A stretch of DNA of 64,000 nt from Laccaria trichodermophora. Its lineage: Eukaryota; Basidiomycota; Agaricomycetes; Agaricales; Hydnangiaceae. The position numbers and the translations under genes are program-made. Position 1 is the stretch's first letter, and the number at the start of each line of letters is the position of its first letter. Location: positions 186,001-250,000 of the forward strand of contig JACTVC010000027.1 of NCBI GenBank assembly GCA_018417955.1, in the 5' to 3' direction. Below are positions 1 to 64,000 of this stretch, one piece after another. The notes beneath the pieces are model-generated. The model was not told the DNA's origin and did not search any database. It saw nothing but the letters and a program-made list of their open reading frames with translations.

Positions 1-949
1 CGGATGTTCTTTCTAAAAAGATCTGCAGTTCGCTCACAACTTGTTCTACTTGCGCTAATAGCGTCGGTTTCAAAGCGTAACTCCTTTGAGGTCCTCTTAG
101 TTCTACCGTATCGTTTTGAAGCAAATAGTTCTTTGAGGCAAGGTTGATGGCCCGTTGGTAAGTTGAAACGTCGTCGTCACTTGAGGCTTTGTACTGAGCT
201 ATAAGCCTAGCCATAGGCGATCCTTCGTACCCTCTCTCAGCTTCGAGACGAAAGGTTTGTGACGAAGATTCTACGGTAGAACTCATATTGGTATGGTCTG
301 GATCTATGGTTACGGCAGGAGGATTGTCGAATTGTTGAGATATAGAAGTTAGGGGTAGTATTTCCCCGGTAACGCTAATATTCGTAGTCGGTGAAATAGG
401 AGCCGGAGTTTTGAATTCGAAAGCTCGGAAAGAATTAGGGGTATGATGAAACTCTGAAGAAGGGAGTCGTGGTTGAAAACTCGAAGAAGGGGATGATGTA
501 TCCGTAGCGGATCGTGGAAGGAAAGGGTGGTGTTTGAATCCAACCGCTCGTCCTCGACCAATTTTCGAAGATTTCCCTCTATACGATAAGTCGCCCCGTA
601 ATACGCTGAAGTCGTTGAAAGTTTTATGAGTCGCTTCTGGTCCTCTGTTGGTGAGAGAAGATCGGGGTGTAGCGGGAACTGATAGACCTCTCGCTTTTGA
701 AGCAGCGGGGTTTCTTGCTCGAGAGCTGTAAGGAGTCCTAGCTGGTTTGGAAGGGGAGGAAGATCGTGAGCGATCGGAAAGTGTAGGTTGACTTAACGAT
801 GAAGGAGGAGCACCCCTAATAGGTCTCCGATGCCTAGATCCTTCCGATAGACCTTCTTTCGCTACTGCTCTAAGCTCCTCTTCTGCAGATATGTCTAAGC
901 CGGCCAGGCTGTCGTTGGTTCCCACAGTGTCCACCTTTGTAGGAACCTG
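1..949 (-). CDS. Partial gag-like frame of a retroelement, runs off the left edge
   Basis: Reading leftwards from a TAA at 950-952, the minus strand stays open for about 316 codons to the window edge. There is no ATG near the 5' end; the first in-frame ATG is at 284-286, so the frame is spliced upstream, starts at 286, or is a decayed remnant. The first 220 residues are Ser/Pro/Arg-rich and low in hydrophobics. The part after the internal ATG is helical and acidic, and looks like the N-terminal region of a Ty3/gypsy Gag. No zinc knuckle is visible before the edge. The frame lies on the same strand as the gypsy pol further right, so it may belong to a second element or to the 3' part of the same complex. 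The function is an inference from composition and context. Confidence 0.4.
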
Positions 950-1354
950 TTAGAGGATTAACGTCTGTTCGCGGTATCCGAGTAACAACGACGAGTGAGT
1001 CTGGCGAGCTTTCGGTGTGAAGGAGTTACTACACTGGTGTATAGACCTCTGATGAAGGTCAGATCTGAGTTAAGAGTCGAACCGATACGCGAGTAGCTAC
1101 TGATGCTCTGGATAGCCACGAGCGTAGACGTACTCTCCCTTCTCGGAAAGCCGCAGAAAGGTGTAAACGGTGATTGGAGGATGGAGAGAAAAGGGAACCA
1201 AAGAGTTAGTTCCTGAGAGTCACGAGCTCTCAACGGTGAATCACTATGCTACTGACCTCGTTAATATATCCCTGTCACGCGTGTAGTCGAGTCGTGAAGA
1301 CGATGCTCGAGTGCTGCAAGACGTTGCAAGAATATGTATAAGAAGATGATGATA

Positions 1355-2317
1355 CTACAGGCGTGACTGCAAAAATTGTAGGTAAGCGTGACTACTGTGA
1401 CCATGTGACAATTGAAGCAAAAGGCCTTCGCCTACGTTAAGTTGGGAATATAATAGTAAAGATGGATGGAGGGATCGTCCCGTAGTCCTACCCGTTACAC
1501 TCTCTGGACGTCGATTCGGCTCGACTGGCCGCATTACTACTTCCTGAAGCTCCTCCAGTCGTTTATGCTTGATCCTGTCCCATCCCTGTGTCGCTGGGTC
1601 CGAGTTAACGCGATCTCCCACTGATAAGGTAGGATAGCCCGCCGGTATTCCCTCCCTGTCCTTGTCATTGTTGAATGTAGCTTGCTTTTTATAAGCGACG
1701 TGATCATAGGCATTGGTCTTTGGCGCGAGGTACTGGATATCTGTTGAGGCGACAAAGTCTTGGTGCTTATGATCCTCCTTGTAGTTATATAGTTCTGTAA
1801 TAGGAACCTCGTGGATGATGAAACAAGGGATTCTATGTTTCAAGAGCCAATAAACGTGTTCCTCTCTGGCACCGTTGATCCAGGTTCCCAAGACGTCGTC
1901 CATGGCGAACGGTGTCTCCGTCATCCATTCCTTCATCGCTGCTTCTCTATGTTCCCTCTTAACGATAGACATTGCCTTCAACCATGCGTCCTTCAACTTC
2001 AAGCCCCTTTGTATCCAAGTCACCAAATCCACCGCATCTGCATAATGATGTTCTCCTCCCAATCCTCTAATCTCGCTCTCACTAGGGTAGCATGGCCTAT
2101 TATCCCAGTACTCCTGCTTGATGTTGGCTATGATCGTCATCGTGGATACGGCAGCTTCCAGTTCGATGTTGCGCATCGTAAGCTGTATTAGGAGAGCTGT
2201 ATCCAGGTGCCCTAGATCCCTCATCTCCCTTCGAGGCGAAGAGCTAACCCATGCAATAGCCAGTGGAGCGTTCTCGATGCTTGCCACATGTGCCTGTTCT
2301 CGTTTCACGAACGGCAA
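1355..2317 (-). CDS. Unrecognised ORF, probably retroelement-associated
   Basis: This is a 320-codon minus-strand frame. The leftmost listed start is not an ATG, and the frame stays open upstream to about 2514, so the true 5' end is unclear. The protein is soluble, mixed alpha/beta in composition, with a Trp- and His-rich centre (HVYWLLKHRIPCFIIHEV near residue 155) and a basic C-terminal part. I do not recognise a catalytic motif. It lies downstream of the gypsy integrase on the same strand, where basidiomycete LTR elements can carry extra frames, so I infer it is mobile-element cargo and not a host gene. A decayed host gene is the alternative. Confidence 0.35.
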   Translation of the reverse strand: MPFVKREQAHVASIENAPLAIAWVSSSPRREMRDLGHLDTALLIQLTMRNIELEAAVSTMTIIANIKQEYWDNRPCYPSESEIRGLGGEHHYADAVDLVTWIQRGLKLKDAWLKAMSIVKREHREAAMKEWMTETPFAMDDVLGTWINGAREEHVYWLLKHRIPCFIIHEVPITELYNYKEDHKHQDFVASTDIQYLAPKTNAYDHVAYKKQATFNNDKDREGIPAGYPTLSVGDRVNSDPATQGWDRIKHKRLEELQEVVMRPVEPNRRPESVTGRTTGRSLHPSLLLYSQLNVGEGLLLQLSHGHSSHAYLQFLQSRL

Positions 2318-2519
2318 CCACGGCTGTAACGGATCGTAGTGCTGTGGTGACTTCGTGGGGTCGAATCGTCCTAAGTGACCGTCAAAGCGCCTCTTCGTTC
2401 TATCCTCTTCTATTTTAACTTCGTGCCCTGGAGCCCTAATGCCTGGGTAGTACGCTTCGACTAGGGAGTTTGGGGACCATAATAACCAAGTTTTGCTATG
2501 CGTCGTGACAAGACGGCTA

Positions 2520-3105
2520 TGAACTCAAGAGAAAGGCGGCAGGATGAGTGATAAGGTATCGTCGACCACTGGAAGCTCAGTATATCCTGATAGGCTTTTC
2601 CTACGCATTGTGTCATAAATCCTGGAATCGTATCCGCCTGGCGCAGGGGTATGCGTAAACTTGGTGTACATTATAGTTTTCTTCGGTTCTAGGATGAGCG
2701 ATGATAAGAGTCAACCTTCCGTGGTGGGATTCCTATCAAGGGAGTGATTCTAATTCGTCTCGGGCACGGCAATACGAGTCTTCCTGGACCGATCGGGATC
2801 TACGTGAAGTTGTTTGGATGGGACCAAAGCTTTGATCAATGAAAGGACGAAGATAGTACAAAGAGGTAATTATCCTAGATTACTCCCACGGACATGCCCA
2901 CGTATTGTGTAATACCAATATGTTACAATTATGAAATGATGGATGAATGCCAATAGATCTTTGAACGGAATTAGTGAAGAAGTTCGTGGGTGAATGTCAG
3001 ATGCGACGCCAGCCTTCGTGTGATGTTTTGAAATGAATTGGGTTCTTGTGTGAACACAGGAAGTGAGAAAAGGACCACTAAACTCCATCTCTCCAAGCGT
3101 TCTTC
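2520..3105. other. No gene recognised
   Basis: The stretch between the two small minus-strand frames has no frame I can support. A run of CAC repeats at about 3110-3125 encodes poly-Trp or poly-His in shadow frames and is only a short simple repeat. Confidence 0.4.
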
Positions 3106-3513
3106 CTACCACCACCACCACCACTGCCAGCGTCGCCGTTTAGGCAAGGCTATCCTGGCTATTAACCGTTCATCTCTCATCCCGTTGTATAACACCCATC
3201 CTTTCACCTCCAATACCTTCAGAAGCTTAATGGAACCATAACCTCCTGGTAAATACACCCAAGGTTCGTTTCTGAGGTCACGAGCACTGAACGTCACTGA
3301 TTTCCAACAGTTGATTGTAGAGAAGGGATTAACTTCCTCAAAGCGAGTAATCTCTAGTTGAGGAATACCAGTTGGTACAGAGGGCATCGGAAGAAGATCT
3401 TGGAAGTCGTGCGAGGTTTTAATGCAGCATAAAGGGTTGGGGCATGAAGAGCAATCCTTAACGTGAATTGGCAAAGGATAGGCAGGGAATTTGTTGGGCA
3501 TAGGAATGAGCAT
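3106..3513 (-). CDS. Small ORF downstream of the gypsy integrase, unknown function
   Basis: The 135-codon frame starts at an ATG and lies 158 bp downstream of the integrase stop on the same strand. It has six cysteines, with a CSSCPNPLCC cluster near residue 22, then a compact hydrophobic domain (PWVYLPGGYGSIKLLKVL near residue 85). The last residues are a poly-Trp artefact of a CAC simple repeat, so the true end has probably been changed. It resembles neither envelope nor capsid proteins. Its position suggests a third frame of the G1 chromovirus; this is inference from order and strand only. Confidence 0.35.
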   Translation of the reverse strand: MLIPMPNKFPAYPLPIHVKDCSSCPNPLCCIKTSHDFQDLLPMPSVPTGIPQLEITRFEEVNPFSTINCWKSVTFSARDLRNEPWVYLPGGYGSIKLLKVLEVKGWVLYNGMRDERLIARIALPKRRRWQWWWWW

Positions 3514-3670
3514 GGGTTGACTGGCAGAGAAGGGATTTGTAGTGACAGTGTATATGTGGCAGTATTACTCTGGGACTTAGAGGGGAAGGCACCTCCAAAT
3601 TCCCTTAGACTTTAGCGGTGTTTGAAATTTCGCTTAATTCCTATAGAAGATCAAGAACCCTTTCCTAGTT

Positions 3671-5359
3671 CTAGTTTAGTCCCATCTTAATAAGGTATTC
3701 CCTTTTAATTTCCGGGGAATTGCGTAAGTCAGCCTCTGAAACCCAGGAGTCCGCCTCTGGCCCATACCCAACCCATCTAACTCTAAACATCCTTTGATTG
3801 CCTTTCTTTCGACCTGTCAGCTTATGTCCCAAAATGGCTTCGACTTCATACTCCTCACTAGGCAGGAAGTCTCGAGTAGAAGGCAAAGTAGTACGACTTT
3901 TGAACTCTTCTGGAGATTGTTTGTACTTCCTCAGGTGATCGATATTGATTACTGGGTGCATGGGATAAGAGTCTGGAAGTCTGAGTCGGTAGACGTTTGG
4001 ATTGACACACTCCATTACTTCAAAAGGGCCTATCATTCTCTGAACGAGTTTCTTGCCCGTGCCTTCGACTTCTACGAGTTTCAATGTGTGTGGGTTGACT
4101 AACACTAAATCACCTGGGTTGATCTCCTCCACGGGGCGTCTATCCTTATTGTAAGCTTTCGCTTGCCGTTGTTGTGCGAGTACCAAAGCGTCCCTCGCTT
4201 GATCCCGTTGAAGATTAATAGTCTTGACGTACTCTTCTCCTTGGTGACTAGGGTGGAAAGTAACTTCAGAGGATTCTGTTCCCAATAGAATTTCTCCCAT
4301 TGATATCTTCGGATGATAGTTAAGCAGCAACCCATTTGGAGTATCTTCAGTGGAAGAGTGCCTTGCGGAATTATAGGCAAATGCTAAGACTGATAACCAT
4401 TCGGACCAGGAACTACGATCGTGAGATACATAGGCCCTCAACATTTGTTCAATAGTCGCATTGAGGATCTCAGTTTGTCCGTCGGTTTGAGGGTGGTGGG
4501 AGGATGATAGCGCCATCTTAGCTCTGTGTAAAGCTACTACCGTCCTCCAAAAGCCCATTGCCCAGCGACGATCGCGGTCAGCGATAATTCTGTGAGGCAT
4601 GCCATACACGTGTACTACCCTTTCGACGAACTACTTCGTGAATCCTTCTTGAGATAGAGTGTCGTGAGTGGGTATGAAGAGCCCAAACTTAGTGAATTTA
4701 TCCACAATGACTAGAATCACAGTGTACTTTTCAGCACCGGAGGGTAGTAGTCCCGTAATGAGGTCTAGTGATACTGTTTCGAACGGTCGCGAGGGGATAT
4801 GTGAAGGCCGTAGTGCGCCCATTTTCTTAGTACGGTTGGTCTTAGTTTTCTGGCATACGTCGCAGGTCTCACAAAACTTCTCGGTACTTCGGTTCATGCC
4901 TTTCCAGAAGAATAATTCACGAACTCGTTCTAACGTCTTGACATATCCCCCATGAGCGGCTTTGTGTGGGGCTTCGTGGATCCATTCTAGTACGAACTGT
5001 ATCTGAGATCGGGGAATGCAGAGCCTGGTCTCCCAATGAGCATCGATAAAATAAAGCAACCCGTTTGATCCTTTGTGGAAGTGTGAAGGTGTGATGGCTA
5101 TGCGAGGATTTGGAATTTCTTCCGCGTAGTATTGTCTGAAGAACGGATCTTCCTCATATCCCTTCGTGAATTCGCTTATCACTTCCGGGCTTAGAGCCAC
5201 CAGGAGGTGAGCTTTACTCTCCCATTCCTCTTCCTTTCCTTCGGGCTGCGAATCTAACGGATAGGACCACTGATCAACTTCTGGGAAAGCCTTTGGCAAT
5301 CCGTCGTCTTCGTCTCGATAGCGAATGCCTGAGCATCTAACAGGTCCTCCCACCACCAT
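3671..5359 (-). pseudogene. Gypsy integrase with C-terminal chromodomain, broken
   Basis: Minus-strand frame from 5359. The N-terminal part has the HHCC zinc-binding pattern (H near APHKAAHGGY, then CETCDVC), followed by the catalytic core: D in SLDLITGLLPSG, D in IIADRDRRW, and E in the segment HPQTDGQTEILN. The last 60 residues form a chromodomain (MFRVRWVGYGPEADSWVSE), which in chromoviruses directs integration to modified chromatin. A TAG at 4631-4633 splits the core between the first and second Asp; the frame continues on both sides, so it is a simple nonsense change. A frameshift against the upstream reverse transcriptase frame lies near 5254-5359. Confidence 0.9.
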
Positions 5360-7536
5360 GCTGTAAACACTGCTTTACGAGCTGCCGATTTGCCCATGCG
5401 ATCTTCTGCTTCTTGAGCTACTCTCTGCTTCTCTTCGTCGGAACTAATGGATTGTAATTCGTCTCGAACCGGAGAACTATGCTGCAGAGTTCTCGGTAGC
5501 CTGGATAAGGGGTCTACATTGGAGTGCACGCGACCTGGCCTGTGCACGATCTTCAGACCTGGGTAAGCTGTGAATACTGCCCCCCACGCGGCTAGTCTCC
5601 GGTTAGCGTTCTCATAAACTCTCGCCCACTGTAGCGCTGCGTGATCCGTGATAAGAAGAACCTGCTCTCCCTCGACGAATGGCTGGAATTTTACTAGAGC
5701 TTCCTTTGCTCCTAAAGCTTCTCTCTCCGTCGTACTATAATTCCTCTCCGCTGACTTAAGCGTGCGGCTCCAATATGCTATCACTCGTTCGACATGCACC
5801 ACCGTTTCGTCCAAAGTGGCCCCCCAGACTGAATTAGAGTCGCCTTCCTCATAGTCCGTAGCGAACGATCGAAACAAGCTTGGAACAGGTGCACTGGCAG
5901 CCCAGGCTTTCTGCAATCGATCGTACACCTGTGTACCCTTTAAGTCTCCTACCAAGATCGGCTGTACTTGTTGCAAACACGCGCCCAGGGCGATGTCGGA
6001 GGCGTCCGTGTACAGTCGGTAAGGGAGACCTTGAATCGGATGGCCTAACACTGGGGCCTTGGACAGCGTCTCCTTCACTTCGTGAAAGGCTAGCTCATGT
6101 TCTGGGTCCCAATGCCACTTGACTCCCTTCTTCAATAGTGCAAATAATGGCGCGGCGATATATGAATAATAAGGTATATACTGTGAAAAATAAACAACCA
6201 TGCCCAAAAATTTTTGTAAGTCTGCTACCGATGTCGGGCGGTCCAGATCCAGTATAGCTTGTACTTTCTCCTGATGAGTGGACAACCCTAGGCGTGACAC
6301 TTTCTGTCCCAGTAGGAGGATGGATGAATATCCTATAAAACACTTGGAAGGGGACAATGTTACTCCTGCCTTAGCTATCGCCCCCAGGACTATGTCGAGG
6401 TGTGTGAGATGTTCTTCCCAAGACTTCGAAAACACCACGATGTCGTCGATATAAACTAAGGCGAACAACCAAAGATACGGGGCTAGGATCCCTTGCATAA
6501 GCCGCTGGAAGATGGAGGGACCGTTGCATAGGCCGAATGGCATCCTACGGAATTGCCATAATCCCAAGTGACACCAGAATGCAGTTTTTTCCCTCTCCTC
6601 TTCCTTCATTTCCAACTGCGTGAACCCAGCAAGGGCGTCAAAGGATGATAGTACTTGAGAGCCTGATAAAGCTTGGATGATCTCTGATTGGCATGGTATA
6701 GGGAATTCGTCAGGGATTGTGTTGGCATTTAACTTGTGATAGTCGACGGCCAGTCTTGCCTTCCCGTTCCGGTAGACTACCACCACTGGAAATCCCCAGG
6801 GGCTAACTGAAGGTTCGATTACTCCTGCTTAGAACCACGCCTTCACTTGGTGGTCGATGACCTCTCTTTTTGCTGGTGAAGCGCCGTACATGGGTAAAGA
6901 GGTAGGGACCGTCCCTGGTTTAAGTGGAATAGAAACCTTAGCATCCACATGGCCTAACCTGCCATCGACGCCGAAAGCTGAAGAGTTCCTTTGGAGTACC
7001 TCTTTCAGTCGCGGAAGAATATTAGAGGGTATATCTGGCCCGAGATTGACCAATTCTGGCATGGATCCCGAAGCGGGATCCTCTGGTACGGCTGTCGTCT
7101 TCAGTCCCCAATGCTCCTCTTCCAGCTTACTATCGAAAGCTCTTTCCTGAGTTTTCGTGCTCGTGGAACTTCGCTCTTTCAAGGTCTCATTAATGACCAC
7201 TTTGATAGCCTCCGCCGAAGCAGTGTACTTGGGTAACTCCTCCTCATCAGGATGATCTAGGTATGACGAAGGGTCCGCTAAACGACCTACAATTTCCCCC
7301 TTGCGTACGTACAGAGGCCTGGTGCCCGGGTTTGCCACAGGAAGAACTGGGTTTTCAGACGAAATCCAGGTAAAAGGAGCTGCGAGTATGTCGGTCATGT
7401 CCGAGCCAACTATGACCTTTTCCACTAACCATTCCTTTTTCTCCTTTAAAGCGCCTGTTACTCGTATGGTTTTCACAGTGCCCAGTTCCACTCTAGTGTC
7501 CTCAGTCGCATAAACAGGGGATAACTCTTTGGGCAT
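5254..7536 (-). pseudogene. Gypsy reverse transcriptase and RNase H, broken
   Basis: The frame continues in phase from the protease part. Residues before the stop at 6829-6831 (TAA) hold the linker and the start of the RT fingers. After it come the RT blocks (SSFDALAGFTQLEMKEE, then the YIDD catalytic box in LFALVYIDDIVVFSKSWEEH) and the RNase H domain (LYTDASDIALGACLQQ, ITDHAALQWA). The enzyme copies element RNA into DNA and removes the RNA strand in the virus-like particle. The TAA replaces one codon between KAWF and AGVIEP, a conserved place in this family. The 3' end is shifted against the integrase frame. Confidence 0.92.
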
Positions 7537-7563
7537 CTTCTTCAGTTTCTTGGCTCGTCTACG

Positions 7564-9519
7564 TCAGGCAGTCTTGGCGCGCACAAATGATTGAGTCAGA
7601 TAGGACTGGCGTATTTCGAATCCCAGATCCACATCGTGAGCTGATGACGCGGGGATGACCTTCGTATCATCGTTAATAGTTACTTCGCAATGACCTGTAG
7701 CGTAGCGTTTCACATGCAGCTCGTACGCTGTTTGAAAGTCCTCGCCCAATAAGAGAGGAACTCTCATGCCTCGGACTACGTAAGCTTCTAGTTCAAAACC
7801 GATCCAGACCTGGTCCGTCGTTAAAGTGTACAGACGGGTCTTGATGTACCCAAGAACTTTGGCGTGCCCTGTAAGATGATACAATTTCATCCGCATTCCT
7901 TCCTTCGGCTGAGGCAATGTACCCAATTGCTTCCAAAACTCTTCTGACATAAGGGTGATATCTGCCCCAGAGTCTAGACGAGCTTTCACTTCACCTCTGC
8001 CTATAGACTGAACGTGTGCTTTGATGTGAAGTGCTTGGGTGCCCATAGAGCCTAGCCCTTCAGGCTTAACTTCCTTCTTCACTGCCATTACAACGTCTGA
8101 CTCATTAGGGAAGTAACCTTCCGATTCCTTAAGCAGGATAGATTTCGGGGATGACTGGAACACTGGAGGGGCTTCTGGGTCCTCTATTTCTTCTATAGTA
8201 ACCTTTCTTGTTCCTGTCTTTTTGACTGGTGCTGAGGGCAAGGACGACACAGAAGATGTAGGGGAATTGGTAGAGAAAGCTGGAATCGTATCCGCTTGAC
8301 TCGAGGAAGATCCTTCGTCCTCTGAAGGAGGGTCAGGATAGCCGATGATATCCTCCTCGTCCGAGAACAAGTCCTCCTCTTCGGACTGTGGCGGCGCATC
8401 GTTGATACTAGCTACTGATGCCATTTTGGAAAGCTTCAGTTTTCGACGCGTAGCTCGATTGGCTTGAGGAAGGTCTTCCACCTTACTCTTCCCTTTCTTG
8501 TTAGATTTCATATCAAACTTCTCGCGTCTCCGTTCGTTCCGATTCCTTTTATCCTTCGGTTCTGACACCACCTCAGGCGACTCATACTCAGAAGCGGATG
8601 CCATTGCTGCTGACACAATATCATAGTACGCTATGTCCAGTTCGTTTAATTCCTCTTGATCTATCGTCACATCTACTGAGTGAGCCGCTTTCGTAAAGAA
8701 CCTAGTGTTATGTGGACAGTCTCTGAAGAAGTGCTTGGGACTGAGGCAAATGAAGCAAGGACCGGGGGGAGGGGTTTTGCTGACCACTGAGTCATCTCGG
8801 CAGTAGTTATAACCTGCGATGGTCCTACCCTTGGGCCAATCCGTGCGTTTCCTGTTTACTCCTCTCACTACTACTTGTGCCTCTTTAATAATGTTAAGCT
8901 CTGTCCCGCTCTTGTCTGAATCCTCTGGAGAAGCTGCCTCAACGGTGTGAACTGACTTCGACTTCTCAATGCGTAGGCCGCTATAATACTGGGCTATAAG
9001 ATTTGCTTCCATAGCTTTAGCCAACTTTATGAGTTGCACGATGCTGGGACATGAGACTGTGTTGAGAATGGAACTCCATAAGATAGGCTGCCTATTCATG
9101 AGTCGATGTGTGACTGTAGATCCGTCTATCTCCTCTGGATGGAGAACCATATGAAGACGTATTCGGCGATTGAAGTATTCTTCCGGCGTTTCGCGAGAAT
9201 GAGCATGACCTTGACGAAATCGCATAGCGTCGAATTCGATTCCCCTATTGTTCAGCCATTCGTCATTCATGAAATGGTCGCGCATTCCTGTCATTAGGCA
9301 TTCCCAGTCTTGTGAATAGTAAGCTTGATCTGCTCTTGGTAATGTCATCCACCATCCCTTTGCGGAACCCATCCATCTAATGGGCGCTATTTGTCCTATT
9401 TCCTTGAAAAGCCTTTTTGAAAGTCGAGCTAGTAATGCGATTTCCATGATGTAGTCGATCATTGTAGTGGGGTTCCCATCCCACTGCGGTATCATGCCCA
9501 TGCTGATCTTGTTATTCAA
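7564..9519 (-). pseudogene. Gypsy Gag capsid, CCHC knuckle and retropepsin
   Basis: A 651-codon block without its own ATG. It is continuous in frame with the upstream gag segment except for a TGA at 9631-9633, and with the downstream RT segment except for a TGA at 7564-7566. The capsid part (residues 1-190) has the retrotransposon Gag signature around WWMTLPRADQAYYSQDW. A zinc knuckle C-x2-C-x4-H-x4-C follows (CFICLSPKHFFRDC), then an acidic Ser-rich linker. The retropepsin has its active site in ARLDSGADITLMSEEFW. All three are needed for particle formation and polyprotein cleavage. Confidence 0.9.
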
Positions 9520-9630
9520 TTGCCATTCACTCTTGTTCTTTTCGTCGTCTGGACCTTTCTCTTCGGGGTCGATACCGTAACTGGGACCACCACCCGGGGG
9601 GTCTCCTCCTGGAGGTCCTTGCCCTGAGTT

Positions 9631-10543
9631 TCACGAGTGGCCTCGAAAAGGAGGCAGGCCTTCATAGTTTCGTCGAGCAGGGTTCCTGGGTCCTGACGGT
9701 AGTCCTCCGCCTGGGGGACCATCTCCGCCAGGAGGATCACCTCCATTTGAGCTCCTCCCACTCCTTCCTTGTCTCGTGTTGCTGAAGTTATCCGTAGCAT
9801 AAAAAGCTGAAGTTGATGGTCGATCCTCATTGGGACTAGCGAAACAGGCGTTCTTATTGACTTGGCTAGACTTCGAACGTGTGCCATGGGCACGACCCGA
9901 TTGAACGGTGATCCATGGATTATAAGGGTTCGAGTCCTCGCCCTCTTTCCCTTCATCACCTCCCATGTTAGAATTAAGACCTGCGAAGTGGCTAAGAGGG
10001 TGATTACGGCTTAAGGCCATGGAAATGGAGGTAGGTGGAGGATCACGTCTCCGATCCCTGGAGGACACACTGCCGAAGACTGAAGGCTGACTAGGCGCAA
10101 CTCTGGGTGCGGAACCTTGTGTACGGCTCCATGCTCTAGGCGAGTCTGACCGATCGTCGTATTGTAACTGCGGATAATGGGCTGACTTCCTTTCATAAGG
10201 ACGGTTGTTTACCTCTCTTCCTGATTTGACCCATTCTTCCACTAACTTATCCTTGTAGCTTTGCAGGTGCTCAGGCATCTCCCTCTGATAATCTTCCCTC
10301 AGCATATGCCTAGCCACCACTAAACGCGGAGGTAGTTGACCGTAGTTCGACCGTATATCCGAGAGAGTCGAGTTATATGAAAGGTTGGTCAACGTGTTGT
10401 TGAACTGCCCGAAGATAGCACCTATGGTATTGAGGTCCTGTCGTATGTGGTTCACAGCGCCCTTGCATCGGGTTTGCAGCGTGTAGAAACTGAGCTGGAT
10501 GTGGTCCGCATCCTCCCCCATGGCTAGTTGCTTGAGGATAACA
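9631..10543 (-). pseudogene. Gypsy Gag N-terminal extension, downstream piece
   Basis: This is the continuation of the frame interrupted by N1. It begins at the N1 target site (AAACC, 10544-10548) and runs to the TGA at 9631-9633. The first 100 residues are helical with Leu/Ile heptads (HIRQDLNTIGAIFGQFNNTL), followed by a disordered Ser/Arg/Gly/Pro-rich part. If N1 and one target copy are taken out, it joins in frame with the segment at 18820-19590. Confidence 0.8.
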
Positions 10544-10548
10544 AAACC

Positions 10549-11125
10549 TGTTATGGTGCTGCTCATGCCATGACAATTGTATTAACATAGAGCATGTGTC
10601 CTCTACTTCTGACACTTAGTACTGATTTGAGTGGAATATTTGGCAAGCAAGGTGCAACCAAACAAACTGGATTCCTGACAAGTCATACTGACTCACCAGC
10701 AATGGTACATTGTAGAATAGTGTAGAATATCCCACATGTATAAATACTGCCCCTCTGAATGCATGAGAGGCATCTCTTAACTTTACCCCACTTTACTCTC
10801 ATACTTGAGAACTGCTGTAAGCACAATCAGTACTTGTAGGACAAGGTAAGGCTTCGCGCTACCCAGTCTGAAGCTGTCCTAAGATCGTTACGCTTCGCGC
10901 TAACATCACATTTGATTAAAGACTCGCTCTAATCATTTGGCAGTCTGGTACTCAAGTTCTTACTTGGTTTCAAAGTCTCCTTTACTTCGAAGATACTTAC
11001 AGAACCCCACAGTCCTGCTCGTCTCTTCTTTGGTAACCCAGGTAGTTATTCATTTGTATTCAATTTCTACTGACTACTTGTATACTCATAGGAGTACACC
11101 AAAGATTACGAGCCATATCGTAACA
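10549..11125 (+). repeat. N1 5' LTR
   Basis: 577 bp, TG...CA ends within a TGTTA/TAACA inverted pair. A TATA box (TATAAATA, 10739-10746) marks the likely U3/R region. A short word CTTCGCGCTA occurs twice (near 10851 and 10892). Confidence 0.95.
10739..10746 (+). promoter_or_regulatory. TATA box of the N1 5' LTR
   Basis: TATAAATA, with a matching copy at 18428-18435 in the right LTR. Position about 190 bp into the LTR fits a U3 promoter. Confidence 0.6.
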
Positions 11126-11126
11126 T

Positions 11127-11144
11127 TGGTGGACACACTGGGAA
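11127..11144 (+). other. N1 primer-binding-site candidate
   Basis: One base after the 5' LTR the sequence reads TGGTGGACACACTGGG. It starts with TGG as expected for pairing with a tRNA 3' CCA end. The tRNA species is not identified. Confidence 0.55.
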
Positions 11145-11290
11145 ACATCTTCGCGAGTGATCGGTTACGTAACCACTCTCCGAGCTTGTTTCTTACTCTT
11201 ATCATCTCTACTCACTCTTATGTGTTAGTGACTTCAACTTCGTCCAATATCGCAGGTACGATTTGATTCCCCTTCCCTACTAACACAATC

Positions 11291-14200
11291 ATGTCCTTCA
11301 GATATGCTCCTAGCCGTGCTCCAAGTGCGCCACGAGTTCGGACATCGGCAACAAAATCTGATCCATCCCCGACTTCTAACGCTCACCCACTCTCGTACCC
11401 CTTGCATGGTACATACGACCTCCAAGATCTACCTGACAGCGTGGGTGGAACCCGTCATGGTCACGTCAACTTTCCCGCTGCGCGTTCACCGCGTACTAGT
11501 ACTTCGGACCATGTGGCTTTGCTGCGTCGCCAACAAGCCCTTACGTTCGGCAAGTCGACAGCCCCATTCAATTCTAAACTCAAAGACTTTGGATATCTTC
11601 CCCAAGCTCTTACTCAACTCGACGTCCTCGACTTCTTGCGAGAACTAGACTTGCTGGATCAAATCCTCACTCAAGTCGATGTCTTCCATCCTCCTCACTC
11701 AGCATGTTGGTATTCTGTCAACAAAGGTCTCGTCGACGATCTCCTCGATCTCCTTGATGCACGATACTTTAGGCTCTTGAAAGCCAGGATTATTGACTTC
11801 AAACTTCAAACTTCTCTGCCAGATTGGGGGCGTCATGTTGAAGGAACTGGAGTATCGTATTGGTCCACGGCGAACGACTTCGAGATCCAGGGTGCATGGT
11901 TTCGAAAGGATATTGAGAGTTGTTTGCATTACATTGCATATTGCTTTGTACATAGCGACTATTGTTCTCGTTCTATACGAATCCGTGCTAAGAATGAGAA
12001 ATGGTTCGAGGCATCAAAGGGTGCCTCTTCATATCCTCGATCTTCACTTCAACCCACCAAAGTATCAATGACAATGACACTTCATGCTCCTCATTCACAT
12101 TTACCCTCACCTCATCTACCACAAGTAGCAAAAACTACGAAGACGCCTATTCTGAATCCCAAACCAACGCCCGTGACGATAATTTCGGATTCATCCTCCA
12201 TCACAGCGGCTGTCTCCAAATCGAGTCCACCGTGTCTCACAGCTTGTGAACCTCCTCGCGTTGACCCTCTCAGGCTTCCCAAGCTTGGGCGTGGCTCTTG
12301 GGACTCACACAAAACAGCAACGTCCAAGATTGACGAAGAAGCGCCCGGTGTAGACGCCGATTCTCACGCGGCAAATCATCGAGAAGTCGTCACTTCCCAC
12401 CACGTCGACAAACTTCGTCCCTCCAATGTAGCCCTTCCTAGCGCGTTCACTCAGACAGCATTGGAGCAAACGCCGGTGACAAATCGTCGGTTCCCGCCAT
12501 TCAAGATGGTTTCAAAGGGACCAATTCCTCCAGAAGTTCTGCAACGGTTTCTTTGCAGTGCCAACTCGGTAGGCATCACGGATCTATTTCTTTCGGACGA
12601 CAATACTCACCAGTTTGCTGATCTGAATTATTCAGATTCCCATGCTACTCCAAGAGCACGCACCTTGCCAACTCGATCACGTTCAGTCTCCATCAATCAA
12701 ACTCGACTGAACGACCCATCGTACTCCCGAGAGCGCGAGGAAGCCATGGATCACGGACGTGTAGGCTCCCAGGCAAGGGAAGATGGCAACGAAGGGATTG
12801 TAAAGGATGTCGGTACGCAAAACCGACGCGTTCTGTGCGAAGACAAGCCTGACCTAACAACCAGCAGAATGGGTGGCTTATCACCGAATAGAATCTCGGT
12901 TGCCACCTCCACACCTTCTCCTCAAGCTTGTACCCCTCCAACACATCTGAAGCCTCTCTTGGTTCGCACGCCAAAGGGCACGCAGTCTACGCCACTCGAC
13001 CTTCTGAAGCGCATCATCGGATCTCCGGATCCTGTGGATGAGATTCCACCACATGGAACCTTAGTACGTGTTGCAGATCCCGTCCATACGCGTGAAGAAA
13101 CTCATCCATTACGTCCTCACACAGTCCCTGACCCCACAACAACTCAACCTGGTGTAAGAAGTCTTTCCGCGACGCGTCAAGTGGACCCTATCAATAACAC
13201 TCCAACCCACGACGACAGCCCTCTTCCTCCTTCATCCGACCTTCAACATTCTCCCGCTATCACTCCAACACGTTGGGAACAGCATCTATCAAAACCTGTT
13301 GTGCGACCACCACCGTTTGAGGCCTTAAGTATGGTCACGGCGTGTTCGGGAGGATTGGAGGAAAGCACGTTTTATGGACTATCGGTACGAAATGCGGATC
13401 CCTTTTCTATGCGGGAAGAGGCTCACCCATCGCGTCTCCACACAGTCTCGGGCCGTCCACAGTCCATCGCTGACTCAGGGACCTTTCCCTCGACGTGCCC
13501 TGGCGATCGAACTCACGACGTAACCCCAGAGTTATCCCATTCTACGGTAGAAACAGGATGCAAGGGTTCTGATGCAACGGACGAGGATGGTTGGGAAATA
13601 CCAAAGGGCATCGGTACAAAGAACCAATGTGTTTTAGGCGAAGGTAGTTCTAACGCAATTTTAATCAGTCGTACTGCAGTTCGTGGTTCGACTACCTCAA
13701 ACCGCCCACCCTACGATTTCGTCAACACTCACTCTATTGGTAGAAGATCCGCAAATCCCTCGTTACGCCTGCCTCTCATTGACGATGGTCCGCCTCAAGT
13801 CCACCGCCTATCGCTTCAATCACGCCATTCCGAACGCATGGGTCCTGAAGAAATAAAGGAAGGACAGAAAGCCGTGTCACAAGACGAGGGTATGAACAGG
13901 CAATGTTTTTCTCATAGAGACAGCTCTAATATGCACTCTAGCGATGCATTTCCTTTACAAGACATTACATCTACAGATTCTCCAGGTTCTGAACGCCGAG
14001 AGTTCACTGTCACCACCTTTTCCGTCGACTCCTTGGCTCCGAATCGTTCGAAATTGAGTCGGAGCAATCAACCAGACAACATATCTCGCGATTTAGCACC
14101 AATCTCTGGCTCTCAACTCAGAATTGCCATGGGCCTCGAATCCTTCAGACCGAAAGCAAGGGAAATAGGGAATGAGGGTATAGCAGAGGGCACTATTAAG

Positions 14201-17200
14201 CCAGACCAACGTGGTTCGGATGGAAGAAGTCCTAACGTCACGGCCACTAGCAATTTCAATTCTGCCACCTCAACTTCCAAAGTCACCCATCGACAGCAAG
14301 ACCTCATACTCACACCCTCAATCGACGAACTATCCACTCAACGTCAATCAGGTTCGGTCTCAAGCGAGCTAAGCAGTTACCTATCTCCCCATCCACCAGC
14401 GTACAAGTGCTACGATTTTGGTAAGCAAAAGCAACATGTTTTGGACAAGGGAAGTCCTGACACTCGTGCTTGCAGTTTTGCTGGCGCGGATGCCGCTGCA
14501 TCTTTAAACTCAGTGACTTCTTCATGCCAAGACGTCTGCCTCGCCGCCACAGCCACAGTCAAGCCTTCGATCCGACTTCAATCCCAGTCGATTTCAGTAG
14601 ATTTACCATGCAAATTCCAGATTCCCGAGACGATAAAGAAGCGTCCGTATGAGATGTCGAAGAACGTCGGTATCCGCACACAATGTGTTCCGTGCAGAAA
14701 CTTATCTAATACACATTCTAGTGATTCCTTTCCTGTACAGGATGTTCCTCCAGATTCTCCAACATCACCACGGCGAGAGCTCGCTGTCATTGTCATCCCC
14801 GACGACTCGTTTGTTCTGAACCGTTTGAACTCTACTTGGAACAATCAACCAGACGACGTATCTCGCGAATCAGCATCGATTTCTGATTTTCAACTCAATC
14901 CTTCAATGGATCCCAAACCCTTTGGAATGAAAGTCACAGAAGAGGAGGGCGAAGCTATTCCAGAGCACGCTAGTAAGCTAAGCCAACGGGTTTTGTACAA
15001 AGAGAGTACTAACATGTGTTCTGACAGAACTGCTGTCATGGCCGGTTCGCTACCACCCAATATCACCTATACGGCACCCGCCAAGCTGTCTCTGCCTCCA
15101 TGCTCGCCAGCGCGTACGATTCAGCCCGACACCGTTCCCTCGCGAAACAATCCAAAGACGTCTACGGGGAAGTACCGACCTGACACGTCCTCGCGACTGT
15201 CAGATCCGAAACGCAAGGTCACAATGAACTGCAGTACTGCCAAGAACTTTGCCCGAGCGGAATCGAGGACCTGTGCAAAGCGTGCTTCGGAAGACCAAAG
15301 TATGCTTATTGAACTTGTCACTTACGTTTTCGGACCTCCTGACCCAAGTTTTGATTCATTCACCAAAGGACAACACTCGAACAGTTCTGTCAAAACACAA
15401 CAATGTCGTGTTTTCCAATCATCCGACTGCAAAAACATGGTTATAATTCCGCTTAATTCCGTCATGACTGAGGCTTTTGCGGAAATTGGACATGACACAA
15501 AGGACACAATTCCCATCGGTTCACGCTCGGACGTTTGGCCTACACAAGAATCTATCGCACTAGCTCCGGCTTGCATCCGCCGCAATACGGATCTGGAACG
15601 CATCGATTCTGGGGGGGAAATCCTTGTAGAAATAAGCACTGTAGCTATCAGTCGTTACCACAGATGCCTTCCATGTCCTTCGTGTGTGATGATCCCGTCA
15701 CCGACAAGTATACGAAGCCTTGGTACTGCTTCTCCGGGAGTCAGTGACTCAAACATTGTCCCTCTCGAAATGGGTACCCAAATTCAATGCCTTTTGGATG
15801 AAGAAGGTCCTAACACGACCATGAACAGTTTCGTTGCCACAACATCTGACTTATTTCTCTGGCACCCATTCAAAGCTCTTGTCAATGCCAACGCTGCCGA
15901 CATTTCTATCGCTCAATCACGTCCGATCCCTCGTGATCGATTTGGTACACATCAGCAACAGCAGACACGTCTTGAAACCGTCAAGACCTCACAGACACCT
16001 GTAACGGCGACCTCCAGAGCTCATCGTTCACCTCCACCGCATTATCATCTATCACAGCTGCTTGCACCTACGAAGCAGTCCATCACGGATCCCAAGTCGC
16101 TGCATCCAGCGTGAAACCCGACTTCAACGGTAACCGTGACTTCAAATTCCAGGCAATCTGAGACTCACTCAGCTTCTCGCGTAGGCTCACTTCTCCCCAA
16201 GTTTGAACGAACGTCATGGGACTCACTCAAGGCTGCGACGTCCGTCACTGACAAGCAAGCACCCGTTGCAGACGCTGGTGAGTCTCACGCGTCAGAAATT
16301 ACTTCTCACCACATCCACAGATTTCCTCCCTCCCATCTTCTACAACTTCGCGCGTTCATTCAATCAACGCATCTCGAACCTTCATCGGCACGCTTACCAA
16401 AGGTAAGCACACCGTCATTGCCGTTAAGAGACGTGCTAGATTTCGTCACGGCGCTGGAGACTTCGGAGCAGGTTTCATCAGCTGGAAGGTTGGTACACGA
16501 GACAAATTCTTTTCCTGCTTGTGAACAAGCTCATTCATCACGTCCTTGCGCAGCCGCTCAGCCTGAAATACTTCAATCTAATGCACCTACCGTGACCAAC
16601 TTGAAGACACATCAATTAGAGCCGATCTACTGTGTTGATCTAACTCAATCGTTTGAATGCGACAGCGCTACAGACTCTGGATCTGCTAGCGTTCAAACGA
16701 TTTCCAGAAACTGTGAAGACATTCTTGAGGGCGATGGTATGCAGAACCAATGTGTTTCAGACGAAGAAGCTACTGACACGACTTTCATCAGTCAACACTC
16801 AAGCCTTCCACCTTCTACAAACACAACATCTCCTTTGTTCCACGAGGTTGCCAGTAGTAGTCATGCCGCTACGCTCGACGTTAGCACTTTACCTCACAAT
16901 TCGGACGTCTCCAAGTTCGAGATAACAACGAATTCCGAAAGTATGGGTCATGATACGATTAGGAACGATCTGAGAGAGACGACCGAGGATGTAAGTATGC
17001 ACATACAACATGTTTTATGTACAGGAACGCCTAAACATCCTAGCAGTTCTGTTGCCACACACGCCGGCGCCTTGAACCTGTCGGAATCAACGGCTCAGGC
17101 ACATCCAGACGACATCCTCGCCCACACCGCCGTCCGTCCATCCCCTCAGTATCGATTTATCGTGTTCTCCTTGCTCTTTCCGTCACCAATAGTCAGGGAA

Positions 17201-18148
17201 CTCGACAACCAGTCTTTTGGGACTTATCAACTTAAATCTGATCAGAGTCACCGTATGGTAGCCAGCCGTTTACGCAAAGCCAGCCCCGACAATCCGAGTA
17301 CATCCAAAGTTCATTCTGAAGTTCATTGGACTCCGCTACCCGTAACATCGTCAGACAGCTTATGGTATCTTGATGATGATGATCAACGTGGTGACTGTTT
17401 TGGTCAGTCTGTTTCGATATCCGTAATCTCACCCTTGCCGTCATCCTCCTTCATTCTTCTTACTGCGGCACCAGCAAATTTGGAGCACATGCACATTAAG
17501 CAATTGACAATGACTGTTGATTGTAGCTCTTACCAGCCGTACAACAACTCAAACTCCCTGCCAGTGATTCAGACCATTTCTGGTTCTTTGAATGATGACT
17601 TGCACAACCCCATCCAAGTCACCTCGGTACATATCTCCATACTCGGTAAAGATTCTCATGTATCTCATTCACCAACACAATCCTTCCCTGATCCAACACT
17701 GTCAATAAATGCTGATCATTTTCTTTGGCATCACCATCACTGCTCCAAATCACTCAGTCCCAACTCCATCAAACGCCGACCCTCTGCAGCTCCCTTGGAT
17801 TGGCCTCACCCAATCTCAACATCTGATGCTTGTCTCGAAACCTACCAAACCATCCGAGAGAAATCAAACATAGACTCCATAATTACTGGAGTACACAAAT
17901 ACAATTCATTCCATCACACAATGTCATGTTTTAATTCAATCAAACTCTCATGGACACAAGAAAGGCTATATTTCGGCATTCAGAGCAACCACAACTTGCA
18001 TATTCCAAGGAGCTGTGAGAATGAGCATGACATACAACTAAGGAGGCAGAGTCAATTTTCATGTGGGATCAGAGTCAATCAGCAAAGTTCACAACATACC
18101 AGTGGAAATCCAAACCCTACCAGCAGACATTGCATTCTTGTGGCATGA
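11291..18148 (+). CDS. N1 giant ORF of unknown function, one internal TGA
   Basis: One frame of 2,286 codons starts at the ATG at 11291 and ends with TGA at 18146-18148. It is broken only by a TGA at 16112-16114; the frame stays open on both sides, so this is one nonsense change or a readthrough site. The first 240 residues look like a folded, helical domain (LDVLDFLRELDLLDQILTQV and a Trp/Tyr/Cys-containing stretch to residue 230). The rest is Ser/Thr/Pro/Asp-rich and low-complexity, built from degenerate units of about 130 residues. Recurrent words in the units include EEAHPSRLHTV and patterns like NQCVL followed by S/T. The part after the TGA begins with a second copy of the material around residues 310-410 (LPKLGRGSWDS against LPKFERTSWDS). 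No nucleic-acid enzyme motif is seen. It could be an extreme Gag-like protein or captured host sequence. Confidence 0.6.
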
Positions 18149-18237
18149 ACTTCTACAAAGATGGTGATGGAAACTTTATGTCTTGGATCACATCATGTGA
18201 CTGAGGGTGCATCAAAAGCAGAGGACAGGGGGGGATA
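18149..18237 (+). other. N1 polypurine tract and 3' leader
   Basis: The 89 bp between the ORF stop and the right LTR end in a purine run at about 18217-18235 (AGCAGAGGACAGGGGGGGA), the expected plus-strand primer position. Confidence 0.75.
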
Positions 18238-18814
18238 TGTTATGGTGCTGCTCATGCCATGACAATTGTATTAACATAGAGCATGTGTCCTCTACTTCTG
18301 ACACTTAGTACTGACTTGAGTGGAATATTTGGCAAGCAAGGTGCAACCAAACAAACTGGATTCCTGACAAGTCATACTGACTCACCAGCAATGGTACATT
18401 GTAGAATAGTGTAGAATATCCCACATGTATAAATACTGCCCCTCTGAATGCATGAGAGGCATCTCTTAACTTTACCCCACTTTACTCTCATACTTGAGAA
18501 CTGCTGTAAGCACAATCAGTACTTGTAGGACAAGGTAAGGCTTCGCGCTACCCAGTCTGAAGCTGTCCTAAGATCGTTACGCTTCGCGCTAACATCACAT
18601 TTGATTAAAGACTCGCTCTAATCATTTGGCAGTCTGGTACTCAAGTTCTTACTTGGTTTCAAAGTCTCCTTTACTTCGAAGATACTTACAGAACCCCACA
18701 GTCCTGCTCGTCTCTTCTTTGGTAACCCAGGTAGTTATTCATTTGTATTCAATTTCTACTGACTACTTGTATACTCATAGGAGTACACCAAAGATTACGA
18801 GCCATATCGTAACA
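18238..18814 (+). repeat. N1 3' LTR
   Basis: 577 bp, one visible difference from the 5' LTR. Followed directly by the target duplication AAACC. Confidence 0.95.
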
Positions 18815-18819
18815 AAACC

Positions 18820-19590
18820 CTTGTCAATGCTGAAGGAGCGACGTGCCGACCTATCCAGTAATTGGTCTACCATAGAGATAATCTGCGTGATTCCAAGGGT
18901 AACTTCATAGGTGTGCATTAGAATCCTGTAGTGTAAGGCGTAATATGATCTCCCGTTCTCAGGTATCAATTCTATATCACTACGTGCTAGATTCGTCGCG
19001 CATAGCACCTGCGCGTAGTCCTCCAGGTTTTGCCATACTAAGTTCTGGTGCAGTGCTGACCAACGTATGAGTATGTCACGGAAGGGCATAGTTTGCGTAG
19101 GAGTTAGCCCTTGCAGGACTCCTTCCTCAGCACCAAATTCCCGTAGAGGGTCTGCATCCTCTGCAGGATCCCAGGCGTGATGACATCGGACGATCGACTC
19201 GGTCAGGGTTTCTTCGTACGCCGGGGCCATCTTCAAATGAGGCGCGTGCGCAAACAAGTGGGGCTCCTTGTCTTTACCCTTTCTATTCCTATGGATAATA
19301 CCTCGTGCGGCTTCTGTTGGAGTCGATTCAGAGATGGAAGAGGGAGCCGTGGGGTCTGGTAGTTCAGATCTCTTTCCAGAGGGACTAGGACTTTCTTCCA
19401 CGGTTTGTAAGGTTCTATTCGACTCTTCTTCGACCTGATGGATCAACGAGGATCCTCTGGTGCGGGAACCTCTTTTCCTTGGAGGCGAGTTGGCAGAAGG
19501 AGGATTGGAAGCCGATCGAGAGGATCGAGGGGCTGATTGACCTGCTTGTCCTGGTCCCGTAAGAGCAGATTTATGATTAGAACCAGACAT
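18820..19590 (-). pseudogene. Gypsy Gag N-terminal extension, upstream piece with start codon
   Basis: The frame begins with ATG at 19588-19590 and is cut at 18820 by the N1 insertion. The first 100 residues are basic and Ser/Pro-rich; residues 120-255 are a helical domain (ESIVRCHHAWDPAEDADPLR, DILIRWSALHQNLVWQNLED). It joins in phase with 10543-9631 across the N1 insertion, which shows that both belong to one gene. Role in G1: the leader part of Gag. Confidence 0.8.
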
Positions 19591-19968
19591 TTGTCGATTA
19601 GAGCAAGGAAGTAATAAGGGGAAAGCTGAGGGTTAACGAACTTGTGCCATGCGTAGCTTCCGTGCTCTTTTAACGTGCTGGGGCATAGCTTTCGGTGGAG
19701 CAGTAGACTGAATTTGCTAAGGTTTGCTTTATCGATATGAATGGTTGACAGGAAACAGGAGATAGAGGGTTCATTCAGGACTATCGATATAATTCGTACA
19801 GCTGCCTCTACAGACAATCGGCCGCGTAATCGCGATATCCAGTAGTCCGTAGATTAGGCTGCTACTCCTTATATGCGAAACTCTTCCAAGATTCATCCTA
19901 ACTGCGTGGGCGCGAGTATGGTTTCGTCTCGTTAGAGCTGTGCCTTGCTCACCTTTCCATTGATAAGG
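19591..19968 (-). other. G1 5' leader, upstream of gag
   Basis: Non-coding. It holds one copy of a GC-rich word (GGCCGCGTAATCGCGA near 19822) and a relative (GCGTGGGCGCGAG near 19902). These are shared with 33.5-34.2 kb beyond the KDZ element, which supports both being pieces of the same leader. Confidence 0.5.
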
Positions 19969-20039
19969 ATCTAACCACTAGTGGCTACCACCTTTATGAT
20001 AAACCTTAAACAAATGCCAGCACAGTCATCTGTATCCTG

Positions 20040-20560
20040 CCAAGTGTAGTTATGAAATGAAAAACCTTGGACAATAGGAATGAAATGCATTTCATTTCTA
20101 TCTCAGGTTATCTCATAACCTCCCACCTACATTTTCATTGCTTTCCACTGGCCATTTCATAAATCACCTAGCATATTATTTCATATATCCCACCAGATAT
20201 TTCATACTGTCCCAGTGCGACTTTTCATTTCTTGCCTCTGGATATTTCATAGCCTCCCACCATAATTTTTCATTTCTTGCCACCAGATATTTCATACTGT
20301 CCCAGTGCGATTTTTCATTTCTTGCCTCTGGATATTTCATAGCCTCCCACCATAATTTTTCATTTCTTGCCACCAGATATTTCATACTGTCCCAGTGCAA
20401 CTTTTCATTTCTTGCCTCTGGATATTTCATAGCATCCCACCATAATTTTTCATTTCTTGCCACCAGATATTTCATACCGTCCCATTGTGACTTTTCATTT
20501 TACTGTAATTTTTCATTTCTTGCCACCAGACATTTCATACTCCTTATCATTACTCCTTTC
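20040..20560 (+). repeat. Left subterminal repeat array of the KDZ element
   Basis: Four tandem copies with a 90-bp period start at 20191, 20281, 20371 and 20461 (each CACCAGATAT...). TTTCAT occurs about every 15-30 bp. Inverted counterparts lie at 32920-33440. Long frames across the array are by-products of the repeat. Confidence 0.9.
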
Positions 20561-21049
20561 ATTCATCCCAGGTTACTATTTCATTATTTCCTTGCCACAT
20601 TTTTCTTTCTCTTCCCAGAGCAATTTCATTCTGCTCCCAGCAATATTTCGTTACCATTTCATATCCTGCCCAGAGTATCAGTGCCACTCGGGCGGCATTT
20701 TCATTCTGCTGATTTGATTGCCTCTCTGTCACGTGTTCCATCCTTTCCCGACTGACACAGGGCATGAACCACACCCACATCATTATCCACCAATCAAATA
20801 TATTCTCAATCACAAAAGTATCTACTTCTATCTACTCTCTATGTACTTATCTATGTAGTGCTACATACCAATAACCTAACCAAGACCAAAGGACAATGAA
20901 ATGTGATGACATGTCAAAATAACTGGATACTGCTGGGGCTTATGGCAGGATGAGATGCAATAACCGAAGGGAGAGACGCGCAGAAGAAAAAGGAGCATTC
21001 TAAGTGGATACGCGGCGGCTGGATGAAAAAAAATAATAATAAGCATACC

Positions 21050-23770
21050 CTATGACCAAAAGTCCTGGATTGCGTACATTTTTTGGCGCTGGCCTTTGTC
21101 TTCGTTGTCGTTGTCGTTGTCGTCTCCATCGCGTGCTCGCTTCAGGGGGGGTGGAGGTGGGGGCAGGTCCCTCTTCATCTGCTGGATGACCCACACAAGG
21201 TCGTTGACAACAGACCACGCGTTAACATCACGCTCAACGCTCTGGGCCTTTACCCACCAAGAGAGGCTGACGACGACGACGTAGATCCCTGCAGTCCCGC
21301 CTTTCCTTAACGACTGCCAGGTTTCACTGTTCGGGACATCGTGGAAAAGGGGGAAGCCGGCATTCGAGTTGTTCTTGCGCCAAGATGGCTGCAAGTTCTT
21401 CCACCATCCCATGAAGCGATTGCCGTATTCGCCTGGGTGGATCGATGGTACAACGTCCTTCTTTTTGCTCTTAATCCAATCTGCGACCTCCTTTGGTCTC
21501 GAATTCGTAGGAAGGTTCTGTTTATGAAAGATTAGTCAGTGTCAACAAAGAAACAAATGAAACGCTGAGACTCACACCGTTCGGTGGGTAGTGTTTCTCG
21601 AAATCGACGAACTCTGTCACCAAGCCCTGCCAAGCCGCTTCCTCCGAGACCCCACGCAAGTAGTCTATCATCAAAGCGAGCCATGGTGGCAGATTGTCGT
21701 CTTTCTTGGGTGGAGCAACTGGAAGCATATCGCCGTCATTGCTGGGGGATTGAGTGGGGATGACAGGGTGACTGGACTTCGCTACTTCTGCACTTTTAGC
21801 TTCAGCAGGCAGCGCAGCAATGGCCGAAAATCCTCCACCTATGGGAGACTCCTGGGATGGAGTGCCGGGAATTGGCTCGACAGGCGTGGGGACGGGCGTT
21901 GGCTCGACAGGCGTGGGGATGGGAGTTGGCTCGACAGGCGTGGAGATGGGAGTTGGCTCGATATGCGTAGAGATGGGAGTTGATCCGGCAGGGCGTGCAG
22001 ATGCAGCAATGGAGAGGCTTGCATTTGGAGCAAGCAAGTCTGACGCGGTGGAATTCTCGTTGAGAGATCCTGAGGCGAACGCCGGACCCAGAGAATCTGT
22101 GGGGGCAGAAGCAGTAGCCGCCGGTCTCATGAGAGTTGAACCACCCACGGCTGCCACATCGTGAAGCGCAGCTTTGGGAGGGGACGAAGAACTGAAGAAA
22201 GCGAAGTTGGTCACATGCGTCACACCACGATTATGATACACATACCTCTCATTATCGCCGCCTTTGTTCCTCGTCGATGCCCGTCTTGCGACAGGCTGTT
22301 GTTTCTCCTTCTTCTTCTTCTCCTTTCTCGCTGACGACTTTTTCGAAGCAGTCTTTGGTACAAGATCTTCTGGGAACGGATATTTCTCGTTTAAGTTCTC
22401 CAACACCGATTCGAGTTCAGCAATATTTTTTGCTTTGTTCCTCTCGTATTCGCTAAGCCCACCAACAGACTTCCTGTTCTCTTTCTCGGCCGATTTCCTA
22501 TTCTCTTTCATTGTTGGATCGATGTCTCCGGTTTCGCTCCCATTCTCGTTCCCCTTGCCGTCGCCGTTTTCATCGACCTCCATCTGTTTCTCCATCTTGT
22601 CTTTGCCATCCACGCTGTCCACCTCTTTGACATCCTTGTCATTCTCTTCTGCAGGCTCGCCTTTAACAAGGGCTCGTGCAGCACAATCCTCCTCAGCTAT
22701 GAATAAGGTCAGTTCACGTTGTTATATATCTCGTTTAGTCATTACTTACAGAATGATGCGCGTAGAAATTTCTCGAAAGGGACAAGTACGTGTTCGTCAT
22801 AGTCTTTCTGACCCAAGAATTTTTCAAAGGAGTCTCCCCCCTTTGTTTTCCCGGAATGCGATCTGAAAAATTCGCTTAGGTAAGTCATAAAAGTATTCAG
22901 TCGAAAGAAACTAACGTACAAGTAGGTCAAGATCATTCCATCAGTGTCAGGCATAGGCCCACCTGCAAGGATGGTAACATTCCACCCCATCTGCTTCATT
23001 AGTGATTCACCGATGGTTGTGAGTGTACGAGGAAGCATATCAATTGCACTTGAAGTTAGGTAATCAATCCCCCCAATCATTGCATACTTGACGACAACAC
23101 TCACGTTTGGAAAGCTTCGTTCATGGCTGCTTGAGGTTGAACCTTTGCAGGGTTTAGTAACGCTTGCATCTCAGGCTTCCGATACTCCTCGCAGCGCTTT
23201 TTCATTTCTTCATCCTCTTTGCTGAATTTTGCCCGCATGAACTCAGACATAATCTCCAGTTGGGTTTTCTCTGGCTTCTCGTTCGGATGCTCGGACAGCC
23301 ATTTCTCCTTGTAAGTTGTCCATGCCTCGTCGACATGAGGTTTCCATTTGCTCTCATACGTCAATGCATGATAGGCCTGCCAGGCCTGGAGCTTTCTTGG
23401 CTGCGGCGGCGCCTTAACCTTGAGGACATCGCGAGCCCCACCCTGAGCATTCACAATCCGTGTATTGTTCGGATACCAAGACGAAGTGCGCTACAAAATA
23501 TTTATCAACCTATATTTCGTTCATAACAGAACAAGTTCTTACCTTGTCATATTTATCTTTTTTAACTCTTGTAGCAAGCTCGACGGAACCAGCTTCACCA
23601 ATTTCTGCCTCGGTGACTGGGGGTATGGGCCATTTGTCACGAAATTCCTTGACCAGATCTGGGTAGAAGCTTTTTGCCGCACTCCTTGTTTGGTTTGCGA
23701 GGAGGAAGGCAGGTTTTCGCTCTTCAAGCCAGGCCTCTTGCTCCGGCGTTGTCCATTTCTGACGTGTCAT
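21050..23770 (-). CDS. KDZ-element accessory protein, unknown function, multi-exon
   Basis: Several minus-strand frames join across GT-AG introns into one protein of roughly 750 residues, starting at the ATG at 23768-23770 (MTRQKWTTPEQEAWLEERKP) and ending at 21050. The N-terminal 60 residues resemble a DNA-binding-like helical segment. The middle is charged and Lys/Glu-rich (EYERNKAKNIAELESVLENL, then a basic KKKKEKQQ tract). A Pro/Thr region follows, coded by a 30-bp minisatellite (about 21870-21990). The C-terminal 150 residues are Trp-rich (WWKNLQPSWRKN, VVSLSWWVKAQ) and probably folded. I recognise the type as common near basidiomycete transposons but cannot name a function. It is divergent from the viroplasmin-like gene, 142 bp apart start to start. 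Confidence 0.6.
21870..21990 (-). repeat. 30-bp minisatellite in the accessory gene
   Basis: About four copies of a 30-bp unit encode decapeptide repeats of the type TPVEPTPIPS on the minus strand. Confidence 0.85.
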
Positions 23771-23912
23771 GTCCACAGAAAATGCAAGAAATGAGGTTAG
23801 GGGACACACGCGACTTGAAATGGCATTGTTTATCCCCAATTTTCCATTGTTTATGCCACGCCAGCAAACTTTGTTCGGTTCTCTCCCCAATATCATCCTC
23901 ATCTCCCAGCCA
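23771..23912. promoter_or_regulatory. Divergent promoter of two KDZ cargo genes
   Basis: A 142-bp gap separates the start codons of the accessory gene (minus) and the viroplasmin-like gene (plus), so both must use a shared short promoter region. No clear TATA box is seen. Confidence 0.4.
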
Positions 23913-24768
23913 ATGTCTAACAGACGTAGCAGTAAGTTTTGTCCAATCCTCGTCGTGGTTTTCACACCTCAATACCTCAGTAGATCAATATTTCACAAGA
24001 CCTTCATCGCAACCTCGAGCCCAAGCGCCAGCCTCGTCACCTCCGTCCATCCTGAGGTCGACCACGCGTAATTGCACACTCGTCCCAGTGTATATCTATC
24101 CGGAACACCTGGCGGCCATCCAGCAATTCCTGCATGCACTTGGTCAGCCTCTTATCTTGGACCCAGCAGGGAATGGTGATTTCCACGCCGAACCTGATGA
24201 AGTAGATGTACCGATCTCTCCTGTCTCCGAGTTGCAAGGAGCAGGTCGTTTCGACGGAGGCTACTCTCCAGATGAGTCTGAGTATGGCCTGACTTCGACT
24301 ATGTCTCACTTATCACTGTCGAGCTCCTACACTCCGTCGACCCCGAGCACTGCGGGTTCCACACGTCGCTCCCATCTATTCACCCCATCTCGTGCCCCCC
24401 ACATCCCAGCTGCTCGCCATTCACCCATGGCGTCGCTTCCAATCAATACAGTCCCATCCGCATCGCGTCAGGCCTCCCCAAGCAAGAACAAATATTACTG
24501 TGTTACTATCGGAAAGAAGACCGGTGTATTCTGGGATGAATGGTAAAGATATTAATTCCCACTGTAATGACTAGCTAACGCAACGTCCCACAGGGATAAT
24601 ATTGAACCGCTAGTCAAGAAAGTGTCTGGTTCCCATTATAAGTCTTTCCCGACCCATGAACAGGCGCTTGTTCACTATTCTGATGCAAAGAGGAACGGAC
24701 GGGTGGAGATCATCAGGGATCCTGGAGATGATGAGATCTATGGCCCAATGTCTGAGGCAAAGCAGTAG
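23913..24768 (+). CDS. KDZ cargo protein with viroplasmin / RNase H1 N-terminal domain
   Basis: Three exons: 23913-23931, 23981-24542 and 24594-24768, with introns of 49 and 51 nt and GT-AG ends; total 252 codons. The N-terminal two thirds are Ser/Pro-rich and disordered apart from a helical stretch (YIYPEHLAAIQQFLHALG). The last 70 residues form the small domain found at the N-terminus of RNase H1 and in caulimoviral viroplasmin: YYCVTIGKKTGVFWDEWDN, then VSGSHYKSFPTHEQALVHY. In RNase H1 this domain binds RNA/DNA hybrid or dsRNA; here no RNase H catalytic domain follows. Its role in the transposon is unknown. Confidence 0.75.
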
Positions 24769-25345
24769 ATACATATGTACATACCAATGTACTGAGCCCG
24801 TCTTGTACTCTCCAGATTGTATGCCCAACATTGGCAGCAACGTTTGATAGTTTTCCAGTGTCCCAAAATGCCTTTGTGCTCATAAATTTAATAATGAAAG
24901 CTAGAAATATTGTGTTTTTGAACCTATGTGCACAAGATGAACGTGGCTGATAGAAGACCTTGTTCTTTGGGTCACGGCGGAGGTATACAATGAAAGTCAT
25001 AAATATTGTGTCCTTGAACCTATGTGCGCAAGATGGACACGGCTGATAGAAGACTTAGGATGAACAAGATCCTGAGCGCCATAATTCAGGTTGAAGGTGT
25101 GGCTTTCAGCTCTCAGCTCTCGGAAACAAATTAATAAAACATAAATACACGCCATATTTCAGTGCTCAGTATCTTGTACATCCTATTAAAGTTGAGGGCA
25201 CGGCTTTCTTTGGATGAAAGTCTAAGAGTACGATGATAAGATAGCAAATCGGACAGATTTGGCATCATCGTTACTTGTTTGATTCATCGTTACTTTTTTC
25301 ATTTATTTCATTTAACTCTATCTCTTTTGTCTTCTGTGTAGACCC
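24769..25345 (+). other. Spacer between KDZ cargo genes, direct repeat
   Basis: Non-coding. Two imperfect copies of about 55 bp (near 24908 and 25007; TTGAACCTATGTGC followed by AAGATG and GGCTGATAGAAGAC) lie about 100 bp apart. The 3' part should hold the transposase promoter. Confidence 0.5.
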
Positions 25346-28300
25346 ATGTCAAAATGGACAAACACTTCGGACGGCGTGAATCCAGCTAAACGTGCTCGAA
25401 GAAAAGGAGGCTTTCGTGTCGCTCGGCCAATCTCTGCATTGAAAGAAACTTCTTCGAGTTCTTTGAAATCCATGTTCATTACAGTTACCCATCCCGACGA
25501 ACAACGTGGCACACTGATGGGGCAAACTCGAGTTCTTTCCAACACCCCAGAACCTCCTCAACCGCCCTTGAGTTCTGCTGCACATTCCGATGTTGACCAA
25601 GATTTGCCAATCTTGCCTGACACTGGTCTGCCAGCAGAGGAGGTCTCACCAGCTAAAGGGAAGAGAAAGCGGCATACCAAAAATGTGGTATGTTTTTCAT
25701 GCAACTCATACATTTATGATAGTTTTTTGATACCAAACTTTCAGGATCGTCTCGGCAAATGGATGCAATTTCGTGCAACCTTCTTGGATGAGGCCTTAAG
25801 GCATGATGGGCTTGGTGATTTTCTGGGTCACACAGATTGCTCTCGATGCGCAAAGGTCCTGGGTGTATACAGGTGTATAGATTGTCAAAGCGGAAGGATG
25901 CTCAAGTGTGCAGAATGTATTGTCGCGCTCCATCAATCTATTCCTTTGCATCGCGTAGAGGTAAGGTGGCGTTTGTATGGAGTCACGTGGTGGGAACTAA
26001 TCAGCTAAACGCTTTGCCAGCGATGGAATGGTCTGTTTTTCGATAACGACTCCCTCCAAAATCTTGGACTACGCTACCAACTTGGCCACTCCGGCACTTA
26101 CTGTCCATCCCCTCAGCCTGGACCTAAGAATTTTGTCGTCTTCGACACCTCCAGTCCCCATTTCATCACCATCGACTATTGCAACTGCGGCGACGATCCT
26201 TTGAAAAATTGGACACAGTTACTACGTGAAAAATGGTTTCCGGCGACTCTCTCTCGCCCGCAAACTGTTTTCACATTCGACTGCCTCGAAACATTCCACG
26301 AACTTACATTGCAAGGCAAGACTAGTCTCTATGACTACTACAACACACTCCTACGACGATTTGATAATGCTGGCCTTTCCAAAGCTATCGTAAGTTATCG
26401 GGCTTTTATTCTCTTCAAGTTCCCAATGCTGATCCGCACATCAACAGAACCGATACCATGAAATCCACCGTGTTTTTCGCATGTGGCGAAACTTAAAGGC
26501 GCTCAAGCGTGCGGGTCACGGCCATGAAGAAGGAGGAATCGATGCTACATCCAATGGCGAGTTGATGGTCGAGTGTCCGGCATGTCCACACCCAGGGAAA
26601 AATCTTCCTAACGATTGGGAGAGGGCTGGCCCATTACTGTATGCCTATTCTCATTCTTTTTGTTCTTCAGCTAATCTCCCTCAGGTTTCTATATACTCTC
26701 TATGTGGCCGTCGACGCCAACTTCAAGCTTAAAGGGAAACAACGCCATCTTGACGACGTGGAACTCATGCCTGGATGGTGTGCGTATGTTCCCGAGGCGC
26801 CCTATCAATCACACATTGCTAATCATGTCAATCAACCCGAGGTTCGTGCGCAGTATATACGTCAGAGTAAGATATCGTCTCATCACATTCCAACAGATCA
26901 ATACTTGTGAATCTCAACACGACGCGCTAGTCCGAGCGGCGACTCGTTCGTCACCTGGGTATGCCGTTTCAGGCGCTGTTGTGGTGATCTGTTCAAGGCA
27001 CTGTATGATACGGAGGAATGGTGCAGGCGATCTCCAAAAGGGTGAAAAGTATGTAATTGGCCAATTTGCTTTATCTCCATGGGCTAACATTTTGCCGTGT
27101 AGGTACTGTAATGTCGACTTTGTAATTTTTGCCGCCCTGGTCGGCATCAATCTCCTTCGGATCGTTCTCACCTATGACATAGCGTGTCAATGGTCCAAAA
27201 ATTTTCGTAAACGCATGGACGAATTCCCTTCGGAAATGAAGATCCCCGACACGACCGAGGTTGCCGTGGCAATTCCGGGATGGCATATCAATGGCCACGG
27301 TGCGTCCTGCAGGGACAATTTCAATCTGAGCTATATGGAAGGTGTTGGGAGGACAGTGGGTGAGGATGTGGAGATGACGTGGGCAGGTACAAACCCCTTG
27401 GCCCCTAGCGTTCGGGAAATGGCTCCAGCAGTGCGTCACGACACATTAAATGACCACTGGAATGGATGGAATTTCCGAAAAATTGTCGGATTTCGTAAGT
27501 CTTTCATTCTCTTCTCTGTATCATATGCTTATCATTTTTCTCTCAAAGGAAAGCTGTTTGTGAAGTGCTTTGAAGAGGCATTCAGGATGAGCGCAAAGCA
27601 GACTGAAGCCTTCCAACAGTTGTCGGCAACCTTTCCACCCGAAACAGTTACTACATGGGAGAAAATGGTTGCCAGGTGGAACGAAAATCCAAAAGCTCCA
27701 AATCTGTACACAGAACCCAAGAGTAGTAAGTTATCTTTCATTTTACGTTGTCCATGGGGCTAATTAATGAATAGCGACGACTTTGCAAGATGTTCGCCTT
27801 GTGTTAGCACAGGAAGACGCGGCTCAGGTCGCTCAGGGCCGGCTTCCACGCCATAAAGTCAGCATGACGACGTTTTTGATGACCGGATTTGAGTTGGAGG
27901 ATAGCCAGTATGTACCCAATGATCTCTTTTACTTGATAGGATCTGACTTTCTTTTAGATATCTTCTGCGTCGTGAGGTGGCACAAATGAAGGGGTTAAGG
28001 ACCAGTAAACAGCTCGCTGACCTTCAAGAAAAGCGAAATGGATTACTCCGACTAATACAAAACTGGCGTGCCGTTCAGCTGGTCTACCTCCCCCATGTTG
28101 CGTCTCTTCTTGCCCAATCATCACCCCCTCCAGAATTCGACACAACCACTGTATCCTCGACACCGGAAATCCTTCCCGAGAATATCCCACTACTGCTTCC
28201 CTCGGCCTTACCCCATCATATCCGCAATCTACCCGAGCTCGAAGAGGTCTGCAGACTGGAACGACGTCTACATGAACCCCAGGCTGATGACGCTCTCGCC

Positions 28301-28799
28301 TCCATCCAACGCCAGCATCGCGTGATTCAAGGGCTTTGGCAGTTCAAACGCCTTAACGCTTCGGGGATAGGGAATCGGCCAAATACTAAAATGGTCACGT
28401 TGTACAAGCGCTTTGATAGTAAGACTAAACGAGCTGCTGAGGAGTACCGTGCTGCTTGGCGTGCGTTATGTGTCCTTGAGCCGAACGGGTCGTGGTCTAC
28501 TTGGTTGAAGGAGCTCAAGGACTGTGACATCAGTGGTCCAGGAAAAGAGCTGGAGGATAAAACCACGTCCAACAGCCGCTATTCACCATCGTGGATTTGG
28601 CTTGTACCAGGCTCAGCTGGAACAACTCCCTCAGCAGCCACTAGTGGCTACCACTGTTTATCATAATACTAAGGCATATGCCTAGAGCTAAATATCTATA
28701 TCTCAAGCATAATTATGAAAGGCCTTTCATTTGACTTGCTTATGTCTCTCATTCATTTAAATGCTGGGCTTCACTCATAAGTTGTAGGAGAATTACCCT

Positions 28800-29450
28800 T
28801 GTGAATTTCATAAAGGTGGCTGGCAATTTCATTGCAGATTTTCATAGTTATCTCTCAGTATTTCATTCTGAATTTCATATTTATCCCCACTGCTTTCATT
28901 GCGACTTTTCATTACTCAGCTTGCAATATTTCATTCTGAATTTCATATTTATCCCCACTGTTTTCATTGTGACTTTTCATTCTTCAGCTCTCAAGATTTC
29001 ATTCTGAATTTCATACTTATCCCCACTGCTTTCATTGCGACTTTTCATTATTCAGCTGACAGAATTTCATATTTATCCCCACTGCTTTCATTGCGACTTT
29101 TCATTATTCAGCTCTCAGTATTTCATTCTGAATTTCATATTTATTCCCACTGCTTTCATTGCGACTTTTCATTATTCAGCTGACAGAATTTCATATTTAT
29201 CCCCACTGCTTTCATTGCGACTTTTCATTATTCAGCTCTCAGTATTTCATTCTGAATTTCATATTTATTCCCACTGCTTTCATTGCGACTTTTCATTATT
29301 CAGCTGACAGAATTTCATATTTATCCCCACTGCTTTCATTGCGACTTTTCATTATTCAGCTCTCAGTATTTCATTCTGAATTTCATATTTATCCCCACTG
29401 TTTTCATTGCGACTTTTCATATTTACCCCCAATATTTTCATTGGGATTTG
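28800..29450 (+). repeat. 124-bp tandem repeats, left foldback arm
   Basis: A 124-bp period is clear (equivalent points at 29035, 29159 and 29283) with further degenerate copies. TTTCAT occurs about every 15-35 bp. The mirror array on the other arm is at 31460-32220. Confidence 0.9.
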
Positions 29451-29879
29451 TCAGATGTATCCCACATGTCAGGGTCCATGCAATGGGCTTCCATGGAAGT
29501 GGTCACATGACCAGTTACCAAAAATGGTCAAAAAACAAAAGTTGTAGCCCTACAGTGTAGCTTCCCAAATCTGTTTGAATTGTATTCTGAAGTGCTCCCA
29601 TTGTGGAGATATGAGGTAAAGGAATGTCAAAAGTGTCGCGTTTTTTTTTTGTATTTTGTGTTTTTCTCTATGAAAACAAAACCAAATAACATGATTTCAG
29701 TATATTTAGAAAGCTAAAAGAAAGGGCTACAATTATTGTATCGTGGGAAAAATGACCAAAAAAGGAAGGTGCATGCCCTACTATAACAGTCAGATATATG
29801 ACAACAAAAAAGTCGGACTTATACTACACAGTTTACTGATGCACTATAAAAGACTACAAAAGTTGCACTTAGACTACAA

Positions 29880-30130
29880 AGTTAGGGTTAGGGCCAAAAG
29901 GTTATCTTGACTACAAAGTTTGTAGTCTTTTCTTTTTGAAACTACAAAAGTTTGTAGTGTCCGCTTTTTAAGACTACAGATGTTTGTAGTGTGCGCTTTT
30001 TCATTAGAAAAGTTTGTAGTGTCCGTTTTTTAAGACTACAAATGTTTGTACTGTCCGCTTTTTCACTAAAAAAAAGTTTGTAGTGTGTGCTTTTTCATTA
30101 GAAGAGTTTGTAGTGTCTGCCTTAAGTTTG
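29880..30130 (+). repeat. TTTGTAGT repeats and telomere-like word in the left arm
   Basis: Several copies of a unit of about 40 bp with GTTTGTAGTGT and GACTACAAA words, preceded by TTAGGGTTAGGG near 29881. The inverted counterpart is at about 30840-31030. Confidence 0.7.
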
Positions 30131-32919
30131 TAGTTGACATGTAGTTTATGGTGTCTTTGGCCCTATCTATGTCATGGGATGAGGTTGAAGGATTGCCAGT
30201 GGTGCAGCATTGGTATTTGACATCATGCACAAGTTGTCTTTCACAGTAGGAAAGGCCATTGATACCTGCTGTGCTATCTGAAAACATAATTGTGAGTTCA
30301 TATGGAAATATGGCTGAAGGATTGACATCACTGTATATATCATCAGTTTCTCACATCATGCCCAAGGTGTCTTTCAAGCTAGAGAAGGCTATTCATGTTG
30401 ATTGATATCTACCCAAGACATGGTCAGCTTGCAACATGACCTGACTTAAAGACACCTCAAAGGATGAATCAGCCCACTATATATCACATCTTGCCCAAGT
30501 TGGCTTTGAAGCTAGAGAAGGCTATTCATGTTAATATCTACTCAATACATGGTCAACTTAGAACATGACCTAGAACACCTCAAAGGGTGAATCAGCCCAT
30601 CATCCTACAGCCCTCAAAGAGCTGTATCAAAGTTGACTATGTTTGGGACAGGCCAGTAGCTATCAATGTGAAAGCAGAGTGTAAAAGCCCACTTGGGCAT
30701 CAAGTCAAAAACTCATGATATCATGTCAATCCTTCAGCCACAGTGCATGATGTCAAATACTAATGCTGCAGCACTGGCAATCCTTCAACCTCATCCCATA
30801 ACATAGATAGGGCCAAAGAGACCCTAAACTACATGTCAACTACAAACTTTTTTAAATGAAAAGGAGGACACTACAAACTGTTGTGGTCTCAAAAAGTGGA
30901 CACTACCAACATCTGTAGTCTTAAAAAGCGGACACTACAAACTTTTGTAGTTTCAAAAAGAAAAGACTACAAACTTTGTAGTCAAGATAACCTTTTGGCC
31001 CTAACCCTAACTTTGTAGTCTAAGTGCAACTTTTGTAGTCTTTTATAGTGCATCAGTAAACTGTGTAGTATAAGTCCGACTTTTTTGTTGTCATATATCT
31101 GACTGTTATAGTAGGGCATGCACCTTCCTTTTTTGGTCATTTTTCCCACGATACAATAATTGTAGCCCTTTCTTTTAGCTTTCTAAATATACTGAAATCA
31201 TGTTATTTGGTTTTGTTTTCATAGAGAAAAACACAAAATACAAAAAAAAAACGCGACACTTTTGACATTCCTTTACCTCATATCTCCACAATGGGAGCAC
31301 TTCAGAATACAATTCAAACAGATTTGGGAAGCTACACTGTAGGGCTACAACTTTTGTTTTTTGACCATTTTTGGTAACTGGTCATGTGACCACTTCCATG
31401 GAAGCCCATTGCATGGACCCTGACATGTGGGATACATCTGACAAATCCCAATGAAAATATTGGGGGTAAATATGAAAAGTCGCAATGAAAACAGTGGGGA
31501 TAAATATGAAATTCAGAATGAAATACTGAGAGCTGAATAATGAAAAGTCACAATGAAAGCCGTGGGGGTAAATATGAAATTCAGAATGAAATTCTGTCAG
31601 CTGAATAATGAAAAGTCGCAATGAAAGCAGTGGGAATAAATATGAAATTCAGAATGAAATACTGAGAGCTGAATAATGAAAAGTCGCAATGAAAGCAGTG
31701 GGGATAAATATGAAATTCTGTCAGCTGAATAATGAAAAGTCGCAATGAAAGCAGTGGGAATAAATATGAAATTCAGAATGAAATACTGAGAGCTGAATAA
31801 TGAAAAGTCGCAATGAAAGCAGTGGGGATAAATATGAAATTCTGTCAGCTGAATAATGAAAAGTCGCAATGAAAGCAGTGGGAATAAATATGAAATTCAG
31901 AATGAAATACTGAGAGCTGAATAATGAAAAGTCGCAATGAAAGCAGTGGGGATAAATATGAAATTCTGTCAGCTGAATAATGAAAAGTCGCAATGAAAGC
32001 AGTGGGGATAAGTATGAAATTCAGAATGAAATCTTGAGAGCTGAAGAATGAAAAGTCACAATGAAAACAGTGGGGATAAATATGAAATTCAGAATGAAAT
32101 ATTGCAAGCTGAGTAATGAAAAGTCGCAATGAAAGCAGTGGGGATAAATATGAAATTCAGAATGAAATACTGAGAGATAACTATGAAAATCTGCAATGAA
32201 ATTGCCAGCCACCTTTATGAAATTCACAAGGGTAATTCTCCTACAACTTATGAGTGAAGCCCAGCATTTAAATGAATGAGAGACATAAGCAAGTCAAATG
32301 AAAGGCCTTTCATAATTATGCTTGAGATATAGATATTTAGCTCTAGGCATATGCCTTGGTATTATGATAAAAGTGGTAGCCACCAGTCCAGCAGCTCAAA
32401 TAAGCAATGACGAGTTCAACGATAGCATGTGTGTTGAGTGGGCGAAGGCAAGGGCTCATATGAAGAGATGGAAAGAGGAGTTGTTGATTGTCCAAGAGGA
32501 AATGAGGCGGGTGATCGAATATCTAAGGTGGAAAGCATTGTGGTGGCAAGCGCGGACTTCGTTGCGAGGTCATTATGATAGTGGGATTGTAAGTGGGATT
32601 TCAGGATATGCAAATAAGCAGGCTGCTATTTGCAGTCGTATGGCAGAGCAATGTGCCTTGTATTGGGTCCCACGTCTCAAGGACAAAGGTATCACCCCAT
32701 CCTGGGCCTCATATTTTCCAAGTGCGTCTCTTCAGATGATCCAACCTCATGTTAGTGTGTCAGTTGGAGAAACTGAAAATGGATCTAGTGAGGCTGAGGA
32801 TGTTGACGAGGAGTACTGTAGTGATGACGAGGACAATTTCTTTGACTTGGAAGATTAATTAGGGCTACAGTAAGGTAGTCAGGTAGATATCATAACTTGA
32901 TAAGTCATTCAATCTTCTG

Positions 32920-33440
32920 TGCTAGGGAATGAAATATCTGGTGGGACATATGAATTGGCAGTGGCAAAGAATGAAAAATCGCAGTGGGATATATGAAACA
33001 GCTGCAGGCAAGATATGGTGGAATGGCATGAAATATCTGGTGGGATATATGAAATATCCAGAGGCAAAAAATGAAAAGTTGCACTGGGACAGTATGAAAT
33101 ATCTGGTGGCAAGAAATGAAAAATTATGGTGGGAGGCTATGAAATATCCAGAGGCAAGAAATGAAAAGTCGCACTGGGACAGTATGAAATATCTGGTGGC
33201 AAGAAATGAAAAATTATGGTGGGAGGCTATGAAATATCCAGAGGCAAGAAATGAAAAGTCGCACTGGGACAGTATGAAATATCTGGTGGGATATATGAAA
33301 TAATATGCTAGGTGATTTATGAAATGGCCAGTGGAAAGCAATGAAAATGTAGGTGGGAGGTTATGAGATAACCTGAGATAGAAATGAAATGCATTTCATT
33401 CCTATTGTCCAAGGTTTTTCATTTCATAACTACACTTGGC
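32920..33440 (-). repeat. Right subterminal repeat array of the KDZ element
   Basis: Inverted copy of the 20.0-20.5 kb array, with the same 90-bp units and ATGAAA words. The sequence near 33305-33480 is almost a perfect reverse complement of 20000-20175. Confidence 0.9.
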
Positions 33441-33503
33441 AGGATACAGATGACTGTGCTGGCATTTGTTTAAGGTTTATCATATAAATGGTAGCCACCA
33501 CTC

Positions 33504-34274
33504 ATCTAACTAGCTGCGAAAGCGCAGGCTTATGCTAAATTGCTCATCCTTTCAGGCAACTAGGACGGTCCTTATGCCGAGCTAGTACGCTTCCTCGATC
33601 GCATAAGCGCGTATTCGAATCCACTTTTAGCTAGCAGCGACATGCCTCCTTGGATTCATCTGCGTAAGCGCGAGTTTGAACCCTTAGAACCTCGAGGACT
33701 AATTGACGAGTAAATCAAGGCCGCGTATGCACGAAATCCCTGGTGCTCGTCAATTACTGGGTGAAGTCTTCCTTCATGGACCTTAGATCCGCCGCGGTAA
33801 CGCGAGCAGCGATCCGTAGTCCGTAGATAGGAAACTCCTGGGAGATGTCCTCGATTGGCGTACAACCCGCCGCATGACTGCGAGCTGCAGAGGTACGTTT
33901 CACCTTAGACTCTCCCTGTATACCCATTCCTCGTCCCTCCTCTCCACTATCTGTCGTTTTCCTTTATCGATGGACGATCTTCAATCGTAATCTCGAACCC
34001 GCCGCGATCTCGCGAGCAGCGATTCGAGAGTTCGAGATAGAATACTAGGGGAATTGCTGGGCTTCTTCGTGAACGGACCTGCTGCGATATCGCGAGCTGC
34101 GGTCTTCCTAATGAAGCTCCTTCATGAACAGACCCGCCGCGATAACGCGAGCTGCGGCCTTCACTACCGAAGCTCTCCCTTTCGTTCCCCATCTTCTTCT
34201 CTCTCTTCCTTCTCCTAATCCTTCAAGTAGCGGACTTCACTACGCTTTGGTGAAGTCCGCGGTGCCCCCACCAT
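33504..34274 (-). other. Probable rest of the G1 leader with GC-rich motif copies
   Basis: Non-coding. It contains at least six copies of a GC-rich word around CCGCCGCGNNANCGCGAGC (near 33718, 33788, 33867, 33996, 34080 and 34134) and related GCGTAAGCGCGAG words. It ends with an 11-bp-stem hairpin (34230-34240 and 34250-34260) and a PBS-like sequence. Confidence 0.5.
34259..34273 (-). other. Primer-binding-site candidate with adjoining hairpin
   Basis: Read on the minus strand the site begins TGGTGGGGGCACCGC, one base from the LTR end, as expected for a tRNA-primed element. The same word follows a similar hairpin at 45011-45056. Confidence 0.5.
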
Positions 34275-34601
34275 TGTGAAATGGTGTCTGAAGACTTCTC
34301 GCGTAGCAAGTCGTGAGGAGAAGTTGAAGGGGTGGCTGACGACGTGTCAGCGCTTATCCCGGTAGGTGAGCAGTTACTGGGTGCTCAGCTGGCCGGACAT
34401 GTCATTGGTAAGTGACACAAGCCTAGCAGGCTCGTGTTGACGTGAGACGTTAGTCTGCGGGCATACGATGCGAATGGTGATAGATTTCAAAGATGAGGAA
34501 CCCTAACGTAGGGTTCCCCTTGTATATACATCTAAGCAAACAACTATGTACAATACAATACACGGCGCGTGATGTCAAGTGATCAAGTCCTACTCTTCAC
34601 A
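34275..34601 (-). repeat. Probable LTR (5' LTR of G1 or solo LTR)
   Basis: 327 bp with TGTGAA...TTCACA ends, a TATATA word near 34523, and a PBS candidate on its left. This orientation fits G1. No second copy was found in the window, so its assignment is inferred. Confidence 0.5.
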
Positions 34602-34894
34602 GTTACTGACTGAGAGTAGAGATATTAGGAGAGAGAGGGTGTTGCAGTGGAAAGCGACAAGACGATGTGACTTTGTACAATGATTGGAGGATTGAGAGGA
34701 TATTAGAGAGAGATTATGGTAGAATATTGGCCAGTATGAGAGGAATGATGCAATAAGAGAGTGGGTAAGTGTGATGGAGAGAGAGTGGATGCAATTGTGA
34801 TGAGGAGACATGATGCTGATTGCGAGCGAGGGCAAGGCGAGAGCAGATGGATGTGATTGTGAGGCAAAGAGAGTATTGTGGAGAAAGAGGACGC
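34602..34894. other. Purine-rich spacer, no gene
   Basis: GAGAGA-type low-complexity sequence between the LTR and the next gene. No supported frame. Confidence 0.5.
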
Positions 34895-36538
34895 TTAAAA
34901 GTTGAGATTATGGGAATTAAAACTCCAGGGGTCACCAAACGATAGGTTGTCAAACGAAACATTCAGGGCATTGGCAGCAGGAAGATCGACCTGAGTCAAA
35001 GGAGGGGTGGGGGTCTGAGCCATCGAACTCCATTCCATAGTCGCATCTGTAGGTGAATTGGATTACCCAAATTCGAATAATAGAACAGATGGCATACCTT
35101 CGGTACTGCCATCAGGTATTATGTCGGAATGTCCAGCCGCATATGATGATGGTCCAGCACCACTTGTCTGTGTATCAGTGGTAGCGGCAGTCATTGCTGT
35201 AGATTGAACATGTTAGATTGTATCTTGTTTAGAAAGAACAAATGTACTACCTCTTGTCTTTCGAAGCCTTTTGGTAATTGGCCTCTCATCGTCGCTTGAT
35301 GAAGGCAAAAATAGTGACTGCTCGGAACTTGATCGCTTGCGCTTCAGCTTCAGAGGTGGTGGTGGAGTTGCAGTATCCTCTTCGTTGTTGTCATTATCCA
35401 AAGGGGGAATCTCCATTGGGGTCGAAGCAACGAACTTGCCTTTGCGCCACTGCTTCAGAACGTGGCTTCTTATCTTCGAGACAGTGGCTGAATAGGATGT
35501 TGAGAAAAAAGCAGATGTAATTAATGTAAACCTTACTCAAGTAGAGACGTCGCTCTCGGAAGGAAGATCTTGAGGTAATTGTATAGTCAGCAATAGTACC
35601 ACCAGTCGGTCTCTCCTCATGGGAAATCTCAAGTTTGAGTCGGTGCTTTGCAAGAAGCATCCACTTCGGCTTGAGTGTCCAACTGATGGTGCTGTTCGAA
35701 GGGTGGTTGATCCAAGCAAACAGCACTGGAAAGAGACTCGCTAGCTTTGCTTCCACTTCTTCAAAGTTCCAATTGCGATCAAATTCAATCCCATTCACTG
35801 TGTCAAGGAAGGCATGCTTTCGCTGTACCATCATTGAAACGTCAGCAAGAGAAGGAATGTGGGATTCCACCAGCGAAAGCTCAATCTCTTCCTCTGAGTC
35901 TTCAGAGTCAGAAACAACAGTTGTCTAGAGATCATTAAGTAAATTGTATCGGATGGGTATTAAATAGCTGACCTCTTGAACCCCTTTGGTTAGGATAATG
36001 ATGCCCCCAATTTTGAACGTTGTTGGCTAAGGGCAAAAATATTGTTAAATCATATCAAGCAGAAGGTAAATAGAGTTCTAGAACTGACCTCATCCTCAAT
36101 AACTTTGGCCTTTCCTTTCCCCTTTGTATCAGTGGTGGAAGAGGAACGCGTCGACTTGGATGACTTTCTGGGCATCTTGGAGTCTCTGCTGCGTTTAAGG
36201 TTCTTGAAGGTCTCCTTCTTCGCCGCATCAAGAGCTGGATTTTTAGAAGTTGAAGCGCCCAAAGAAGCCACCAAGGTAGCCAGAAAATCCTTCGTTGGGG
36301 GACGAGATGAGCTGGAGGCCAGTACACCAGATTGGCTGCTAGTCCATTTCTTTACTGGGTACTGGGTAGAGCTGGCTGCAGTCTGTGCAGAGGAAGAAGA
36401 GGTGGAAGCCTGGGGAGGTGGTGAAGCAAAGCGGCGGTCAGAGCCAGAGCCAGAGCCAGAGTCCTCAGATGAGGTGATTGTCCTTCTTCGACGTTTCTTC
36501 TGTTGAGTAAAGATATGTTGAGATGAAGAACGGGACAT
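34895..36538 (-). CDS. Unrecognised basic/acidic nuclear-type protein, multi-exon
   Basis: Minus-strand exons link frames starting at 36538 (MSRSSSQHIFTQQKKRRRRT, a likely nuclear localisation signal) through an acidic Glu/Ser stretch near 35900. A conserved-looking globular part follows (HAFLDTVNGIEFDRNWNFEE, then LFPVLFAWINHPSNSTISW), then a Lys/Arg-rich tail, ending with TAA at 34895-34897 after FGDPWSFNSHN. Introns are about 50 nt. I have the impression that this type recurs in basidiomycete genomes near transposons but cannot name a domain. It is on the same strand as, and directly downstream of, the DDE transposase, so the two may be one mobile unit. Confidence 0.5.
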
Positions 36539-36718
36539 GATAGCTTAGAATATGTAGTATAAAGGAATGTGGGTGCAGTGAGTAAAGGAATGTGGGTGCA
36601 GTGAGTAAAGGAATGTGGGTGTCGGATATGGAAAGAGTCTGAGAGAGAAATAATATCATCAATTTGCATTTGTATTTGTAAGCAGTGAAACTTATGCCAT
36701 GCCGCTCATTCAAATACA

Positions 36719-38675
36719 TTAATTACTATTCATGTAAGTAATTTGGTTAAGTAAGTGAAGTGCCCTTCCCCAAAGCTCTGCCCATGGTCTCCAAATATGA
36801 TCAGGTAGTGAAATTCTCATCTCCTTGTTCCCCCGCCTGCCTGCAGGAATAAATTCGAAAGAAGGGTATATCCCATTTTCCCACTCCTCAGAATGCAGTC
36901 CATATCCCTCCGGAAGATATCCACTTGACTGCAATGCACCAAGTGATAGATCAAAGGCTTCCATCTCCTCGTCATTCAAGGGACAAGAATGCCTTGGGAC
37001 AGGGACAGCCTCATGTCGAATATTTGCATCTGTTTCATCTATCCAGGCAGAACTTTCATCTTCTAGTGGTATAAATTCGGAAGTGTCGATGAGATCAGGA
37101 GTGTCATCAGATGCATGCCCAGCACCTGTCTGCCATGGCTCCTGGGTGGTTTGCCTTCCATGAACCCCATAATACTTATCAATGGATTTGGATGAAAGAC
37201 CATCACAATCATCTGCGTATACACCATGAGAAAGGCGCCCAAGAAAATAAAGATCCTTTACAGAGTTTGAAAAACTAAGCAAATGTTTCAATGATAAAAA
37301 CACATACATTAGGTGTTCTGTCATGCCCTTGTCCTGAAATTGGATGCCAGTTCCATGATTCTTGAAACTTCTTGCAATCTTCATTGATCATTTGAAGAAA
37401 CAAAAAATGAAGGAGCCACAGATGATGGCTATTGCTTTGATCCAAGGAATGTTGATGTTCAAGCCTGAGAAAAAATGCTCTCCAGCTTCAAGCAAACTGT
37501 GTCCCAACTTCAACCCACAGTCGCTCAATACATGTGTTGCGAGTGGAAGAGCCCCACATGAAACTTGCCCTGTTTGCACCACGAATTAAAATCATAAGAA
37601 TAGAGACATCCCTGTTTTCGCCGCCTCTATCCCCTCGAATTCGATATGGGATTCCATATTCCCATAGTGCATCAAGAAACATTTCAAGAACAGTTGAGGC
37701 TTTATTGTCAACACTAGCCTTCAACCCAGTTATCTAAATTGGTGTTTCATGAGCTGAAAACTATATGATATATTCCGACTCACCAACTGAGAATATCCAT
37801 CAACACAGCCATGAATGACAATTCCCCATTTGATGAGCTTGTGATGACCATCAATGTGCCATAGTGCATTTGGACGTTTAACCTTGTATTTATCCCTCCG
37901 TTTCACTTTTTTTCCAACCTGTCGACAGAGACTTTTACCAAGCTTATCAACCCGAGAGACAGATGATCACACTCTCTCACACTGGATGCGGAGACCTGAT
38001 TTACGAAGAAAGCCAATTAGATATCGAAGTCCTGAGTCAGGATGTGTTTCTCGAAACGCTTTCACAATGGTATCCAAGTCAGCATCTGAGATGTCAGTGA
38101 ACATGGTATCCACATTGTTGGCACGGAGATAGTGACGGAGTGTATTGCGGTGGACACCAAGCTTTCTAGCCAGCTCAGAAATAGAGATTCTGCGCTTGGT
38201 ATCCATCGCATCATTTAAGAATGCAGCATTTATGGATTTCCGTGGCCTCCCACGCTTTCCAGTATATTGCAGTGTGATAGGACCAGCATAAGCAATGTTA
38301 GATGTCTCCCTGAATATAAAATTAATATCAGATGATTTATCAGTTGCAATTCAGCAATTTAACCACATACATGCCAAGGGCAGAGCTTTTTGCAGTCTGG
38401 ATCTGTGCAAGTAGGTTACCAAAAGCCTTGATTACATCCCAAATCCATTCATCTGGGATCCCCTCTTCCTCAGAAGAACCCTCTAGATCAACCAAAAGGG
38501 AGAATGCCTGGCTCCCAATTGCTTCTTGATGAAATTTAAGCCGATGGAGATCAAAATTGCCCTGGGAGAGAACATGATGTGCTGCCTGAAATATATCATG
38601 TAGAATTTGTGCAGCGTGAAGAAAATTGGGTGACCAGAATTGATTGTTGGTACTAGGAAGGGGAGGAAAAGACAT
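36719..38675 (-). pseudogene. Integrase-core DDE transposase (IS3EU-like), one nonsense codon
   Basis: Exons read from the ATG at 38675 down to the stop at 36719. The order is an N-terminal helical part, a GRPRK AT-hook-like word, a helix-turn-helix (SISELARKLGVHRNTLRHYL), then a retroviral-integrase-type core. Its catalytic residues are the Asp in ALWHIDGHHKLIKWG, the Asp in IRGDRGGEN and the Glu in CIERLWVEVG. A C-terminal extension of about 180 residues follows. The core resembles the IS3EU group of eukaryotic transposases; that name is from memory and only moderately sure. A TGA at 37967-37969 splits the frame between RIQCERV and SSVSRVDKL, most simply a CGA-to-TGA change. No terminal repeats were found. 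Confidence 0.75.
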
Positions 38676-38834
38676 AGTGAAGAGGTAAGCAAGAATCTAA
38701 TCAGCCATCTGTTTCCGGTCATTGTTTGGATCAGGCTTTGAAAACAAATACAACAACCTCATGCCCTCTGCACACTCTTTGACATTCATTCTTGACCACA
38801 ACTTTCAAACCAGAGAACTGCTCAGATTCTGAAC

Positions 38835-39847
38835 ATGGATATTCTTACCTCTCCAAGCACACAGGGAAAAGTGAGTGGAAAGTGGACAATACACCCTGAC
38901 CCTATCTGTTGGGGAAATAGTCGCACATTGGTGTTTGTGGTGAGCAAATCTACCCTCTAAATTTCTCTATCTGAAAATTAAACAAAGGTAGAAGATTCTG
39001 TTTTGTTTAAAATGGATGTTGGCCTCTTTTCTGAGCACTCAGAGGCTGCTGGTGCAATATTTTTTTTGCAGTCAGGTGAAGGCAAGGAGGACCCAATTCA
39101 TGCCCCAGGTATGACAGTGGAGGAATTTTCAGGGTTTGTCAAATGGATGAAACACATGTGAGTATCCAGCCATTTCACCTAGATTGTATTAAAGTCACTT
39201 ATATTCACAGGGACTGGAAACCAGCAGATCATCTTCCCCTGTCGGAACTCATTGGTGTTCTCAAAGTGTCCCACATGTTCGATGTGAAAGACGGAATTTC
39301 CTTTGCAATTCACCATCTGGAATCATGCTTTCCAGGCTTGACACCTGCCCATTCTCTTCACCTTGCCCAGCACTACAATATTCCGAAATGGGTTCCTGCA
39401 GCAACACGAGCTCTGATCATTCACACTCCACTTGCGAATATCGATGACGAGGACATCACTTACATGGGTGTCAAGTCTTACTCTATTATCACTCATGCTA
39501 AGGACATGCTATCACGCCAATGCATCGCACTCACACAGAGTCCACCAGGTCCTCCAATTCTTCAGCAATCACTGCAATGCAGCAGCCATACATCCTGTGT
39601 ACAAGTGTGGCAAGAACGCTGGATTCTTGTCATTGGCCAAGCCATTTTGAGTCCCACTACCCCACTTCCATTGACTGGCATCCTAGATTGACTCAAGAGC
39701 GCCAAGTTTCCTGGAATGAACAAGTTTTGTCATCTAGCTACCATGAAACATCTCAGCGTGGAGGATTTCTCGAGATTTGAGCGGGCAATACTAGACAAAA
39801 CAACAGATATGATTTCCGAGTACCATGGTATATCTACCACTGATTAG
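38835..39847 (+). pseudogene. BTB/POZ-like domain protein, probable nonsense codon near the end
   Basis: Exons 38835-38939, 38988-39157 and 39211 onward, with GT-AG introns of 48 and 53 nt. The protein has the basidiomycete BTB layout: a beta strand and hairpin (TLVFVVEDSVLFKMDVGLF across the first intron), EDPIHAPGMTVEEFSGFVKW, then helices through HLPLSELIGVLKVSHMFDV. A TGA at 39689-39691 ends the protein at 251 residues. The same frame stays open for another 51 codons with protein-like sequence (KFPGMNKFCHLATMKHLSVE), so the TGA probably replaced a sense codon such as TGG. Alternatively 39691 is the true end. BTB proteins act as dimerisation or ubiquitin-ligase adaptors; the substrate is unknown. 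Confidence 0.65.
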
Positions 39848-39910
39848 TTTTACTGATGTTGTTTTTGTCATAGTCAGAAGTGTGATTTCCAATTCTAAAT
39901 ACTGGTTATA

Positions 39911-42137
39911 TCAAATCTGCTTTCTACTACGTGTTGTTCTGCACTGATGACTACCCAAATCAATACTCTCCAACCCTTCTCTTGTAATATGATGATCAGC
40001 ATAAACTCTCCGCTTCTTCCTTGGTGGTGGAGCAATATTTGGAGAGTCAAGGAGAAGCGGAGGGATTGTGAGCTGGGGCATGTCAAGGTCAAGGTCATCC
40101 AGGACTGGTGATGATGGTAGAGGAGAGGACGGAGGAGGGGAAGATGATGGAACGGTGGAAGATGCAGAACTCATCGATGAGAACTTGCGCTTCTGGAGAA
40201 CGCAACTGATACTCCCTAAAGCCTTCTCCAACCCAGCACACTGTTGAGGTGTCATTTTACCTTTTCTTTTCCCTGGTTGGTCGATTCCTGCCTTTTTCTT
40301 GAAGGGCCTTGCCAGGGCTTTTCGAAGATCTGTTTCTTTGAGTGCTGGATCAACACCCCGAACGATAGAAACACTGGAATAGTTCATCAGATGAAGCGCA
40401 TATCAAGTAGATGATGAATAAACACACCGCTTCGTCCCAGTGGTGGTCTGAAAGACGCGACCATTACCACAGTACTCAAGCGGGCCAATCGAAACACCTG
40501 CTGAGTTCTTGACAATGTGTTCGAAGAGCATTGCTTGCTTTTCTGGTGCTTGGATCTCTCTAATAAGATTTTAATCAAAGATGTTGAAAGGAAAGAAGGA
40601 CGGGACAATACTGAAGTGATCCCTTTTTAGAAGGTAAGTTCTTCTTCTTATCCCTATCTTTTTCTGCCAGTGACCGCGTTGGGTAGCATTGTGGAGGGAA
40701 TGCTGGAGTGATTGACCAGATCTGCTTAGGGCCATGGTAACAGTGTGTTTCGGGGTATCTGGTATTCTTTCGATCGGATAGATCAGTAAAGAGCCGACCG
40801 GTGGTGAGATGTCCTGGTTTGAGATGTGTTGGTGAAGAAAGGAGGCCTAGTACATACCATAATTCAGGACCACAAAGTTTTTGCTAAAGTAGACAGCTTA
40901 CCTAAATCGGTGTATACCTGAGTTAATGGATCCTGATTCTTGAGTAGTGCCGTCCCAAGCTCCAAGTTGCTCCATTCAGAACCAAAGATCAAGTGGTGGA
41001 GTGATACTCCCTTCTGGGTGTCTGCCTGGAGAGCCCCCTTGATGAAGGTGGGTTCGAAGATGTCGTAGAGTATGACCTCATCTCTAGACCACACCACATC
41101 TTGATGGCGATGAAGAACATCCTAATAGAATGATGAGGATAAGGAGAAAAAGAGCGCTGAGAGAAATTAACCTTGTACTCATCAAGTAATACCTCCATTC
41201 GCACTGGTATTCGGGTCTTGTTCTTTCCATAGACATGGAGCCACCCCTTATACCTGAGACGCTGGGTCTCATCTGGAGCAAGAACACCATTGACGATGGC
41301 AGGTCGCAGAAGCTGTTTTCTGTAACAAAAAATCAAGATTGGGTCATTGATATAGGTCTCAATATGCTTACAGGACTTCCTTGTGTGTCACTTCAGCATA
41401 ATTCCAAAATGCCTCACATAGGCGCACGGTGCGTGAAGGGCAATCAAACACCTCAAACTCACAAAGAAAAGGTGACAGACCTAGTGATTCATTTCATGAT
41501 TGTTTTAGCATAGGAAACAAATGAATTGAAAATGAACATACCAGCCACAAAGAAGAGCTCACTGGATGTATAAATGCCAATGCCACAGAATACCTCCTTA
41601 CCCTCTTCACGAACTGCATTGATAGCAAGTCTTGTATATCTTGCTGAAACATTGCGTCTCCCTCGAATCCAGTTAGCAATGCCCTGTAGAAAGCGGTGAT
41701 AGTCCTTATAGACATCAGGGGGAGGCTGTCCAAGCTCAGACAGGGAAGAAGCCCAGACAGGCTGTGAAGATTGCTTAGATTAGGAACATAAAAGGGAAGA
41801 CTGAGGCCAATGCATACCTGTGAAGCGTTCACTCTGAACTTCTCGCATAGCTGAAGCCAAGAGGGAAGGAGGAGGCAAGAATGGGTGGATCTGGGATCAA
41901 CACCCATGAGTGAGCAATGAGCAGTTACAAGATACTCAGCTGGCCCAACATGATTATGCATACTGTAGGAAGTACAGTTATACAAAGCACTACATGTAGT
42001 GCAAGAGGATGGCAAGACTGCTGACAAGGTGGTGGTTCAAGACAAAAGATCAATATATTATGTAAGATATCCAAATCTAGCTATATACCACTGTTTGACT
42101 ATGGCCTCTGGGCATTCCCTTCCAATCCTATATCACA
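39911..42137 (-). CDS. Unrecognised multi-exon gene whose 5' part lies in a 319-bp repeat
   Basis: Minus-strand frames join through five or six short introns. The sequence runs from a Cys/His-containing segment (NHVGPAEYLVTAHCSLMGVD) and a segment ending NASQ, through WASSLSELGQPPPDVYKDYH, an aromatic-rich middle (CYRKQLLRPAIVNGVLAPDE) and SEWSNLELGTALLKNQ, to a basic, Ser/Pro-rich tail ending at 39911. All splice sites look normal and no stop interrupts the joined frame. I cannot name a family. The most 5' exon is contained in a direct repeat (41819-42137), whose other copy stands alone at 45058-45376. The true start codon is unclear. Confidence 0.5.
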
Positions 42138-42449
42138 AAGCCCCCCAATGTCCAGAGGGCATGTAAGGAAAACAATGGTGGGGAAGAATAATAGAATAGA
42201 AATCCTCTTGCCCCCCAGAGTGAATATCAGGATAAAATGAGACCAAAAGGTAGCAAAGCAAAGAAGATGAATAAAAGAAAGAAAAAATTTGGCCCCAAAT
42301 AATTTGCTATCTGGAAAGCTGGTCACTGTAAGCTCCCAGCTTAACCCAGAAATACCCATATGATCCTCCCATTCTCTCTTCAGTGATGTATAACCATGAG
42401 TACTGGGAAACCATGCAAGTGGATGGCTTCCAGGTCATCCATCCCAACT

Positions 42450-42700
42450 CCATTGCCTTTCCCCATCAAGATGGTGTAGCATGCTTCCATCATACTTGTG
42501 GTCTGGGTATAAGACATGTATAGTGTGATAGAGGCTTGCGCCTCTCCACTCAGATCGTTGATCCCAACTCAACTCCCTCTACCCATCAAGATGATGTAGC
42601 TTGCTTCCATTGTGGTGTGTCGTCTGGACGTGGGGAGCGTGTAATGGGATAGAGGCTTGCGCCTCTCCTCACATCTTCCACCTATACTCCCCTACAGCCC
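42450..42700 (+). repeat. Two copies of a hairpin-bearing repeat
   Basis: GATAGAGGCTTGCGCCTCTCC occurs near 42528 and 42650; within it AGAGGC-TTGC-GCCTCT forms a 6-bp stem. The surrounding 100 bp are also similar. Confidence 0.65.
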
Positions 42701-42954
42701 CCCACTTTTCCAGTGTGCGAATCTCAAGAATCAAGCCAGGGAGGATAGAGGCGAAGAGATCGTGCAGTGGAAAATTACAAGCCGTGATCCTAAGTTGGTG
42801 TTAGAGTAGGTAGAGGTGGTGCCAGTTGGGTAGGAATGATGAGAGGTTGAAGGAAAGGGGGAGAGAAAAAAAAATGTTGTCATAAATCTTGCCCCCCAGA
42901 GTGGACACAGGCCATGCAACACACAAGCAGCAATCTATAAGGTTACCATGATTG

Positions 42955-43320
42955 AAGAAGAGTCCGCCGCATAATGTGCGAGCAGCAACTCCTCAACACT
43001 GATCCGCCGCAAAACATGCGAGCTGCAATCAGGAGCCAGAAGGTTACCATGATTGAAGAAGAGTCCGCCGCGTAATGCGCGAGCAGCAACTCCTCAACAC
43101 TGATCCGCCGCGTAACTCGCGAGCAGCAATCAGTACTTCTGAGGGACTCAGAAGGTTACCATGATTGAAGAAGAGTCCGCCGCGTAATGCGCGAGCTGCA
43201 ACTCCTCCACACCGATCCGCCGCGAAATGCGCGAGCAGCAATCAGCCTTCTGAGAGAGCCAGAAGGTTACCATGACTGAAGAAGAGTCCGCCGCGTAATG
43301 CGCGAGCAGCAACTCTCAAC
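42955..43320 (+). repeat. Clustered GC-rich motif repeats
   Basis: Seven copies of a unit like GTCCGCCGCGTAATGCGCGA followed by GCAGCAA lie about 37-75 bp apart, within larger repeats that also contain AGAAGGTTACCATGATTGAA. Confidence 0.85.
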
Positions 43321-43719
43321 CAGTTGAGGTGTCTCCCCTGCCCATAAGAGTCCTCCAATCAAGTCTTAACGCCCCAAATAGAGGGGAGATCCTGAGGTAG
43401 CCAAAAATGTGTTTGAGCATAGCGTAGTGATTTCTGGCCCGTTCCTGGAGATCAAATACCCGTTCGAAAGCTACGAACGACACCTTTCCAACGGTATAAT
43501 TCGCGTATTGTGACGAGCCGTGGTCGTTGAGATAGAGAGGAAGTACCCAGAAACTGCAGTTCTGGAGTAAATGCATACTGCAGACCAGGCTGTTGTCCGT
43601 TATCAACGTAAATAGGTGCGTCGGAAAGGTACGAATCCAACGTCCAAAACGGGCTATAGAACGTCCGATGCGAGCGGGTTATGACGATAGGAATGGGGAA
43701 ATGGTTGTTGAAGAGATGG

Positions 43720-44340
43720 CACTGTAACACAAGGACCGCTCGTCCATTTGATGCGTATAAGGGCTTCCCAGAAGCGCATTGACCGTGGCTTCAAAACGAA
43801 CCAAAGAACGAAAGAGGCGACCGAGATCTCGCCGAGAACGGACGAAATATGTTCATCTTGGTCATACCAGACTGAACTAGGCGAAGCGCCGCCAACAGGT
43901 GACCGTTTGGCGAGTTCAGGGAGTCCAAAGGAAGGTGTGGATCAGGGCTTTCCAACGCAAAAAAGATGAGAGCGATACGACCGTCAGTTGGCGAGATATG
44001 ACATGAACAAGTCACATGCAAATGGTTGTTGGAGGGATGGTGCTGTGACACGAGAACCGCTTGTCCGTTTGACGCGTATGAGGGCTTCCCAGAAGCGCAT
44101 TGACCGTGGCTTCAAAACAAGCCAAAGAACAAAAGGAACGACGAGGTTCTCGCCGAGAACGGATGAAATATGTTCATCTTGGTCATACCAGGCTGAAGTA
44201 GGTGAAGCGCAGCCAATACGCGACCGTTTGGCGAGTTCAGGGGGTCCAAAGAAAGGTGTAAATGAGGACTTTCCAGCGCAAAAGAGACGAGAGCAATCGG
44301 GGTGTCGGTTGGCGAGATATGATGTGAATAAGTCCCATGT
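43720..44340 (+). repeat. Tandem duplication of about 300 bp
   Basis: Two diverged copies starting near 43730 and 44045 share long stretches such as GGGCTTCCCAGAAGCGCATT and CGTTTGGCGAGTTCAGGG. No frame is conserved between the copies. Confidence 0.8.
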
Positions 44341-45376
44341 TGATGTCCCATCAACCCCATCCAACCCAAAACCACTCCAAACCCTTCTAACCATTCAGAA
44401 ACCAAGAGGAGCCATTCCAGGGAGTTCATAGAGAAGTAAGGAGGATGAGAATACTCATTCCTCAAGCAAGAAAACAGCAAAGATTGGGAGAGAAGCATAG
44501 TAGGGCATAGCACATAATTTCCAGAGCAGCAGACTGAACTGGAGGGATGTCAATGAACATCTGGCTGTTCTTGAGAGGCCTAGATGCTAAAAGACAAGGG
44601 AAATGGTTGAGGAACAGGTGGAGTCTGAGAGACAGTGAAGCAGCGCAAAGCAGCAGGCAACACTGGTTGTGGGCAACCTCCTCACCAAGTCAATGGCCGC
44701 GTAGTCGCGAAATCCAGACATAGGTGAGAGGAACTCTCCTCACAGTAGACTTCAGGCCGCGTAGTCGCGAAATCCCAAAGCCCAGCTGCTCAGAGTCAGC
44801 ACAGCACCCCAATCGAACAAACCTCAACCTGCTGTGCAAGCACAAGCTAAAGTCAATGGTTCATCCAACTGAAGGATGGATGAGCCCTTTCACATGAAGT
44901 AGTAAGCCCGCCGCGAAGAGCGCGAGCAGCAGCTACCATCCATGCTAAGGTTCCTCCTGTGATGAGCTGGCGCATTCCCACAACTCTCCAGCTCTCCCTC
45001 TACCAAGAAATGCAGACTTCAACCATGCTTTGGTGAAGTCCGCAGTGCCCCCACCATTGTGAAGCGTTCACTCTGAACTTCTCGCATAGCTGAAGCCAAG
45101 AGGGAAGGAGGAGGCAAGAATGGGTGGATCTGGGATCAACACCCATGAGTGAGCAATGAGCAGTTACAAGATACTCAGCTGGCCCAACATGATTATGCAT
45201 ACTGTAGGAAGTACAGTTATACAAAGCACTACATGTAGTGCAAGAGGATGGCAAGACTGCTGACAAGGTGGTGGTTCAAGACAAAAGATCAATAATTTAT
45301 GTAAGATATCCAAATCTAGCTATATACCACTGTTTGACTATGGCCTCTGGGCATTCCCTTCCAATCCTATATCACA

Positions 45377-46286
45377 GGAAAGGACATTGCCAACAGTTGA
45401 GAGTGAACGAGTCAGTGGTGGTGCCCAGAATTGACCTTCAAGATCGGCTGCAAAAGTCCACCGATGAAGGTACGCCCTGGTTAGTGGGGTCGGTGCCTGT
45501 GGTCCTGGATATCGAATCCGTCGGATGAGCTTCCAGAGGCTTCCTCAGGTCTCCGCAAGGTCTCCCTGCAACAGAAGCACATTCGACAGAGTCCAGCCCT
45601 TGCTCACGAAGCAGAAACCTGCAGAAACTTGAAGGCAATTGTTCGTGTGCGAATGCAATGATCATCTTGTTTTGTTTCGTAGCTTCACCGGATCAATACC
45701 TGGTGCAGGGAGTTTAATTGGGAGCTGCTGTTGTGCATGAAGCTTCAACAAGCGCATGAGTTGATCATGAGTTGTGTCACGAAGCTCGGTGTTGTTGATA
45801 AATTATCGAGATCCTACCAAGATTTGAGTGCATCTACTTGTCTACGCCTTCTGTGAAATTCTTGGCGACAAGAGTGAAAATTGCGGAAGAGGTATGAAGA
45901 TTTGCAATTGCGAGGCGACAGAGACTATTACCGGCAAACTTCGGAGCTTGAACTGTAATTCACTAGTACTGGTTCCGCATCTGCACTCCGACTTGGTCGC
46001 CAGTTTACAACAAACCAGGCCTCGACTCCTGTCACGGTACAACCGGGACCTTGAAATTCCCTTGTTCTGTTCTTGATCTCACACGTTGCAACTTATCGCA
46101 AACTTGTAGATTATTTTTCGGTGCTAAAGCTAACTAACTACAATGCCTCCCGGTGATCCATGGTATAAATAGGTATCTACGAGGGCCTACAAGTTCTTAT
46201 CTCGACAACCTTGCAAGAATTTTTTGGCGCCTCCACAAGTGGTGAACTCCAGGCTGAGGAAAACGAGGGCTCCTATATCATTGACC
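45377..46286. other. Intergenic region upstream of the DUF6533 gene
   Basis: No supported gene. Short frames on both strands are not conserved-looking. The 3' part should contain the promoter of the DUF6533 gene; a TATAAATA word lies near 46164. Confidence 0.45.
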
Positions 46287-47887
46287 ATGCAGTTCGATCC
46301 AGTGTCGATGTGAGTGACTTTCGAATGACATTCGAGTTTGGTGCTCATTTCCAAGTTGACACATCAGAAATGCAAGTTACTACCTCACCCTCATCTCCTT
46401 CAGCAAGTATCTCCTTACCTTCCTCATCTCACCCGGACTAACCAGGCTCCGATAGCAATCCTTGTGCATGAATATGTTCTCACGTTTGTTGAAGAGGTCG
46501 ACAGGATGTGGTATCCGACATTCCGCGTCCCCTGTATGAGCTGGAATTGGGCCTCGTTCTTCTTCTATCTCAACCGATATCTCATTTTGTTCAGCCATGG
46601 ACCTGTCATAATGGAATTTTTCTGGGCAACATCAAATTACCACGACAAATTGCAAGTATGTGGATTATCTTATCTTTCTTTCGGTTCCGGCTCTCCATTT
46701 CCACCATCCAAGAGACAAAAAGCTCACTAATTTTAACACTCACAGACGTCCGTCCTCCTTCAGTGCTTCCGAGCGTCACCCTCCTCACTGACGCTCGCCC
46801 AGCTGCCATGCCCTCCAATCATACCATCAGTATTTGGCGATCGTCATTCAAGTCATCATTTCCTGTACGTCGGCCATTCAATCGACTGGTCGAAGGATAT
46901 TAATGACGTGAAGGCATGCTTATAATGCGTGTATACGCTCTCTATGAACGCAGTCGCAGAGTCTTGGCGCTGTTGGCTGGATTGGCCATCGGCGCCGTTG
47001 CATTTGGTTGTGTGAGTAAACTTTCAACGATTTACGAAGCGACGTTTTGAATTTTATATCGGAAAGTGGTCGATTCTTAGCGGGAAGGATCACGTTCCAG
47101 ATATCGATCAAGTCCTTCCTGTGGGGTGCGTTGCTCAACTGACGCGTGGCCAGTACGTGTCAATATTTTCAGTTCCTCCATGGTTTCAATAACGCAATTT
47201 CCCGATTTTAGGGCGATTTGTGGGTCTACTTAAAATTCTCAATAATGGCGCAGATACCATGATGTTTTTGAATAGACATTGGAGCCGCCTGGGGGGGCAT
47301 GCTGCTCTTCGACATTGTTGTTTTCGCCATGACAGCTCTGAAGTCCCTTACCCTCCAGTCAAAGGGGCAAGATTTGATTAGTGTACTGCTACGCGACAGC
47401 ATGTATGCTATCATTCCCGCTTATGTCCTTGCTTCTAATCTCCATTTCTATCTCTTGTCTCTAGGCGCAATATATTTTAGGTACTTCTTTCTCGGCGGTC
47501 CAGGAGCAGAATTCTGACTTACTCTGTTTTGACAGTGTGATGATGGTAGCCAACTTGGCTAACATCCTTACCTTTGTGGTAAGTCATACATCTGTTACTT
47601 AATTTCTTAGTTGGCTGACTGGTGTCCAGCTCGGAGGGGTAAGCCTGACAATATCCGCCCTCTGGTAACACTAATTATCTGATCATATTTTCAAGCCTTT
47701 TACGAGGGGTGTCGGCACAATATTCGTGAACATGTGAGTTCTTCTTTTCATGAAATCATTGAGTACTAACGCCTGTGTGTATCTTTTCTCACAGAATCTC
47801 CTCAGTGATGATTTCCAGACTCATGCTGAACCTCCACGATCCCAATCTGGTGCGGAAGGGACGGTCAGGCGAACCGGGTATGGACTC
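46287..47887 (+). pseudogene. DUF6533 membrane protein, 5' part, disrupted by a transposon
   Basis: Small exons separated by introns of 45-70 nt encode a basidiomycete DUF6533-type seven-helix membrane protein. Recognisable parts are EYVLTFVEEVDRMWYPTF (first loop after a helix), LIMRVYALYERSRRVLALLA (the typical R-VYALYxR word), GAAWGGMLLFDIVVFAMTAL and the late helix with MMVANLANILTFV. The cytoplasmic tail starts SRLMLNLHDPNLVRKGRSGE. The ATG at 46287 fits a first exon, but the junction of the second exon near 46430 does not join cleanly, so the 5' structure is uncertain. The coding frame runs into the 9-bp target site TATGGACTC and is cut by the 5.6-kb element, resuming at 53469. Function of the family is unknown. 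Confidence 0.8.
47879..47887. repeat. Target-site duplication, left copy
   Basis: TATGGACTC, repeated exactly at 53460-53468 on the other side of the element. Confidence 0.95.
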
Positions 47888-48106
47888 TAGTCTCGGAAAC
47901 CCATCCTCTTTGGGCACCCTTCCCAATTTGGGTCCCTTCCCTTAAGAGTCTGGGAACCTTCCAACGACATCAGCATACCTTTGTCTTCGCCAATTTCTCG
48001 GCGGTTATGTAAGCTTTATGTCCGCTTTCGACGCCCTTTCTGAGCGCGTCGTTATCATCGCGTCCTCATCGCCAGTCCATCCCTTGCGTTATCCGCTCCA
48101 TATACC
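47888..48106 (+). repeat. Left terminal inverted repeat (219 bp)
   Basis: 217 of 219 positions match the reverse complement of 53241-53459. It contains the promoter region of the DUF6589 gene, whose ATG lies 30 bp inward. Confidence 0.95.
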
Positions 48107-48135
48107 TTCATACAATCTAGTTCTGTCATCTAGCT

Positions 48136-50926
48136 ATGTATAATCAATCAGATCCCCCTTTCATGCGCTTCACTCTGCTTGGTTTTGATGAAAACACCAA
48201 CATCGAAGAACCAGATGCTCTCAGCTCTCCCGGCCCCCACTCATCTCCCATTCCCTACCAGCGAGTCAATATATCCCAAGGAACTCAGTTCACGAACCTC
48301 CCTGATCTACCTGATGATGATCAAGACTCCAATTACTCTCCCGATCCCCAAACACCCATTAAACGAACTACAGCCCTCAGTGACGAGCAAAAAACCCGTA
48401 TGACCTTGGCTTTCATGCGAGATTTCAATCGATTTTCCCTTCATCAATTTCTTCAAACTCTCTTTACCTCAGATGATGCAGGCATCAAGAATTTTGCCAA
48501 CACATTTCTGGCTGGTGACGGAGTTAATCCCATAATGGATCTTTTGTGGAAGGGAGGCGGAGAGCTCAAAAATCCTAAGTTGACAGCTCGGGTAGTGGAG
48601 AAGGCAGCTTTGGCCTGTGCTAAAGAAGCCAGCTGGCTTTCCGATTGTGCTTCTGAAGGTGCACATCAAGAGGATGCCAAATATCTGCGTGTGTCGTCTC
48701 GAGATGTAAATGTGAAGCTGATCAACAATTTTCGGATCGATGACCTCCGTGTTCGCTATGACCGTGTAACTCCCCACCTGCAAGCTATTTTGAATGCAAT
48801 AATTGCAAGGGACAAGAAGATATTGGCTCCAGGCAGTCGGGATCCAGATGCAGTACGAATATACATGATTTGCCAAGTTACTACCTTCACTGATAATGTT
48901 GATAAAGGGCAGGACTTTGATAACATCAATGGTTCTCAATTTACGCAGTCGCAGATTAAACTATCACGCTGCTTTAAACGCACTTTTATTCTGGGATAGC
49001 CGTGTACCGAAACACCTTGTACAGGCATTTAATCACTTCGGAATCACTACATCATACCCTTTCCAAGACAAATCAATCACAGCATTGAGCAAGGATGTGA
49101 TCCTACTTGCACGACGAGCAGCAAATGATAGCCAAAAAATCAAATTGCTCCCATATGACAACTTCAACTGGATATCAAAAGCTTGGGAGGCTACGGCTTT
49201 GCATGGATCAATAACTCATGATGAAGTTTCTGCATTGTTGGTGATTTTACCCACTCCAGAAGGGCAGGAGGCCACCAAAGTCACTAGTCTTGATCGATTT
49301 ACTGAAACGGAAGGCACACGGCACAAAATTCCTCCTCGAAAATCTCTCACAGACATTCTGCCTACGGCAGAAGATCAAACTGTGTACCGCACTCATTCTA
49401 TCATTCACACTCAGCATATTTTGAGTGAGGAGATCCAATCTTTCACACAGTTCTCCTCTTCTATTCCACCATTTGAGGACGCAGCAGCTATTACAGCACA
49501 GAAGACTGAGGAATATTATCTTCCAACATTTGATCAAGAACAAGGCTCGACTCGGGGCAATATGCTGGTCTTGGAGCATTATTTTGGAAAGGTTCTCGAC
49601 ATTCCCAAAGAAACATTTGAACACACAATGTTCACTGTTCTTGGAGATCATTTGACAACGGTACGTGACCGTGCAGCTCAGGACCAGCGTGCTGTAGATC
49701 GTTCAACACATCGCTTTGACCATCTTTCAAGCTTTTCTATGGTCAGCGGCCTCATGCATTTTTGCTTGAATTTTATCCATGCAATTGGAGGCAATTATTG
49801 GGGTGACAAAAATGCAGATGCAGTAAGCCTGTCGACTCTACTTGCATCCCTACCCAATCGCAAAGATATCAATCTCCGGAAGGTTGACTACTATGCATGG
49901 CTGCGCTTTCTTGATGTCATTCTACGAGGACTGGTAATTCAAGCTGCATTGAAAATTTGTGATATACAGACACTTGACAATTTCAAGCTGTCAAACATCA
50001 ATCTTGGAGTCCGCACTTATGCACAATTTGTGGAACTTGCAACTTCTGTTGTCGATTCATTTTTATTGCCCTCAGCCTTCCGTCTCGAGAACCTTGGAAT
50101 AAAAACGCTCAAAGGGAACACCCAATCCGGTCATGCCATCCTCCTTATGCACGACCTCATGACACTCCGAGAAATGCAACATGCAATCAAGCATGGCCAT
50201 CCACAGCGCATTTCTCGAATGATCAAATACTGGCTTCCGATGTTTTATGCGGCTGGCAGTCATAACTATGCAAATGAGTGCATGGAGCTTCTGCATAACG
50301 TCACCCATGACTGGCCAAAAGATTATGCCAGTGTGGCTTTCAATGGGATGCTTGTCAATCCCTCAGGAAAGCCAGATGGATGGAAACCAACAGATATCCG
50401 GGTTGAGCACCTTAATGACAAAATCAAGGAGCGAGCACATGGGTCCAATGCAACTCCAGATGTATTAGAAAAAACAACTCCAGCTCTGGGCCATGTTCAA
50501 ATTCTGACTGACCGCCTTTTCGAAGATTTAGGCATCGAAAAAATTAACCAAGAACACGCAAAGGTCTTACAGCATAAAGATGTTGCGATCGTGGCCAAAG
50601 GCTTTCACAAGGCGAAAATCTTCGACTTTGCAGCTGATAAACCTTCCAAACATGCAGTGGTCGACCTGTACCGCTATGGATGTCAGCGCCTGGCCGGGAC
50701 TAATGGAGGGCATGCAAAACATCTCAATCGACACATTTTACGCCTTCGGTCTCGCCACGCCACTGGAAGCACAAATATTGCAGAACCTGACCCGGAACTC
50801 ACACTCGCAACAGATGCCAATCCAAGAAACTACACAATGGGATCCGAGAATGATGAAGTAACAGATCTTGTTGCTCCGGGAGGCACTATCGACAATGATG
50901 AGATATATGATACGGATAATGATTAA
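48136..50926 (+). CDS. DUF6589 protein, candidate transposase
   Basis: The frame starts at the ATG at 48136 and ends at 50926, about 920 residues. It shifts phase near 48877-48907; removing 31 nt with GT...AG ends there makes it continuous, but 31 nt is short for an intron, so a frameshift is possible. The N-terminal 250 residues include a helical segment (KTRMTLAFMRDFNRFSLHQF). After the junction comes LNYHAALNALLFWDSRVPKH, then the DUF6589 core: MFTVLGDHLTTVRDRAAQDQ, SGLMHFCLNFIHAIGGNYWG, ANECMELLHNVTHDWP, and the C-terminal block PDGWKPTDIRVEHLNDKIKE with GSNATPDVLEK. Spaced conserved acidic residues (D in GDHLTT, D/E in the later blocks) would suit a DDE-type nuclease. DUF6589 has no proven function known to me; the transposase role is my inference. 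Confidence 0.8.
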
Positions 50927-51024
50927 TACCTACGTGAAAGAACGAATATTTGAAGTATATTAGAATGTTGTGGATAAGTAATTATCTACTTGAAATAACG
51001 AGTGTCGGAGGTATATTAGAGTTC

Positions 51025-53201
51025 TCAACGTAAAGATAAAATAAATTCACCTTGAGCCAAAGACCCTCTTTCTCTCGTTCCCTCGTCAACAGCAATGCCG
51101 TCCTTCACAGTGTCAGGACATTCGGGTTCTAACCATTCCAAATGATCAAAAGATGTCGAAATGTCTCGAGGATCAGGCACGTCGGTATTGGTGTTAGCTG
51201 CAACCTGTTCAACGCGAACACCAGTTACTTCAAAAAGGATGTCCTTGACTGCTTGCAGGAGTGCGTCGCCTAGATCGTCGAGGTGAGGAATTTGAGCAAT
51301 AGAATCTAGATCATCAACGGCCGAGATCGATTGAGCTCGCCGCACAATTTCTTCCAAGTCGTTATCGCTAACGAGGTCCTCTGCTCCATACGACGGCCAT
51401 TTATCTTTCCACTCCCGTCGCCAAAGCTCGAGGCGCCAACTTTGAAGCTTCTTCAGCATTGTCTTTTTCTGCTGATTGGATGCACTACCTCGCGTTCCTT
51501 CTTTATGCGGTCGAGGATCTTCCATAATCCAGGAGTAATTGGTTGAAAGACGAAGTGCAGGATTACAGTTTGAACAACGGTCACAAAGGGCCAGTGTTTC
51601 TCGCGGTGGGTTCTCAAGCCACACATCGACGACAGCTTCTTGACAGCCTTCTGTTTGGATCAGATCCAGCATTCCGGGATCTTCTGATTTCGGGCATTGA
51701 GTGGAAAGGTTGTCATCGCCGCCTGTCATGGACTTTTCCACGAGAATGACACCTAATGCTGTAATTCCATCTCTTCTTCCCCCCCGACCCCGACGTTGCT
51801 CCCACCGCACAATTGTTAGGCCACGACAGCGGTACTGTACAACCAAAGTGACATGTGGAAAATCCATTCCCGCCCCAATTTTATCAGATCCCAGTAAGAT
51901 TCTTGACTTCCCTGAAATGAAGTCAGCCGTGCAGATTTTTTGGTGTTTCTCGGAAAGTCCAGCATGTAAAATATCAATTAGTGTCACTGGTAAATTCATT
52001 GATCCTAGACGAGTGTGAAACCACCAAAACATGGAAGTCAATGTATCCAAATCGTCTGAATAGATAATGGTTTGTTGGATGGATTCAGCTGTGGAATTCC
52101 ATGGCAGAACGAAGGCAAGGTCAAGGAATGACGAAGCTGGATGTTGCATGTGTGAAATAATTGTTGACAGTTCAGGCCGAAAATTTCCTAGGTTGATAAG
52201 GTGATAGTCTGGCCGTAGGCCAGCGAATATTTGAAGAGAGTCGCGGTATCGTTTGGGCAATGTCGCGGAAATGCAGACCAAAGGAGCATCGGTCCCAATT
52301 ATGGTCCGCAAGATATTCAAGCGTGCATAGCCAGGCCGCCAAGAATGACTTTCATGCGGGACATGAGCCTCGTCAATATACACACCTGACAGTTGAGCCT
52401 GAAAGGACTCAGAGTGAAGAACCCGCGCAACGCCAGGCGTCTCGAGCATCTCGACACACGTGTAAATGACATGTTTCTCCCCACCTCGAGCAATTTCCTC
52501 AAGCTCTGCTTTGCCGTTTACACCAGAGTGAAGGAAGGTACATTTAATGTTTGAACCGGAATGTCTATTACACATGAGGTAGCTTTCAATACATGGCCGG
52601 TAAATCTACTTCTCGAAAACCCGCACCGTTGCTCGCCCTGAAAACCCAAGCTTGTATATGGTATAACAACCATGGCAATCGCTTTTTTCTGCACTAAGAG
52701 AGGGAGGACCCAAAGCAGAGACTTTCCGGCCCCCGTTGGGGCAATGACGCATAGATCCCGCCGCCGAGACAGGATAATGTTTGATGCCTCAACCTGATAG
52801 TCTCGGAGATGTTGTCCCACTTTCAGTACTCCCTCGGAGATTGCTAGCTCATTCCAACGTCGTGCAGAAATGCTCTCCATTGCTGCGAGTTTCTGGAAGT
52901 TGGAGAACGCGAAGGCCTGCTGTCGAGGATGGCCTGGATTGTTGAGCTTGTATGGTGTGTATGACGGTGTCTTGGGCTTTGATTCATAGCCATTTCGATA
53001 GATTTTCCGGGACTTTTGGCTGGCAAGTGGACGTTGTGGGGTGGTGTAGGATAAGTTTTGGTTGAGAGTAAGGAATGGTGGGCGTATCGCGATAGGAGTG
53101 GAAGGTGAAGGTGATGTTGGTGAGGACAATGGGAAATCGTTTTGATCGTTGATTCGAGGACGTTTGGGTAGCCGAGGTTGCAAAGGAGTGGAGTTGAGCA
53201 T
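51025..53201 (-). CDS. RecQ-like DEAH-box helicase
   Basis: Two exons, 53201-52627 and 52582-51025, with a 44-nt GT-AG intron, giving 710 residues. Superfamily 2 motifs are in order: Q-type pre-motif (LRDYQVEASNIILSRRRDLC), Walker A APTGAGKSLL, DEAH in VYIDEAHVPHE, motif III VCISATLPKRY, motif IV IIYSDDLDT, motif V LGSDKIGAGMDFPHV and motif VI QRRGRGGRRDG. A Cys pair (CDRCSNCNPAL) may replace the RecQ zinc site. The N-terminal 130 residues are basic and disordered. It should unwind DNA with ATP. All motifs look intact. Convergent to the DUF6589 gene within the same TIRs, it probably assists mobility or repair of the donor or target; this is inference. Confidence 0.9.
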
Positions 53202-53240
53202 GGTAAAGCCTTAATAGAGATAGAAGTATGAGTTTATAGG

Positions 53241-53459
53241 GGTATATGGAGCGGATAACGCGAGGGATGGACTGGCGATGAGGACGCGATGATAACGACG
53301 CGCTCAGAAAGGGCGTCGAAAGCGGACATAAAGCTTACATAACCGCCGAGAAATTGGCGAAGACAAAGGTACGCTGATGTCGTTGGAAGGTTCCCAGACT
53401 CTTAAGGGAAGGGACCCAAATTGGGAAGGGTGCCCAAAGAGGATGGGTTTCCGAGACTA
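53241..53459 (-). repeat. Right terminal inverted repeat (219 bp)
   Basis: Inverted copy of 47888-48106. It lies 40 bp upstream of the helicase start codon and so probably holds its promoter. Confidence 0.95.
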
Positions 53460-53468
53460 TATGGACTC

Positions 53469-53685
53469 CACTGTAGGTGTTTGTCCAAACATCTCTACTT
53501 TGGCCCACACAAACTATCCCGGAAATTCGAATGATGGCTGGGTACCAACGGATATTTCTAATGCAGCTTATGAATTGGGCGAGGAAAATAATGGATATCG
53601 TGGTCCTGGTCGACCCTCCGCCGGTAAGCGTTTCTTTCTCATGGGCAGCTTGAACTCAATTTTGAAGATCAGGAATTTCCTGTAG
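53469..53685 (+). pseudogene. DUF6533 protein, C-terminal tail beyond the insertion
   Basis: The frame continues exactly in phase after the second TSD copy (STVGVCPNISTLAHTNYPGN) and stays open to a stop at 53683-53685. The tail is soluble, with a Gly/Asn/Glu-rich segment. A GTAAGC at about 53623 could instead start a final intron. It shows that the element sits inside the coding sequence of the DUF6533 gene. Confidence 0.75.
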
Positions 53686-54082
53686 ACTATCGGCTTTGAT
53701 TCCGCATTGATACGTTGCTTTCTCATGTTTTGCCTATTGCATGTATGTAATTTGGGGGTAGAATATGGCATCGGCCTCATTGTTTATCAGTGTACAAAAT
53801 CCATTCACCGTAATTAAAATTGGACCCTTGTCAAAGGTGCAACTTTGGTACAAGACGGAATTTTTTAATTGTGAATTCACAACGTCCGTTGAATTATGTT
53901 TTAGTATAGTCTTGGTATAGTCATGTAGAATTTCAGAAGAACGGACAATGGCAAGGCATAAAGTTTGTGGCAATGCATCGATCAAGATCTTATCTTATCT
54001 TGTCACACGACTTTGGATCGTTTGACACAAGTTTGACAGCTTGCCTTTTGCCACCAGCGGAAGTCCAGACTCCAGCCTTCCC
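53686..54082. other. Intergenic, promoter region of the permease
   Basis: No supported frame. The listed upstream in-frame start at 54041 is TTG; the first ATG is 54083. Confidence 0.5.
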
Positions 54083-56444
54083 ATGTCCAGCGCCCTAAGC
54101 AAAGGGGCGAATCATGTTTGCGCGTCGGAAATTGACAATCTGTTGCCTGGACCCTGCTCCTATGGTTCAACCTCTTCAGGCGCCCTAATTACAGCAGCTT
54201 CTTTCGGCGGGGAATTGCCAGCAGTGACGCCTAGTCTGAAGAGAGATGAAGGGGACTCTCGTATGAGACTTCATTTCCATCATACGAAGCGTATTTCTAA
54301 TAGTAATTCCAGACCACCATGGTGAAGAATTCGATAATGTCCCTATGACAAAACGACAACTTGGTACTCTTCCTCTTCGGCGTATTGGCCAATTTCTAAT
54401 GTTAACCAGGCCTCTTCAGCGCTGCTTTTCTCATTTTCAATCGCGTCATAGGGACTGGGTAACTTTCTTCCCTTGTGCAGACGCCCTGATTCACGTGGTC
54501 CAACTACCACAGCATCTATGCAACTCCAAGCAATATTCTGCGTGCCTCTGGCAGTGTCGGCGTCGCTTTGATCATGTGGCTTGTAGGAGCGATTATTGCC
54601 GCATGCGGGACTAATGTTTATATTGAATTAGGAACAGTACGTCCCTCATATTCTTCCCAACGTTTCGAACGGCATTCACGGCTCTTGAAAGGGTATACCT
54701 AGAAGCGGAGGAGAGAAGAACTATCTTGAGTTTATCTATCGCAGACCGAGATTCATGGCCGCGTCTATTTTCACCGTCTACGCCCTCATAACGGTGCGTT
54801 GTTTTCCAGTAGTGATTCGTGAAGGCCTCCCTATCGAGATGTCTATTCAACAGGGAACGGCGAGCGCGAACAGTGTCGTCTTCAGCGAATGTTTGTACTC
54901 TCCCGCAAAAACATGACCGCATTCTGACTTGGACGGCAAAGACCTTCTTCATTCATTGTCGTTCCCCCCAACACGCCTCAACACTCGCTTAGTCGCCTTC
55001 CTCTGCCTGACATTCATTTCCCTGATCCATGGGACACTGCTCAAATGGGGTCTAAGGCTTCAAAACACCCTCGCCGTTTTTAAACTCGTCATTCTGACTC
55101 TGATAGCGTTGGCAGGGGTTTTCTGTTTATTCGGCGTTCCTGGCTTCGCTGTGCGTGAGGGGTACGAGCAACCTCACAATTTTGAATGGAGTAACTTTTG
55201 GGAGGGAAGTGGGACTGGAGCCAATGCTTTCGTGAGTGGGCTGTATAACGTCATTTGGTACATAAGTTATTCCCAAAGTCAAGTCGGAGCGTTGATTTAT
55301 ACATGCTTTACAGGTCGCTCATCGGATACTCGAACGCAAACTATGTACTTTCCGAGGTTGAGAATCCCGTTAAGACCCTCAAACGTGCCGCCCCTTTAGC
55401 CATGTTCTTCGTGACTTCCGTCTATCTCCTCATTAACGTTGCCTATTTTGCGGTGGTGTCGAAGACTGATATTTTAGAAAGCAAACACATTGTAGCGTGA
55501 GTCCTTCCATGATTTCAACGTGATATATGTGTTCATACCCTCCAGTGCCCTGTTTTTCCGGAATTTATTTGGGCCGACTACGGAGAGGGTAGGGATTTGT
55601 TGTTTCATGTCGACAATTCTGTCCTACTATGTCTCCAGGCTCTCAGCGCATTCATCACGCTATCAACGTTAGGCAACCTGCTCTCTGGACAATTCTCGCA
55701 AGGAAGAGGTTTGTCGGAATTTATTCGCCATCCATCATTACGCGACGACTCACAGCGGGCATATTTAAAGTAATCCAAGAACTCGGACGTGAAGGAATAT
55801 TACCCTATTCCTCAATATTCGCAAGCAATAAACCATTCGGGGCTCCCTTCTCCGGCCTCTTAATGCAATATTTGATCTCGTGCACTTTTCTTCTAGCCGT
55901 ACCACCCGGAGACGTATATCTTTTTTTGATCAGTCGTGAGTAAACAATTAGACTTGTCTGACCACTCCCGACTTATACCCACCCCTTTAGTATCGTCGTA
56001 TTCTACCTCACTAGTCAACGCTCTCGTCGCCCTCGGGCTCATTCTGCTATACACAAATTCCTACCAAAGCCGGGGATGGAATCCCCCCTTCCGAGCGCCC
56101 AAACTCCTCGTCGTGGTCTTTTTTATCTCAAACATCTTTTTAATCGCTGTTCCATTTATTCCGCCAACGTCGGGTTCTAAAACTTATGAGAAGCTTCCTT
56201 ACTGGGTGCGTGGTCTTCAGGCCTGAAGTAAAGTGTTGCATAAATACTGAAGCTATAACGATTTTGGTTGATGTAGTCTCATTCTGTGGGTGCATTCTCC
56301 GTCTCCCTCGTCGGGATTGGGTATTGGTATATTTGGAGTGTGTGGCTACCCAATAGGAATGGGTATACGCTCGAGAGGGATTGGACTCTCCAGGATGATG
56401 GTGTACCGAGGTGGACGTTCCGTAAGGTTCCCGTAGGGCAATAA
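54083..56444 (+). CDS. MUP1-like amino acid permease (APC superfamily)
   Basis: Thirteen exons give an intact 571-residue protein: 54083-54260, 54313-54363, 54410-54458, 54513-54636, 54692-54793, 54854-54890, 54942-55257, 55314-55496, 55546-55588, 55639-55708, 55756-55935, 55991-56205 and 56277-56444. All introns have GT-AG ends and all phases fit. The protein has a soluble N-terminus, then MTKRQLGLFSAAFLIFNRVI, the substrate-binding first helix word GTGIYATPSNILRASGSVG, and about twelve membrane helices (AFKLVILTLIALAGVFC-type segments, FFVTSVYLLINVAYFAVV, LVVVFFISNIFLIAV). This matches the high-affinity methionine permease type (yeast Mup1) of plasma-membrane amino acid importers. Substrate is inferred from family resemblance. 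Confidence 0.88.
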
Positions 56445-57112
56445 GTCTCTGTTGGTTCCTTAGAGCAAACCTTTTGAACTATGTACATGTACGATATAAA
56501 ATGTAATACGTTCCTTGATCCCATATTTATGAACAGGAGGAAAGACGAGTGGCGGCCACATGACGAAATCCAGAGATTATCAGTAGTGTAACAATAGATC
56601 TCATGTCGCCTAGTGAGCAGGTCTCCCAGACTCTCCGAGCAAAGCCATGCAACGGTTCTCACTCGCTGACTGCCATTGTCACGGTGTGGGCATGCTTGAG
56701 GCATGCGTTATAAATCTGGTGAAAACCTGGTGTTTGAAGAACGCGATGCGGCTCCCTTGCAGAATGGATTCTCAGCTTACGGGCGTGTTTCAATATCTGT
56801 ACTCAAAGTTGGTGAGATTGAGGAGAAATCGAGATGGCCCACCGGATCCGAGGATCCGAACCGATAAACACAGCGCTTCCACCAAACTATTTAATTCCTC
56901 GACTACCTACCTACAGTACATCAATCGAACAAGCAACATAACAATCATCGTAGTGGTACTAATGGTAAAATCGTAAACAACAGCATAATAACGTAAATCA
57001 CAAACAACAAGGTATGAGGGAGACATGACATGTATGAGCACAAGCAAGCTGAGATGGGATAACCAATCCTTGGGTAACCAATACGATGGGTATGGGTATG
57101 AAGGAGGGAGAA
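56445..57112. other. Intergenic, no gene seen
   Basis: The convergent 3' ends of the permease and the MARVEL gene face this region. Short frames here have no convincing splicing or composition. Confidence 0.5.
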
Positions 57113-57908
57113 CTAGACGGAGACGAGCCCTCCGCCGTAGCCGTCTCCTCTACGCGCAGACGCGATACCGCGGATGAGGACTGCGATTATCGCGAATGTG
57201 ACTAGGATCCTGTGTGGGGAGATTAAAGGTGAGAATGGCAGTGAGAAGCGAAAAGGAGAAACGCACCAGATGAGCCATGCAAATCCTTCAAGGGCGTTGA
57301 GATGGGTGCAATACACAAAGAGGTCTTGTGTTCTTAATCAAACATTATCAAAATCAAGGGAAGGGATCATGGGATAAGAAGTAAGGACGCACTTGCAGTT
57401 CAACCCCCCACCCAAAGTCTGTGTGATAGCAGCGGCGCCAGCCGTCCACAAAAGCCACGTCAATCCCAAGCTAACATCCATCCAACGTCAATACCCAGCA
57501 AAGGAATCGCAGAGGAAGAACGTACAAAAGCAAATGCGCACCAACACTCGTCAATTTACCCGTCACGGAGTGAAAGAAAAGGATCATCAACATAGACCCA
57601 AACGATACGGTCCACGTCGCGCAGAACAGGATGAAGCGGACCCTATCGCGGACGGAGATGCGGGTGTAGTTGTGGTGGATGGAATATTGGGCTGTTAGCC
57701 ATGCTGAGAGGGATAGCTGGTGGGGATGTAAGGTGTCAGGGAGGGGAGGAGGGAGGGAGAAGGAAGAGGACGTACCTCAATGATGGAGAAGAAGACGATG
57801 GCACCGAAGGTGACTGCGGATCATGATCAGTCGATATTTGGTAGAGATGACAGGAGAGGTGGACTCACTGTGGTGGCCCCGTCGAACAGCGGTATCTCCT
57901 GCGCCCAT
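57113..57908 (-). CDS. MARVEL-domain membrane protein
   Basis: Six exons (57908-57869, 57813-57776, 57716-57526, 57470-57393, 57332-57267 and 57209-57113) sum to 510 nt and give an intact 169-residue protein. Four hydrophobic segments are visible: ITFGAIVFFSIIELSLSAWL, FILFCATWTVSFGSMLMILF, LGLTWLLWTAGAAAITQTLG and ILVTFAIIAVLIRGI. The third is followed by the typical Gly-rich LGGGLNC, and a short cytoplasmic tail follows the fourth. This is the layout of fungal MARVEL proteins, which sit in plasma-membrane domains or vesicles. The start is the only ATG in frame before the first helix. The introns are 45-60 nt with normal signals. Confidence 0.85.
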
Positions 57909-58054
57909 TATGTGTGTTTATCGGTGGTTTGGTATACGGTTGTTGTTAAATTCCAAAACGTGAGGGTATTCGTGCGTTCGTTCGTTTCGTTCCGATTGAT
58001 TGATTGGTATAAGAGCAAGGGGTTGAGTTCACTTTCTGCGACCTGCGCTTAAGT

Positions 58055-58315
58055 ATGAGTGGTGGTGGTGATTCACAGAATGAGGGGAGCATCGCATCGG
58101 CGGTGTTTGGTGTTTTTATCATAACCGATGACAAACACTTGAAATGGTACGATGCGGAAAGGCTGTGTAAAACGGTGGAGCTCACCAAGAAGAGATATGA
58201 CGGTCAATGGCCTGTTTCAATCGCTGTTGAGTACGTCGCTGGCGACGATGATGAGAGGTGGAAAGGAGATATGAGCAGGGTTGAAACGTTGACTGGCAGG
58301 TGGTTCGATTTATGA
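58055..58315 (+). CDS. Small hypothetical protein
   Basis: An 86-codon ATG-initiated frame divergent from the MARVEL gene, 147 bp from its start. It has a plausible folded composition (SAVFGVFIITDDKHLKWYDA, then ERLCKTVELTKKRYDGQWPV) and no repeats. I do not recognise it. A chance frame is possible, but the composition is better than that of most short frames here. Confidence 0.35.
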   Translation: MSGGGDSQNEGSIASAVFGVFIITDDKHLKWYDAERLCKTVELTKKRYDGQWPVSIAVEYVAGDDDERWKGDMSRVETLTGRWFDL

Positions 58316-58493
58316 ACATTCTTCACCACATGACGTCATCATTGAGTGTCAGCATCTTGTGCCTATCTCAAGCGCTCCATCCACAACACAAGCTCTATAA
58401 CTAATAAAGTATACCATAAACACGACATTTCTGAGCCTACAACAAGATAAGTAAGCATACATACATACAACCCATCTCCATTTCCCCATCTCA

Positions 58494-59333
58494 CTACACC
58501 CTCTTCCCCTCCCCATTCCCACTCCTCCAAACACCCATCTTATCCCTCTTCTTCACCGTAAAACACGCAATCCCAAGATACTCCGTAATATCCCTAATCA
58601 CAAGCGTAACAAACCTCGCATACGCAACGAACGAAATCACCAGCGTAACCCACACCACGACACTTGTATTCCGTATCGACGTCTGCAGAAACGGTGCCCT
58701 TCCAAATAACCTCGGGATATTTGCGTCAAGCGCAGCGAGGGCACTCCAGACCCAGATCCAGACCCATACAGGAAAGGGCGTGCTAGTGACATGCCCCAAG
58801 ATCATCCTTCCGACTTGGTGTGCGAATTGCAGACTCCACGCACAGAGGAAGGGGACGAAAGCGGCGGAGTAGAGGATGTACGAGTTGTTGTACTCTGGAT
58901 GGGAGAGCCACGCTACCTGCAAGAGCACCGTGAAGAGGAATGGGAGGACGAGGAGTAAGGGGTATGTGGTGAATCGCGCGTTGTTGGGGTTGATGCTGGT
59001 TGTGAGGAGACGTGCTTTCCGACGAGCGGCAGTGTATACGAGTAAAGACACACTCCCCAAATCGGGACAGCGACACATAGCTATCATGTCCCTGCCCCTG
59101 TGATTATTTGCCACCAAGGAGCTACAGCTCTGAAAGCCATGCGGAGCCTGAGTCTCGCGTTGGGCGGCGGGTTGCTGAGCGAAAAGAGAAGTGATGGTAC
59201 GTTCAGTGGAATGGTTGACAATTGAGGGACGAATTACTTCTGAAGTGTGTGATAGTGAATTTCGTGCGTGTTGAAGGTCGATTTTTGACTGTGCGGAACG
59301 TGCGGTTAGGTACACGCCACCGAACATAGTCAA
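58494..59333 (-). pseudogene. C-terminal part of an ethanolamine/cholinephosphotransferase
   Basis: The last 190 residues match the C-terminal membrane half of EPT1/CPT1-type CDP-alcohol phosphotransferases: AFVPFLCAWSLQFAHQVGRM, ALAALDANIPRLFGRAPFLQ, ARFVTLVIRDITEYLGIACF and a basic tail. These ER enzymes make phosphatidylethanolamine or phosphatidylcholine in the Kennedy pathway. The catalytic CDP-alcohol motif of the N-terminal half (DG...DG..AR...G...D...D) is absent, and nothing resembling it lies in the next kilobase upstream. The first 90 residues of the frame do not look like the family. The most likely reading is a truncated relic. Confidence 0.75.
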
Positions 59334-60370
59334 GACAGGGGTGGTGCATACCTAAGGAGCAGGGTGTTGGGGTTAATCATCGGCTTCCGTTGGTAAGAGG
59401 AAGAACGGCCTCCGTTGACGATGAAGAACCTATGCCGCAGAAGGTTTAACAAAGCCATTCGCTTCCAAAAACAGAAATTAGTTCAGTGGCAGGAAGGAGT
59501 GCAGAGCAATAAATGCACCTTACAAAACCCTGCTAGCTCTGCCATATCTTGCAAGGGCGGTGGGTTTACTTGATATTTCAGTGAGCTTAGACGACGGAGT
59601 GTTGATCTTACTTTCACGATGTTGCTCGTGGTCACTGGTGGAGACGATGACAAATGTTGATCAATAACGATTTCATCAATGTTGTCCTCGACTGTTATCA
59701 TCTCCGCCTCGACTGTCATCATCTCCGACAAACCTTTCTGCTCCATCATCGACTTGTCTACACATACTCTTCAGACTGATAGAACGGAACCCAAGAGTAG
59801 TCGTTGAGAGAGTGCCCCATTGACGTTGCCCTCGACCAACACCGTCCGACTACGATCTCAAGGTTGCCCTGGGCGTTACCCGCCAGCACCTTTGGCTGAG
59901 TAGCAAAACCGCGCTCAGACGGTTCCGCTGGCTATCTCGGATCGTTGAACCGTGTGTGTCCGTCCCTCTGGTCGACGACAAAACTAATGTGGGTCTCTTA
60001 TAGAGGTCATGCGCATACGCCGTGAAAAGATGTAAATGAAGTCGGCATTGGGTATGTGAGAGGCGAAGCTATTGAGTAACTGTTTCCAGATTCATCCAGG
60101 CCCCTTCTCGCTGACAAGCTTGTCTCGTCCGTCATTCAGCGCCGCTCGTGTCTCTTACGGACACATGCTGGTCACCGTCCATCATTTCTACCTCAAACTC
60201 GAGTAGCATATGCCCTGCTCGTCACCGTTGCAATCACCTGTTGAGGGCGGAATCTACAACAACTGGAGGACGAGTCCTGGAGATTGCCGTACGGGTTTGT
60301 ACGGTACGTCCACACTCTATCCCTTTCTAAGCGCCAGTTGTACCATCCTCTAGGGCTAGATTTATGCACA
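59334..60370. other. No gene recognised
   Basis: About 1 kb without a supported gene. I looked here for the missing N-terminal half of the phosphotransferase and did not find it. Confidence 0.45.
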
Positions 60371-61071
60371 TCAGAGTGAGCTGAGGCTCATACCCGTTGT
60401 TGGCGACGATTTCGACAAGCTCGACCTGACGAACCTGGGAGTCCACGGACTGGATGCCAATGGGCTACGGTAGGAGCCAGTCTCGGTGCGCTTCTCAGTA
60501 ACTGTGTTGGCGAGGAGGATACCAACGGTGATAGCGAACTGGTAACTGAAGACGAGGGTGCCACGAAGTTCGCGGGGGAAATTTTCGCACATGTAGAGGA
60601 TGATGATGGCGGAGACGTAACTTATACCGATACCGGCGATGACGCGATCGGCGACGAGGAGACCAAGACCATAGGAAGCAGCCTGGAGAATAACACCGTT
60701 GGGCGACGACCAAACCAATCCGCGGAGCCACAAGCATTGAGAGCACCTGCAGCAGTGGGTCAGAGAATTTTTTTTCATAAACGAGGTTGGACATACTGAA
60801 GAAAGCACCAGCAGAGAGGATAGACACAATGAAGGAGTGTGGGCACTGCGCGGACATCAATGCTGTTGCAGTGAGACCTTCAACGATGTGGGTGAACGTG
60901 ACACCATCCATGCAACCCTGTTGGGGATGGTCAGCACGGAGAGGGAATGCTTCAGATCTAGACAAAGACTTACTGAGTCATAACCAAAGAATAGGACGCG
61001 AACGCGCACAAAAGGTAGGCCTTGATCAGGATCATCATAGCTGACACTGGTGGCAGGCGGGGGGCGTTCAT
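60371..61071 (-). pseudogene. MFS sugar transporter fragment, frameshifted
   Basis: From the ATG at 61069-61071 (NAPRLPPVSAMMILIKAYLL), exons lead into a hexose-transporter-like N-terminal half: ISAGAFFSALNACGSADWFGRRPTV-type sequence with the diagnostic GRRPT. A later frame then has GLGLLVADRVIAGIGISYVS, IIILYMCENFPRELRGTLVF and ETGSYR. The switch between frames near 60690 shows a frameshift. Sequence homologous to the family stops after about 230 residues of the usual 520, so only helices 1-5 remain. It is a degraded relic of a proton/sugar symporter. Confidence 0.75.
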
Positions 61072-61384
61072 GACGTCGCCTGAGCGGCGTTGTGGAGATG
61101 GGGTGCTGTGGGCGGTTGTCAACTGGGGTTACGCAGAGGTGCGCAGAGCGTCCTTACCAGCGTGCGCACCTTGAGGCATTCAAATCCCTGCTATTTTTCG
61201 TAGGTCCACTGCAAGTGCCCAGACGCGCAGCCACTTATCATTACGGACTACTGTCGACATTTAAACCCAGATCCCCGGTAGCAGCCGTCAAAAAAATTAA
61301 ATAAACTCTGCCCCCTTTTCCAAAAGGTGCCAAGTTATTGGGCAAGCGAGATGCATTGCCAGCGCGCGATGATATTTTGTGAAA

Positions 61385-61663
61385 CTAGAACACCAATATT
61401 TTATCGAAGTCGTGGAACTCGACCAATATACCAGCCGCAGTTATATTCTCATACACCCCACCTCTCCTATCATCATCGTCCCCCGCGGCTTTAAAAGCAA
61501 TGAGTCTCCACCCAGCGTCCCGGGTCTTGTGTGCCGTGCCTCCGGCAGGGACAGTCGTCCAGCCGGCATGGGCAAGAGTTTGATTAGCACCGTCCGCTCC
61601 CTCGGAAATTTGGAAGGTTATAGCAACTTCCAACTTGTTGCGAACAAGAATATCCACGGCCAT
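61385..61663 (-). CDS. Small hypothetical protein
   Basis: A 92-codon single-exon frame starting MAVDILVRNKLEVAITFQIS and ending DFDKILVF. It is beta-rich in composition (alternating hydrophobics, HAGWTTVPAGGTAHKTRDAG) with no signal peptide. It looks like a genuine small soluble protein; I cannot name the family. It has no operon-like neighbours. Confidence 0.45.
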   Translation of the reverse strand: MAVDILVRNKLEVAITFQISEGADGANQTLAHAGWTTVPAGGTAHKTRDAGWRLIAFKAAGDDDDRRGGVYENITAAGILVEFHDFDKILVF

Positions 61664-63241
61664 ACTATTACATAAAGCGAGGCTCGGTCAAAACTGGAGG
61701 TCTCCGTATGGGGGCCGCTTGGCGAAGGCTTACTTTAGAAATGCTGATTACAAGACACGTTTGCACTTTGAAACGAGACTGGGCTGATTACTGTGTTCAG
61801 CCTTAGTAAGTATGCGGGTGATGATTCCTCAGACTACTCACCAACGATTGGCTTCGAGGATTGAGTTGTTGGGTCATCCCTCAAAAACGACCTCAGCTTT
61901 TATGGTCTTGTAGAATTCGCACTATATACTGGCAATCGAATTCGGCTTGTAACGCCGGCGGATCGGATAAGATCTATAAGAAGATTCATCTGAGCAATCT
62001 CGGGTGCAGACGCCGTACCGGCGTTGCCGGTTTGTGTGATCTTCGAATAAATTGACTTTCCCTTCAATGCCGGATGGTGGCGCCTTGATCTTCCTATCCT
62101 GTTCGTCAGCACGTACTTATTCTCAACGTGAACTCTCTTCATCTCTCCCTTCCTGGAATTCCAGGGCGCCAATACACCCGTCAAATGACTGTAATCCACA
62201 GTTTGGGGTTGAAACTGCCAGTCAACTCGGCCAAAGTCCATGGAAAACTCGTCAGATGACGTGCAGATGACTGTAGATCCACAGTTTCAGGGGGGACAAC
62301 TGTGCGTCGAGGCCAAAATTCGAGTGTCCAAATCCTCTACGAGAGAATATGTACATCGCACTACATACCGCCGTTCTGGCCTCCACTTCAACCAAATTCT
62401 ACGAGATGTGATTGGCTACCACACCCTTCAAACTAATTTTGGAACGGGGCGCAAACTACTTATGTACTAATGCGAAGTTGCGAATAGATACTTGAGCAAG
62501 AGGACCTCAAAACCTGGTCACTTGATGTTATACATTGAGTGCAGATAAGTAAGGCGACAGCGTGGGTCTGACCTTCCCGCCAGCTCTCAGCGCTCATGAA
62601 TCCTTTGCATCTTGGCACACTCCAAGAACGGTGGGTGAACAATACGTTACAGAGGGAATAGAGACGTCTTGTGAATAATGTCACCAGGGTGGAAACTTTC
62701 GCCTCGTCGTCTTTTTTGTAGCCCCTGTTTGCGTAGTATCTACCTCTTTCTTCGTACTTTCTTTAGTACACCACGAATCGAAGGTGCCGAGAGAAGCAAG
62801 AACCGATCCACCAAGCCGGGTGGAGTGCTCCTTGGAAGGTGAGACGTGACCCTGTTTGACGATACATTAACATGACTGCGTGTGATAGGGAAAATTTTTG
62901 GGGTACTAGAACCTTTGTACCAGCCATGTGCGTGGATTTCAACAGCGAAGTGAGCTCTGCTTCGAACTTCAAAGCGTGTATCAAGACGGCGGACCATTGT
63001 GGCTCCTCCAGAATCACCTGAACCAGAATCCCTTGATTTGGTGGATTCGACTTGAGAGCAACCGTCGCCCCATTCTATCCCGGGAGAAGGGTTGCAAAGG
63101 TATGAAAATACAATACTTATCAACGTTTTGATCCAGTATGGAAACACACAGCACCACGTCACAGACACGAGAGCGCGTGACTTGTTGGCAGTTGCTTCCT
63201 GCCTTCATCCTCTGGGGAGCCGACGCGTCTGGACTCTGATC
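61664..63241. other. No gene recognised
   Basis: Several short frames on both strands, none with convincing composition or splicing. Confidence 0.4.
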
Positions 63242-63347
63242 ATGAGTTGGTGGGAGATGGACGCGGGACGGAAATCTTGCGGAAATTCGACATGTACGTC
63301 AGATTTCCGCAAGATTTCTGTCCCACGTCCATCTCCCACCAACTCAT
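63242..63347. repeat. 106-bp palindrome (foldback or MITE remnant)
   Basis: Arms of 50 bp (63242-63291 and 63298-63347) begin ATGAGTTGGTGGGAGATGG, pair with about four mismatches and enclose a 6-base loop. No target duplication is evident. Confidence 0.9.
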
Positions 63348-63960
63348 CTACTCTTGCGCGTATATGCTCACCACTTTGGCCCTGACCAACAGAATCTCTC
63401 CCTCCAGGTCAACACTGGATCCTCCAATCTCGTCAGTACCTAGCCCGTTTGCCTGCACCCTTCTCGTCCTTTGCGCACAGACGGCCGGCCACTCATACGA
63501 TCTGTCCGCGTCCACATCGATGGGTAACAACCTCATCATCCCCTACCTCGGCGGTCAGATCAACGACCCCATCATCTGGGACCCCCAGGCGTTCGGTACG
63601 TATCTTCGTTCACTTACCCCTTTTTTTTGCCATTCTCATACTTCTCCACGGCTGCTGTGAACTAGGTTGCCAAATTGCCAACGAGCCGCTATCCTCACAC
63701 TTCAACGTTGTCGTCGGCCTCGCTCCACCTCTCGACTCCATCATCGCTAGCCTCATACCCCCCGTGACGAACAACAGTCCTGATGGCGCAGCCTGGGCGT
63801 ACAATCTCTTCTCCATTACCCCCCATATCAGCCGGCCCCGTCCAACGCTTCCTCTCCCTCTCCCTCTCCCGCCCCGGCAGCGACAAGATACCAGCCCTAC
63901 TATTGGGTGTCATCTAAGTACCCTCAACGTCTGGACGCGTTTGCCTACGATGCCATATGA
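63340..63960 (+). pseudogene. Pepsin-type (A1) aspartic protease relic
   Basis: Three frames carry consecutive pieces of a fungal A1 protease: the first active-site strand (SLQVNTGSSNLV, in which Asn replaces the usual catalytic Asp of DTGSS), then NNLIIPYLGGQINDPIIWDP. After a probable intron (63597-63667) come NEPLSSHFNVVVGLAPPLDS and DGAAWAYNLFSITP, then in another frame VQRFLSLSLSRPGSDKIPAL. At least two frame changes and the missing Asp show that it is non-functional. Secreted proteases of this type degrade external protein. The palindrome lies directly at its 5' side, and the 3' half runs towards the window end. Confidence 0.7.
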
Positions 63961-64000
63961 CCACCCACATGTCCTGACAAACACCACCACGAATAGGACG

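Follow-up and report, generated by a model that had tools for sequence, protein, structure and literature searches.

The segment at positions 47888-53459 of the window (the whole 64-kb stretch of DNA analyzed) raises the question of whether it is a mobile unit of its own and, if so, which of its genes would move it and to which group of transposons it belongs. We consider it, with a probability of roughly 78%, a complete and apparently autonomous cut-and-paste DNA transposon of a Laccaria-type agaric, most likely of the AcademH family, with the DUF6589 protein as its transposase. Ungapped comparison of the inverted arms (47888-48117 and 53230-53459) revealed mismatches at positions 88 and 198, followed by positions 220, 221, 222, 226, and 228. 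As only two of them precede position 220, the terminal inverted repeats (TIRs) comprise 219 bp with two mismatches, spanning 47888-48106 on the forward strand (starting with TAGTCTCGGAAACC) and 53241-53459 on the reverse strand. They are flanked by a perfect 9-bp target site duplication (TSD), TATGGACTC, at 47879-47887 and 53460-53468. The element is inserted precisely within a host exon, part of which lies at 47795-47887 on the forward strand (the exon start, after CACAG, was read by eye) and whose frame resumes at 53469, the reading frame being continuous once the flanks are joined without the element. The empty site is present in two paralogous genes, with identities of 83% and 72% over the junction. 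The coordinates of the original prediction proved exact, its repeats with two mismatches and its perfect target duplication were reproduced, and its closed mobile unit is borne out by TIRs, TSD, empty paralogous sites, and comparable loci elsewhere in the genome.

The interior hosts two intact, spliced genes, which are convergent on opposite strands as had been predicted. The DUF6589 gene on the forward strand consists of exon 1 (48136-48852), a GT-AG intron of 55 nt (48853-48907), placed by eye in comparison to the homologue P0006, and exon 2 (48908-50926). Its frame is open once this single intron is allowed, encoding a protein of 911 aa, a probable DDD/E transposase, which matches DUF6589 (PF20231) with an E value of 1.1e-94. 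Matches to DEAD and Helicase_C were found on the opposite strand, where a RecQ-like helicase of 704 aa is encoded by exon 1 (53201-52627, carrying motif I, APTGAGKS) and exon 2 (51025-52564, carrying Helicase_C and the DEAH box), separated by a GT-AG intron of 62 nt (52565-52626). This frame is likewise open with one intron and the helicase motifs are in place. For the helicase homologue P0125, RECQL5 was the nearest solved structure and RecQ family models were nearest as well, with scores below their cut-offs. In PADLOC, P0125 also matches DpdF (3e-28) and PsyrT, helicases of bacterial defence systems, which was read as a shared helicase core, not as kinship.

The assignment of DUF6589 as the transposase draws on conservation. 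Residues D323, D486, G520xxH523, E696, and E699 are conserved across the DUF6589 subfamilies (75 and 108 sequences). Two subfamilies of only ~23% identity retain the D-D-xxxH-E pattern, which makes it very probable that DUF6589 acts as a DDD/E transposase. Together with the ends and TSDs found at other DUF6589 elements, this supports the suggestion of the original prediction that it is the transposase, for which it is the best candidate. In the same alignment D503, D735, E739, and D797 are conserved as well as the proposed triad, so that the catalytic assignment is not unique. A Pfam search with 10 DUF6589 proteins yielded no known DDE family and no other family above cut-off; the weak matches to Exonuc_V_gamma (0.058) and PAP2 (0.021) were taken as chance. 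A profile search against the solved structures of the PDB gave 0 matches. Of 142 and 435 DUF6589 matches, 120 each were surveyed for species names; many carry none, and the species named are, judging by genus, Agaricomycetes.

Helicase and DUF6589 are tightly linked and co-diverging. Within this genome, 13 of the 21 helicase places, the element's own included, are located within 10 kb of DUF6589, a zone covering 1.4% of the genome. For 40 of 102 helicase homologues, the longest contig was exactly equal in length to that of a DUF6589 homologue, with 0-4 matches obtained in the control by length offsets. The divergence of both proteins is correlated with r = 0.911 over 38 pairs, compared with a permutation maximum of 0.357. 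These data bear on the possibility that the helicase was acquired from the host, carried as a passenger and playing no part in transposition. Capture of helicases by transposons is discussed in the consulted part of PMC10799480, and the orientation relative to DUF6589 varies among families, being convergent in the element studied and divergent in C34, C22, and C29. Against these points stand the recurrent linkage to DUF6589 over many Agaricomycetes, the matched divergence (r = 0.91), and the open frame with retained helicase motifs, rendering a passenger very improbable.

Comparable loci elsewhere in the same genome, as anticipated, feature this pair of genes along with TAGNCTCG ends and duplications of 9 bp. 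Testing of 15 loci with paired TAGNCTCG ends revealed a perfect 9-bp TSD at 11 of them, five of these being MITEs of 123-165 bp, and a TSD matching in 8 of 9 bp at one further locus; the motif pairs at C45, C6, and C10 had none. TSDs of 9 bp accompany other DUF6589 elements as well as small nonautonomous ones. Their sequence is varied, and the ends of the studied element and of the other loci read TAG...CTA. A base preference within the TSD (C at position 9 in 9/11) was dismissed as post hoc, being inconsistent after hand-orienting the asymmetric elements. Of the studied family itself only one full-length copy was found in the genome, in addition to a single short one that is flanked by a separate duplication, and DUF6589-helicase pairs bounded by TIRs occur beyond the studied one. 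A longer end motif of related families was enriched, with 163 matches vs 14 in the reversed control. The element's own ends miss this motif, having CCCATC where CCAG is required, and share only TAGNCTCG with other families. No enrichment in comparison to the reversed control was observed for TAGNCTCG alone (3298 vs 5873 matches) or for TAGTCTCGGAAAC when at most one mismatch was tolerated (43 vs 108), and none of the 42 matches from viral contigs scanned for the pattern was confirmed.

Placing the element among named transposons, we turn to AcademH, reportedly first described by Kojima in 2020 (Mob DNA 11:15). In the portion of PMC10045372 considered, AcademH designates those Academ transposons, found in animals and fungi, that encode a helicase and have TSDs of 9 or 10 bp; its hosts include Basidiomycota according to a section of PMC10799480, and an excerpt of PMC8290104 reports putative nonautonomous Academ elements to be widespread in another agaric, Marasmius oreades. 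The element resembles AcademH, as portrayed in these excerpts, in encoding a helicase (DEAD and Helicase_C), in its TSD of 9 bp, and in its basidiomycete host. The statement of the original prediction that no named superfamily is known with this content is therefore probably not supported, and membership in AcademH is likely, the comparison being one by description.

Alternatively, DUF6589 elements could form a superfamily beside Academ, combining a DDD/E transposase with a RecQ-like helicase, their resemblance to AcademH being coincidental. This is in line with DUF6589 being mentioned nowhere in the literature searched, with the ten DUF6589 proteins having no other Pfam family above cut-off, with related families possessing their own end motif, and with the two genes being separate, whether convergent or divergent. 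The joint occurrence of helicase, 9-bp TSD, and basidiomycete host nevertheless fits the written description of AcademH, as far as excerpted, and makes a separate superfamily unlikely. Equally doubtful is its extended form, an Agaricomycetes-wide group with TAGNCTCG ends and 9-bp TSDs, in which a dedicated RecQ-like helicase would set the long stagger and MITEs would be mobilized in trans. KolobokH, a group known only from fungi that combines a Kolobok transposase with a RecQ helicase, shares with the element a RecQ helicase within a fungal DNA transposon (PMC9587614, in part). The same excerpt gives Kolobok 4-bp TTAA TSDs and 5'-RR...YY-3' ends, whereas the TSDs here are varied with 9 bp and the ends read TAG...CTA, so that this identity is practically ruled out. 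AcademX denotes Academ with an XPG nuclease, and would have an Academ-type transposase in common with the element if the latter is an Academ. It was rejected, as its TSD is 3 or 4 bp in the consulted part of PMC10045372 compared with 9 bp here, and an XPG domain was absent from the four reading frames scanned in the element. Helitrons, too, have a helicase within a transposon, but are not known to possess TIRs or TSDs. They carry PIF1 and Helitron_like_N (PMC10799480, in part) and were set aside due to these differing domains and the TIRs and TSD present here. The main text on transposable elements of Laccaria bicolor (PMC3411680) makes no mention of a helicase, a 9-bp duplication, or TSD.

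For an AcademH-like element with DUF6589 as transposase, we propose that the DUF6589 protein would bind the element ends (TAGTCTCGG here), cut via an RNase H-like D-D-E center, and connect these ends with target DNA across a stagger of 9 nt, the repair of which would give rise to the 9-bp duplication. The RecQ-like helicase may act as a dedicated partner, unwinding ends, target, or gap during excision, joining, or repair, and the element could be active at present. Since this copy is intact and retains its two ends, it opens to direct testing what a RecQ helicase does during cut-and-paste transposition in eukaryotes, including whether it sets the 9-bp stagger. The domain of unknown function DUF6589 thereby gains a likely job as transposase. 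In many mushroom genomes, DUF6589 proteins are annotated as “hypothetical proteins” of the host and would be better treated as products of probable transposase genes.

Comparison of the inverted arms of the element (window positions 47888-48117 and 53230-53459; 97% complementary), with two mismatches within their first 219 bp, and the presence of TATGGACTC, the 9-bp target site duplication (TSD), on either side bore out the originally predicted 219-bp terminal inverted repeats (TIRs) and perfect 9-bp duplication. Arms so long and so identical are far beyond chance. The expected two convergent genes were likewise found in the interior, both intact once one GT-AG intron each is spliced. The DUF6589 gene (48136-48852 and 48908-50926, plus strand) encodes 911 aa without a stop, its 55-nt intron having been positioned by eye with homologue P0006 as a guide, and the core of its product is matched by the Pfam profile PF20231 (E 1.1e-94). 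The helicase gene (53201-52627 and 52564-51025, minus strand; 62-nt intron) encodes 704 aa, in which APTGAGKS, DEAH, and QRRGRGGR can be read directly. We grade this protein as RecQ-like and not clearly a host RecQ, since the nearest solved structure to its homologue P0125 is RECQL5 (E 2.3e-15) and matches of P0125 to RecQ family models lie well below the model cut-offs. As both frames are open, the element may be autonomous.

The source genome comprises 59.0 Mb in 77 contigs, and the window is a 64-kb piece of contig C20. A search of this genome with the TIR yielded eight places: the element's own two ends and six on contig C23. Among these six is a further, short copy (C23:763149-764735, 1587 bp) with both ends, its own perfect 9-bp TSD ATATCTGGC, and helicase remnants. 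Searches of the genome for DUF6589 gave no match on C23, and no second full-length copy of the family was found in the genome; the next best DUF6589 over a long stretch is 29% identical to that of the window. The best homologue (best 120 of 142 matches listed) belongs to Laccaria bicolor and aligns to 76% of the query with 96% identity, and a divergent DUF6589 frame on contig C45 is 93% identical to an L. amethystina frame over 56% of its length, which makes a Laccaria the probable source.

The two genes are closely linked. Thirteen of 21 helicase places (23 matches, neighbours merged by hand), that of the query among the thirteen, lie at most 10 kb from a DUF6589 match, a zone making up 1.4% of the genome. 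Elsewhere, with identical size of the longest contig as a proxy for the same contig, 40 of 102 helicase homologues coincided with one of 119 DUF6589 homologues (the 120 of 142 matches listed, minus one without a contig) versus 0 to 4 coincidences when the size was shifted by 1 to 5 as a control. Species names agree in all 29 pairs where both members bear one, and in Arthromyces matolae the pair has adjacent locus tags (H0H93_015957 and 015956). Divergence matrices of 38 pairs (two of the 40, on a contig of size 4182, were omitted as ambiguous) correlated with r = 0.911 (permutation maximum 0.357, 9999 permutations), the nearest neighbour being identical for both proteins in 17 of 38; species descent alone would yield part of this co-divergence. 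Gene orientation varies, convergent in the window element and divergent on C34, C22, and C29.

PF20231 places number 61 in the source genome and 0 in 14 control genomes. Examination of 10 kb around each of four paired loci revealed elements with TAGNCTCG ends and perfect 9-bp TSDs at C34:713521-719968, C22:528353-535950, and C29:74814-81228. The fourth, L049 (C45:314071-321487), has TAGNCTCG on either side and lacks a TSD (0 and 5 of 9); this pair is also flanked by two inverted copies of another repeat (0.69 kb, ends TACAGTCGC). TAGNCTCG alone is not enriched over the genome. A longer end pattern derived from C34, C22, and C29 (TAG N CTCG ... CCAG N C) gave 163 matches versus 14 for the reversed control; the ends of the window element misfit it, sharing only TAGNCTCG. 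From the matches listed, which reach as far as contig C23, 16 end pairs were chosen by eye, and the nine shortest were examined for TSDs. Perfect 9-bp TSDs flank a 17.9-kb C4 pair enclosing a DUF6589 and a helicase match, as well as five MITEs of 123-165 bp; a 6200-bp C18 pair containing both genes has 8 of 9, C10:772261-777334 (5074 bp) 0 of 9, and C6:1194630-1201215 2 of 9. In total, 11 of 15 loci with paired ends (window, C23 copy, C34, C22, C29, C45, and these nine) carry perfect 9-bp TSDs, one 8 of 9, and three none, a share that is biased as a rate, C34, C22, and C29 having been located by searching for such ends; C33 and C51, with one end only within the 8.5 kb examined, were left out. 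For L002 and L052, two further chance pairings that involve an internal motif, 1 and 3 of 9 TSD positions agree, respectively. Other pairs of the same genes with TAGNCTCG ends and 9-bp TSDs, as anticipated, occur on C34, C22, C29, and C4, and the MITEs suggest mobilisation in trans. The C10 pair encloses a helicase match without a DUF6589 match among the genome profile matches. Genome-wide, MITEs of 123-165 bp (e.g., C2:1253402-1253534 and C20:34468-34632) have asymmetric ends, TAGGCTCG or TAGTCTCG versus TAGACTCG, and 9-bp duplications.

The initial view that no named superfamily has this content probably does not hold against descriptions of AcademH, which give a helicase, TSDs of 9 or 10 bp (3 or 4 in AcademX, the difference seemingly tied to helicase or nuclease; PMC10045372), and low-copy occurrence in Basidiomycota, Ascomycota, and Mucoromycota (PMC10799480). 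Putative non-autonomous Academ elements are reported as widespread in another agaric, Marasmius oreades (PMC8290104). A RecQ helicase likewise features in KolobokH, a group known from fungi alone; Kolobok, however, duplicates TTAA (PMC9587614) and not 9 bp, which rules out this identity. The window element shares with AcademH as described a helicase, a 9-bp TSD, and a basidiomycete host. It is best read as an intact copy of a new AcademH family, DUF6589 then being the putative AcademH transposase domain; this reading rests on TSD and gene pair, so its odds are unaffected by the ends misfitting the longer pattern. DUF6589 was not mentioned in the literature searched. Proteins of the name DUF6589 appear to occur in animals as well, which would be in keeping with AcademH. 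In Agaricus bisporus, the A mating-type locus is described as containing a non-autonomous TIR transposon of 1441 bp flanked by a 9-bp duplication, CTAAAGTCC (PMC10051438); this may be a related non-autonomous element.

The proposal that DUF6589 is the transposase was supported. Alignments of the window subfamily (75 proteins) and the C45 subfamily (108 proteins), from which shorter sequences were omitted and whose window and C45 frames are 23% identical, revealed residues kept at ≥93% and ≥90%, respectively, including D323, D486 (100% in both), G520, H523, E696, and E699, the first position of the xxxH motif (G520-H523) being G; D503, D735, E739, and D797 are conserved too. Neither Pfam families nor a solved-structure profile search gave a sequence match to a known transposase. 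A transposase appears the best reading on three grounds: acidic residues are conserved, no gene other than DUF6589 and the helicase was recognised in the element, and DUF6589 also occurs in further elements flanked by 9-bp TSDs. The insertion itself is precise, with a 9-bp duplication, TAGNCTCG ends, and a conserved gene pair; DUF6589 would perform cut-and-paste with a 9-nt stagger, and the helicase might unwind DNA at the ends, target, or gap.

The element sits inside an exon of a host gene, and joining the flanks with a single TSD restores a continuous reading frame. The empty sites to be looked for were found in two paralogues, C20:160656-161050 (83% identical to the 400 joined bases) and C26:408046-408287 (72%), which both align across the junction and hold the target stretch once, without the element (CATGGACTC and TTTGAGTTC); both sites are paralogous, not allelic. 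Two short pieces of the interrupted gene gave no Pfam match. This gene lies in the window at about 46200-47887 and from 53469 onward, with relatives on C20, about 73 kb off, and on C26.
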